Notes under the pieces: generated by a model
What the model was told of the DNA's origin: nothing
Database searches by the model: none
Seen by the model: only the letters and a program-made list of their open reading frames with translations
Source: Rhizophagus irregularis
Lineage: Eukaryota; Glomeromycota; Glomeromycetes; Glomerales; Glomeraceae
Length of the DNA stretch: 64,000 bases
Assembly: GCF_026210795.1 (NCBI RefSeq)
Contig: NC_089430.1
Location: forward strand, 3,844,001 to 3,908,000
Direction: 5' to 3'
Part shown: in pieces, positions 1-64,000 of the stretch
How positions within the stretch are numbered: the stretch's first letter is position 1
Layout: every line of letters begins with the position of its first letter
Position numbers and translations under genes: made by a program

Positions 1-110
1 TTTAAAAATTAAGCAGTATCAAGGAAAATTCTTGCGAATTTTTCTTAATACTGCTTAATTCTAATTTGACTAATTTAGTATTAAGGCTTTAATTTAAAAA
101 TTAAGCAGTA
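1..110. repeat. Left part of 92-bp palindromic tandem repeat
   Basis: Positions 8-60 form a near-perfect hairpin with arms of about 24 bases (TTAAGCAGTATCAAGG against the matching inverted arm) and a TTGC centre. The next unit starts at 61 and reaches AGCAGTA at 104-110, 92 bases after the AGCAGT at 12. That second unit is cut at TA (109-110) by the element at 111-924. Confidence 0.85.
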
Positions 111-924
111 CGGTGCAGAACCTCTATAATAGGAACTTAAAAAAATTTAAATAAAATTTGATTCTATGATTGAATTTTAATTTTATAAAAAGAATTAAAC
201 TCTATTTGTTAAAAGGAATTTATTTAAAAAATAAAAAAAAAGTCTCAATTTTTTAGATTATGTAAGCATCATGTGATACATATATTAGCCAATCAGAAAT
301 TAGGATTTTATTAATTATATGATATAAAAATTTATATAATATATTTGTTTATTGTATTTCATTATAAACTGATGATTGATGAATCAGGTACATAATAATG
401 AGATTTATATTTTATTATATGCATTTTTTGATTAAATTAAAGTAAAATTACTTAATTTTTGAATTCTTTTGTTTATAAATTTATCATCTGAACTGTCTTT
501 TAAATATCATTATTTATAACATTAAATTAACCTATACTTAAATAATTTTGTTTATTAATTTTTTTTTTTGCAATATTAGAACTTTTTTTTCTTTTTAGCA
601 TATTGAAAAAAAAATCTGAAGTAAAATAATAATTAATATTACATTAAATGTGGTTAAAAAAGATCTGTAATGCAAAAATTAGACTAGTCTCAATTTTAAC
701 TAAATTTTGTCAGTATATTTAAATTACAGATTTTTAAACAGCTAAAACTTAGCCAAAATTTAATTTAGAAAAAAAATAACTGATAATTTTTAAAGCTAAT
801 GATCATATCTATAAAAATTATCGGTTAAATTTTTTACTTTAATATAAAAAATTTTTTTTTTAGAAATTTATAATCAATCAATTGTTACTATACATAAGTA
901 GTTGAGTATAGAGGTTCTGCACTA
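111..924. mobile_element. 814-bp TIR element flanked by TA duplication (mariner-like MITE)
   Basis: The left end CGGTGCAGAACCTCTATA is mirrored by TATAGAGGTTCTGCACTA at the right end, with only the two outermost bases mismatched. TA flanks both sides (109-110 and 925-926). Removing the element rebuilds AAGCAG-TA-TCAAGG, exactly the junction seen in uninterrupted repeat copies at 11-22 and 2120-2131. The interior is AT-rich and has no open frame of useful length, so the element is non-autonomous. A TA duplication is typical of Tc1/mariner; the superfamily call rests on that alone. Confidence 0.8.
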
Positions 925-965
925 TATCAAGGAAAATTCTTGCGAATTTTTCTTAATACTGCTTA
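925..965. repeat. Displaced right half of the palindromic repeat
   Basis: This is the remainder of the hairpin unit started at 101-110: TCAAGGAAAATTCTTGCG and on to ACTGCTTA. It is separated from its left half by the 814-bp insertion. Confidence 0.8.
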
Positions 966-2066
966 TATCTGCCAATTCGTGAAATTAGCCAAACATAAAG
1001 ATTTGCACATTTTAACAAGAATTATGTTTCACAAGCTTAAATTGTATGTGTTACATAATCAGATGATCTAAATCTATCAAAAAATAAAAAAAAATTTTTT
1101 AACGTTTATTCAAAAATAACAATGGCAACTACTTTCTTTTTCAATCACTTTTCAATCACTTTTCAATCAGATTTTTGTTAGGTGACTTAGAAAAGTTTAT
1201 AGGCATATATAGCAGGTTTTTTTTAATCAGTAAGTAAGAAAACAAATATTAATAATTTTTATTAATTAGAAAAATCTTTTTTCATTTATTTTTAACCTTA
1301 TTCCCTTCTTTTTTTTAGTAAAAATATATACAAAATAAAAATGTGAGTTATGATTTAGAGTTTTTGAGATGGTTTTTTTTGTTTTTTACTATACTAATTT
1401 TATTCTACTTGTTAATTACTTTTTAAAATTGATTTTATTAATTTATTCAATTTAAAACAGAAATGGCAAATAAAAACTTGTTAAGTAAAGTAAAAAGAGC
1501 CCAATAATACCTGTAAAGATCATCTTTTGGTAAGAATTATAATTTTAAAAATTTTTGTGTCAGAGTTTTATTCAATTAACAAAATCGTTAATATCTCGGC
1601 GTACATGTATGTTAAACACATATATTTATATTCATATGAAAGCCCAGAATCTACTCTACCTGAACGAAAAAAGATTATTCAAATCGAATTACTAGATGTG
1701 AAGATATTAACGATCAAAGTCAAAGGTTAAAAATAAATATATTGAACGTAATTATTCAGCAACTTGTGATCCAATTCATGTGATATTTGGTTTATGGATA
1801 GCTCTTGATTACCTCTTTCTAATGAATATAAATTCATTCGTCTAGCACACATACACGTTAAGTTATTCAATATTTTGTCATGACAATTATATTTAAATTT
1901 TTTAATTTTAATGATATTATTAAAAAAATCAAAAAATAATATAATCAAATCAATTTTATTTATATCAGCGGTGTGAATCTATCATTTTCATGTAAATTGT
2001 ATTAGCATTTTCTTAATAAAGTTAGTTTTTTGAATATAAAAACTTAATTCCATAAATCAGTCCATA
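966..2066. other. AT-rich gene-free stretch
   Basis: I see no convincing gene here. Short open frames at 1527-1730 (+) and 1727-1948 (-) have random-looking composition and no domain. A small direct repeat (TTTTCAATCA, three times) lies near 1138-1170. Confidence 0.6.
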
Positions 2067-2332
2067 TGTTAATTCTAATTTAACTAATTTAGTAGTATTA
2101 AGGCTTTAATTTAAAAATTAAGCAGTATCAAGGAAAATTCTTGCGAATTTTTCTTAATACTGCTTAATTCTAATTTAACTAATTTAATATTAAAGCTTTA
2201 ATTTAAAAATTAAGCAGTATCAAAGAAAATTCTCACAAATTTTTCTTAATTCTAATTTAATTAATTTAGTATTAAGGCTTTAATTTAAAAATTAAGCAGT
2301 ATTAAGAAAAATTTTTACAAATTTTCTTATTA
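2067..2332. repeat. Three tandem copies of the 92-bp palindromic repeat
   Basis: AGCAGT cores occur at 2121, 2213 and 2295. Each is preceded by the same AT-rich lead (CTTTAATTTAAAAATTAAGC). The first copy keeps the full hairpin. The second and third have diverged in the loop, and the second has lost the closing TACTGC. Same family as 1-110. Confidence 0.85.
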
Positions 2333-2914
2333 AAAAAAAGAACTTTTAAATTACTAATTAAACTTTAAAAACAATCTGTATGATTTAAATTTTAAAAAAA
2401 ATACTTCTGCTTTTTAATTTTCGCATTTCTACATTTAACCAATTAAAATTCAGCTGATCGCCGATCACATGCATTAATAACACGTTATTGTTTATTTTTT
2501 GTTTATTTTTTCTTCTTTTTTTTTAGAAAAAAAAAGACAATAAAAATGAATACCAAAATTATTTTAACATATAATAATAAAAATTAAATAAAAAACTTAT
2601 TTTGATAATATATAATATATATATTTGTACCAAACTACTAATTATACAAAAAGTGATATGCTCGTATATCAATTAACAATTACTTTCACTAATATCTCTC
2701 TGGAATTGTAATGGTGAATTTTAACAATATTAATTAAACAACTATATGTACACCGTTTTATGTTTTTATTTTTATATTAATATTATATGTTAACATATAT
2801 TAATTATATTTTTTTTTACTTTTATGTATTTTATTTAATTTTTTTAATATATTACTAACATTACTACTATCGTTTTATTACTTTTTTATATCTAACTAAT
2901 ATATTAATAATATT
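2333..2914. other. AT-rich gene-free stretch
   Basis: No open frame or RNA-like structure is visible. The stretch is composed of A/T homopolymers and TATA-type microsatellites around 2600-2640. Confidence 0.6.
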
Positions 2915-3124
2915 ACTAACTTTTTATTATTTCTTTTTTATATTTAAAATAATGATAATATTACTAATTAAATTTCTTTTTTTTACTAACCTTTTATTAT
3001 TCCTTTTTTATATTTAAAATAATGATAATATTACTAATTAAATTTCTTTTTTTTACTAACCTTTTATTATTCCTTTTTTATATTTAAAATAATGATAATA
3101 TTACTAATTAAATTTCTTTTTTTT
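2915..3124. repeat. Tandem repeat, 3 x 70 bp
   Basis: The block beginning ACTAAC recurs at 2915, 2985 and 3055, and TATTTAAAAT recurs at 2941, 3011 and 3081, so the period is exactly 70 bases. The second and third copies look identical and the first differs at a few bases, which indicates recent expansion. Confidence 0.9.
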
Positions 3125-3279
3125 TGTTTATATTTTGCTAATATTATTTTTTTTACAAATAGTATATTATTTTATACTAGTTTTTTATTTATATTATTTA
3201 TAAAAAAATATTTGTATATTTAATATTATTTAATAAAAATTTTATTGATTATAAATGCATTTTAAATTCTGTTTGCAAA

Positions 3280-3658
3280 TATAAAATATACGATTTAATT
3301 GAATAATATATACTATTTATCAGTACAAAATATGCAGTTTAAACTGGAAAAAAGTACTGTTTATCAGTATAAAATATACGGTTTATCCTGGAAAAGTATA
3401 CTGTTCGCAATATAAAATATAAAACAATATACTGTTTATTGGTATAAAACATACGGTTTTTCTACTGTTTACAAGTATAAAACATACGGGTGAAACTGGA
3501 AAAATATACTGTATGCAAACCGTATATATAATACGGTGTGCAGAATACCGAATATATACAGTATGTGAAAATACTGTAATTATATGGTAATAATACTATA
3601 AATATACTGTTTGCAAAATACGAAAATACAGGATACTAACCGTATATATATTTTTTAT
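3280..3658. repeat. Degenerate satellite with ATACGG / TACTGTTT motifs
   Basis: Irregular repeats of about 50 bases are built from TATACTGTTTATCAGTATAA and AAACATACGGTTT in both orientations, for example near 3300, 3360, 3430, 3480 and 3530. The tract runs directly up to the truncated 5' end of the LINE at 3661. Confidence 0.65.
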
Positions 3659-3660
3659 AG

Positions 3661-5421
3661 GGACATCATCCTTCCATATCTTCACTTTCAGCTCTTTCCT
3701 TGGACAAACTTTGGCACGCTCTTAAACGTTCTATGCTTGGAGGTGCCATAGATTCTTTACCATTTCAACATGTATCCAATACTCATCACCATAAATATTC
3801 TCCTGAGCTTACAATGTTTATTGCTATCAACAAATTCTTGGATAGATTATTGTTTAATTTGACCACAACTAGGATTAGTCGTCCCGCTCAAATTTCGCAA
3901 ATGATTAATTCTTTACCTACACAATTGATTCTTTTGAAATCTCTTTTAACAGATTATACTATACCTACTTATAGTACAACGCCACTTCCTGCTTTTGTCA
4001 AATTTTTGCGTTCACAAAAAGCTCTGGTTTCTGCTTATCTTTCCACACAATTTCATCAACATCGTGTAGATTCCATTGAATACTATATTGCTCTTAGAGA
4101 CGAACATTTCTCTACGTCGTCGGGTTCTTTTATTTCTTCAGCCCTGTCAGTGGAACATCGCTCTATCGTTCTTGATAGAGTCTTGGTTGTAATTGACTCC
4201 AAACCCACACTACTTACCGAGCCTTCAGATATCAAACAAGCTGCTATCAAACATTTCCAATCGGTTGTTACTCCTCCTTTGATCCAATATTTTTCTATTG
4301 ACGAATTTCCTCCACGTTGGCATAGAGCATATACTCCTATTTCTGATATTGACTCGTCTTTATATCACTCGGTCATGCCTCCTATCCTAAGTGAATGGGC
4401 GAACAATTATCAATCTGGCGCCTACCAACAAGCTCCGGTTCCTTCTAAGATCTCTTATGAGATGCTCAAACATTTAACTGAACAAGCTTTCAATTTGTCC
4501 TTTGTATTAGCCAATGCCTGCCTCGTTCATGGAGATATTCCTGCTGATTGGCGTGAAGCGCTTGTTTATCTCATTCCGAAGCCTCATGAATTTGACGCTC
4601 AATTAAAGAATACGCGACCTATCACTTTATTAGAAACCGTTCGGAAATGTGTGGTCAAGGTCGTTACAACTCGTCTTTCAAAAATCCTAGCTGATAACCA
4701 AATACTTCAGGGTGGTAATTTTGCAGGATTACCAGGTGGATCCACTGACATTCCTATCAAAATGCTTGATGCAATTATTCATCAACGCCGCTTTGATAAA
4801 ACTGATGACCAAGAATTATGGATTGTTTCCCAGGACATTTCTAAGGCCTTTGACTCAATTGATCTAAATATGCTCAAATTGGCTTTAATCCGTTTACATA
4901 TCCCGCCTTTGTTGATAAAATTTATTATCAATCTTTTCACCAGACGCAATAACAAAATTATTACTCATTATGGTGATACTTCCGGATATAGAGTTAGAGT
5001 CGGTATCGACCAGGGTGAAATTATTTCCCCGTTATTATGGGTGATTTATTCGGATCCTTTGCTTACAACACTTAACCGAGAAGCTTGTGATCCCTTCCTT
5101 TTGAAATCTTCTGCATTATTGGACTATTCCCCGATTGAATATGAACAACATAACCTTCCTGTCTCACATATTACATTTATGGATGACTCTACTTTGATTG
5201 CTTCATCTAAACGAGGAATTGAAGATCGCCTTTCCATTACAGCTGAATTTTATACTTTAAATAATACTCAAGCCAATTCAGCTAAATATATCCTTCTTTC
5301 TTCTGAACAATTTTCTCAAACTGTAGTGTTTGATCTTTTCCCATCTCCTTTAATCCCAACTTGTACCCTTACTTTAAAAGCTTTAGCTTTATCCAAATCT
5401 TTTCGTTTTTTAGGTGTCTAG
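3661..5421 (+). pseudogene. LINE reverse transcriptase segment (ends at in-frame TAG)
   Basis: This segment encodes the RNA-dependent DNA polymerase part of the LINE. Visible motifs are KNTRPITLLETVRK (fingers), SQDISKAFDSID (motif A with catalytic Asp), GIDQGEIISPLLW (motif B) and FMDD at 5176-5187 (motif C, the catalytic Asp pair). The frame is open from 3661 to a TAG at 5419-5421 that falls right after FLGV. The same frame then continues with family-like sequence, so the TAG is probably a point nonsense mutation. There is no ATG near the start, as expected for a truncated copy. Confidence 0.85.
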
Positions 5422-6626
5422 TTTTGCCTTTCAGCTTCCTCTCGCTTTGTTCATGATCAAAGTATTTCCATGGTCAAAGACATGGCTGCTCTACTCAGTC
5501 CTAAAAAACTTTTGGCACAACATGTGACATATCTTTATAACGTTGTTTTACTTCCAAAGCTAAAATTTCGCCTAGTACAAACCACAGTATTTGCTGAATC
5601 TACCATTAATCGCATGGTTTCTCCAATACTTTCTCTTGTTCGACAGAAGGCTGGTTTGGTCTCAGTCACTCCTCTTTCCGCGCTTTTTACATTGTTGCCG
5701 TTCTCTATCCAACATGCATTTGGTCGATTTCTATCATCTCATGTGGCTTTATGGCAGAAAATTTTTTCTCATCCTTCATATAAACTTTTTGCCAATTATA
5801 TGATTACTTATCTCCAAGGTTTTTTGGACTGTGATGCCTGTCCTTCTACTATTGACTTGGAACTATGGTCCCATACATTTTCCTTGCGAACGCATTCTTT
5901 GTTCAATTCTTTACTATTCTCTTCTCGATTGAATATCACGTGGTCTTTATTGTTCCGACTTCTGAGAAAAGATTTACGCCCGGCGATTTCACTCCGGTCG
6001 ATTTTACCGAAAGATTTATTTATTTCCATGAAAAATGTTCAAAAAAATTTTGTACTCGTTTTCTTGCCCAATTGGTTACTCCGTGTGGCTCTCGGCTTCT
6101 TTCATGGAAAGATTTACGCTTTCTTAAACGAGTTTCGAACAAAGGATCTGTGCCTGCTTGGTTTAATTATTTATTTAATCTTATTGTTATTTCTAATTCT
6201 CTTTCCTTTTTTGTTTTACCGCAATTTAGAATACCTAATTCTCATACTGTAGCTTCTATTTCCTGTATAGATATTAGTCAAAATTATTTGTTTAATCCTC
6301 AATGGGCTATTTCTTTTAATTGCATTACTAACTCTTTCCTTGTTGGCCGTGTGATCATTACCTATCCTGCTTCGCGAAATGAAGCTCTTATTTCACATTG
6401 GATTGCGTCATCTGTTGATGACTTATTATCCAAATTCACTGCATGCCAAGGTTGTACCTCTGCTATCCCGCGATCCTCTACTTCCAAAACATTGCTTAAA
6501 CGATGTCCCTCTGAAAAGTGCTTCTCTTATGTGCCTCTATCAAGTCTTATCAGATTACCTACGAAGCGCGCTGACTTACATGCACGTGCGGATACTTTCG
6601 TTCGGTCTTACTTTCCGCCTCGTTAG
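5422..6626 (+). pseudogene. LINE connector region, frameshifted
   Basis: After the TAG the original frame stays open to about 6040 (LSPKKLLAQHVTYLYNVVLL and onward, a post-RT LINE region). Family-like sequence then moves to the +2-shifted frame (RLLSWKDLRFLKRVSNKGSV, about 6090-6160) and runs to a stop at 6624-6626. The shift lies near the A7 run at about 6041-6047. A second shift near 6600-6680 moves into the frame of the RNase H. Confidence 0.7.
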
Positions 6627-7240
6627 ACTATGCCAAATCTCTATTATTATTTCATCTTTTTGCTCCAGTCCGGCCACTTCCTATGAACAAACAAGTGCCT
6701 GGTATTTCCGATATCCAACTTCCTTCTTCGGTGTCTACATTTTATATCGATGGCTCTTTCCTTCCCCTTTCTAGTCATTTGTTACCTTCGATGGCTTATG
6801 CATGGACTGCTATCAATTCTGATGGATTTATTCTTAAATCTCATTATAATATCATTCCCTCTCTTTTTCCTTCTGCATTGCGTTCTGAAATTTTTGCTTT
6901 ATTACATGGATTGGACTCCCTCCCTCAGAATTCCAAGATTACTGTCACTACTGACTGTGCTCAATTAATTTCCTTATGGTCTACATATATGGACACTCCG
7001 TTTATTCCAAAAATGCTTAAAGAATCCAACCACCTTTTATGGTTCTCGGTACAAGCTATTATTTCACAGAAAAGTCTAGAAGTTACTTTAATCAAGGTTC
7101 CTGCTCACGCTGACGATTCTTTGAATAATCATGTTGATGATTTAGCAAAGCTGCCCATACAGACTCACATCTTTCCCTTCAATCGCCCGCACTTTTGGCT
7201 CCTTGCATCTTACAATTTAACTCTTTACCTGTGGATATGA
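6602..7240 (+). pseudogene. LINE RNase H domain
   Basis: This domain would degrade the RNA strand of the RNA:DNA hybrid. Its four acidic positions can be read in order: FYIDGSF, SEIFALLHGLDSL, VTTDCAQLI and the final HADDSLNNHVDDLAKL. The spacing fits the type-1 RNase H fold found in many LINEs. The frame closes at 7240 after losing similarity near 7160; the next part of the protein is in a different frame. Confidence 0.8.
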
Positions 7241-8142
7241 ATATCTGGAAATTTATTGGAGACATTTTTGATGCCAAGAATCTCTTGACTCTTGCTTTAT
7301 TACCAAGATTCAATCTTAATTCCTCTATTTCAAACATTGATTGGGCTTGTACCAAATTTTGTTTTAACAACAAAAAGCTATTTTTCTCCTATCGGAATGG
7401 CCGTTCGGAATTTTGTGCTTTCCGTATTAAGATTTTATTGGATATGCTTCCGACACTCACAACTCTCCAGAAATGAAAACCTCATGTTTATGATACGAGT
7501 TGGCTCTGTCCTCAATGCAACTCTTCTCCTGAGACTTTAGACCACTTATGGACTTGTCCTTATATTTTACCAGAATTTAGTCCTTTTAATACTTTCAAAA
7601 CACTTCTACTGGATCTTCAAACTGTTTATCTTGATAAATTTCTTTCCGCGACTCCTTTGATATCTTTACCAGACTTCTTTGTTGCAGAATTCATGGCTAT
7701 TGATTGTTGGGATTGTGACCCTCCTTCGCCTTCTGTTTTGAGGCTCGCACGTGGTCTTATACCGATATCCCTTACAGGATTTCTTGGAACTTACTTTTCA
7801 TCATCCATTATACGGTCTATTTTAGATGCACCTTTGCATGACTTTCACTTTGATCTTTATGTTCAAATTTGGTTGTGCCGTTCCGTTTTCTTTCATCATT
7901 GGGAATCAGCTCAAGGCATCACTAATAAAATGAAATCGTCCGCTATTGGACCTTCTCCTATTTCTCATCCTTCCTCACAAATTTCTCCTGAATTTTCAAC
8001 ACCTTCTCTGGCAACAGCTTCCTTGGATTCCTGGGTTTCTTGGGTTTCCTTTTATATAATCCGTGGGGGATCTTGGATTTCGCATTTGGATTTTTGGCGC
8101 CGCTTAACAGTTCAGCCTCTACTTAGGATTTCTTTTTGGTAA
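7195..8142 (+). pseudogene. LINE C-terminal region with zinc-knuckle-like motif
   Basis: The frame is open from 7195 to a TGA at 7474-7476, then continues in the same frame to 8142. Just after the stop it encodes CPQC followed by H and C (C-x2-C-x7-H-x4-C, about 7509-7560), the nucleic-acid-binding motif that closes many LINE proteins. The TGA is therefore probably a nonsense mutation. Low-complexity Ser/Pro/Thr sequence follows. Confidence 0.7.
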
Positions 8143-8390
8143 CGGATTGGTTCTTAGGATATGCTGGATAGTTGACTCTCACTGGCCTTCGGGTAAAGTT
8201 GGGGTATGCGTTTCTGTAATAGTTTAGTTTTTCTTTACTTAATTTTATTTTGTTTAGATTTCTTTACTTGTATGAATCGTGAAGCTAGTTCTTTTATTTT
8301 TTATGTTTATTTTTCTATATTCTATTTGTAATATTGTTCAATTTGATTATTGTACTTTTCGTTTAAAAATTATAATAAAAGATAAAGTCA

Positions 8391-8871
8391 AAAGACTGTT
8401 TGCTCATTATCACCAAATATGGACTGTCCCAAATGTGTGACTATAAAGAAAGTTGACTGTATATACATTTTTTAATAGCCATATTGATTTTCAGTATTTA
8501 TGTATTGTATTATATATTTTTCAATGTTTTTAAGTAGCATTAATTGATAAAAAGTTTGTATTTCAATACTTTTTGGTGTTGAGTAATATATGGTATTTTT
8601 TAACATTTTGATATTATTATTTTATTAATTTGCTAAACTTCTTAGTTTTAATAAACAACTTTAATTAGTATGATACTTTAAAAATGATAGTATAAAGATA
8701 TATATCAAGATGGATTAAATTTGCAAAAAAATTATTGGTATTTATTATAATAAATTTATAAATAAGAGTATCTTATTAATATAAAAATTTATAATAATTT
8801 CAACTATTATCCTATATTTAAAGAAGCTATTTATAAGAAAAACTTATATAATCATATATGAAAATTAGCAT
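8391..8871. other. AT-rich gene-free stretch
   Basis: This lies between the LINE tail and the fold-back element. No open frame, repeat or RNA structure stands out. Confidence 0.55.
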
Positions 8872-9367
8872 AAAAGTGAAAAATCAGGCACCAATCGGTC
8901 ACCAATCAGGTAGCTGATTAGTGCCTGATTGGCATTTTCGCCAAATATCATCACCAATCAGGCAGTTTGCTAACTTTTGATCCAGTGATCAGAAAAGAAT
9001 GAAATATAGCTCATTGGAATCGTCTTAACATGACGAATCTAATGGTAGTAAAATCTCATTTCTAGGATTAATACTTGATGAGAAATTAAGTAAAATATAA
9101 AAATAAAAATGTATCATTTATATTTTATTTAATTTTTTACTAACTATTAATCCTAAAAATGCGATTTTACTACCATTAGATTAGGTCTTTGCTGACGATT
9201 CAATGAGCTATATTTCGATTCTCTGATCAGCAGGATCAAAAGTTAGCAGCTGCTGCAGTGCGACGATATTTGGCAAAAACGCAACTCGATCACGCAAATC
9301 GAATGGCATGTCGTGCTATGGCTTGGTGACCGATTAGTGACTGATTGATGCCTGATTTTTCACTTTT
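8872..9367. mobile_element. 496-bp fold-back MITE, intact copy
   Basis: The termini AAAAGTGAAAAATCAGGCA (8872-8890) and TGCCTGATTTTTCACTTTT (9349-9367) are exact inverse copies. The inverted similarity continues almost to the centre: GATCCAGTGATCAGA and ATATAGCTCATTGGAATCGTC on the left are mirrored by GACGATTCAATGAGCTATAT and TCTGATCAGCAGGATC on the right, giving arms of roughly 210-230 bases. Short internal CCAATCAGG/CCTGATTGG motifs repeat near the left end. No coding frame. A second, interrupted copy lies at 37205-41620. I could not define a target duplication. Confidence 0.8.
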
Positions 9368-12300
9368 CAACCTGTGTAAATTACCACTTTATTTGCAATT
9401 GAATAAGAAAATAATGAAATAACTACTTTTCTCTAAAATTATATTTAGAAGAAAATCTGATTGAAAAGTTAATAAAAATATTATCACTATTATTAAAATT
9501 TTAAGTCCTTTTATTTTTACAATTAATAAAATATTTGCTATTAATAAAAGTTTTACTATTGATAATATTACTAGTGTTTAAACCTATAATCTATTATTAA
9601 TAAATTATAACTGATATCTGTTAATATCAGGTTTATAATTTTAAATTTAATTGACAAATTCTATTTAAATTCAAAAATTGATTATCAAATATAACTAATA
9701 AATAAATATTAGTTATTTTACAGCTAAATAGAATCATGCTTTTTTCATCATTATACTGATATTTTTTTTATTAAGATATAAATAAATTACTATTGCATAA
9801 TTATTATTGATATTTTTTACGTTGTTTAATCAATAGTTTATTATATTTATACAATGATCATTAGTGGCTGCTGAATAATACAATTATTTGATAGGGATAT
9901 TAAAATATTATCTAAACTGCTTCACAGTTCAGTGATATTCTAACCTCCTATTAAATAACTAATATATATCAGTTTGTAATGGATTATTAGATTATTAGTT
10001 TAGTTGAAAAGCTTTTTGCATTTTATATGATGTATTTAATTGATTAAAACTATTATTAACCTCTTAAATCCTGCTATTTAATCTTTATTAAATCATTAAC
10101 TAATTATTATCAGTCTATTAACTAACCTAGTAAGAAACTGTGTCAAATTTTTCTTAGCAGGTGCCAATTCAAATTTATATTACCTTAATGGATCAACTTA
10201 TTTACCTATTAAAAACTTGGATTTAAATATTAAATATTATTTTTATTAGTAAAATATTTAATATTTCTTATAAAATACTAATAAATAAAAGTAATACTAA
10301 TGTTAAATTAAATTTTCAAAATGTGAAAAATCTAAATAAAATTTTCAATAATAAAGAGTAATTACTTCAGTGAAAATATATGAATAGTGTTAAAAAAGTA
10401 AAAAAGTACAAAAAATACCTAAAATTAAAGGCTTTTATAAATGTTATATTTGTAATAAAATAAGGTGCAATGCTACTTTTTACAAAAATATAGGTAATAA
10501 ATAGAGAAAGAAAGAAGGAAATGATAAATAGCAATTGTAAATATATAAAATAAATTTAAAAATTTACTGAAAAAGTATAATATTATATTTATTTAAATAA
10601 AATTTTATAGAGTATTAAATATATTTTAAATTTTAGTTTTATAGAATACTAATACATTTGTTTTATTAATATTAGCCAATTAAAGTTAATAAATCATTTT
10701 ATAATATCAATTAAAATTGAGATATAATTTTTTTCTTTTTTATAAAATTTATATATATTTATACATCCATCTTAGAGGATAGAGGTTAAATTTAAATATT
10801 ATACAAGGATGCTAAATCTAAATTTAATCTTAATAAAATTTATTTAAACAAAAAGCTTTTACCAAGCTTTATAAAAAAAAAAAGTTTATACCTTTTTCTG
10901 TGATGGTTTTCATATGTTGTTGTAAAAGGGGATGTTAATATTCAAATTTAGATTATTAATTATTAAGAAATTCAATGTGTATAATAATTGTTTACAGATT
11001 CAAAATAAAATAAATACTTAAAAATATATTTATATTTCTTTCGTCTAAATCAACAATATTTAATAAAGGATATTATGAAATTTATAAATAAAATTTCAGC
11101 TGCTTAAACATTTATAGTTGTTGAGATATTTAGGTTTTTATCAGTACAACTATTTTCTTAACACTTTATATTATATGAAAGAAAGAAATAATATTTGTAT
11201 AAATTTTTTATATTGCAAAAATTGGGGATTATAATAAAGTTAACTATAATTAATGACTTGTAATTAATTAAAAGTATTATTATTACTAACAAATTAACTA
11301 ATAGTGTAAAAATAAAGGCTAGATTTTTCTCTTAGTAAATTGTGTATGTAGGATAATCCATATACGAATTTTAATAATAATAATAATAGTTCAAATATTC
11401 CATTATATTATTAATCTAGATAAGTAAGTTAAACAACGGTTGATAAAAAAAGCGGAAGACGGAACTGGTTAAACTGGTTTGTTAATAGAAAGAGATCAAT
11501 AATAACCTAGTGCAAAAGTATCAGACTTGACCCACCTGGTGGCATCATCTTGACCCCTTATTGTAAAATATATTATGTGGGCCAAATTAACACCGCGTGG
11601 TTGGTTAAGAAACCCTAGCGGCCTAGCCTCTATCTGCAAGGGGGGATTTCTGAAAATTAATGTCTTAAAATACATTTATCGTAATTAAATTCTTAAAATA
11701 TAATAATGGAATAAATTATTGCATAAATGTCCCATTAAACTTCTATTTTCAGTTTAATAGATGACCATTTATGTCATTAAAATGTGTCTAACTATACCTG
11801 ACTGAGTTCTTATAACAAGTAACATTAGAATAACGATTTATTTAAAGAAAATATATTATTAAATACTCCTTTTTTAAAAAAAAACCATTACTAAGCCCTA
11901 ATATGAGATAGGAATTTTGGAAATAATGTGAAAAATGTACAGCGGTAAATCTACAATCAAGAATAAAATAACGATAATGGGAATATAAATCACGTGTTTA
12001 TTACATAATAGCAAAAAAATTTTCTAATTTCTAAATTGAAATTCATTCTGTAAAAAAGTACGAATAGGTTCACCCTATAGATAGCATTAATATGTAAAAT
12101 TTTCTCATTTTAAATAAAAGTTTTTCTTATTTAAAATAATAACATGGGTAACATGTAACATGGGGTAAAATTTTTAATAATGAACGTATAAGTATGCATG
12201 CAGTTCATAACGATAATAATACTATATCTTTGGCGTACCAAATATTATTTTTCACATGAATTTTAAAAAATTGATATCTTCATCTAAGTTACTTTATTTT

Positions 12301-13538
12301 TCTTTCTTTCAAAGTACCAATGATCATTTTTATAAGACCAGAATTAGTTATTGAATGCACGAAAATCATCCCCCACAAAAATCATTGCCACGTATAGTCA
12401 ATGGTCATTATGTTGTACAGTAATCATATGAACTTTAATGAAAAAAAAAAAATTATAAATTTTATAATCGAGTTTACTTGTTTTTCTTGGATAACAAGTA
12501 TTAAGAATGAATCTTAATTCGGTAACTGAATCATCAAAATGGCTCGAGCAAAAAAAAAAAACCCGGAGTAAATATGGAGATGATAAAAGAAAGAAGAGAA
12601 AGAAGAGAATGATTTACTTGATTAACAGAAACATTGTAAAGAAAGATAACTTCAACAATTGACAGATTACATTATAGAATATAAGAAACGGTTTTCTTTA
12701 CTAATAATTACGTATTACCACTATATTTCACGTGAGATAATTTATTTTTTTTCATGTGTTATTTCTATATTCAACTGCATTGTTTATATTTTTCCATATA
12801 TGCGTTAGGTTTTAACTTTAATTATAATTTTCCAAATATAGTTTAGTTAAATGCATTAATAGACACATTTTGTTGTATATGTTATTTAAAATTCGAATAA
12901 GAAAATTTTTTAATTTTTTTAATCTTTTATAAATATTTATATTTTAACATTTTACACAATGGATTATTTTGTATAATAAAATAAGTTACTTTTAGATCAT
13001 AAGAGAAGAATATTATATATTGTTAAAATTTTAATAAAAATATATTGTTTTTTTTTAAACGAACAAAATAATTGTTTAAATTTAAATTGTTTGTTTTTTT
13101 TCTCCGTTACTCTTCCTTGGCTGTAATACACAAAAATATGCATTGAATGCAACCCCACAATTACTTAACTGGAAAAATTCCCACGATATGATGATCATTG
13201 TGTACATTAATATAAATAAATCGTAACCTTATCCAATTAATTTTTCCACGGTCATCTTTTTTACCACGCTACTAATTTTAGTTTTTAAGATTTTGTTTCA
13301 AGATAATCTAATATTTCTTATTTTCTTGTTCGTTTTTTTTTTTCAAGTCCGGTCAATTCCGATTAAATTTTGGGCGTCATTGAGTTTTTATCACAAAAAA
13401 AATTGGCTGAAAATAATAATACATTTTTTTTCGTTTGTGTAGATCGGCCAAAATATCTAAATGCATATATCTCATATTCTGATGCACATGATACATGCTT
13501 TTTGAAAAAAGAAAGTTTTTGATTTTTTTTCTTTTTAC

Positions 13539-13574
<36 letters not shown>

Positions 13575-14291
13575 ATTATTATTATTAATTTTTTTTGTTC
13601 CAAGTTTTTATTTCAAATATTTCTAAAATATTTATATATATATATTCATTTACATTTTTCCATTTTTTAACAAAAATTTTTGTGGGGGATCGATCCCTAA
13701 AGTTTATAATAACTCTAGGTCCAATTAGGAAGTACATTGTAAATTTAAAATTAGGAGAAGGTTACAGATTTTACATTCAAATTTCGGAGACAATTTTTAT
13801 TAGAGATTCATACCTTTTTTTTTTTTTATTTTGTAAGAAAATTTTTATTTATCGATTACTGACCGCTATTTAAAAAAAAAAGATCTGTGTTCATTTTATA
13901 ATTGTAACTCCTTTCCTAAATTTAAAGTTAAATTATCATCCACTAATATCTGTAGATTTAATAGCTACTTTATATTGTTCGTATAAATAAATACCCCCCT
14001 CCCCTCCCAATTCATTAATTTTAATCCCGAATTTTTTTTTAACAAAGATTATATATTTTCTTTATTTTCTTTCCATTTTTTTTTTTTATAATTAATTTAA
14101 TAATTTTTGTTTATATATTTATTCTTTTCGTTTTTCTCGAAATAACCGAAAAAAACAAGGAAAAGAACAAAATATATAAAAATACCACCACTTTTCTTAA
14201 TTTCCGTTACTAGCTCAACTTAATTTACTACATCCTTAATACCTTAAAAAACAATACCTTTAGTACTTCTATAAGTTTTAAGTTTTAAGAA
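9368..14291. other. Gene-free AT-rich interval upstream of GDH2
   Basis: There is no supportable gene in this 4.9-kb stretch. It holds A/T homopolymers, a less AT-rich patch at 11505-11650 (see findings), CT-rich and TTA microsatellites at 13530-13590, and a C-rich run at 13993-14008. The last few hundred bases should contain the GDH2 promoter, but I recognise no specific site. A short frame at 13595-13873 is low-complexity and was not called. Confidence 0.6.
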
Positions 14292-17200
14292 ATGGTTGAA
14301 AGATTTCGAGGAGTACCGGGTTTATTTATGCCCACAAATAGTATTGTAAAAGATTCAAGTGGTTATAGTGATAATATCTTTGAAGGAAAGGCAGACCAAA
14401 TGCTTAAAGTTTGTGAATACTTGGAAGAAAAAGGTTTTATACCCAAGGATCTTGTCAGGCACGAAGTTTCTTGGTTCTACGGGTAAGTTATGTTAATAGC
14501 TCATCTCACTGTTTCACGTGTATCGTTTTTAAACATTACCTAATTTGTTCACATGACTTGATTAAATAGGAATCTTGGAATCGATGACATGTATTTTACT
14601 ATGGAAAACATTGATACTATTGCAAACCATATTTTGGCCTTATATGGTGCAAAGATTTATGCTTATACGAAGAATCAACAAAGTGAACTTGATATCAATT
14701 TAGAAAGGGAAACTGACGAAGCCGCAGTATATATACATACATCTCGTCCTGGTATTTCTCAATTAACTGGTCCTCAACATGAAAGAAGGTATTCATTATG
14801 ATTTAATTTAATCTTTATTAAACTTTTAGTATTCTAATACTTCATATTTTATTTTATTTTAGAATCGATCTTAATTATTTAGATGTTAGCAATACTACTA
14901 ATGCTTATCGTTTGGAATCTTATCGTTCTCGTGGAAATGTATCACCTTCTGTGAATGCCCAAATTCGTTGCTATTTTGTTGCTAAATGTGATTTTGTGAA
15001 ATCAAATCCTTCTCCTGACGAAGAAACCGACATTCGTCTTGTGGGTGATAGAACATTTTTGGAAAAGGCCACTGAAAATACTTTGGAAATCTATCAAAAT
15101 GTTATGAAAGCTGTTCTTAAAAGAACTGGTCCAGTGATTGAAATGTTTGAAGTAGAAGGAAGTCGTGAAAGACGTCTTGTCATTGGTTATAGACAACGCA
15201 GTACTCAATCTTTCTTCTCAGCTATGTCAGATCTTTATCATTTTTATGAACTTTATTCTACTAGAAAATATGTCGGTTAGTAATTACTTATTACTTGTTA
15301 AAAATTTTTTTTTTTAAAAAAAAAAGTTAAAATATTCTCTTTTAATAATTATCATTTTTAGAACAATTTTCAAATGGTGTTACTGTGATGAGTCTATATC
15401 TTAATCCACTTCCAAGTTCCAAATCTTCTCCGATTGAACATTCAATTCATCAAGTCATTAAAGAAGCTTCGCTTATTTATTGTTTGCCTACTACACCATT
15501 CCAACACTTTTTCCAAAGTGGAAAATTGTCTGTTCAAGAAACAATTTATGGTTATGTTGGTTGGATTTTTGCCCAACATTTCCTTAATCGTTTGGGTAAT
15601 GAGTATGTTAGTCTTTCAAATATTTTGGATCAAAATGATCCTGTTCATGCGGAAGTTTTGAACAAGATCAAAAAGAGGTTACGTTCGGATGCTTTTACGC
15701 GTGAATATATTTTAGATATCATAAAAATGTATCCAGATTTAATTCACTTGTTATACATTAACTTTGCATTAACTCATTATGTTAATCCACGTGCCGCTGC
15801 TCTTGAGTAAGTAACATATATATATATATATTTTTTTTATTGTAACGTTTTGTTTCAATAATTGTTTTAAACAAAAATTCTCTTTTAATTTTTGCTTATG
15901 AACAAAAAAAAAAAGACCGACATTATCATTCCAACGTATTCAAACTGATGTTGTGCTCAATGATGATGAACTACTGGATAAAATCAAAAAGACAACATCA
16001 AATGTTCACGAATTTATGGTGTTTGAATCTTTCTTGATTTTCAACAAGCATGTTCTTAAAACAAATTTCTATCAACCAACCAAAGTAGCATTATCCTTCC
16101 GTCTTAATCCTGCTTTCTTGCCATCGATTGAATATCCTTCCAAACTTTATGGTATGTTCCTCGTTATTGGTTCTGAATTCCGCGGTTTCCACTTGAGATT
16201 CCGTGATGTCGCCCGTGGTGGCATTCGTATTATTCGTTCTAGAAATAAGGAATCATACAGTATCAATTTGAGATCTCTCTTTGATGAAAATTATGCATTG
16301 GCTGCAACTCAACAAAGAAAAAATAAGGATATACCTGAAGGTGGTTCAAAAGGTACAATTCTCTTGGACATTTCGCAACAAGATAAAGATCGGGTTGCAT
16401 TTGAAAAATATGTTGATAGTATTCTTGATCTTTTGATTCCTGGAACTACTCCCGGTATTAAAGAGGTAAAGTATATCAAGATAACTCTCAGAATTTTCAA
16501 GAGTCTCTTCAATTTATATTTATATTTAACAATATATATTTATAATATATATATTTATTTTATACTTCTGAACAGAAAATTGTTGATTTATACAATAAAC
16601 CAGAAATTTTATTCTTTGGGCCAGATGAAGGAACTGCCAATTTTGTTGATTGGGCTAGTGCGCATGCTCGCAAAAGAGGTGCTTCATTCTGGAAAGCTTT
16701 CACAACTGGCAAAAGTCAATCAATGGGTGGTATTCCTCATGATCTTTATGGTATGACAACTCGCTCAGTACATCAGTATGTACTCGGAATATATAGAAAA
16801 TTTGGTCTCAAGGAATCCAAGATTTCAAAATTCCAAACTGGTGGACCTGATGGTGATTTGGGTAGCAATGAAATTAAAATTTCAAAGGACCGCACAGTTG
16901 GTATGTGGTTAAAAATTAATTGACTTATATATTTTCAATGAGAATATTAAATAACATTTTTTGCATTGTTTTTAGCTATCGTCGATGGTAGTGGTGTAAT
17001 ATGTGATCCTGAAGGTATTGATAGAAGTGAATTAAAACGATTGGCTCAAAATCGTTTGACGGTTTCACGTTTCGAGGCTTCTAAATTGTCACCAAATGGA
17101 TTTAAAGTTTTAATAGATGAACAGAATATAAAATTACCAAGTATGTTAAATATAAAAGCTCTCTTTGCAATATTATAATTTATTTATAAAATTTCCTAAA

Positions 17201-18006
17201 AAAAAAATTTTTTTTTCCTTCTTTAATTATTAGGTGGCCAAGCTGTAGAAGACGGTTTATTATTCCGTAATAATTTTCATTTAATGAATCTTGTTTCAGC
17301 TGAACTCTTTGTTCCATGTGGCGGTAGACCGGAAGCTGTTGATCTTAGCAATGTTAATTTATTACTTGATAAAAATGGTAAACCAAGATTCAAATATATT
17401 GTAGAAGGTGCCAATCTCTTCTTTACTCAAGAAGCTCGTGTTAGATTAGAACAAGCTGGTGCTATAATATTTAAGGATGCATCAGCCAACAAAGGTGGTG
17501 TCACATCATCTTCTTTGGAAGTATTAGCAGCTCTTGCATTGACAGATGAAGAATTTGAAAAGAACATGCAAGTCCATGACAATATTATTCCAGCATTCTA
17601 TAATGAATATATTAAAGAAGTTCATCGAGTTATTGAAAAGAATGCAGAATTAGAATTTGAATGTATTTGGAGAGAACATCGAAGAACTGGTAAACCACGA
17701 TCGATTATTTCTGACGAACTCAGTCTTGCCATTGTAGATCTAAACGAAAATATGCAACAATCATCTCTATGGTCAAATGAACCATTAAGAAAAACCGTAT
17801 TAAGAGATGCATTCCCACAATTACTCCTTGACAGATTAGGATTAGATACTTTATTGGAAAGAGTACCCGAACCTTACGTAAAAGCCATATTTGGATCTTA
17901 TTTGGCTAGTAAATTCGTATATAAATATGGAACAAATCCATCACAGTTTGCATTCTTTGAATTTATGAGTCCGTTCTTTTCAAAAATTAACGATCAATTT
18001 AGTTGA
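14292..18006 (+). CDS. GDH2: NAD-specific glutamate dehydrogenase (large, GDH2 type)
   Basis: Catalyses NAD+-dependent oxidative deamination of glutamate to 2-oxoglutarate and ammonium, linking amino-acid breakdown to the citric acid cycle. Eight exons by splice sites: 14292-14482, 14570-14788, 14863-15275, 15362-15806, 15916-16465, 16576-16900, 16976-17140 and 17234-18006. They sum to 3081 bases, 1026 residues, close to the usual size of about 1,050 for fungal GDH2. Seven GT-AG introns are 74-110 bases long. Visible core motifs: FHLRFRDVARGGIR (glutamate binding), PEGGSKGT with the conserved Lys near 565, FFGPDEGT near 620, and the nucleotide-binding TGGPDGDLGSNEI near 693. The long N-terminal half is typical of the large class. 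The ATG at 14292 heads exon 1 after in-frame stops. No breaks seen. Convergent with the RPR2-like gene. Confidence 0.95.
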
Positions 18007-18436
18007 CTCGGCAAGGATTTAAAGAAAGATGAAGTAACGACAAATAAGAATGGAACATTATACGATTCACATTATTATATATTATTATTTAGTAATATTA
18101 TTGTTTTTATTACCCTTTTTATTACTTATTTGAATCATGAATAACAGTAGTGACACAAGAGAAAAAAAATTATTTATAATCCAATCCTACATACAACCAC
18201 TATACCTTGTTGTTTTTATTTGTTCAACATTATTTTTTGTAGAATAGTAAATAATAACACTTAATTTAAGAAGGATTTTATTTATTAGCTAATGGGAGTT
18301 TTTACTGTGAAAGAGATTTTTTTTTATTTTCTTAATGTCATTTATTATTATTTTACTTTTTTCATTATTCAAAAAGAAAAAAAAAATTTTATGAAATAGA
18401 AAAGAAGTTAAGAACTTATTAGTTAAAATACCTTAT
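18007..18436. other. Convergent 3' intergenic region
   Basis: A/T-rich 3' flanks of GDH2 (plus) and the Rpr2-like gene (minus). Tandem TTATTT runs precede the minus-strand stop. No gene. Confidence 0.6.
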
Positions 18437-19184
18437 TTATTTATTTATTTTTTCTTTTGACTCTGAACTATAACTTTTTTTTTGTTTTGATTTATTTCTT
18501 TTCTGATGATGAGGTGGTTGTTGTGTAACTTCATCATTTTCTCCTGATGATGTTTCATTTGATCCGAAGATATTTTCGGGTTTTTCAGAAAATAATTGAT
18601 AACCTTTGCGAGCAGAATAATTTTTTGAAGTATTACATTCAGTACACATAACTTGAAGGTGAGGTTCAGGACGAGCTAATATCAATTAGTTAAATTAGAG
18701 AGAATTTAATTAAGAGATTTATTAATACATAAATGAACGGATAAAATGACTTACATTTAATTCGAACTTTAGATGTTACTCCAGGTAACAGAATTGTTTC
18801 ACATCTTTTACAAATTGTACGTTTTATTGAAGGATCTATACGTAAAACTTGTTTCGTACCAATCGTTTTCATGGTATTTATATAAAATCTACCTAACGAA
18901 GCTAAATTTTTCGTATTGTCCAAGTTAGTTTTGTTAGTCGTTGCATTACTTTTTATTATTTTAGATTGTCCTTGTTGTAATTCTTGCTCTTGATCTGAGA
19001 AAGAATATAATAGGGAAGGTTGTTGAGACGTGGAAGTTGTAGGTAGTATTGGTGATGGTTGTGTTATATTTGCACTTATTGTTGTCATTAATGTTGCTGC
19101 TTGATAAAGAAAATTCATTCGTTGATATATTTCTCTATGTTGTATCAAACGTGGTTCTGAATTCTTTTCTTTCTTCTTTCCCAT
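18437..19184 (-). CDS. RPR2: Ribonuclease P protein subunit, Rpr2/Rpp21 family
   Basis: Probable zinc-binding protein subunit of nuclear RNase P, which trims tRNA 5' leaders. Two exons: 18755-19184 and 18437-18675, joined across a 79-base intron (GTAAGT donor at 18754, ATTAG acceptor). Total 669 bases, 222 residues. The core matches the family: RFYINTMKTIGTKQVLRIDP, then RTICKRCETILLPG and, after the intron, HLQVMCTECNTSKNY. These supply the paired CxxC zinc ligands. A low-complexity Ser/Thr/Gln stretch lies at about 45-85 and a Lys/Ser-rich tail at the C-terminus. The start is the ATG of MGKKKEKN at 19184. The insert before the zinc region makes it longer than yeast Rpr2. The symbol denotes the family. 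Confidence 0.85.
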
Positions 19185-19855
19185 TTCTCTTACTTTCCAA
19201 GAAATATCTGATATAATTTAATAAAAAGTTTTCGCGTTAAACATAAATCGCCGAATTATGAGAAAATTTATAGCCGTTTGTGTCACATTGCATGCACCAT
19301 TGTATATCACGTGACTCTTTGCTGTGATAATCTCAAAAATATATATACACATTAGTAAACAATTATATATACTTTTCTTTTCATGAAAGTTGAAACTATA
19401 TATATGTTGTTCTAGACTATATTTTTTTTTTCCTAAGAGTGTTGTTATTTATGAAAATTTTAATTTCATTATTTTTATAAAGACTTTTAAAGGTCTTTAA
19501 AAAAAATGTTTTTTATGAATATTCTATAATTTGTTGATTAAAACAATTATGATTAGTGCATGAATTTTATTTTCATATCTGATATGTTCAAATGAACTTG
19601 CGATAATATACAGTACTTGTTTGTATTGTGTATAACTGATATTAAAGTTAACTCATAATAATGACTTTATAGCGATATCAAGTTAATCAAGTTTAAAATT
19701 TTTTAATCATTGATAATTGATCCAATAATTAGTCTAATTTATAATTTTCACAAAAAACGGGAATATTTTTTTTTTTTAAAAAAAAAATTTTAATTTATAG
19801 CACTCTAAAATGAATTGATACTAATATATGAGCTTATTGGTAAATCAAAAAAAAA
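19185..19855. other. Intergenic region between Rpr2-like gene and vWA copy 1
   Basis: Should hold the promoter of the minus-strand Rpr2-like gene on its left side and the 3' flank of vWA copy 1 on its right. The sequence CTTATTGGTAAATCAAAAAA before the vWA stop resembles the flank of copy 3 near 25020, so the tandem duplication includes it. No gene seen. Confidence 0.6.
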
Positions 19856-20494
19856 TTATTCCCTCAATGTGATAGCAGAATTGATAGCAGAACAAGCAGC
19901 ATCAAAAAATTTTTCTACTAATCCCTCCGGATCTGGAGTGCTCATGATATCAAACACTGGAAATTCTCCAATTATGCTTTGGAACACTTTGATCATCGTA
20001 TCTGTATATTCTGTAATCTTGCCGAAAAAATAATGAATTTCTGCCGATCGCATTTCCCTCAATACTTGTTCTTCAGTAAGGCCATATGGGTCGCCGTCCG
20101 GATAGTCATCTTCTGGATTATCGAATTGATGGCCATGTGGTGGATAGTCACCGATGTGTAAAAGGACGCGGGTAGTATTTCGCCAGGTCATTTTGGTTAC
20201 GGCTGCGTTAAGTCCGCCCAGAACATCTTCCGGTCCATCTCCACCACCACCTGTAGCTGGAACATTCGATAGATAATTTTTGAATTCTTCGCAAGAATAA
20301 GTGAAATCAAAAACCTGTAAGCGGATAGGGTTATCACAGTGATCACGGTAACCACAGAAACCGACCCGAATTTTAATTGCTGGTTCCAATTTTGCCATGT
20401 ATTCTACTACTTTTTCGATAGCATCTTTGGCACCTTCAATGTATTCCCCCATAGAACCAGTACAGTCCATAACGAAGCAAAGGTCAACTTCCAT
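19856..20494 (-). CDS. vWA-domain protein, cassette copy 1
   Basis: An intronless 212-residue protein that is almost entirely a von Willebrand factor A domain. The metal-ion-dependent adhesion site is DCTGSMG near residues 10-16 (DxTxS). Other conserved stretches are VGFCGYRDHCD, GGDGPEDVLGGLNAAV, RVLLHIGDYPPHG and YFFGKITEY. The overall pattern resembles the vWA domain of fungal and Dictyostelium vWA/alpha-kinase proteins, but no kinase domain is attached. There is no signal peptide or membrane segment, so it is probably cytosolic. It is divergent from a decayed coiled-coil gene at 21205-22095. This copy differs most from the others (for example an extra Gly in the GGGGD loop) but is fully open. 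Its partner and function are unknown; such domains usually bind proteins through a divalent metal. Confidence 0.85.
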   Translation of the reverse strand: MEVDLCFVMDCTGSMGEYIEGAKDAIEKVVEYMAKLEPAIKIRVGFCGYRDHCDNPIRLQVFDFTYSCEEFKNYLSNVPATGGGGDGPEDVLGGLNAAVTKMTWRNTTRVLLHIGDYPPHGHQFDNPEDDYPDGDPYGLTEEQVLREMRSAEIHYFFGKITEYTDTMIKVFQSIIGEFPVFDIMSTPDPEGLVEKFFDAACSAINSAITLRE

Positions 20495-21204
20495 TTGGAG
20501 TTTAATGTTTATTTGATTTTTTTTCGAGTTTTGGACCTATTAAACACTGTTAAACAACATGACAATAAATGAAAACTTTTAATTAACGAATTTCAGTAAA
20601 ATAATAACAGACAATTAAAATAGCACTTACAAACCTAAAGAAATATTTCTTTCTTGAAAAATTACAAAGGATAAAAATAATATGAATGAAAAGTATGCCT
20701 TTATAAACACATACTTTTAGTACAAGCTTTCATTTGATAGAAGGACAAAATTGGATAACAGATTAAGGCTATCACTCAAAGAGAAATAAGAGAATAAAAT
20801 GAAGAATAAAAGAAAGTATTTTTAGAATAGTTTTCTTGTAAAACCTGTAATTCAAAATCATTTTTCATACTGTTTGATTTTATGCCAATTGCAAAATCTC
20901 TTTAAATGACAAAAAGTCTCAGAAAAAAAATAATAATAAATAATATAAATAAATAAAATAAAAACTTAAAATAAAACAAGTTGTGTTGACTAATTAAACA
21001 GGTGAAAATATCAATTATCACAAAAAATAGAGTATAATGCGTTCATTGTACGATGATTTTTTATGTTATCATTGTATTATTGTCATATACTTTTTTAGTT
21101 TAATATTATAATGATATTTTTGACGAAAAAAAGAAAAGGAAAGTAGTTATTCTACGACATATTATGATATTTTAAGTAATTCCGTGGAATCATTGTTTTA
21201 TATA
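20495..21204. other. Divergent promoter region, copy 1
   Basis: This separates vWA copy 1 from its decayed divergent partner and is related to the matching intervals of copies 2 to 4. Shared blocks include AATAATAACAGACAATTAAAA near 20600, the TATA-like box at 20700-20707, and AAAATCTCTTTAAATGAC near 20890. Confidence 0.65.
20700..20707 (-). promoter_or_regulatory. Conserved TATAAA box upstream of vWA copy 1
   Basis: TTTATAAA sits about 206 bases upstream of the ATG. The same box in the same context (AGTA-C-TTTATAAA-ACAC) lies 208-218 bases upstream of copies 2 and 3. Conservation in otherwise diverged flanks supports a core promoter role, by inference. Confidence 0.45.
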
Positions 21205-22095
21205 TTCGATCTTTTTTATATTCGGATAATACATTAAAAATAAACGTCAATCGATGAATTTCACATTGACCAAGAAAAGATTAGATCCGAATGAATTGAA
21301 TAGATAGATATCGATATAAGAATTAAATAATCAATTTACAAAACTTGAAAGTGAATGTTACAAAACCACTAGAAAAAAAAAATAAATATAACACGAGAAA
21401 CAATTGAAAAAACTGAAGTCAAAGAAGAATTTCAACAAGAATGAATTTAGACAAGTACACGAAAATTTGAGAATATTAACATTATAATGATTAGGCAAGA
21501 AGAGAAATGGTTTATGTAAATTAGTAGCTAAAAATATCAAACTTAAAGAAGAAGCATCGGTTTATCGATGTTGGAATACTATGTAACTCGAAATCTACTA
21601 ATATGGATCTTAACACTAAAAGAAGTGCTTTATTAAATCCATTTTACATCGTAGAGCATTGGATTTAGTACGTAAGCTCTCTCATGGATCGGCTGAAATC
21701 CAAGGTAAATCTTTATATTTGAATCGGAACAAGATGAAATTATATATGTATCGATAATAAAAATGCGTTAATTGTGGGCTTAACAATATAATTGATAATG
21801 AAATATTTGTATGACATAATTTTACAAATTAATATCGTAAAGTTAATGTTGGTTTCGCGTAAATGTTCAAGACCAGAATTAAGTGAATTCATTGATGAGT
21901 GATGGTTAATCCAAATACTGTATGATGAAAGGATGATAAAATCGAAATATTACGCGTAGATATATGCTACTTTCTTCTAGTTGGACAAACTTGAAATCTT
22001 CAGACATAAATTAGAATAAATACACTTGCAAAAGTATTTCCGCTAAATATCAGAGAAATATCAGCGGTCTGAATGAAACCAACGAAGAAAAAAGC
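21205..22095 (+). pseudogene. Decayed coiled-coil gene, cassette copy 1
   Basis: A relic of the gene intact at 28335-29999. Recognisable blocks in order: AGAAAAGATTAGATCCGAAT near 21277 (intact GAATTAGATTTCAATGATCC), AAGAGAAATGGTTTA near 21500, TATGTAACTC plus TAATATGGATCTTAACA near 21580-21615, TTGGATTTAGTACGTAAG near 21660, TTGGTTTCGCGTAAATGTTC near 21850, ATTACGCGTAGATATATGCT near 21950 and CACTTGCAAAAGTATTTCCG near 22023. The order is the same as in the intact gene, but there are many stops, deletions and frameshifts and the coiled-coil half is shortened. Clearly non-coding now. Confidence 0.8.
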
Positions 22096-22451
22096 GATCG
22101 AATAATATTATTACACAGAAATGATAATAGTTTTAAGAAAATAATTATATGTACAGTACATATACATATCAAATTTAATATATAAAAGAATGATATATGA
22201 AGGCTAACATTATTATTACTACAAATCTTTAGCATCTACTTCGAAAGAAATTATTTGCCACGTGCTGATTTAAAGTAGCGTACTTCAATTGCGGTAGATT
22301 TTTAAAAAATCTAAAGAATTAGAAGGTTTTCAAGTTCAAAGTTTTTTAACTTAGAAACTTTATTTATTTCGTGTAAAAATAATTTAAAATATAAACTTTA
22401 AAGCTTTCAATTTGATAATTTGATTAATTTAAGCTATTAATAATAAAAAAA

Positions 22452-23090
22452 TTATTCCCCCCTCAATGTGATAGCAGTATTGATAGCTGAACAAGCAGCA
22501 TCAAAAAATTTTTCTACTAATCCCTCTGGGTCTGGAGTGCTCTCGAAGTCAAACACCGGATACTCTCCAATTATGCTTTGGAACACTCTGGTCATCGTTT
22601 CAGTATATTCCGTGATCTTTCCAAAAAAGTAATAAATGCCTGCTGACCGCATTTCTCTCAGTACTTGTTCTGCTGTTAGACCATTTGGGTCGCCATCTGG
22701 ATAAGTATCACTCAAATCAGTGAAACGACGACCATGTGGTGGACAGTCAGCGATATGTAAAAGGACGCGGGTGGGATTTCGCCAGGCCATACTGGTTACG
22801 GCTGCTTTAAGTCCGCCCAGAACATCTTCCGGAGCATCTCCACCACCCAAAGCTGAAACATTCGATACATTATTTTTGAACTCATTGCAAGAAGTAGTGA
22901 ACTCAATAATCTGTAGACGGTTAGAGCCATCACAGTGGTCACGGTAGCCACAGAAACCGACCCGAACTACAATTGCTGGTTTCATATTTGCCATGTAATC
23001 TACTATCTTTTTAATAGAACTCTTGGCACCTTCAATGTGACTCCCCATAGAACTGGTACAGTCCATAACGAAGCAAAGATCAACTTCCAT
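22452..23090 (-). CDS. vWA-domain protein, cassette copy 2
   Basis: Intact single-exon paralogue of the protein at 19856, also 212 residues. The metal site reads DCTSSMG (Ser in place of the Gly seen in copies 1 and 3, as in copy 4). GFCGYRDHCDGSNRLQI, GGGDAPEDVLGGLKAAV and RVLLHIADCPPHGRRF are kept. The start lies 2,596 bases from the start of copy 1, so the cassette repeat period is about 2.6 kb. The neighbouring divergent partner (23700-24056) is decayed and truncated. Function unknown. Confidence 0.85.
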   Translation of the reverse strand: MEVDLCFVMDCTSSMGSHIEGAKSSIKKIVDYMANMKPAIVVRVGFCGYRDHCDGSNRLQIIEFTTSCNEFKNNVSNVSALGGGDAPEDVLGGLKAAVTSMAWRNPTRVLLHIADCPPHGRRFTDLSDTYPDGDPNGLTAEQVLREMRSAGIYYFFGKITEYTETMTRVFQSIIGEYPVFDFESTPDPEGLVEKFFDAACSAINTAITLRGE

Positions 23091-23699
23091 TTGTGTTTGA
23101 TGTCTATTTAATTTTTCTTCGAGTTATGTTTTTCGACTATTAAACAAATATATTCAAATAAAATTATAATAAATGTGTAAGTCACTAAAACTTTTTAACT
23201 AATAAAATAATAACAGACAATTAAAAATAACAGATAAAAATTGCACACCTAAAAAAAATATTTCTTCTTGAAAAATAGAGAATAATAATATGAAAGGGAA
23301 GTACGTCTTTATAAAAACACGTAATGTTTTTTTTGTGCAACACATCCATTCGTGTACTTTTTTAAAATTTTCATTATGATTTTGATAGATTGACAAATTT
23401 GGATAAGATTACTCTCAAAGAGGAATGTAAAATGGTAAAAGTATCATAGATAATGAGATAAGCTTTAAAAATAAATCTGTAACCCAAAATCATTTTTCAT
23501 ATTGTTTATGGTTTATGACAAATATTGTATTTGCAAAATCTCTTTGAATGACAAAAAAGTTCTTAACATAAAACCTGTTATTTTTGACCTGTTAATCAAG
23601 TGATACTAAAATCATCACATTATTTCATAATTCTCTGTGAAAAATTATGATATATATTCTAAGTAGATTCCGCGGAATAATGTTTTTATATGTGTTTGA
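23091..23699. other. Divergent promoter region, copy 2
   Basis: Homologous to 20495-21204. It shares AATAATAACAGACAATTAAAA near 23210, the TATA box at 23308, and AAAATCTCTTTGAATGAC near 23536. No gene. Confidence 0.65.
23308..23315 (-). promoter_or_regulatory. Conserved TATAAA box upstream of vWA copy 2
   Basis: TTTATAAA about 218 bases upstream of the ATG, flanked by GTACGTC and AACACGTAATG. It corresponds to the boxes at 20700 and 25889. Confidence 0.45.
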
Positions 23700-24056
23700 T
23701 CTTTTTTTTTCTGGACAGTACCTTAGAAAAACAAACTTGAACTACAAAATAACAAGTTGAAGAATGAAGATAATGAAATCGACGAATTTCACATTAAGAA
23801 AAGAATTAGATTCAAATATCCGAATGGTCTGAATAATAATAGATGTCCGCATTGATAGAAGAATTAAAGCAATTGTAAAATATATCAATCTACAAAGCTT
23901 GAAAATGAATGTCACAAGGGTAACGGGAATTTCAAAATTCATTAGTAATCCCATTAAGAAAGAATGAATAAAACTAACGCAAAAATTTTATGTACATTAA
24001 CACTATAACAATTAGATGAGAAGGAAATGGTTTAAATGAAAACATCAAACTTAAAG
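23700..24056 (+). pseudogene. Decayed, 3'-truncated coiled-coil gene, copy 2
   Basis: Matches the 5' part of the intact gene: AAACAAACTTGAAC and AACAAGTTGAAGAATGA near 23730-23770, GAAATCGACGAATTTC near 23774 and AAAAGAATTAGATTCAAAT near 23800. It then jumps to AGATGAGAAGGAAATGGTTTA near 24015 and ends at ACATCAAACTTAAAGA (about 24056), where unrelated sequence begins. The last three-fifths of the gene are missing. Confidence 0.75.
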
Positions 24057-24720
24057 ATCCTTGTCGGACCTTTTCCCGAATGCCATTTTTCATTTTCCGA
24101 AGTCAATTTACTGGATCATTCTCCAAAACCCCAATACTACTAATACTACTCTCCAATTTCTGATCCCAATTTTCTAATTTCCAAATATCCAGTATATACT
24201 CTTTTTTATGTATTATTATTTATTATATATATTTTTATATTTATTTAAAACTTTTCAGTTGTTAATAATGTTATTTATTTTAAATTTCTGTAATCAAATA
24301 ATCTTTTGACAATAAACCATTTTTATGCCAGGCCAAAATGGAAAGGGTTAATAAGAAACCTAAAATCATGGGAAAATAATTTTTTTTTTTGGTCATTGTG
24401 ATTTATTAAATATAAATAAAATCATTCATTAATAAATCCAGTAAATGTCCATTCGGGAATAAATTTGCAATAATAAATTATCTTTGTATTAATATCTGAG
24501 TTATGTTCACGCTACATAGAATTTTATTATTTATCACACTCTTAAAATTATAAATCGTTATTTATTTGAAAAAAAAAAAATAGATGCAAATCGGGATATT
24601 AGTATTATGGAAGTTTCAGAAAAGATTCAATTTCCATAATAAGCAATCGGAAATTGGAAAATTAACTTCAGGAAATGGTATATTCAGGAAATGGCTCGGA
24701 AATCGTACTGTAACCATGCT
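24057..24720. other. Unrelated insert with weak terminal inverted similarity
   Basis: This stretch replaces the 3' end of the copy-2 coiled-coil pseudogene. Its left part (CCCGAATGCCATTTTTCATT, TCCGAAGTCAATTT) is loosely mirrored by its right part (AAATTGGAAAATTAACTTCAG, AAATGGTATATTCAGG). This suggests an old inverted-repeat element, but the ends and any target duplication are not clear. No open frame. Confidence 0.35.
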
Positions 24721-25042
24721 AATTCTATTATACATAGAGTAAGACTTTAGATTTAAATATTGTAAAATGCAATATTCGAATATACGATAAAAATTATTGA
24801 TATTCTTTTTTCATTGTTTAAACGATTATTGTCAGTATTTATTTCCAGCAGTAAACTTATAGGATATTCAAATCTACTTATTTTAAAGGTTTAAGTTCGA
24901 AATTTGATTTTTGTAATTAGTTCAGAATCCTTATTTAGAATAAGAATTGTGATGAAATAAATTATATAAAAACACTAAATAATTATTATACGGTATTTAG
25001 CATTAATTTGCAATTTAAGTTGCTATTGGTAAAACAAAAAAA
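24721..25042. other. 3' flank of vWA copy 3
   Basis: AT-rich, no gene. The last about 50 bases (TTGCTATTGGTAAAACAAAAA) match the flanks of vWA copies 1 and 4 and belong to the duplicated unit. Confidence 0.55.
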
Positions 25043-25681
25043 TTATTCCCCCCTCAATGTGATAGCAGTATTGATAGCTGAACAAGCAGCATCAAAAAAT
25101 TTCTCTACTAATCCCTCTGGGTTTGGAGAGATCTTGAGATCAAACACCGGATACTCTCCAATTATGCTTTGGAACACTCTGGTCATCGTTTCGGTATGTT
25201 CCGTGATTTTCCCGAAAAAGTAGTAAATACCTGCTGATTGCATTTCCCTTAACACTTGTTCTGCAGTAAGACCATTTGGGTCGCCGTTCGGATAATCGTC
25301 ATCCGTATTATTGAACCGACGGCCATGTGGTGGATAGTCACCGATGTGTAAAAGGACGCGGGTGGGATTTCGCCAGGTCATACTGGTTACGGCTGCGTTA
25401 AGTCCACCTAGGACATCTTCCGGAGAATCTCCACCACCTGAAGCCGAAACACCCGATAAGCGATTTTTGAACTCATCGCAAGAATAAGTGAAGTCAAAAA
25501 TTTGTAAGCGATTAGAGCCATCACAGTGGTCACGGTAACCACAGAAACCGACCCGAATCTTAATTGCTGGTTCCATATTTTCCATGTATTCTACCACCTT
25601 TTTGATAGAATTCTTGGCACCTTCAATGTGGCCCCCCATAGAACCGGTGCAGTCCATAACAAAGCAAAGATCAACTTCCAT
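25043..25681 (-). CDS. vWA-domain protein, cassette copy 3
   Basis: Intact single-exon paralogue of 212 residues. Metal site DCTGSMGG near residue 10; VGFCGYRDHCDGSNRLQIF, SASGGGDSPEDVLGGL, RVLLHIGDYPPHGRRF and YYFFGKITEHTETM are conserved. It ends in TLRGE like copy 2. The start is 2,591 bases from that of copy 2. Divergent from a decayed coiled-coil copy at 26165-26860. Function unknown. Confidence 0.85.
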   Translation of the reverse strand: MEVDLCFVMDCTGSMGGHIEGAKNSIKKVVEYMENMEPAIKIRVGFCGYRDHCDGSNRLQIFDFTYSCDEFKNRLSGVSASGGGDSPEDVLGGLNAAVTSMTWRNPTRVLLHIGDYPPHGRRFNNTDDDYPNGDPNGLTAEQVLREMQSAGIYYFFGKITEHTETMTRVFQSIIGEYPVFDLKISPNPEGLVEKFFDAACSAINTAITLRGE

Positions 25682-26164
25682 TTGGCGTATTTAATTTTCT
25701 TCAAGATATAAGTTTTTGGCCTATTAAACAATTATAGTCAAATAACATGTATAACCGTCAATAAGTATGTAAGTTATTAAAACTTTTAACTAACGAATTT
25801 CAACAAAATAATAACAGACAATTAAAATAGCAATCAAACCCTTAAGAAATTTTTATTCTTGAAAACTATAATGAATGAAAAGTACGGCTTTATAAACACG
25901 CACGTAATGATTTTTTGTGTAACACGCATTTTGTGTACCTTTTTTTATGCTTTGATAGATTGACAAAATTGGATAAGGCTATACTCAAAGAGGAATATAA
26001 AATGGGGAAAGTCTTATTGATATAATGAGATAGGCTTTGAAAACATTAATTTCACACGGTATATGATTTATGACACATATCATATATCATATCAATATCT
26101 GAATCAATCAAACCTGTTATTTGATGTTGAGTAATTAAATATTTTTAGTATCGATATATATTTT
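25682..26164. other. Divergent promoter region, copy 3
   Basis: Shares AATAATAACAGACAATTAAAA near 25810 and the TATA box at 25889 with copies 1 and 2. Shorter than the other intervals. No gene. Confidence 0.6.
25889..25896 (-). promoter_or_regulatory. Conserved TATAAA box upstream of vWA copy 3
   Basis: TTTATAAA about 208 bases upstream of the ATG, in the context AAAGTACGGC and CACGCACGTAATG. It corresponds to the boxes at 20700 and 23308. Confidence 0.45.
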
Positions 26165-26860
26165 TTTTTTTTTCGGATAATTCCTTAGAAAAAAAAACTT
26201 GAACTTAATCAACGAATTTTTCATCAATAAACTAAATCCGAATAATTAAAAAGATGTCTGGATTTATAGAAGAAATAAATTATATCGATCTATACAACTT
26301 GAAGTGGATTTTCATAGGGAAAGGGAAAAGTAATCAAATTTCATTAATATTATTAAATAAAATACGAGAAATAGTTGGAAAAAGAAAAGCGAGAATTCGA
26401 AATTTATCAATGAAATTTTGATCATTTAAAGGATCGTAATAATTTGGAACAATTTGGAACAATAACTGAGAGATCAAAAAGAGATTTCGGCAAAAATTTA
26501 AATAATTGAAGTACAAGAAACATATTAGAAGAATATTATATTAGATTAGATACAGTATAATTTACGTAGGTTAAAAGGCGAAAATGTCAAACTTAAGAGT
26601 CATCAAATATCAATAAGCATTTTACGATGGTGGGCCAAAACAAGAATTTAAAAACAAAAAATGATGAATCAATATCGCAAAATAAAATTATTTCGTTAAA
26701 TGTTCAAGAGAGAGTATTTTTTGAAAGTATTATAATTACTCTACAGGACGATAAATTACGTGTATATACTGTATGTGCTACTTCTAATTAGACGAATTTG
26801 AATTTTTCAGTATATACACTTGCAAAGTAATGTATTTCTGCGAAATATCAGCAGTTCAAA
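26165..26860 (+). pseudogene. Decayed coiled-coil gene, cassette copy 3
   Basis: Recognisable relics of the intact gene at 28335: AAAAAAACTTGAACTTAATC near 26192, TGGAAAAAGAAAAGCGAGAA near 26378, GTCAAACTTAAGAGTCATC near 26586, TTTCGTTAAATGTTCAAGAG near 26691, GACGATAAATTACGTGTATA near 26747, and TACACTTGCAAAGTAATGT followed by CGAAATATCAGC near 26816-26850. All reading frames are closed by stops. Confidence 0.75.
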
Positions 26861-27121
26861 TGAAGTCAACTGTAAGTCTTTTAAGCCCTAGAAATATTAT
26901 TAACACAGAATTATTATTTGATATTCTATAATTCACTGTTTAGATCAAAATTTCAAAATCTAAGCTTAGGTTCATATTTTATAACTTTTGATTTTGATAA
27001 TTAGCTTAATTTATAAAATTCAGGACTGGAATCTTATTAAATAAATTTACGTATAATAAAAACATCAAATAATAGAATATAGCAATTTAGACTGCTATTT
27101 GTAGAACAAAAACATTATTTC
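26861..27121. other. 3' flank between decayed copy 3 and vWA copy 4
   Basis: AT-rich. It resembles the interval at 22095-22451, with AAGTCAACTGTAAG near 26870 as a relic of the coiled-coil 3' end. No gene. Confidence 0.5.
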
Positions 27122-27763
27122 TCAATGTGATTCTCTTAATGTGATAGCAGTATTGATAGCTGAACAAGCAGCATCAAAAAATTTTTCTACTAATCCCTCT
27201 GGGTCTGGAGTGCCCTTGATATCAAATACCGGATACTCTCCAACTATGCTTTGGAATTCTTCGGTCATCGTTTCAGTATATTCCGTGATTTTCCCGAAAA
27301 AGTAGTAAATGCCTGCTGATCGCATTTCTCTTAGTACTTGTTCAGCAGTTAGACCATTTGGGTCTCCATCTGGATAATCGTCTAGCAAACCAGTGAAACG
27401 ACGGCCATGTGGCGGACAGTCACAGATGTGTAAAAGGACGCGGGTAGGATTTCGCCATGTTATACTGTTTACAGCTGCGTTAAGACCGCCTAGGACATCT
27501 TCCGGAGCATCTCCACCACCTGTAGCTGAAATACCCGATAGATAATCTTTAAAATCATCGCAAGAATTGGTGAAATCAAAAATTTGTAGGCGGTTAGGAC
27601 CATCACAGTGGTCACGGTAGCCACAGAAACCGACCCGAACTATAACCGTTGGTTTCATATTTGCCATGTATTCTACCACCCTTTCGATAGCATTCTTGGC
27701 ACCTTTAATGTGGCCCCCCATAGAACTGGTACAGTCCATAACGAAGCAAAGGTCAATTTCCAT
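27122..27763 (-). CDS. vWA-domain protein, cassette copy 4
   Basis: Intact paralogue of 213 residues and the only copy whose divergent partner is also intact (28335-29999). The metal site is DCTSSMGG near residue 10. VGFCGYRDHCDGPNRLQIF, SATGGGDAPEDVLGGLNAAV, RVLLHICDCPPHGRRF and YFFGKITEYTETM are kept. The C-terminus reads TLRESH because the stop is displaced by a duplicated TCTCAATGTGA/TCTTAATGTGA next to the 3' end. The TATA box seen in copies 1-3 is not evident at the matching place. Function unknown; presumed soluble, metal-dependent protein binder. Confidence 0.85.
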   Translation of the reverse strand: MEIDLCFVMDCTSSMGGHIKGAKNAIERVVEYMANMKPTVIVRVGFCGYRDHCDGPNRLQIFDFTNSCDDFKDYLSGISATGGGDAPEDVLGGLNAAVNSITWRNPTRVLLHICDCPPHGRRFTGLLDDYPDGDPNGLTAEQVLREMRSAGIYYFFGKITEYTETMTEEFQSIVGEYPVFDIKGTPDPEGLVEKFFDAACSAINTAITLRESH

Positions 27764-28334
27764 TTGGCGTTTGATGTCTATTTAGTTATTTTAAGTTTTT
27801 TGCCTGTTAAATAATTTCAATCAAATAACATGAGAATATATAAAGTCATTAAACTTTACAAACGAAACTGAGTGAAATAATAATTAAAACGATAATAAAA
27901 ACCCAAAGTAAAATATTTCTTCTTGTAAAGCGCACAAAATAATATTTGGTAATAACGTAGCCAAGATAAGTTTTTTATGTGGCTTGTATCAAAGAGTTTA
28001 TTCTATATGCAAAGGTTTTTTTTAGTACACAACACGTACTTTTCGATGATCAAACTAGATAAGGCCATACTTAAAGTGGAATAAAATGGGAGTAAAAGTA
28101 TTTTTGGATATAATGAGATAGTTTCGTAAATATAACGTATAAACCTGATTACTTAAGAATCATTCACACGATATATGATTTATGACATAAATATCTCTGA
28201 ATGGAACAAACCAAGTTATTATTTGATTTTATAAGTGATAAAAGTGATAAATTATTAATTATCACATAATTTCATATATAAGTAACAAATTTAACAACTT
28301 TTTTTTTTAAAAAAGGAAAAATTACGACGTAAAA
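27764..28334. promoter_or_regulatory. Divergent promoter between vWA copy 4 and the coiled-coil gene
   Basis: The 571 bases between the two start codons must drive both genes. It keeps some blocks of the other copies (TCTCTGAATGGAAC near 28192) but TTTATAAA is replaced by TTTTTTATGTGG near 27970. The coiled-coil start is preceded by a T9/A6 tract. No other feature. Confidence 0.5.
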
Positions 28335-29999
28335 ATGAATACTCTATATCGTATTTATAATTTTGTAGGAAACAAACTTCAAAATAATCAAGTTGAAAAT
28401 GATGAAATCAACGATTTTTCTCCTCAGACAAAAAAAGAATTAGATTTCAATGATCCGGATCATTATAATAATGGTACCCAAATAAAAAATAATGAAGAGA
28501 ATGCATTGCTAGAAGAATTAAATGAAATGAAAGAAAGTTATAAAGAATTAGAACAATCACTAATAAAAATTTCTCAAAAGTCTAAGAAATTGGAAAAAGA
28601 AAAGCGAGAAATCGAATCAAAATTAAAAACTTCAAATGATAAAGTTCAAAAGCTTCAAGGTGATTTATCGCAGGAAAAAAAGAATTCTCAAAAGTTTAAA
28701 CAATTGGAAAAAGAAAAGCGAAAACTTGAAGATGACATGTTGCAGGAAAGAAAAAAAAATAATTTTATAATTGAAAAAAATCAGAAAGAAAAACAAGAAC
28801 TCGACTCTAAATTAAAAATTTTAAAAGAAAATTATCAACGAGATATAAATCAATTAAATGGTCGTTATAATGAGTTAGAATTAACAAAAAAAAATATGGA
28901 AAGAGATATGGAAAATAATATCAAAAATTTAGAACAGCAATTAAGAGAACAGAGAATAAAATTTCAGCAAGAATTTAAACAAGCACTTGAAAAATATAAG
29001 AAGAATATTAACAATATAAGACAAAGGTTAGATGAGAAGGGAAATGGTTTACGCGATCTAGAAGACGAAAATTCCAGACTTAAAGAAGAGGCATCTAAAT
29101 ATCAATCAGCACTTGGTGTTGCAACAAATACTCGTCTTGGCGATGGTGATCAAAATCATTCAATTAAATTAAAAAATGATATCTTAAAATTACAGAACAC
29201 ATTGGATAATTATGTAACTCATTTGAAACCTAATATGGATCTTAACATTAAAGAAATACAAAAGCTTGCGCAAGAATATGGTTGCTTAAATGAAATTACT
29301 GCGGAAAATCCAAATAAGATTTTTGTTAAAGCTATTTTGCAACGTAAAGTATTAGATTATGTACGTGGTTTTTCTCATGAATTGCATAATTTGATTGAAT
29401 CCCAAAAAATCACAAGGGGACCCCTTACACTTGAATCAGATATCGTATCAAAAGCAAGTGAATTATTAAAATTAATCAATTTTTTCTCAGTAACTCGTGC
29501 CGGAACTGATGAGGTTACTGATGCATCAATGATTAAAATACGTCAACAAGTTTATGGAATTCTTGGTAATCGTGGATTTAACAATATAATTGATGATGAT
29601 GGAAATATGCGGATGCATGATTTTATAGCTCTCGTTAGCAACGAACTCAATAAAATGATGAATCATTATCGTAAAATCAATGATCCTAATAGAAAAGAAC
29701 AAGTTGATTCAATGGCACCAAAACTTGTTCAAGATATTTATAAATTATTTTGGTTTCGCATAAATGTTCAAGAACCAAAAACAGAATGTGAACTTTTTGA
29801 AAATAACATGATTAATCCAAATTTGATGAAAGGATCATGGAATGAAGATGAAATCGATAAATTACGCGTAGATATATGTTACTTTCCTCTCGTTGGAAGA
29901 AATTTGAATTCTTCAGATGCAAAAATATTTACACTTGCAAAAGTATTTCCGCGATATATTAGCGATTCAAATGAACCCAACGAAGAAAAAGACGAATAA
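28335..29999 (+). CDS. Coiled-coil protein, intact partner of vWA cassette
   Basis: A single open frame of 554 residues with no assigned function. Residues about 50-265 are an almost continuous coiled coil (EKEKREIESKLK, QLEKEKRKLEDDM, EQQLREQRIKFQQEF). Residues about 275-545 form a conserved globular region with LKNDILKLQNTLDNYVTHLK, KAILQRKVLDYVRGF, a helical run ending RQQVYGILGNRGF, LFWFRINVQEP and ICYFPLVGRNL. I believe this region recurs in many Rhizophagus proteins, from memory and without a search. No signal or membrane segment. Divergent from vWA copy 4, convergent with the Hsp70-like gene at 30449. Three decayed copies of this gene sit beside the other vWA genes, so the pair was duplicated together. 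A scaffold or oligomerising role is inferred only from the coiled coil. Confidence 0.85.
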   Translation: MNTLYRIYNFVGNKLQNNQVENDEINDFSPQTKKELDFNDPDHYNNGTQIKNNEENALLEELNEMKESYKELEQSLIKISQKSKKLEKEKREIESKLKTSNDKVQKLQGDLSQEKKNSQKFKQLEKEKRKLEDDMLQERKKNNFIIEKNQKEKQELDSKLKILKENYQRDINQLNGRYNELELTKKNMERDMENNIKNLEQQLREQRIKFQQEFKQALEKYKKNINNIRQRLDEKGNGLRDLEDENSRLKEEASKYQSALGVATNTRLGDGDQNHSIKLKNDILKLQNTLDNYVTHLKPNMDLNIKEIQKLAQEYGCLNEITAENPNKIFVKAILQRKVLDYVRGFSHELHNLIESQKITRGPLTLESDIVSKASELLKLINFFSVTRAGTDEVTDASMIKIRQQVYGILGNRGFNNIIDDDGNMRMHDFIALVSNELNKMMNHYRKINDPNRKEQVDSMAPKLVQDIYKLFWFRINVQEPKTECELFENNMINPNLMKGSWNEDEIDKLRVDICYFPLVGRNLNSSDAKIFTLAKVFPRYISDSNEPNEEKDE

Positions 30000-30448
30000 T
30001 TTATTACATATAGATGATAATAATTTTACACAATTATATTTTTTTTTATTTTTCTTACATTGTATTATATATATATATAATATATATTATATATATCACA
30101 TCAAATAAAATTTACTATTTAACTTCAAATAATGTTTATCAAATTTAATTGTCAATCCTAAGAACGATACCGACAATTGTTATAATAAATAAAAATCGGA
30201 TGGAATTTAGCAATTGGTAATAACGAATATGTAAAGCAGTTCAGATAATATCTTTATTTAATAAGATAAAAAAAAGAGTTTTTACATTGCACATCGTCAT
30301 ATTTCACCTTATTTCACATTTTTTACATGATTTGTAAAGAAACCAATTGATATGTTGTAAAAATTACGTCATATATGCAAAAAATTTTAACGATAGTTAT
30401 TAGCAAACAAAATGAAAAAAATATTTAGACGGCGGAAAATAATAATGA
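30000..30448. other. Convergent 3' intergenic region
   Basis: AT-rich 3' flanks of the coiled-coil gene and the minus-strand Hsp70-like gene, with TATATA microsatellites at 30066-30096. No gene. Confidence 0.6.
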
Positions 30449-32625
30449 TCAATCTTCTATGTCTGTTTCAAAAGAAGTATGGTAATTTTGACCATTTAAA
30501 TCATTACTTGCCCTCGCCGTAATTTCCATTTTACCAAATGCTAATTTAAAAGTAGTGGGTCTATTTATTCCGAGATGTTTGTCTGGCCAATCGATTTTAA
30601 GTCTCCCAAGTAATTTCATTCTGGGATCACCAAGATTAGCTTCGTGTTCGTATTTGTCTATGAAGTAAATTTCAAATACTCCCTGTTTTTGAAAAGGAAA
30701 AGAAGGTCTTACATTTGCGGTAAATTCTTCGTTAATGTTAGCCATGGTTCCTTTATTTGCCATAGCATGAAAACGAAAAGTAGAATCTTCAGGGTTTAAA
30801 ACTTTGATCCCATAAGTATGTCTTAGTACACGTGAATCTATGACAAACATTAGACCATCCATTTCATCATCATCCATGTCATTAACAGAATTGGCAAAAC
30901 TAGCACCATAGATTGCTGCGCCGCGAGAAACAGCCGCGACCGGATTTATAGGAACAGAAATATTAATACCGCGGTGATATTCGTGATCTGAAAATTCGTC
31001 TCTAATTCTCTTTTGTAAATATTCTGATTGACTGAACCCTCCGACTAATAACATCGCAGAACATTTAGAACCTTTCTCCTTACAATTTTCAAGTTGAACA
31101 CGAATCATTCGTAAAATTCTTTCAACGACTGGATCAAACATTGATTTGATCGTCTCATAATCAAGTTTAATTAACCATTCAGCCTCTTCCATTCTTTTTC
31201 TCACTTCGTCGCTTACGTACTGTGATATAACAGGTGATACTTCATTGAGATCCATTTCATAGCTAAAGTTTAAATCTTCCCCCGTAAATTCAAATTTAAC
31301 ATTTTGGCAAAAATTTTGGACCATATACTGCATTTGTCCATAATAATTTTCCTTCAATAAATCCATGGGATGATTATCGAGTATTGTCCTTAAGTGATCA
31401 AGGAATGCACCATCAATAAAAGAACTTCCGCAATAATCACCCGCTCTTTCTGTAATTTCTCCCAATTGATTTTCATTCAATAATTTTCGTGTCGTCAAAT
31501 CTACTGTACCACCACCACAATCGACGATCATAAAAATCGCTGTTTACAAAACAGAATTCTAGTTAACTTAAATGATGTGTATGAAGTATTCATAATAATA
31601 CATACTTCCACTAGTAGCCAAATCATGTTCTTTAAGAACATTATCCTTGCAATAAATTGCTGCAGCTTCAGCTATTGGAAAGGAAAGATTTTATTAATGA
31701 TTTTATTCAAAAAAAGAGAAAATTCGTTTGTAACTTACGTTCCGTAGTAAATTCTAATTTTTTAGAATCTAAATCGTCAATTAATCCAGCATCTAATGCA
31801 CACTTTCTCATTGTCGCTTTTTCTTTTTGTGTATATTCAGCAGGAACAGTAAGGACTAGCAGCACATTTTCCATAAAATCGATTTCCCACCTAGCTTCAT
31901 CACTAACATCCTTTATAGTATCCTTTATATGCTATTTATAAAATAATGAATACAATAAAGATATTTTTTAATAAAAAAATATATAAAATTAAATGTTATT
32001 AATCTTACACTTACTTTACCGATTTCTCGAAGATAATCAGTAATTGCTACTTTATAATTTATAGTAAGTTTATATTTTTCTTTAAGCTCATCGCTTAAAT
32101 TACCTAAATGTAATTTAAACAACTCTAACACTTTTTCTCGTTTATTCACAGCAACCCTTCGATCCGGGGGTTTAGACAGTGCGGATTGCCCCCACGATTC
32201 GACATTTCTTAAACTATCATCATATCTTAATACTGTATTGGTTTTATAGCTCTTTTAACAAACAAAAAAAAATAAATAATAATCTTTTTTCGTGATTCTC
32301 GTTAATTTAAGAAGAAATATATTATTTACGATATTATCGCCAGCGTTAGGCCAAGTTACGTTTGTTGTATACATTATATCTTCAGTGGCTTCGCGATGAC
32401 AATAAGTATATCCCTATTGAAAAGGTTCAATGTCATTTAAAAGGTTAATTTTCAAAAAAAATGAATCATATCAATTAAAAAATCTACAAATTACCGAATA
32501 AGTGGTTCCAAAATCTTCAGAGAAACGTTGAATTCAAAAATCTTCATTAATTAAACTAGCTAATAAACGAATGCAATTTTAATGTTTATCGTACCTAAAC
32601 CAACTATGACACGAATATCCGGCAT
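30449..32625 (-). CDS. Hsp70 family protein, HSPA12-like (minus-strand member)
   Basis: An actin-like ATPase of the divergent Hsp70 branch that includes HSPA12A/B. Seven exons: 32595-32625, 32495-32514, 32330-32413, 32015-32251, 31739-31931, 31606-31671 and 30449-31539. They total 1722 bases, 573 residues, with consistent phases and GT-AG borders. Motifs: DFGTTYS (phosphate 1, spanning the first introns), TEPEAAA, IVDCGGGTVDLTT near 216 (phosphate 2) and LLVGGFSQSEYLQ near 378 (adenosine site). The C-terminal part lacks a canonical substrate-binding domain and EEVD tail, as expected of the branch. Probably cytosolic; substrate unknown. Head-to-head with the paralogue at 33218, 592 bases away. 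The third and fourth introns here are absent from the paralogue. Confidence 0.88.
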
Positions 32626-33217
32626 TTTCAAAGATCTTTAATTAACGACGTATATAATAAATTCAAAAATTCCAATTCACCGAGATCAAAATTAATTATT
32701 AACTTTATCGTAAATTTCGAATATTTATAAGAAAAATATAATCGATTAAAAGTATGACGTTAGATTCGATTATATCACATTATCATACACTCATTCACAA
32801 ATTAAAGAGGAACTTCATTTAAAGACTAAAATGGTTAAAGTCGTATCAATCTATAATAAGAATCATTGTTGTCTGGCACAATCGGTAATCAATCGATTAC
32901 CAATCTGATATTAAACTTATACTTGTTTTAATGCAAATTATTATTTGATTCATCGCCTATTTCGAATTTGCAATCGTATAAAGAAACAATAACTGAGTTA
33001 GGTACAATCGATAACAGAAAGTTCTTTTTTTTTAGATTTGATAATAATTCTAAATTTGTCATTAATGGCTTATAAGTATTTATGATATACTGACAAAGCA
33101 ATTCATTGATTTGTTGATAATACGTAAATTGACGTTAAAATTTTCTCATTTTTTATTTATACATAATCAACAAAAAATAAGACTAATTAGTTCATAAAAA
33201 TTTTTTTTAAAGAAAAT
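32626..33217. promoter_or_regulatory. Bidirectional promoter region of the HSPA12-like pair
   Basis: The 592 bases between opposing ATGs must contain both promoters. A single GAA-AG-TTC (33017-33024) resembles two units of a heat-shock element, but the third unit needed for a typical site is missing, so I do not call one. CCAATCTGA/CAATCGATTACC repeats occur near 32885-32910. Confidence 0.5.
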
Positions 33218-35511
33218 ATGTCTTCAAGCGACGACATTCGCGTTGTGGTGGGTGTTGGTAAGTTTTAAGTCGACGTATTTTATTAATTAATACAAAATGT
33301 GCCAGATTCTCACATTTTTTTCGCTTTACCTATTATATTACAGACTTTGGAACTACATATTCCGTAAGAATATTTTTATTTAGCGTAAACGAATCAAATT
33401 TTGAGAATTAGTATTTTAATAAGCTGATTAATTATTCCTTAAAAAAAACGAAAGGGATTTGCATATGCTCATAAATCCAATCCTAATGATGTTCAAGTAT
33501 ACGATTTTTGGAAAGGTCTCCATGGAGGATGGTTTAAAACACCAACAGTCATAAATTATGATGACTCCTGTGCAAATGTAATGTCGTGGGGATTATCGGC
33601 ACTAGCAACAAAGCCAAGAGGAAGGTCTTTACGACCCTCTTCAAAACCGATTGAATTGTTTAAGTTACATCTATTAAAAAGGGGAACTACGTCTTTACCA
33701 GACGCATTAAATTATAAAGATGTTATTAAAGATTATTTGAAAGAATTAGGTAATTATATTAGAAGAAGGGTAAAAAGTCATTGGCACAGTTTAGATTTTG
33801 ATAGTCAAGTTATAATTGTAATTACGGTAACAAAAGCTTTTCGATTTTTTTTTAAAAAATTAAAAATTTAAGTAATAGAAAATTTATCAATTTATGTAAT
33901 TCGTTACTTATTTTTCTAGGTTCCCGCAGAATTCGACGATAATGCGATTGAAACAATGAGTGAATGTGCGATTGGCGCAAATTTGGTCAAAGAGGAAAAT
34001 ATTGAAAGAAATTTAAAATTTACAACAGAACGTAAGTAACCAATGAATAAATCTGCTTTTAATTCTAGTCAGAATTAATTATCATAAATTCAAATTTTTC
34101 GATTATAAATATTTGATTATTCAAGGTTCTTACATATTACTTAATTTATAGCTGAAGCTGCAGCGATTAATTCTATAAGTTCACTAAGGAATGAATATCT
34201 TTTGAAATCGGGAGGTTAGTATGACTTTTCTATTGCAGTTCACGTGAGAAAATTTTTTAAATCTTTTTTTCTGTATAAATAGATTTATTTATGGTGGTTG
34301 ATTGTGGTGGTGGCACAGTGGATCTAACAACGCGAGAATTATTAGACGAAGATAAATTAAGTGAAATAACTGTGCGTGCAGGCGATAACTGTGGTTCATG
34401 TTATGTGGACCAGGCATTTATTGAGTTTCTTGATAGTAAAATAGGAAGTTCCACTATTGATATTTTAAAAGAGAATCATTATGTTAATCTACAATATATC
34501 GTTCAAGACTTTTGTACAACCACTAAAATTTTTTTTACGGGACGAGAGGATGATTTTCTGGCTTATTACTTAAATTTAGATGAATATGAGCCAATTAAAA
34601 AATGTATTACTGGAGAAGAAAAAGAGAAGTTAGAAGCTGATGAATGGTTGATCGAAGCTAAATTTGATGATGTTAAAGAAATGTTCGATCCTGTTATAGA
34701 AAGAATTTTTACATTAATAAGAGGACAATTGGAGCAACTAAAACGGCTTAAAAAGGACATTTCTTTAATGTTATTGGTGGGTGGATTTAGTGAATCTGAA
34801 TATTTACAAGATAGAATTAGGGGAGAATTTTCTTCAGAGGTGCCGAATATTTCTGTGCCTAAGAATCCTGTTACATCTGTTATGAAAGGAGGTAGGTAAA
34901 AAAAGATCCTTTTACGAATCTCTTTAAAATAATATTAACCTTTCTTAAAAAATAAATCTGCAAGCTGTGAAATTTGGTCTTTCAGAAGAAGTTGTAGAGA
35001 GTCGTGTATTGAATTGGACTTATGGTATCAAAATCATTCTATATTTTTGAATTAATTTGTTTAAAAGAAAATATCTTAACTGTGTCCTTCTTTTAAAGGT
35101 ACTTGCGTAGTAAGAAAATGGCTTCCAACCGATCCATTGTCATATAAACTTCCAAATGGGTATGTAAAAGTTTTTGAAAAATTTGGTGAGGAAGGTTATG
35201 GAGCACCAATCAAATTAAACAGTAAAGTTATCAAAGATTTTAAATCATTTTCATTAACTCAGCGAAAAATAAATATTGATATGTATGTAACAAAATCTTT
35301 GGATGCGAAATATATTGGAGATCCTGAGATAAAATTACTTCGAAAATTTCAATTAGAATTGCCAGAATTAGATAGTTATGAAGATATTGAAGATATTACT
35401 ATTTCATTTATTTTAAAATTTGGGAGGGTGGGAATGTCTGCTATTGCTGAAAATAAGAATACTGGTCATGAGTGTAAAGTTACTTTTAAATATGACTTTG
35501 ATTTAGTTTAA
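33218..35511 (+). CDS. Hsp70 family protein, HSPA12-like (plus-strand member)
   Basis: Paralogue of the gene at 30449-32625, transcribed away from it. Eight exons: 33218-33257, 33344-33363, 33455-33826, 33920-34031, 34152-34214, 34283-34891, 34965-35024 and 35099-35511. They sum to 1689 bases, 562 residues. The 20-base second exon encodes the core of DFGTTYS and has the same size and phase in both genes. Motifs: DFGTTYSGFAYAH near 14, TEPEAAA, VVDCGGGTVDLTT near 208 and LLVGGFSESEYLQ near 365. Two introns near the end (after the adenosine motif) and one inside ITVPAEF are absent from the paralogue. The last third is strongly diverged from it (FEKFGEEGYGAP and a long acidic tail), so substrate choice may differ. 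No stop or frameshift seen. Confidence 0.88.
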
Positions 35512-37204
35512 GTATGGTGTTTAATTAATATTAATTTCAGTAAACTAAAATGTTATAAAATTGGAAATCTTATTATAATAAATTATTGGTATAGTACCAT
35601 TTAAATTGATAATATATACAGTCTATATACATATAAAATAATTGGATCTTATAAAATTTATTATTATAATTTTGTAAATTTATATAATTGTTTGGAAATT
35701 AGCTATTATACAGTATAAGAAATAGTTCCTATAAAAAAAAATTTCTTTAAAATGTACTTAAAATATATAAATACATTTTAAGTATATTTTAAAGAATTTT
35801 TTTTTCAGTATTTATTTTAGTTTAATAACTGGAAAAGGCAATCTTATTTCTACTTTATTATTAATTAGAAAATTAAGATAGCTCTTATAGTTTATTTTTA
35901 AATTCCTACCATCTAAAAACTTCAATCTTTTTCAAATAAATATAAGAAAACAAAGGTACATTTTTGGTATATAAAGGCAATTAATGAATCAGAAATAAAT
36001 TAGCTGTAAAAATTTATCAGAAAAAAAAGAGCAAAAAAATAACTTGATGTTAGAACTTGCATTAAATGGTCTAAAATTTATGTACTTTCTCCTTTTTTAA
36101 TAGCATTATATATTTCATTTACTTCTCTAACATTTTCTGATTCTATAACTAAAAATTATAAAGTTCAAGACTTCAAGGTATATTGCATTAAGTTTTTTTT
36201 CATTAGTATTGATCAGAATTAAATAATCTGGCAAAAGTTTTTTATATTAAAATATATTATAACATATTTTTATACTATAATACTAGAAGTCTATACTTAA
36301 TAAGTATATTGCAATCACAGTACTTTGGGTATCTTGCAAATTTAGGAAGATTGATTCTAAACTCCTATTACATAAATTTTATTATTAATTGATGAGGATG
36401 TTTAAAACTTATAAAATAATTAAGTATTATACTATTATTATATATCATACTTATAATATTTGTTGGATTATTTAAATAATAAAATCAATGAAAATGTGAC
36501 TTTTTCTTTGAAGGGTATTATACATAGAAGGTACTATGGTTTATAATATATGGTAATATTTGAAAAACTTTTAACTTTTTAAAAAAATTTTTATGATCAA
36601 CTCAAATTTGAAATAAAATATATTGATTAAAACTTATGATAATTTGGGTTAACTTCATATATCATAATAATATTAGTCTGAATTATTATAATTTAAATCA
36701 AATGTAATTTTTTTTTTAAAAAAAATTTTTTATTAATGTATAATTTTAACTGATAAAATTCATTTTTTCTTATATTTTATTTTATCTGTAATAAAAATTT
36801 TTAAAAACTGCATTTTATTAGTACTTTATATAAGTAAGAAATCCAGTTTTTTATTAGCTAATTATAAATTTCAAATTATATGATATAGATTAGTTCAGAA
36901 AATTAAAAGTCTTTAAAAATAATTCTATTTGATTATTACTTTTGTAGAAGTAGATAATTTTATATTATATAATAAACATACTCTAAACTTATTATTTAAA
37001 AATTATATTAAACTAAAGATATCTTTTTATTAGTTTTAAAGTTAAATATATTTATTAATGATTAAAGTAAATAGATGGATTCAAGGATTTGAATATATTT
37101 TAATTCCAAAATAATTATATAATATATTAATAAATCTTAAGTAATTAGCTGAATTTGTTTTGATATTTTGATAAATAAAAATAAAGTTTGTTTTTCATAG
37201 GTCA
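35512..37204. other. Gene-free AT-rich interval
   Basis: No open frame above noise and no RNA-like structure. It contains a short palindromic stretch near 35745-35805 (TTTAAAATGTACTTAAA with its inverse), possibly a small hairpin, and dispersed TTATTATA runs. Confidence 0.55.
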
Positions 37205-37452
37205 AAAAATGAAAAATCAGACACCAATCAGTTACCAATCAGTTAGGGGCGTGCCAGAAATCAGCTGATTTCAGTCAATTAGAAGGCTTGACCCCCCCAC
37301 CCCTACCTGATTATCTGATTAAGCATTTTGATTGGCTAAAATAATATATAATTAATAAAAAAATTTTTATTGATTTTAAAAAAAATGTATTGATCTTGCT
37401 GTGATTTTAATCAAAATTTAAATAAACTGCTTGCTTTATATTCTATAAAATC

Positions 37453-40244
37453 ATGCAAAGTTTTTTGAAAGGTCCGAATTTTAATAAAAAATTTTTTTTT
37501 AAACAACCTCAAAATAAATATCAAGAGTTTTGCAACGTGTATGCATATTACAAACAAGCAACACTCTGTAATCCAAAGTTAAATCACCAGCAACTAATGG
37601 AAGAGTGTACAACTGTTTGGAAAGAAGTTAGAAAAAATGACACCACTTTTATTGAAAATAAAATTTGTGAATATTATGATACTGTACCTTCTACTGTTCA
37701 TTCTCATCAAAAAATTTTTATGTCACGTAATGTGACTAGTAGTTTTCATCATACCTCCACTCCAAAATATACCTCTACTCCAAGACAATTAGTTGGATTT
37801 ATTGATACTACCAAAATACCAAAAAATGCTACATCACAACGTAATGCAGCTGAAAAAATCAATTTAGCTATTAAAAAGATATCTGAATATGAACAAATGA
37901 TGGAAATTTCTACAGATGACTCAATAAAAGTTACACTATTATCAAAAATAATTGATGAACAAAAAATATTATCAGAACAAAGGCTCAACTAAATAAATTA
38001 AAACGTCATGCTTGGTGCACAAGCAAAGTTAACAACGAAAAAATTAAAGTTGCTAGAAGAAGAAGGAGTTGTAGAAAAATATGATACTCCAGGAAGACCA
38101 TCTGCAGCTATGAAAGACCCAGATCTATGGGATAAGATTCATGATAGTATTGAATTTGGAGCTGCTCATGCTAAACGTAGAAAAGTAATTATTAAAGTAA
38201 GAACGGTAAAGCATCTACACGAAGCCTTAGAAGAAAAATATAATACCTATCTATCTCGTCAATGCTTGTCTACTTATCTCCAACCCGCCATCAAAATACT
38301 TTTGCAGCGCGTCGTCATCATCATCCAGCAAAAGTTGGTCTCGCAAGGACCCAGAAATATATATACAGGGGTAGGGTACACAGATGCGTCGCCATCATAG
38401 TGGAATTAGACGGAGTAAAGTTTTGATTTGCGTACAATTTTAGAATTTTTCATCTATAGTTAGGTCATCAAGATTGCGTATTTTTTATCAAAATTTTTAT
38501 ATGTAAAAAATTAGTTTGCGTATTTTTGGCCTAAATTTGGCTAATCTTATTTATAAAATATTTTTATTGTACGTACTTATTTAATTAACCGCATTGTAAT
38601 ATTTAGTATTAATTGAAAGAAATTTCTAATGGTTAAAAGTGTAATTTTAGAAAAATATTATTGAAAAATGGTAAATTCTATTTTTTCACATTAGTATTTG
38701 GTTTTATAAATAATAGAGAAGCCATGATAAAATAATTAATAACTTAATGTCTGAAATTTTATTTGCGTATTTTTGCAGGATTTTCAATATCAGGTATCAA
38801 TTATGCGTACTACTCATATAAAAAGTCTCTGCGTACAGCTCATAGTAAAAAAATTTTTTGCCACCTGACCCCTATATATATATTTCTGGGTCCTGTCTCG
38901 CATCTGTAGTATGAACAGAAATGAAATCTCATGTTGATGAACACTATTGTTTAGCTTCTGTTAAAGCTGCAAAAATGTTTGCTGAAGTTTTGCGAATGAA
39001 GCAGTTATTATTTCCCAAGATGATAAGGCAAAGGTAGGATTAGGAACACCTGCAGTTGGCCGTACATTTAAGACAGTTCAAACTGTCAACGAACCAGTAA
39101 TTATTGAAGATCATGATTTTCCAGTTGGTTCAAAAATGAAACTCATACCTTCTGTTTATCTAACTATTGATCCAACTGATTCAAGTAATACTCTTCAAAC
39201 TGGTAAACTTTCCATATTCATTAGACCAGAATATTTTATTGGAACATCATCAGAAACCCATATAGCGGATTTAGAAAGCATTGTTTCTAATGAAGAATTT
39301 TTCACTATCATAAAAAAAGATGATGAAGTTAAACCTATTTGGATCCTTCTTGTTGATGGTGGACCTGACGAAAATCCAAAGCATATGAAAAATATTATTC
39401 AATATGCTCACCTTTTTCGCGCTCTTAATTTGGATTATTTAACAGTTCGTACTCATGCTCCAGGTCAAAGTGCATATAATCCAGTAGAACGGGGTATGGC
39501 TTCTTTATCTGCAAAACTTGCCGGTATCACTTTACCTGTAAATGAGTTCAGTTCACATCTAGATAGTCAAGGTAATGTAATAGATGAAGAATTAGCACGA
39601 CGAAATTTTGAGTTTTCGGGAAAAAGATTATGTGATATATGGAGAAGAGATGACATACATGGAAAGCCCGTAACAGTGGAATATATTGACAAGGAAATAA
39701 TTCCATTTAATGAGTTTGATTCTTCAACATCATGGGAATGGATAGAGAACCATGCACAAATTTGCCGCTATTCACTAGATATAAAAAAATGTAAAAATCG
39801 GGAATGTTGTAGTGAAAATAGAGCCACAGATGCAATGTACTTTTGGATGAAAATGACGGATTCCTTCCTCCGATTACAAAAGGAAAAGACGGTCATTTCA
39901 TTAATCCAATTCACGCCTTTCAATATTATGATAAGCTTAAAATCTTACCATATGACCGTTGTTGTCCTTCAATTTCACAAGAACTACACCAGCGGCTGTG
40001 TTGTAATATTTGCGGTAAATACTTTCCAACTCTAAAATTTATGAAGGAATATAAACGCAACGTACATTCTAAACGTCACTCTCAAAATAACAAGCAATTA
40101 AAAAGAACTCATAACGAAACAGAATTGGAATGTGTAGTTATTCCATTTCGAAATTTTAATGTTGCAGAAGATATAATCCAAGGACAAGTCTCATGGCAGA
40201 AAGTTATTTTGGATTATCGTGAAGTTCAGTCAGATGAAGACTAG
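37453..40244 (+). pseudogene. Broken DDE-type transposase with C-terminal C2H2 motif
   Basis: The gene reads in pieces: 37453-37992, 38008-38345, then after the inserted element 38903-39842 and, in a shifted frame, 39843-40244. Candidate catalytic acids are the Asp pair in IISQDDKAKVG (39019-39024), Asp in LLVDGGPDENPKH (near 39355) and Glu in AYNPVERGMASLS (39487-39489), giving spacings of about 111 and 44. The tail carries CCNICGKYFPTLKFMKEYKR followed by H-x4-H, a C2H2 finger. The middle has a Lys-rich helical segment (TTKKLKLLEEEGVVEKYD). Breaks: stops at 37990 and 37999, a frameshift near 38000, the 549-bp insertion, a frameshift near 38990 and another near 39840. Not functional. Confidence 0.75.
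38346..38894. mobile_element. 549-bp hAT-type MITE inside the transposase
   Basis: Perfect 20-base terminal inverted repeats AGGACCCAGAAATATATATA (38346-38365) and its inverse (38875-38894). An 8-bp target duplication GTCTCGCA lies at 38338-38345 and 38895-38902. An 8-bp duplication fits the hAT superfamily. The interior is AT-rich with a recurring TTGCGTATTTTT and no coding frame, so it depends on a partner for movement. Confidence 0.88.
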
Positions 40245-40661
40245 TTAAATTAGTGTTTTCTTTCTTTTTGTTTTTTCTTTTATAATTAATAAATAAATGA
40301 ACGTTAAATTACTTTTTTTAAACATTTTTTATGGTGTTTTAAACTTTATTTATTTTTAGACATTAATGATACATAAATACATTACATAAAAACTCAGTGT
40401 TACATTTTACGGATTTACCATATTCCATATTCAATTTTACTAATAAATAATTAGCCAATAAAATTACAAATACTTATCACATGATATATATGGACCTGAT
40501 TTATAGCTTAACCCCCCATCCCCTCTTAAATCAGCTGATTCCTGGCACGCCCCTTACCAGTAACTGACTGGTAACTGATTGGCATTTTTGCCAAATACTA
40601 TTACCAATCAGACAGTTTATTAACTTTTGATCCAGTGATCAGAAAAGAATGAAATATAGCT

Positions 40662-41505
40662 AGGGGTGTGGGGGTCCAACTAGTTGGTTACACAATATAA
40701 TATACAATAAGTCTAATAAATCAAAACCGTCCTCCATATAAATTCATATACGTTATTAGTAAATTATGATGATCAGTGAACAAAATACCCCTGCAATTAA
40801 AAAACCAGCCACCCAATTATGTTATCCTTGAAATATGATCATCTTTACATCTGTTTTGTCGCGTTCAAGTACTTTAAATAATGTTTAGACCTTCTCTGAA
40901 AAGAAAAAAACAACATTGGTAGTTTTATTTTAGTATTTATAATGAATAAATCAATATTTAGAAGTCTAAAACAAGTAAACTAAGTTTATTTTTTACAAGA
41001 AAACATTATTTATATAAACTTTTAATTTAGAATAACTTTTAAACCTTTTTTTTTTAAAAAAAAAACTGAAAAAAATATTGTCTATAGTAAATGTTTACAA
41101 TAAATAGTTGTATGCAATTTTCACTAATAAAAGAGAATGTATTTAATAAAATTTTAATATAAAAGTGATATTTATTGTTAAAAAAATATTTTTAAAAAAA
41201 TTTTTTTAATACATATTTCGAAATAATAGTTTTTCTAATAAACTATATTAAAACTTTGACCTGAAAAACCCAATAACGCTCTAATAGCCATGAAAATTTG
41301 CCAATATATGACTCTTACCAACACTAATCTACTCTTGAACATCGGCTTTTAGAAATGTTATGTGTCAAAAATTTTAGGCTTGGAATGTTGTCTTGGATAT
41401 ATTAAAATAATAAAATTCAGGGGTGATGGTAGTGGAACAGTTTGGTAATATAAAATTATATTGTGTAACCAACCAGTTAGACCTCCCACACGGCCACACC
41501 CCTAG
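40662..41505. mobile_element. 844-bp TIR element with 7-9 bp duplication
   Basis: The ends CTAGGGGTGTGG and CCACACCCCTAG are exact inverses. Inverted similarity then continues, after a 4-base offset, through GTTGGTTACACAATATAA on the left (near 40683) and its inverse on the right (near 41450-41475). AATATAGCT is present on both sides (40653-40661, 41506-41514). If CT belongs to the element, the duplication is 7 bases; if not, it is 9. No transposase inside. The superfamily is unresolved (Mutator-like or hAT are possible). Confidence 0.75.
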
Positions 41506-41639
41506 AATATAGCTCATTGAAATTGTTTCAATAAGACAAATCTAATTGTAGTAAAATTGCATTTCTAGGATTAATACTTGATGAGAAATTAAGTAAAATA
41601 TAAAAATAAAAATTTTTATATTGAATTCTTATATGTATT

Positions 41640-42060
41640 TTTTTCTGCTTTACAGATTTCACTAAGCAAAAAAAGCAGGTTAAAAATGCTGATTTTGAGT
41701 TGTATATAGTAAAACTATCAAAATTGCTTAAATTGAATCTAAAAATTAGGCGTGTATATGGCACATTTATCCTACAAATCCCATATTTTATTATTATATG
41801 CAATTTTATCAGCTCTATGAATTTTACTAATTATAAAATGCAGATTAAAAATGCTAATTTTGAGTTGTATATTGTGAAACTGTCAAAATTGCTAAAATTG
41901 AACCTAAAAATTATGCGCATATATGACACTTTTATCCTATAAATCCCATATTTTATAATTATATGTATACCATATCGTTCTACAACTTTCATTAATTAAC
42001 AAAAGTAGGCTAAAAATGCCAATTTTGAATTCTATATAGAGAAACTGCAAAAATACTTTA
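41640..42060. repeat. Tandem repeat of about 165 bp, 2.5 copies
   Basis: The block TTAAAAATGCTGATTTTGAG (near 41680) recurs near 41846 and, more diverged, near 42010. It is followed each time by AAACTATCAAAATTGCT-type sequence and TATCCTA(C/T)AAATCCCATATT. It begins just past the last recognisable part of the fold-back element. Confidence 0.7.
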
Positions 42061-42574
42061 TTGTAATAAAATTTAATTTTAATTCTTTTAATCAAAGATA
42101 CTTTAAAACTGTTGCTGATACATTATTATCAAATTTAACATTTAAAAAATAGAATATTTAGTTAATACATACTAAAATAATAGGGTTTAATATTTATTAA
42201 GTTGTAACATTTAATATATAAATAAGAATAACAATTATTCTTATATATATATAAGCATTTAATATAACTTTAAAATACATTATTTTAACATCTAATGATT
42301 GGATTTTGATAATTTTTTGTTTATTAAACTCATCTTATCAAGTAAAATTAAATATTAATTATTTGTACTAATAGAAGTAATACTTACTAAGTTATAATAA
42401 TTAAAATAGCATTTAAATTATTCCATAATATAATGGTTAAAAATTAAAAATTTACAGTTCATTAAATTCCTCTCAATGAGACGAATCTAATGATTATTAT
42501 TTTATAAAAATTGAAGCAATATTGGCTGAGATACATCAATTTGAATTTTTTAAAGCAATTGCTGGGACATATTT
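42061..42574. other. AT-rich gene-free stretch
   Basis: No gene. GAGACGAATCTAATGAT near 42478 resembles a piece of the fold-back element (ATGACGAATCTAATGG near 9032) but is too short to call. Confidence 0.5.
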
Positions 42575-43409
42575 ACTGACCGATAATAATAAAATGGGAA
42601 TTATTCAATGTTATGTTGCATCGTAAATGTAAAGACTGTTGCAGAGAAACGAAACTACGCTTCCGCTTTATTAATACAGATGTAAAAAACAAATACAAGT
42701 GCGGGGCTTTATCCGTGATATATAACGAATTTTCAATACTAATATACACGAGTCCAATATCTCTATTTTTTCGAACGATACCCTCTATCTTAGACCTCTT
42801 CCTATCGGGTTCTTCGTCTGAACATGCCCTATCCTTTATTAACCCAATGATCACGCCCAAACCTTATTTCACACTATTACGTAACGTTTGATATTCTTTG
42901 GAGCCTTTATCCAAGGCCTTCTTGTTAAATTCGATGGTGTGGGGGATTTCGTAATGATTCATAGGGATAGTGGAAGTCATCATCGTCCAGTTTTTCGTTT
43001 TCTCTTGATCGTTTCATACGAACTTTTGAGTTGCTTGATATTTTGGACAAAATCTTTGAGGATACTACGCCGGACCTTGTCTTTTGTGATGCAAATAAGT
43101 CTTGAGGATATATGTTGTTAGTATACTCTCATCACCAATTATTTCGTATTCAGGTATCATAGGGATGTATGGAGTATAGTTGAAACGTATTTATTATGTA
43201 TAGATTCCAATTTATATACAACCAAAGATCCATAATTCTTAAAATATTCTCCACGCAATGCTTAAAATGCTTGTTGATGTCTTGAATTTCATGGGTTTGG
43301 TAGTCTTGAGCCGTATTATATTTTTTAACTTCGTCCGCCAGGTGAGTGTCTCATTTCCAGGTGTAGTAGCAGAAGTGGAGGTAGAGGCGGGAGTACTAGT
43401 TTCAGACAT
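42575..43409 (-). pseudogene. Decayed member of SAM-like / nuclease-like fungal family (copy A)
   Basis: Reads from an ATG at 43409 (MSETSTPASTSTSATTPGNE), then shifts frame into LADEVKKYNT, the start of a SAM-like domain common in this lineage. Scattered blocks follow: VSTILHTSL (near 43165), KRSRENEKLDDDDF, and FNKKALDKGSKEYQTLRNSV (near 42870-42930). After a stop comes LGVIIGLIKDRACSDEEPDR (42790-42860) and a basic tail. The C-terminal pattern matches proteins I recall from Rhizophagus that end in a restriction-endonuclease-like region. At least three stops and two frameshifts, with most of the SAM-like domain deleted. The family name is from memory, not a search. Confidence 0.6.
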
Positions 43410-43594
43410 AGTGCTTTTATATTGATATTAGACTCAGATAAAAAAAAACGTGTCACGTTCTGGAGCGAGAAAAAAATTTTTTCCTGATGAGGAGCTGATG
43501 TCTTCTGCGCATTTTAGACTTGAGCAAAGATTTGTATAAACTGGGTATAGTTTTTTTCCCATTCTTTCATAAGATCTTCGAGCTATGCAGTACT

Positions 43595-43870
43595 TTAACG
43601 GCTCTCTAGAATATCACGACGCATTCGACGCAATAGCTCTTCACCGATTAACATATCGTGAGTTAGAAATGAAGTATAATATTTTCTAGGATCTTCCTTT
43701 CTCCATTGCACCACGGTAAAATCGCGTATCACTCTCCAAGTCACTGCGGAAGCATTCACCGGCCATCTTTTTTTCTCAGCCTCAGTAATTATCAAAAATT
43801 TCTCGGATCGATCGTGATCACGGCGTCAATATTAATCTTATTTGGGGAATCGGTCGACGAGATGATGCAG
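43595..43870 (-). pseudogene. Unrecognised gene fragment
   Basis: An open stretch of 66 residues (43595-43795) with protein-like composition, containing RWPVNASAVTWRVIRDF, VVQWRKEDPRKYY and GEELLRRMRRDILESR. The same frame upstream is closed shortly before. It is rich in Trp, Arg and hydrophobics, unlike the surrounding shadows, so probably a relic of a real coding region. I do not recognise the family. Confidence 0.35.
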
Positions 43871-44039
43871 GCGAATTCTTAACTATTTCTGGAGGAATCA
43901 TTTGAAAAATTAGAGACATGGGTTAAAGGAATAGGTGCTGTTGAAGCACTTCAGCTGAAACCAAAGGATTCGTTTGTGCCTCTGATACAGCAGTCTGATC
44001 ATCATCATCTTGTTTTGCATCTTCGGTGTTAACCGATTC

Positions 44040-44690
44040 GGTACGTTGAATAGATTAACTATGATTTGCAGTCAGGGAGATTAAGTACGTTTAACTATGA
44101 CTGAAATCCAATCAAACAAGACACGCTTAAATAGGGAGTTCGTTTATAGTGTAAAAGGTTATACTTTATTATAGAACTTTATAATTACAAGTATGAGAAT
44201 TAAGGAACTAAAGATAAACTAATTCGAACTGAAGGAACTTAACTTATAACGAAGGAAAATACCAACGTTATTTATATAAAAGTTACTACATATAAAGATA
44301 TAATAAATATAATAGATATAATAAATATAAGAAATATAACTAATATAATAAATATAACTAATAAATTAAATATAATAAATAAAATAATTATATCGATTAT
44401 ATTAAATATAATTAATATAATAAATATAATAGAAATAATAGGCTAAGTAGGCTGCGGCTAGGTCGGCTTGGCACAGTTGGGCACAGTAGATCCTAATTTT
44501 CCACATGATCTTCTGGCGCAGTAAGTTGTAACTCTACACGTGACTAGGGGTAACATCGGGAATTCCATATTGGAATTTTCGGTGAAGTGATCTATAATCG
44601 TTTAAATATGAGAATTAGTAAATTTGAAATAGTATCGCACTATATGTTTTGATATAATGAATCTTGTCATACATCATCAAATAAATTACC
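44040..44690. other. AT-rich spacer with AATATAATA simple repeat
   Basis: 44290-44440 is a degenerate TATAATAAATATAA tract. The rest holds no gene. A less AT-rich patch at 44445-44530 (GGCTAAGTAGGCTGCGGC) is unassigned. Confidence 0.5.
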
Positions 44691-44699
44691 AATCGCCTT

Positions 44700-45340
44700 A
44701 AAGCTTTACGTAATGCTTAACACTAAAATTTTACGCAGGCGTTGGGAAGATCGTATACTTGTCCCTTTTGCTTTTTCTTAGCATTATTGTTGGCCATAAA
44801 ATCTTTATACGTAACTTTTGAATTCTCATTGGATTTGATTACATCTACTTTAGCTTCACGTGTATCTTTATAAAGACTAATAATATCCCGATTTGGGCAA
44901 TCATTGTTCGGAGAAATTTCAATCGCATGTTTTTCTTCCTCTTCCTTGGATTAGATTATTTCCTGAATCAAACCCTGTTCGTTTTTTCGCTCATGAGAAC
45001 TAATGGGCAATTCTGGGAAACTGAAGATACCTCGGAAGCTGTTTCACGTAAAAGCTTTTTCTCCCTAATCCCTATTCCTCTGCCTAATCTCATCACCAAC
45101 CCATTTATTATGTGCCTCATCCAAGAAAGCATCAGTCTTCTTATCCTCCAATGACTTCTCCCCGCTCATATCCGCCTTCACACTCAGCAACCGTATCCAG
45201 TCCTACCATTCTCTAACTCCTTGGATTCTACTTCACGCTCTGCATTCTCAGCTTCATGATTGGTTCTCTCTTCTGCAACTTGCTTTAAAATCTTTTGGCA
45301 TTCTCTTATTTAAGTAAGTCAATCTCGAATTCCATCTTCG
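44700..45340 (-). pseudogene. Decayed coiled-coil family member (copy B)
   Basis: Minus-strand blocks in order: KMEFEIDLLK near 45335, EERTNHEAENAERE near 45250, a stop, then GEKSLEDKKTDAFLDEAHNK (45100-45170), DEIRQRNREKKLLRETASE (near 45030-45090) and, further on, CPNRDIISLYKDTREAKVDV plus QKGQVYDLPN near 44750. This order matches a large Rhizophagus family with an N-terminal coiled coil and the EKSLEDKE...EIRQRNREKKLL linker. Several stops and frameshifts break it. Function of the family unknown. Confidence 0.55.
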
Positions 45341-45409
45341 AAAACACTTTTCATACACTATTATAAGCATTCAAATAAATAAACACGTGATTTTGGTCAA
45401 ACAAAGTTC

Positions 45410-47193
45410 CTAAGAAAAATTTTTATTAATACGCGAAAAAATAAATACAAAAGTTCGAGACGTAGCCCGTAATACATATGTCTATCTAACGTACAAGGCG
45501 AGCGAAACCTATTCGTTAATATATTTTTTCGTCCTGATTCTCTTACTAACTGGTGAGTCATCAACTTCTACCCTATCCTTTAAAAAACCTACGATTACCC
45601 CAATATCCTCAGTAAGAGCGATGTGATAGTCCGGCTTTCGTGCAATAAATTAGTACCAGTCCGTGGCTAGAATAGATAAGAGTTAGTAATTTTTCCTAGT
45701 ATTTAGCTCGTGCAAAAAATCTCACCTGTTGTAACGATCCCATAGAGGTAGTCGAAATCATCCTCGAAAGCTAATACCCAAGACTTCTTGATTCTGCTTT
45801 TCTTCGGTGTTGCAAATAAGTTCTTCGTTTAATGAATCTATTATCTTTTTGATCGCCTAATCAATTCGCCTGTTGCTTCATCACCAACGAGATTCTTTTT
45901 CTAACAATTTTCTTGACAATAAATATGACAATAAATATGACAGAAAGTAACACTGCCTCGATATTAGAATAACACAAGACCTCATTACTTGATTTCGCTG
46001 GACCTATGATTTCCATTTACGTTTAATCTCCGCCATACAGTATTGGAAGTCTTTGTCATCGTCGCCAATTTTTTCAGTCTCTAAATTCAGAAGTTGTATC
46101 TCTCCCTAGCTAGCAAGATAAAAGTATAACCTATTTTTGACTTACCTGAACAATGGAATCTTTTATATGTCATTATTATCGATCCCATCTTTGCACAACA
46201 CCTCACTAAAGTCTTTCTGAATTTTGTATAAGCGTCTCAATTTACAATATCGTAACTGTTAAACATGTTATTTGTATTACATTAGAATTATGTTACATGA
46301 TACATCGCATTATTGTTTTGTTGTCTTGTTACATAGTATATTACATTGTTTTTTTCTCATTTTAAATAATCGTGGTATCAATACGTCATTAATTAATAAC
46401 TACATTAATTTGGTACAAAGGTAATAGCACTTAAGAGATATTAATTCCTGATAAAATATTTTCTTGATAATTTCGTCGCTTCTTTTTAGAAAGGTTTATA
46501 TATACTTCTTGACACCTAATTCCTGTATATATTCCTCAAGTTCCAACGAAGGATCTAATCTTACCCCACATTCCCTAAGATCACTCTTGGTTAACTTCAA
46601 AAAAGTGCGTCTGGGGATATTTTCCTCCATAATTTTCATAAAAAAGTTATCGTCAAGCTTCAGTTCACTTAAATTCTTATCATTTCTCAGAAACTCTACA
46701 AGTCTTCCCGTTCCAAACTCCTTAAAATTTTCAATTGAAATAGAAGGTTTTGAAGTAGTAGGTTCATTCAGAATGGTGGGAGGTTCAATTGTTGAAGTAA
46801 TAGTTTCATCAATTTTATATAAAATTGGGTCTTTAGAACCTGCTTGTCTCGATGCCAGAAAGTTAATCGGTCGACCTTCGACACAAAATTCTCCATCTCG
46901 AACTTTGCTAAAGAAAGTTCCTGCATCATTCTCATTTTCGAGATGGATATCCGAAGCTAAAAAAAAAATTGATCATTAGTGTGATATTAGGCTACAGAAT
47001 TATTATGACCAAAAATGGTCTATTAAGGAACTCCAACCAATGAAAAAAATGCTTACTCATTGTCTTCCGATTTTAAAATATGAAACTTCCCAACGGTACA
47101 ATTTGTTTTCTCCCAGATACATTCGGTCAATTGTTTTTTATTGATTCTATACAGGTTCCCCTGATAAATACCGAGTGTTCTGGAGGACAACAT
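45410..47193 (-). pseudogene. SAM-like domain gene, C-terminal nuclease-like part broken (copy C)
   Basis: The best-preserved member of the cluster. Exons 47057-47193 and 46496-46907 join in frame (183 codons including stop) and encode a leader, a Pro/Thr/Ser spacer and FGTGRLVEFLRNDKNLSELK...FLKLTKSDLRECGVRLDP, a SAM-like fold. Further exons continue the family order: YKIQKDFSEVLCKDGIDNND (near 46180-46240, then a stop), VGDEATGEL near 45880, LNEELICNTEEKQNQ near 45800, and DYHIALTEDIGVIVGFLKDR near 45570-45630, ending KKYINE at 45523. The Trp-Tyr before FIARKP is followed by a stop (near 45650). A poly(A)-signal-like AATAAA on the minus strand lies near 45430. Either a 182-residue SAM-only protein survives or the whole gene is dead; I favour the latter. 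Confidence 0.6.
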
Positions 47194-47289
47194 AACCTTC
47201 GTTTCTGAGCTGAAAAGCAAATGTAAGTGTAAACATGTGTAAAAAATACAAACGCTTAGTAAGAAATAAAATAGATTGTGAAAGTGTAG

Positions 47290-47460
47290 AGGCGTAACGT
47301 TAAAAAATATATAAATGTAGCGTAATGTAATGTAACGTAATGTAATGTAGTGTAATGTAATATAGCGAAGTAATGTAATGTAGCGTAGTAATGTAATGTA
47401 GCGTAGTAATGTAATGTAGCGTTAATGTAATGTAGCGTAATGAAATGTAGCGTAGAAAAA
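47290..47460. repeat. Microsatellite of TAATG / TAGCG pentamers
   Basis: GTAATGTAATGTAGCG-type units repeat for about 140 bases at 47318-47455 in the region upstream of copy C. Confidence 0.85.
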
Positions 47461-48184
47461 CGTTATTGCTTTCTTTATATGACGAAGGAAAGGTACATAA
47501 CAGATTCTTCTTCCAGAATCCGTAGACCTTCATCACCTACACTTCCTCAATCGTTTTATACTTACACATATTAAATCGCTTTGAGAACTTAATACACGAT
47601 AAAATCAATTCGCTTTTTAAATGTAAGAAACTGATGAGAAAAGACACGACTGGAAATAAGAAAAGTTGATAAGAAAAGAAGAGATATTTATATTTGGACG
47701 CGTCCCATCACGTGACTGTGGAAAAATTCAGTGATTTCAGTCAGTAGAAAGTGATGTCTGTGTAATGTGCACAACGCTTTTCAAGTGTCTGATGACTCTT
47801 CTTCACCCCACCACGCAGTAACATCATCCATATTACAACGTAGCTATATAGATACCTTTCCTTTTTAAATCAGATCTACTATTTCTGTGATGTAGCTATG
47901 TAAAAATTCACAGGGAACAACTGATAAAGGCTGTTGTATTGACTAATTGTACTATTTGTTTCGCAAATAATATGAATAATGTGATTTATTATAAATGATC
48001 AGTTTAATGGTGGCTAAGCTTTCACAAAGAAATATATATTAACCAGGAAGCAAATGACAAAAACAATAGGAGAAAATTTGAAATTGACTTTAAAGTCCAA
48101 TGACATTTTCAGGCGCGAAGAAATTTTGGTTATAGTGTATGGAAAATTCACGTGATTTCTGTGAATTTTATTCATGGATATTTT
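47461..48184. other. Spacer without recognised gene
   Basis: No supportable open frame. TCACGTGA occurs near 47709 and 48150 with loosely similar neighbourhoods. Part of it should be the upstream region of copy C. Confidence 0.45.
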
Positions 48185-48840
48185 GCCAAGAAAAATTTTT
48201 TATTAATACACGCAAAAAATAAATACAAAGATCGGAACTATGCCCGTGATACATGACGATTTTTCTATACTAGTGTCTGCAGACTTATACCGCCTATTTT
48301 TTCTTGATTACTCTTCTACATGGCGTTTCTTATTTGCAGGATCTCTACTAGCTAATTTAACAAACTCAAACTTCCAAAATCCTCTTCACATTCTTGCGTA
48401 ATTCGGTTGGGTCTTACTTGTACAGTAGATGCCTTCAGTACTATGTGGCTAAGAAATTGTGAAACTAGTTAGTGACGCAATAGCGATTCACTAGAGTTAA
48501 TTTCTCACCTACCACAGACATATTCATACTCGGAACCGAATGCCTCGTCGGGCTAGTACTTCGATCCGTAGCGGATTTTCATCCGGATTGAATTTCATTA
48601 AATTTCGCTGACACTATAAGTTTGGCCAGAATTAGTATAAATTTTTGGGATAATAATACTTTAATGTTGATTTAAATTATAGTCTGTTTAAATCTGAAAT
48701 TCATAATCTTTCTCAGCCATAATCGTCACATGAAAATATTCAAAGTTTTCATCTGGATCGAAGCACTACGTCGGGCTTCCGCATTTTCTTGAGCATGTTT
48801 GAGTTCATTTATATCGATAATGCCAGTTAGCTTTTGTACA
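48185..48840 (-). pseudogene. Decayed C-terminal part of the same family (copy D)
   Basis: Minus-strand relics: EAFGSEYEYVCGI near 48510-48560 (family: AF..DFDYLYGIV), then EGIYCTSK near 48430, and DPANKKRHVEE ending near 48310. The sequence downstream (TTTTTATTAATACACGCAAA, 48195-48215 on the plus strand) closely matches the 3' flank of copy C at 45418-45450, so both derive from one duplicated unit. Stops and deletions throughout. Confidence 0.5.
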
Positions 48841-51653
48841 AAGTGAAAAATAAAATCTACATTACTTACATCACATGAACTTTTTTACATTGCATAACGT
48901 TAATGATATTAAATAATTACTTTTATTTCTTTTATTTTATTAAACTTTTAAATTCAAATTTCTTAAAAAATGAATTTAATAAATTTTATCTTTATTTTAA
49001 AAATCATTAATTTTTTTTAATATTAATCATCTTTATTAAATTATTTTCATTTAAAAATTTCAATATTTCAATATATTAAAAAAAAAATATGCAGGAAATT
49101 ATAATTAATTTAATTAATTTATCAATAATTTCTTAATACTTTAAAAATAATAATTAATATAAAATTTAATATAAAAATTTTACACAAAACAGTTATTTTA
49201 TTGTTTTTTGATATTGGTATTCAACCTTCTTTTTTTGTTCCAAAGAATTTTGCACAAAGAATTTTTTATCTATAGAATTTTCCCAAAGAATTTTTTATCT
49301 ACAAGAAATTTTGCACAAAGAATTCTATCTAAAGAATTTTGCACACAAAGAATCTTTATAATAATATTTTTTTTTTATAATACTTTATGATAGGTTTACA
49401 TGATCTTTACCTTAATTACACGATTTCACATTTGAATCGAAAAGAAGAAAAAGGAAAAAAAAGGAAATTTTTATATATATAAAAAGTTTATGATTGGAAG
49501 TTTTAAAATTTTCCATTAGTAATATTAGTATACGAGTGAAAAAAAAAACTTGTGAAATCACATGATAATCGGATTTTTTATAAAAAAAAAAATTTAAGAC
49601 ACAAAAGTACCGTTTTAAATTTTACCGGTTTATAATTTTTTACTTTTATTTATTTTAGATTACGTAAAAAAAAAAAAAATTTTTAAATTAAAAAACCTAT
49701 TAAAATGAAATAATAATGAAAATGAAATTTAATTCGATAATTTTAATATTTTTTTTCATACGAAATTTTTTTTTTCATACATGCAAGTTAATTTTAATTT
49801 TACACAAAATATAATATGATATATATATATATATATATATATTGCGTGTATATACGTACATATATACATATATACATATATATATTATACACACACAACG
49901 TATATATATATAAATTTTTTTTTTTTTAAACCTATTAAAAATCTGTATTTGAATAAACCAATCTTAATTATTCATTTTTTTTTCTTTTTTTTCTTTTTTT
50001 TCTTTCGTTTATTTTTTTGATTCGTGTTGTGTTGTGTTTTGCATGTTCATGTTTAAATGTTTATTTATTTTGTTTTAATTTATTTTAATTTTTTTATTTT
50101 ATTTTATTTTTTACTCATTTTTGATTAATCAAGAAAATTACACAACTCTAAAAAAAAAAAAAACGAATTTTTAATTTTAATTATGTAAAGTTATGTAAGT
50201 TATAAAAAAATTTTTTTTTTATCCGATGAAAAAGTTTACTTTTTAGGTGCACAGGGGAAAAACCCGCTCATCGTATCGAAATTTTCGAAAAAAAAAATTT
50301 TTTTTTTTTTTTTTTGCGCCAAAAAAAATGCAATATATAAATTCTTGATGATCTTTTTTGTGTCACCAAATCAAAATTCGATATTATTTTTTACCTCATT
50401 TGACATTAAACTTCTATAAAAAGTAAAAATCAAAAAAAAAAAAAGTATGCGAGGAATGGAATGCGAGAAATGCGGAAATATGTCTCTTTGCATTTAATTA
50501 TCCTAAGGTTTATTATCTTATATCCGCATAATACTTTATGTATGTACTGTATGTGTGTATGTAATGTATGTATTTTATGTATGTATGTATATACAAACAT
50601 TTTTCACTTTTTCAATCACTCAATTTGAATTACAATTTTTAATATTATTTAACAGATAGAATATATTTAATTAATTTTTTTTTTTTTTTCATTTTCATAG
50701 AATATCAATTTACATTACTCATTTCTCCTCCGTATAATATGCATATACTACATACTAGATGTGACTATATATATTCTCGCGTATATAAATGAATAATATA
50801 TATACTATATATAATAAGGGATAAGTTATATATATAAAAGGTAAAATAAAAATATGTATAAAAAAAGAATTCGTGAAAAAAAGGAAAGAAAATACCCAAT
50901 ATTTATTTGTATGATAATATATAATGATTTATAATAAAAAAGCCTAATATATGATGTATAAGTATATAAAAAAAAAATATAGGAGAAAACAAATAAAATA
51001 ATTGAGTAAAGTAAAATGATACTATAGAATAAGTAAATGAAAGATAGTAATATATATTTATATAATCGTTATGAGATATAATAATAAAGGTGATAAATTT
51101 TTTTTAAAAAAAAAAAATACAAGAATTAATTATGATGATGTAAATAATCACCATAAAAAAAATTGAAATTTTTACAGTGTACAGTATGTACAAGAAAAAA
51201 AAAGAAAGTTCATAACAAAAAAAACCGCGCACACACACACATGTGGTAATTTTTTTGTCATGGCCTTCTTTCGAAAGAAAAATAAAACATAATCGCAGAA
51301 AAACATAACTTCTGCAAGTCATTATCATAAAAAATTAGTTCACACACGCTAAAAATATATATATATATGATAAATGGGGTAAATAAAATGAATTAAAAAA
51401 AAATTTCCTCTTTAAAAAAAAAAATACATTACGATTAGAAATTAGAAGAGAATGGGAAGTGACTGATGTGACCGATGTGATCGATGTGATCGATATGACC
51501 CGTCAATACTTTCAGAGGGATAAAGGCCCTCGCTTTCTTATAGCCTATGTCCAATTATTATTACACTTTTTGTCGGAACGACCCTAAATTTGACACCACA
51601 TAAACGTATCCAACATTATATACAGATCACCTTGTCAAATTCAACCGATTAAA
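48841..51653. other. Gene-free AT-rich interval
   Basis: Low-complexity DNA: short tandem CAAAGAATTTTNNAC units at 49240-49352, TATA microsatellites at 49818-49915, opposed A/T homopolymers at 50286-50315, TATG runs at 50535-50590, CA run at 51227-51240, and three near-copies of GATGTGATC at 51468-51495. The last few hundred bases are the 3' flank of the HSF-type gene. No gene called. Confidence 0.6.
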
Positions 51654-53805
51654 TTAATAATTACTAAAAGATGGATGACTATACATATCCATTGGCATGA
51701 TGGAATTTGGATGATAAAATGTTGACAAACTAGTTGGAACGGTCGATATTGGAGAGGATGTATTTGAAGTTGGTGAAGAAGCAACTACAACTTCTCCTTG
51801 ATGAACTGGACTATTCGCACCACTTGTATTAATTTGAGTTGGACTTGTTACAGTAGGTGCATTATTAAGTATGTCATTAGAATTCGAATGTGCAGGACTC
51901 AAAGCTATTGAAGAAGATCGAGAAGGTACTTGTGAATTATGTGATAACGGTGGAGAATGCTGTTGATTCGGGGAAGGTGAGTATAATATTGGTGAATGCG
52001 TGGTGGTCGTTGTTGGGAATATATTATATGACATATTTGTACTTGAAACTGTACTGACGGGATCCGAAATCATTACGGATGTAGTATTATTCCATGATTC
52101 ATTAAACCCTGTGATATTCGATTGTGTATTATGAGGACTTTGTTGAAATTCTCCCATTATCGATGATCCTGTAATATTACTATACGTGGATTGCGAATCA
52201 GACGGTATTGTAAGAGCTGATGGAGTAACCGATGATGTTTGAAGAGACGATTCTGTTGGTGAAGGATTATTTCCGTTCATTAAATTATTATTATTATTAG
52301 GATTATGATTAGATGAATTAGACGTGAATAAATAAGATGTTGGAACTCTTGAAGAGGGAACTGTTGGAACTGATGATGATAAAGATGTTTGTTCTGTTTT
52401 AACGGTAGGTTTATCATCTAAACGAATACGTTTTGGTATTTCATATGGCATATGTCTTGTATACCCTCTTGTCACATCTTGTAGCAATTGTACACCTAAA
52501 AAGAGAGAGAAATAAAAGAGAGAGAGGGAGAAGGAGAGAGAACAAAAATTAAAAAAAAATATTACAAAAAAAAAAATAAATATATACATATATATATATA
52601 AAAATATTAATTTTTACCATCCGGAAAAGCACATGTAACTAATTGTGTTAAAGCTAATAAATGTTCTTGATGCTTGTGCAAGCCTTCAGCTAAGCTTCTA
52701 ACTTCCGGAAGTAAATTGTCATTTACAATGCTACTAATTTGTTTTAAATCCTTTCGTAAATTCTCTGTCGTTGCCGTTAAATCAGCAATTCTTTCACGCA
52801 TAATAGCATCATTATCAGATCTATCAGAAGTAAGTAAAAAGTCCTTTGAATCTTGATAGACATTTAGCGAATTGCTCGGTCGATTTAAATCTTTGTTTAT
52901 ATTTCCGGTTTTAATTAATGAACTAGAACCATAAATGGACTGCGAAGATGAAGGTCCATCACCAACATGACTTTGTGATAATGAAGAATCTGTGTTTCTT
53001 GGCTTTCGTCTTACTGTCTTTGATACTTTACGACGAATATTTGGTAATAGATCTTGTCGGCCACGTCTGAATTGAGAATGGGAAAATACGCAAGCGTGCT
53101 TACTACGTACGTGTTTTGATTTTCGAGCATCCGAAACTCGATAAAATCCATAAATCTAAAAAAAAAGAAAGAAAAAAAAAAAAAAAGAATAATAATTAAT
53201 TATCATGTGTAAATAAATAAAAATTTAATAGTACAATAATATATTATTAAAAAAAAAAATAATAATATATATATAATTACATTAAGCTGTCGGACGAATG
53301 AAGTGAATTTACAATGTTTAAAATATTTCGGTAAAACGTTTTGAGCGAATTCGTCCATATTACAAATTACAAACACGTCTCCTGTTTCGTTCCACGTAAG
53401 ATATTCTTTATAATCATCACAATCGAGAAGTCTAATTTTTAAAGATCAATAATTAAAGTAAGTTTTTAAAAATTTACAAAATCAAATATACAACACTTTT
53501 AGTCACAATGATTTTATGATTTTCTAAATAAGTATGAATATAATAAATAAAATAATTATAAAAAATATATATATATATATATATTCATATATAATAACTT
53601 ACTGATATAATTTTGCGACAAAAACGGATACGGTATCTAGATCATACTTTCCAGTCTCTTCTTGAAATAACGGTTCTCCTTCAGAACACGTAACGTGCGA
53701 ATTATCATTATTATAAACTTCGTAACTGAGCATATCGTTTGATTGTGAAGGCATCATATGATGATTATTCAAAGGGTTTCGAATACGTTCGGCCGTTGTT
53801 GTCAT
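51654..53805 (-). CDS. Heat-shock-factor-type transcription factor
   Basis: Four exons: 53603-53805, 53281-53431, 52618-53155 and 51654-52495, totalling 1734 bases, 577 residues, with GT-AG borders and consistent phases. The HSF-type DNA-binding domain spans about 57-162: VFVAKLYQLLD, NMDEFAQNVLPKYFKH, the recognition helix region FTSFVRQLNIYGFYRV and FRRGRQDLLPNIRRK. A heptad-type coiled coil at about 237-292 (RERIADLTATTENLRKDL and on) should mediate oligomerisation. The last 280 residues are rich in Ser, Thr, Asn, Pro and Gln, like an activation domain. There is no receiver domain, so it is not Skn7. Expected nuclear, binding GAA-type heat-shock elements. Whether it is the main HSF1 or an Sfl1/Mga1-like factor is open. 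Confidence 0.9.
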
Positions 53806-56757
53806 GACAAGTTAACCTTATGATATAACTTTTAAGTTCGTTAAATCAAAATCGTAAATTTCTTGTCTCGCCAAAAAAAAGAAAAAAAAAAGAAAAAGAA
53901 AATAAGATTTCTTTCTTTTCTTTGAAAGTCAAGAAATAATAATAATAATAATAATAATAAAGTAACTATTTAATAAATTGATCAATAAAATTTTAAAAGG
54001 TTAATAAAGAATGAGACAGAGTTTTTAAATATAAAATAACTTTTTATAAGGTTGATAAAGGAGAAAATTTTTTAAAGAGGTGTGTGTGAAAAAAAAGTTT
54101 AAAAAGTGTGTGTGGTTTTATTAAAACGTTTCAGTGTTTTTTAAAAATTTATAAACGTTCGTGTGTAGTTGTGTGTTTCTACGTTAAAATCGTTTCAACT
54201 GATAATATCTTTCTTAAATTTTTGTAGATTTTTTCTTATCGACAGGTTAACAGAGGTGGTGTTCAAAGCGAAACACACAGACCACCCACAGTTATTCTTT
54301 AGTTTATGCAGCGCAGCAAATACAAAGCTGTTGCAAAATGAAAGTGAAATAAAGACAAGGCATAAAAAACTGGACGCTTTTTTATATTTTTTTTAGAACA
54401 TGAAGCTCCCCATTTATCATAAAGTTTTTAGGTACTATTCGTTGCGTGCGCGAAAAAAAACCGTTATGAAGAGAAAAGTGTGTGTGCGTGTATTTTTGGC
54501 ACGTTAGTCTGTTTTGGAGGAGTTTTATTTTGGTCCTCGTACAACAAATCGGTGACCTTTTTTTTTTTTTTTTACGATAATTTTGGAATTGTCAGTCAGT
54601 TAGGGAATAGGGACCGGAGATATACTGTACTCTGAGCGACAAGCTACAGATTGGCACAATAAATAAATCAAAAAATTTTTATAAAGACCGTTTTAGTTTA
54701 TAACTTTGTATGTGTAAGGCTTATCCTTTTTTTTTTATTTATTTATTTTATTTATTTAGCCATTTGAATTGTTTTTTTTTGCTTGTTAAATTTTTTTTTT
54801 TCACGTATGACAGTTTTAGTTTTTTTTTTCCCTTTCTTTTCAAACGTAATATTCTATTCATATATATATATATATATAATATATATATATATGTATGTAT
54901 GTATGTATATAAAATATATATATATATACACATAATATATTTATAAATTTTTTAAATTTTTTATTTATTTCATTATTTTTATTAGTTAATAATCAACAAA
55001 TTTTGATATTAAGTCTGATTTGATCTGTCACAACAGTATGAGAGAAATTTAACGACTAAAAACGAAAAGAGGCGGCAAATTAAATCCTAAATTGTAAAAT
55101 CTTAGTGTATATCAATTAACAAACTGTGAAATTTATGCAACACTGTATGTCGGAGAAACATAATAATTACGTTATTTGGTTAATTTCCCGCCCTTTGACC
55201 TTCTATGCTATCAACTACTACCACGAGAGTAAAAAAATGAATCATAATATAATAATGAAATTTTATTGGAGAACGATCGGAAGTATCCCACGCCTTAAAA
55301 TAATATTTTGGGCTTTTTTGGCCGGAGAGTTTTTTTAACTTGAGAGCTTTTATTTAAACTAGATTTATACTAGTCATGTTTTTTTTTCGAGCCCATATGC
55401 TTTGCATGTTTATCACCAAGTAAAAAATTTTCGATTGGTATCACTTTTTTTTTTGTTCCACTCTTTTTCTTTTTCTTCTTTTTTGTCACGGTGGTTCAAA
55501 CAATTATTTATATATTTAGTAATTACATCAATTGACAAAATTTTTTTTTCCTGCAAAATAAAAAATAAAAATAAATAATAATATAAAAAAAAAATATATA
55601 TATTAAAAATATATATATATATATATATTATATACACAACAACACAACACACAATATATATATATATATAAAACAGATGATACAATATATGTACATAATT
55701 TTTATTTACTTACTGTAAATGGATTTATTTGGATGAATAAAAGATGCATTGTATTAAATTGCCTAATATAATTTTTTTACACTTTTCAAAAAAAGTAAAG
55801 ATCCGAAAGTTCCGGCTTCAATAAATAAAAAAAAAAAACGAGGTCCGAGGTAAATAATGACAAAAAAAAAAAAAAAAGACTTATAATTCCGGAATGGGTC
55901 GGAAAGATAACTTTGTTTTTTTTTAAAAAAAAAAAAAAAAATTTTTCTTTGTTCTAAATGAATTGCATTTTATATAAAAAGTGTAGATTGACAAAGAATT
56001 AGGTAAATTTATGCAATTAATATGCTCGGTGATCTATTGAATACATAATTCATCATTGGTTGTTATTGGCCGCAGCGATTCTTTCCAAATGAATTGTTTA
56101 GGGAATGTGCTATTTGCGTGATTTATGCACTGTTGCTTTATACATATTATTATAATATCTAATTTAGTATTTGGGCACCTTTTATTGAAAAAAAAAAATT
56201 TTTTTTTTTTCTTTCAAATAAAAAATACCCGCAAACAACAAAAAAAAAAAAAATTTTTTTTTTGTTGAAACAATATAATTTCACAATGACATTAATATAA
56301 AATAATTTTTTGGGTTAATGACAATGAACAAGTGAGGTGATAATTTAAAGTTTGATTCAGCCAATTTATTTTTTAAAGTTTCGTTGTGCATAAAAGTTTT
56401 CATTATTGTATTGAGGAAAAAAAATAATTATAAATTATATATACATATATATGTATATGTATATATATATATATTATATATATAAATATAAATATAAATT
56501 AAATAAAAATAATTAAAATATGCCCATACACGAACCATTCAAGTGAATGATATTAATAAATAACTAATCTCAAATAATAATAACAATAAAATATTTTTAA
56601 CGAAACTTTTTTGTAAATCTTTTATCAAAACGTGGAGTTAAATTGTTATAATTCCACTTTTAGGTAAAAAAGAAAATTAAAAACAATTAAAAAAAAACCC
56701 ACCTTTTTTTCTTTTCCGGATTTCCTATAAGGGACAGGGACAAATGGAATGATTATA
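52510..56757. repeat. First copy of a 4.25-kb direct repeat flanking an N gap
   Basis: Contains exons 1-3 of the HSF-type gene and about 2.95 kb of upstream DNA. It aligns end to end with 56958-61205 at an offset of 4445-4448. I see differences only in homopolymer or microsatellite length. The edges coincide exactly with the edges of the N run. Confidence 0.92.
53806..56757. other. Upstream region of the HSF-type gene
   Basis: No gene. Contains an AAT microsatellite at 53936-53959, a CA/GT-rich zone at 54080-54180, TA and TATG microsatellites at 54860-54930, 55610-55670 and 56436-56490, and many T/A homopolymers. Short frames such as 54169-54396 and 55126-55338 have no recognisable product. 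The less AT-rich block 54580-54660 (GGGAATAGGGACCGGAGAT) may lie near the transcription start, by inference. Confidence 0.5.
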
Positions 56758-56957
56758 NNNNNNNNNNNNNNNNNNNNNNNNNNNNNNNNNNNNNNNNNNN
56801 NNNNNNNNNNNNNNNNNNNNNNNNNNNNNNNNNNNNNNNNNNNNNNNNNNNNNNNNNNNNNNNNNNNNNNNNNNNNNNNNNNNNNNNNNNNNNNNNNNNN
56901 NNNNNNNNNNNNNNNNNNNNNNNNNNNNNNNNNNNNNNNNNNNNNNNNNNNNNNNNN
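56758..56957. other. Assembly gap, 200 N
   Basis: A run of exactly 200 undetermined bases, a typical placeholder length. The sequence to its left ends at GGAATGATTATA, which recurs at 61194-61205. The sequence to its right starts at AAATAAAAGAGAGAG, which recurs at 52510. Confidence 0.98.
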
Positions 56958-57065
56958 AAATAAAAGAGAGAGAGGGAGAAGGAGAGAGAACAAAAATTAA
57001 AAAAAAATATTACAAAAAAAAAAATAAATATATACATATATATATATAAAAATATTAATTTTTAC

Positions 57066-58250
57066 CATCCGGAAAAGCACATGTAACTAATTGTGTTAAA
57101 GCTAATAAATGTTCTTGATGCTTGTGCAAGCCTTCAGCTAAGCTTCTAACTTCCGGAAGTAAATTGTCATTTACAATGCTACTAATTTGTTTTAAATCCT
57201 TTCGTAAATTCTCTGTCGTTGCCGTTAAATCAGCAATTCTTTCACGCATAATAGCATCATTATCAGATCTATCAGAAGTAAGTAAAAAGTCCTTTGAATC
57301 TTGATAGACATTTAGCGAATTGCTCGGTCGATTTAAATCTTTGTTTATATTTCCGGTTTTAATTAATGAACTAGAACCATAAATGGACTGCGAAGATGAA
57401 GGTCCATCACCAACATGACTTTGTGATAATGAAGAATCTGTGTTTCTTGGCTTTCGTCTTACTGTCTTTGATACTTTACGACGAATATTTGGTAATAGAT
57501 CTTGTCGGCCACGTCTGAATTGAGAATGGGAAAATACGCAAGCGTGCTTACTACGTACGTGTTTTGATTTTCGAGCATCCGAAACTCGATAAAATCCATA
57601 AATCTAAAAAAAAAGAAAGAAAAAAAAAAAAAGAATAATAATTAATTATCATGTGTAAATAAATAAAAATTTAATAGTACAATAATATATTATTAAAAAA
57701 AAAATAATAATATATATATAATTACATTAAGCTGTCGGACGAATGAAGTGAATTTACAATGTTTAAAATATTTCGGTAAAACGTTTTGAGCGAATTCGTC
57801 CATATTACAAATTACAAACACGTCTCCTGTTTCGTTCCACGTAAGATATTCTTTATAATCATCACAATCGAGAAGTCTAATTTTTAAAGATCAATAATTA
57901 AAGTAAGTTTTTAAAAATTTACAAAATCAAATATACAACACTTTTAGTCACAATGATTTTATGATTTTCTAAATAAGTATGAATATAATAAATAAAATAA
58001 TTATAAAAAATATATATATATATATATATTCATATATAATAACTTACTGATATAATTTTGCGACAAAAACGGATACGGTATCTAGATCATACTTTCCAGT
58101 CTCTTCTTGAAATAACGGTTCTCCTTCAGAACACGTAACGTGCGAATTATCATTATTATAAACTTCGTAACTGAGCATATCGTTTGATTGTGAAGGCATC
58201 ATATGATGATTATTCAAAGGGTTTCGAATACGTTCGGCCGTTGTTGTCAT
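57066..58250 (-). pseudogene. Repeated exons 1-3 of the HSF-type gene, exon 4 missing at gap
   Basis: Exons correspond one to one with the gene at 51654: 58048-58250, 57726-57876 and 57066-57603, with identical lengths (203, 151, 538) and the same encoded protein. Exon 4 would lie inside the N run and beyond. Because the flanks are duplicated too, this is most likely the same gene seen twice by the assembler, and it should not be counted as a second HSF. Confidence 0.85.
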
Positions 58251-61205
58251 GACAAGTTAACCTTATGATATAACTTTTAAGTTCGTTAAATCAAAATCGT
58301 AAATTTCTTGTCTCGCCAAAAAAAAAGAAAAAAAAGAAAAAGAAAATAAGATTTCTTTCTTTTCTTTGAAAGTCAAGAAATAATAATAATAATAATAATA
58401 ATAAAGTAACTATTTAATAAATTGATCAATAAAATTTTAAAAGGTTAATAAAGAATGAGACAGAGTTTTTAAATATAAAATAACTTTTTATAAGGTTGAT
58501 AAAGGAGAAAATTTTTTAAAGAGGTGTGTGTGAAAAAAAAGTTTAAAAAGTGTGTGTGGTTTTATTAAAACGTTTCAGTGTTTTTTAAAAAATTTATAAA
58601 CGTTCGTGTGTAGTTGTGTGTTTCTACGTTAAAATCGTTTCAACTGATAATATCTTTCTTAAATTTTTGTAGATTTTTTCTTATCGACAGGTTAACAGAG
58701 GTGGTGTTCAAAGCGAAACACACAGACCACCCACAGTTATTCTTTAGTTTATGCAGCGCAGCAAATACAAAGCTGTTGCAAAATGAAAGTGAAATAAAGA
58801 CAAGGCATAAAAAACTGGACGCTTTTTTATATTTTTTTTAGAACATGAAGCTCCCCATTTATCATAAAGTTTTTAGGTACTATTCGTTGCGTGCGCGAAA
58901 AAAACCGTTATGAAGAGAAAAGTGTGTGTGCGTGTATTTTTGGCACGTTAGTCTGTTTTGGAGGAGTTTTATTTTGGTCCTCGTACAACAAATCGGTGAC
59001 CTTTTTTTTTTTTTTTACGATAATTTTGGAATTGTCAGTCAGTTAGGGAATAGGGACCGGAGATATACTGTACTCTGAGCGACAAGCTACAGATTGGCAC
59101 AATAAATAAATCAAAAAATTTTTATAAAGACCGTTTTAGTTTATAACTTTGTATGTGTAAGGCTTATCCTTTTTTTTTTTTATTTATTTATTTTATTTAT
59201 TTAGCCATTTGAATTGTTTTTTTTTGCTTGTTAAATTTTTTTTTTTTTCACGTATGACAGTTTTAGTTTTTTTTTTCCCTTTCTTTTCAAACGTAATATT
59301 CTATTCATATATATATATATATATAATATATATATATATGTATGTATGTATGTATATAAAATATATATATATATACACATAATATATTTATAAATTTTTT
59401 AAATTTTTTATTTATTTCATTATTTTTATTAGTTAATAATCAACAAATTTTGATATTAAGTCTGATTTGATCTGTCACAACAGTATGAGAGAAATTTAAC
59501 GACTAAAAACGAAAAGAGGCGGCAAATTAAATCCTAAATTGTAAAATCTTAGTGTATATCAATTAACAAACTGTGAAATTTATGCAACACTGTATGTCGG
59601 AGAAACATAATAATTACGTTATTTGGTTAATTTCCCGCCCTTTGACCTTCTATGCTATCAACTACTACCACGAGAGTAAAAAAATGAATCATAATATAAT
59701 AATGAAATTTTATTGGAGAACGATCGGAAGTATCCCACGCCTTAAAATAATATTTTGGGCTTTTTTGGCCGGAGAGTTTTTTTAACTTGAGAGCTTTTAT
59801 TTAAACTAGATTTATACTAGTCATGTTTTTTTTTCGAGCCCATATGCTTTGCATGTTTATCACCAAGTAAAAAATTTTCGATTGGTATCACTTTTTTTTT
59901 TTGTTCCACTCTTTTTCTTTTTTCTTCTTTTTTGTCACGGTGGTTCAAACAATTATTTATATATTTAGTAATTACATCAATTGACAAAATTTTTTTTTCC
60001 TGCAAAATAAAAATAAAAATAAATAATAATATAAAAAAAAAATATATATATTAAAAATATATATATATATATATATTATATACACAACAACACAACACAC
60101 AATATATATATATATATAAAACAGATGATACAATATATGTACATAATTTTTATTTACTTACTGTAAATGGATTTATTTGGATGAATAAAAGATGCATTGT
60201 ATTAAATTGCCTAATATAATTTTTTTACACTTTTCAAAAAAAGTAAAGATCCGAAAGTTCCGGCTTCAATAAATAAAAAAAAAAAACGAGGTCCGAGGTA
60301 AATAATGACAAAAAAAAAAAAAAAGACTTATAATTCCGGAATGGGTCGGAAAGATAACTTTGTTTTTTTTTTAAAAAAAAAAAAAAATTTTTCTTTGTTC
60401 TAAATGAATTGCATTTTATATAAAAAGTGTAGATTGACAAAGAATTAGGTAAATTTATGCAATTAATATGCTCGGTGATCTATTGAATACATAATTCATC
60501 ATTGGTTGTTATTGGCCGCAGCGATTCTTTCCAAATGAATTGTTTAGGGAATGTGCTATTTGCGTGATTTATGCACTGTTGCTTTATACATATTATTATA
60601 ATATCTAATTTAGTATTTGGGCACCTTTTATTGAAAAAAAAAATTTTTTTTTTTTTCTTTCAAATAAAAAATACCCGCAAACAACAAAAAAAAAAAAAAA
60701 ATTTTTTTTTGTTGAAACAATATAATTTCACAATGACATTAATATAAAATAATTTTTTGGGTTAATGACAATGAACAAGTGAGGTGATAATTTAAAGTTT
60801 GATTCAGCCAATTTATTTTTTAAAGTTTCGTTGTGCATAAAAGTTTTCATTATTGTATTGAGGAAAAAAAAATAATTATAAATTATATATACATATATAT
60901 GTATATGTATATATATATATATTATATATATAAATATAAATATAAATTAAATAAAAATAATTAAAATATGCCCATACACGAACCATTCAAGTGAATGATA
61001 TTAATAAATAACTAATCTCAAATAATAATAACAATAAAATATTTTTAACGAAACTTTTTTGTAAATCTTTTATCAAAACGTGGAGTTAAATTGTTATAAT
61101 TCCACTTTTAGGTAAAAAAGAAAATTAAAAACAATTAAAAAAAAACCCACCTTTTTTTCTTTTCCGGATTTCCTATAAGGGACAGGGACAAATGGAATGA
61201 TTATA
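58251..61205. other. Repeated upstream region (copy of 53806-56757)
   Basis: Same content as 53806-56757 with homopolymer-length differences. No gene. Confidence 0.7.
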
Positions 61206-61299
61206 TATATATGTATACCATAATTTTTTTACTTATATAATCTGCTATTGAAAACCCTCTGTAAAGTAAAACCTTTTTGTAACTAAACTTTAAAAAGAA

Positions 61300-61330
<31 letters not shown>

Positions 61331-61839
61331 ATTTTTTTTTTTTATTTTTTTTTTTCTTAAATTTTCTGTAATTCATTTCCAAGATTATATTGCCCAATAA
61401 TTATTAATTTATTATGACTTCTTACCGCCTCCGCCCACTTCAAAATGCCTGCTGTAGGCGTTTATGTATTTATGTATGATTTGAAACATTAAAAAAAATA
61501 GATCCATTTGGGTATTTCTTTTTTTTCTCAAATTTTTAAAACAAAATTAATTATCCAAAATAAATAATTATGCCGCAGCAAACATCACTTAAACCTCTCC
61601 AAGTTAATGTAATTTATTACATGCATAACCATTGATGCAAACAAATTTCATTGAAATCTACCTGTTTACACATAATGTAAGGAAACATAAATGCATAGAA
61701 TTGAACGTAGTATAGATTGAAACACTTTACAATCCTCAAAAATTATTTCATTATTTTCATTGTACTAACATATGAAATTTTTTTTTACTTTATTTATTTT
61801 GATCAATTGCAGCCGTTTGTGTCATCTATATATATATGC

Positions 61840-61840
<1 letters not shown>

Positions 61841-61888
<48 letters not shown>

Positions 61889-61976
61889 GTAAATAATAAT
61901 AATAATAACAACAACAGCGGTAGTAACATCAAACAACAACAACAACAACAGCAGCACAATAATAATAATAATAGTT
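61841..61976. repeat. AAT / AAC / CAG trinucleotide microsatellite
   Basis: About 18 AAT units pass into AAC and CAG-containing triplets. In one frame this would read as Ile/Asn/Gln runs, but there is no surrounding coding sequence. Confidence 0.9.
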
Positions 61977-62375
61977 AAGTGCGCTTATTTTGGTCTGGGT
62001 ATCTAATTTTAAGTTTATGCTTCAATCTCGAATTATCAGTTCGGAATGTCGATTATTAAATGAAAAAATTTTCCGACATTGTTCATTATTTTTATTTTTT
62101 CTGCGCCTAAAAAAAGAATTGGATCTTCGACTTCAAATAAATAAATGAAAATCAAAAAAAATAAAATAAAATAAAATAAAATAAAATATAAAAAAAAAAG
62201 TAAAATAAAATAAAATAAATTAAAATAAAATAAAATAAAAAAAAAAACTTTTTTACTTATGAAGGTATAAATAAATGCAAATGATGACATACTGTACTTT
62301 TTTTATTATTATCAGACTATCCATTTAATTAATTTTCGGGATATTGATAAAGTTTAAAATTTCATCATGTCACGT

Positions 62376-62402
62376 GTGAAAAATCGACAGTCGATTTTTC
62401 AC
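62376..62402. other. Perfect 12-bp-arm hairpin
   Basis: GTGAAAAATCGA, CAG loop, TCGATTTTTCAC. The arms are exact inverses. It lies next to TCACGTG. Its role is unknown; it could be a remnant of a fold-back element. Confidence 0.6.
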
Positions 62403-63716
62403 TTGAATTTTTAATTTCAAATACAAATGATATTATCCCTATTATCCCTATTATCCCTTCAAGAAATCTTAAACTTATTACATGAGATAATAATAATTAA
62501 AATGAGATTTCTTCCCTCCTGTCTCCATAAAGATTTCATATTCATTACCAAATAAAGTTGAATAAAAAGATAAAAAATTGTTAAACCGAGTGATAAACTC
62601 TGAAAGGAAGATTACATCGGAAACTGACCGAATATAGTATCATATTTCCGGGATGACTCCGGAATTTTCACAAAGTAAGGCTAAATATAATACGAATTTA
62701 TCCGAATCAGAACTTTTTAGTAAATTTGTGAAACCATGGATCTAAAACCTTATGGGCGACACCATGTATTATATGTATTAAGTTGCAAGCATTTCATAAT
62801 TTTTTTTACCGGAATTGTAAACTAACCTCATGTAAATAAATCAACGTTTCATATATTCTTCAATTGTTTAGTAAAAATAACTTGGTTCAAAATTATTAAT
62901 TCAAATTCTCATTGTTTCACCATTAACTGATTTTAGAACCTCATTAAATTTTGTGCCCCGCAATTATGGCAAATTTCCTTTTATGTATCTACGATTTTCT
63001 AGACGATCATCACAAATCTGGCTATCACTTTAATATCATAGCACAAATTAAAATACCCTCTGAAACCAGTATTTTTATCGTTAAAAAAAAAAAATGAGTC
63101 AAAATTTGTATGTATATTGTACGCATATTTTTTGACAAAGAAATCTTGTTTTTAATCTTTTTTATTATTAATGTTTATATTTTTGTATAATTTCTAAAAC
63201 TATACTTAATTTATCCCTTTGAAACATATTATTACTATATTTGGTTCTATTCATTGTTAATATATAGATTCCTTGTTAAAAATAAAAAGACTCCCGTGCA
63301 CAATACTTCACTTATTTGATATTATAGAGTTCATTTTTATCGATGAAACCTTTATATACATTATATATATATATATATATATATTTCGTTGTTTATAATT
63401 TATTTATACAATCATTATTACTTGAAACTTTAAAGGTTTCGATTCTTACTTTTTTTAAATAACATTGTTATTCTGATCATATAATAAAACAAACATGTGT
63501 AAATAAAATTAATTTAAGATTAGGTTGGAAAATTCCCGAATTTCCTTATGGTTTTCATAAATATTAATTGATTGATTTTTGTGATAAATAACAAAGAATA
63601 TCATTTTTACCATAAAGATTACGCCAATTTTATATATAATTTATTTATATAAAATTTCTTTGATCCATTTATTCTTTCTTTTCATTTTAATCCCATTCAT
63701 TATGGAAACTAGAAAC

Positions 63717-63920
63717 CTATTCATTGTGTGATGTTGTGGCTGAATCACGGTATTTTTTAATATTAATTGTACCTTTTAATTTGGGTTCATTCAGAATATC
63801 ATTTTTTTCATTCTTATATCTATGAACCCTTTTAACCTTTTTGACACACAAATTGGATCGTTGATGACGCCACAAATTTTGTATTTGGTTAGAATGTACA
63901 TGACGACAACGTACTGCCAA
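63717..63920 (-). other. Possible small exon or gene fragment
   Basis: A basic 67-residue stretch (VRCRHVHSNQIQNLWRHQRS, KKVKRVHRYKNEK) with composition somewhat unlike the AT-rich noise. It could be a terminal exon of a gene lying beyond the window or a relic. No family recognised; weak. Confidence 0.2.
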
Positions 63921-64000
63921 ATGTTACGTAGTAATGATTTTATGGCTCTATTGTATTTGTCTTTGTAAAAAAAAAAAATTTTAATTTTTTTTGTCATGTT

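Follow-up and report, generated by a model that had tools for sequence, protein, structure and literature searches.

A kinase-less VwkA-type vWA gene, probably amplified in tandem, in Rhizophagus irregularis

Layout of the locus

The window, a stretch of 64,000 nucleotides (C2:3844001-3908000) from the low-GC Rhizophagus irregularis genome (146,748,485 bases in 32 contigs), contains four minus-strand genes for small von Willebrand A (vWA) proteins, which alternate with four plus-strand coiled-coil (CC) genes or their relics (Table 1). One CC gene is intact and three are relics. This alternation was part of the original prediction, as was a repeat period of 2.1-2.6 kb, and both were borne out, the vWA repeats being spaced 2599, 2591 and 2082 bp apart. 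The neighbourhood is a fast-duplicating one.

Table 1. Features of the window, numbered from its first base
Feature	Position	Strand	Evidence
vWA copy 1, 212 aa, kinase-less VwkA-type	19856..20494	-	ORF; Pfam VWA_4, E 1.9e-10
CC relic copy 1	21428..22135	+	blastn pieces 71-78% to 28960-30028; tblastn 21902-22042, E 8e-7
vWA copy 2, 212 aa	22452..23090	-	ORF; VWA_4, E 2.1e-13
CC relic copy 2, faint	23740..24057	+	blastn 23740-23825 to 28375-28460 of intact gene
vWA copy 3, 212 aa	25043..25681	-	ORF; VWA_4, E 5.7e-12
CC relic copy 3, short pieces	26298..26870	+	blastn to 28590-29981 of intact gene and to L028
vWA copy 4, 213 aa	27122..27763	-	ORF; VWA_4, E 2.7e-12
Gap between divergent starts, 571 bp	27764..28334		partly alignable to L028 (blastn)
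Intact CC gene, 554 aa	28335..29999	+	ORF; relatives in genome
Hsp70-like frame, tail-to-tail with CC gene	30449..31531	-	PF00012, E 8.7e-6
Second Hsp70-like gene	34279-34896	+	PF00012, 17.1 bits, below cut-off of 20.6

A fifth small vWA gene (C2:2796305) lies 1.07 Mb from the window and is likewise head-to-head with an intact CC gene, at the locus designated L028. Because parts of the intergenic DNA of the copy 4 pair (27864-27944, 28047-28099 and 28141-28323) align by blastn with that at L028, we regard the L028 pair as a duplicate of the window's. The predicted divergent layout and co-duplication are supported, as shown also by this one further intact head-to-head pair. A protein kinase frame (PF07714, E 3.5e-32; L028:6498-7295) also sits beside the fifth small vWA gene.

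The small vWA proteins and their kinase-bearing relatives

All four vWA proteins of the window match VWA_4 above its curated cut-off, at E values (1.9e-10 to 2.1e-13) far beyond chance. Genome-wide, 25 vWA matches were found, comprising the five small intact genes, 18 loci with a kinase downstream and two relics (C2:4214745 and C2:1988112). The downstream kinase was detected at 18 of 18 kinase-type loci by tblastn with the kinase part of one of them, L009, against 10-kb stretches; 16 of these loci consist of one open frame of 532-669 aa and two are interrupted. Five of the 18 were taken into a Pfam scan. The three intact genes among them all matched PF02816 (Alpha_kinase, E 1.6e-40 to 1e-45); for the two interrupted loci the vWA-bearing frame alone was scanned, which ends before the kinase and in which VWA_4 fell below the cut-off. 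The copy 4 protein is 52-59% identical to the vWA parts of the 18 kinase-type loci. The L009 kinase part found no tblastn match in the window or at L028, and PF02816, with 22 matches across the genome (some of them pieces or relics), had none on C2.

Five of the VwkA-type kinase genes (L031, L032 and L036-L038) lie within about 43 kb of one another at C23:1.586-1.630 Mb, a cluster that also holds a decayed alpha-kinase (C23:1597950). In the C12 kinase L009 (L009:1087-3093), a KDGGEV-type short tandem repeat is inserted inside the alpha-kinase match.

A maximum-likelihood tree of 23 vWA sequences, built without an outgroup, places the five small proteins on one side of a branch with support of 100/100, and the same five together with three C12 kinases on one side of another (100/99). 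No relatives of the vWA alignment were found in the prokaryote genomes or viral contigs searched. Since groups on both sides of the small vWAs carry a kinase, its loss is the more economical interpretation, and we infer that this probably took place in the small-vWA lineage.

The original prediction held that little beyond a DxTxS metal site is retained in the vWA proteins. This proved wrong, as 51 positions are invariant across the 23 sequences. D10, D85, E88 and D115 are among the invariant residues, and T12, S14 and P87 are nearly so. We take the loops that carry them (D10/T12/S14, D85-x-P87-E88 and D115) to be a MIDAS; by analogy with the fold family, these residues would coordinate a metal ion that in turn contacts an acidic ligand. 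The loops presumably resemble those of integrin beta vWA domains. A profile of the 23 sequences gives a weak match (best E 1.3e-3) to the vWA domains of integrin beta, although the window protein differs in being a single small domain. An AlphaFold model of the vWA protein, from an input alignment of four sequences, had a mean pLDDT of 38.5, too low for the model to be of use.

The five small proteins share 73-83% pairwise identity. They start at a methionine just before the domain, nearly invariant in the 23 sequences, and stop near the domain's end. All small copies are under purifying selection: each of the 10 pairwise comparisons gives a dN/dS in the range 0.25-0.44, with a Fisher p no higher than 1.5e-4. 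Copies 1-3, whose CC neighbours are dead, give 0.25, 0.28 and 0.40 among themselves, pairwise values being averages over the history of the genes which carry no date for the loss of the partner.

Comparable systems have been described outside this fungus. VwkA of Dictyostelium is an alpha-kinase with a vWA domain, for which two Neurospora proteins are given as orthologues (PMC1420674); it is reported to act on myosin II and to be located at contractile vacuoles (PMC4083560). The window's vWA is of the type that precedes an alpha-kinase, a grouping made by shared domain order and not by VwkA sequence, but the window proteins stop at the vWA domain, and no kinase domain was found in the window. 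The original prediction knew of no described system with the architecture seen here. Its vWA half, being that of a VwkA-type alpha-kinase, makes the architecture less unheard-of, although the kinase-less amplified form does differ from VwkA. Our literature queries found no paper on an alpha-kinase in Rhizophagus irregularis; "von Willebrand" with the species name returned only what is, by its title, a Cryptosporidium study, and "alpha kinase" was absent from the top-listed papers when combined with mycorrhizal terms.

The coiled-coil family and its Hsp70-like neighbours

The 554-aa CC protein comprises a coiled coil (residues 1 to about 254, by eye) and a conserved C-terminal domain (about 255-554). 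Its 73 matches in the genome merge into 66 genes. The closest, at C2:2790153, is 79% identical over 452 aa, as compared with 61% over 519 aa for the L028 copy (80% and 67%, respectively, in a second comparison). The whole protein had no Pfam match above curated cut-off, and its C-terminal domain nothing above cut-off in Pfam or NCBIfam; no relatives were found among the viral contigs searched. A sequence search of the PDB gave ten weak matches, among which a designed chain resembling a coiled coil ranked first (E 0.0088), and AlphaFold with single-sequence input gave a poor model of the C-terminal domain, with a pLDDT of 45.9.

Among the three relics, copy 1 is the best preserved and the only one detected at the protein level (tblastn). 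It comprises five blastn pieces, the best in the C-terminal part, the last of which overruns the intact gene's stop by about 30 bases. Copy 2 has one piece that aligns with the intact gene, its others aligning with copy 1 or other relics and with the L028 copy. The longest stop-to-stop plus-strand frame across the three relics is 64 aa, among frames of at least 40 aa.

The Hsp70-like frame next to the intact CC gene scores 24.7 bits against PF00012 (cut-off 20.6), and exon-like frames extend the gene to about 32254 by eye. The second Hsp70-like gene shares 51% identity with this one across 205 aa, its frames running from 33262 to 35508, again by eye. We assume that the proteins are HSPA12-like. 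The first frame has 128 matches in the genome, 112 after merging; this list and that of the CC genes are lower bounds, the Hsp70-like pieces at a further CC locus, L047, being absent, for example. An Hsp70-like match lies within 5 kb of 43 of the 66 CC genes. When each CC gene is taken with its nearest match, the two are arranged tail-to-tail in 10 of 10 cases at up to 1 kb, in 15 of 18 at up to 1.5 kb and in 21 of 43 at up to 5 kb. The Hsp70-like gene is thus the commoner neighbour of the CC family, often tail-to-tail, as in the window. Expansion of the Hsp70 family in Glomeromycotina has been reported (PMC8778642), with which the 112 merged matches found here, among them those beside CC genes, can be compared; the available part of that text mentions no CC partner or layout. 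Among the titles listed for our HSPA12 and Hsp70 queries, none concerned clusters of CC and Hsp70-like genes.

C18 carries 50 of the 66 CC genes, and in its region from 0.15 to 1.66 Mb a large cluster intermixes 49 merged CC matches with 75 Hsp70-like ones, close neighbours frequently lying tail-to-tail. We compared the arrangement on C18 with 1000 circular shifts and with 1000 local jitters with random strand. Tail-to-tail counts at 500 bp, 1, 1.5 and 3 kb (7, 9, 13 and 16) were reached in 3, 0, 0 and 0 shifts and in 79, 38, 2 and 0 jitters, the 13 within 1.5 kb comparing with a mean of 2.6 in circular shifts. With orientation ignored, the counts of close neighbours (7, 9, 16 and 30) were reached in 437, 445, 91 and 2 shifts; for jitters the figures are 997, 1000, 987 and 328, inflated by the overlap of gene models that jittering allows. 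Orientation therefore stands out on C18, and nearness within 1.5 kb is not unusual. The cluster is unlikely to be the endogenous viral region of PMC10640383, which is placed on chromosome 8 of strain 4401; the absence of "hsp70" and "coiled" from the available text of that paper also counts against the identification.

Evaluation of alternative explanations

The original prediction saw in the vWA and CC proteins a functional pair, and such a two-protein unit, with a sensor and a scaffold expressed from a shared divergent promoter, deserves consideration. It is consistent with the two pairs found intact and head-to-head, those of window copy 4 and of L028, and with constraint on both proteins, the CC gene giving dN/dS of 0.53 in the coiled coil and 0.47 in the C-terminal domain. 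At L047 (C2:1.984-1.988 Mb), moreover, a broken, partly inverted vWA, of the small type by eye, is separated by 3.2 kb from an intact CC gene with 31% identity to that of the window across 426 aa. (A frame with a PARP catalytic domain, PF00644, E 1.4e-7, occurs near this broken vWA at C2:1.99 Mb; L047:6352-6957.) The two intact pairs, however, are duplicates of each other and hence not independent, and the two genes are not both intact wherever they occur together, since in the window three of the four CC genes have decayed beside vWA copies that stay open and constrained. A count of neighbours in this genome also goes against the prediction. Head-to-head pairing recurs intact only once, as the L028 duplicate; at a distance limit of 10 kb, not one of the 18 kinase-type vWAs has a listed CC neighbour (15 sit on contigs that carry no listed CC gene) and 60 of the 66 listed CC genes lack a vWA match; and the sole vWA match on C18 is of the kinase type, 46 kb from the nearest CC gene. 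No vWA was found that belongs to C2:2790153, the CC copy closest to the window's; one reaches a vWA gene, the fifth copy, only after 4.8 kb and past another CC gene. As no vWA was found between the C2:2790153 and L028 CC genes at E 1e-4, a level at which a fainter relic could escape, vWA and CC genes have not simply travelled together. What stands of the predicted pair is its divergent layout, co-duplication, protein-level constraint and the L028 copy; its co-dependence does not. An obligate vWA/CC pair is not supported, and we consider a functional two-protein unit improbable.

Alternatively, the CC family may work with Hsp70-like proteins, the vWA genes being passengers in a copied neighbourhood. 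The frequency of Hsp70-like neighbours within 5 kb, their mostly tail-to-tail placement when close, the C18 excess within 1.5 kb, which no shift equalled, and the same layout in the window are in its favour. Against it, nearness within 1.5 kb was nothing exceptional by comparison with shifts or jitters, jittering also reached the tail-to-tail counts at 500 bp and 1 kb, and both families form tandem arrays in which duplication may carry orientation along. Of the 16 CC genes off C18, moreover, six have an Hsp70-like neighbour at up to 5 kb, in two cases tail-to-tail, and at L047 the Hsp70-like pieces are in tandem with the CC gene. We judge this reading unlikely. A third possibility, that the vWA array is a remnant of duplication which no longer serves a function, is in keeping with the decay of the CC partners and of two other vWA loci. 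Yet all five small frames remain open at dS 0.30-0.50, with a one-codon gap as their only internal indel, and dN/dS is well under 1 in every pair, leaving this explanation, too, with little probability. The most far-reaching proposal would be a Glomeromycotina module for diversified recognition or signalling, in which many neighbouring pairs of an Hsp70-like ATPase and a CC protein, whose C-terminal domain is undescribed, are joined on one chromosome by free vWAs split from VwkA-type kinases; we regard it as a very long shot.

Origin and significance

The best overall explanation, to which we assign a probability of roughly 0.7, is that the locus holds amplified stand-alone regulatory vWA domains, perhaps competing with kinases. 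In anatomy and origin, it is very probably a local tandem amplification of a kinase-less VwkA-type vWA gene. The ancestor would have been a VwkA-type kinase, with a vWA and an alpha-kinase domain, whose N-terminal extension and kinase were lost to leave a single-domain gene. This gene would have come to lie head-to-head with one member of the large CC family, and the vWA/CC block would then have been copied, three of the four CC copies subsequently decaying and all vWA copies being retained under selection. The locus looks like a modest lineage-specific variation on a known kinase type, and not like a new two-gene system.

Copies of a free binding domain that are kept under selection would most simply act on the kinases' own ligand. 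Judging from conserved residues, the free vWA domains might thus be metal-dependent (MIDAS-type) binders of the ligand of the kinases' vWA, competing with or regulating the kinases, or serving as adaptors, a tentative proposal whose chances we put clearly short of even.

The large CC family, with its unnamed conserved domain and recurrent Hsp70-like neighbour, may be the more interesting object. The vWA genes nonetheless offer a clear case in which the regulatory domain of a kinase is free, amplified and under selection in a genome with 18 kinase-bearing loci. Should they share a ligand with the kinases, the free domains would be natural regulators of a little-studied class of kinases.
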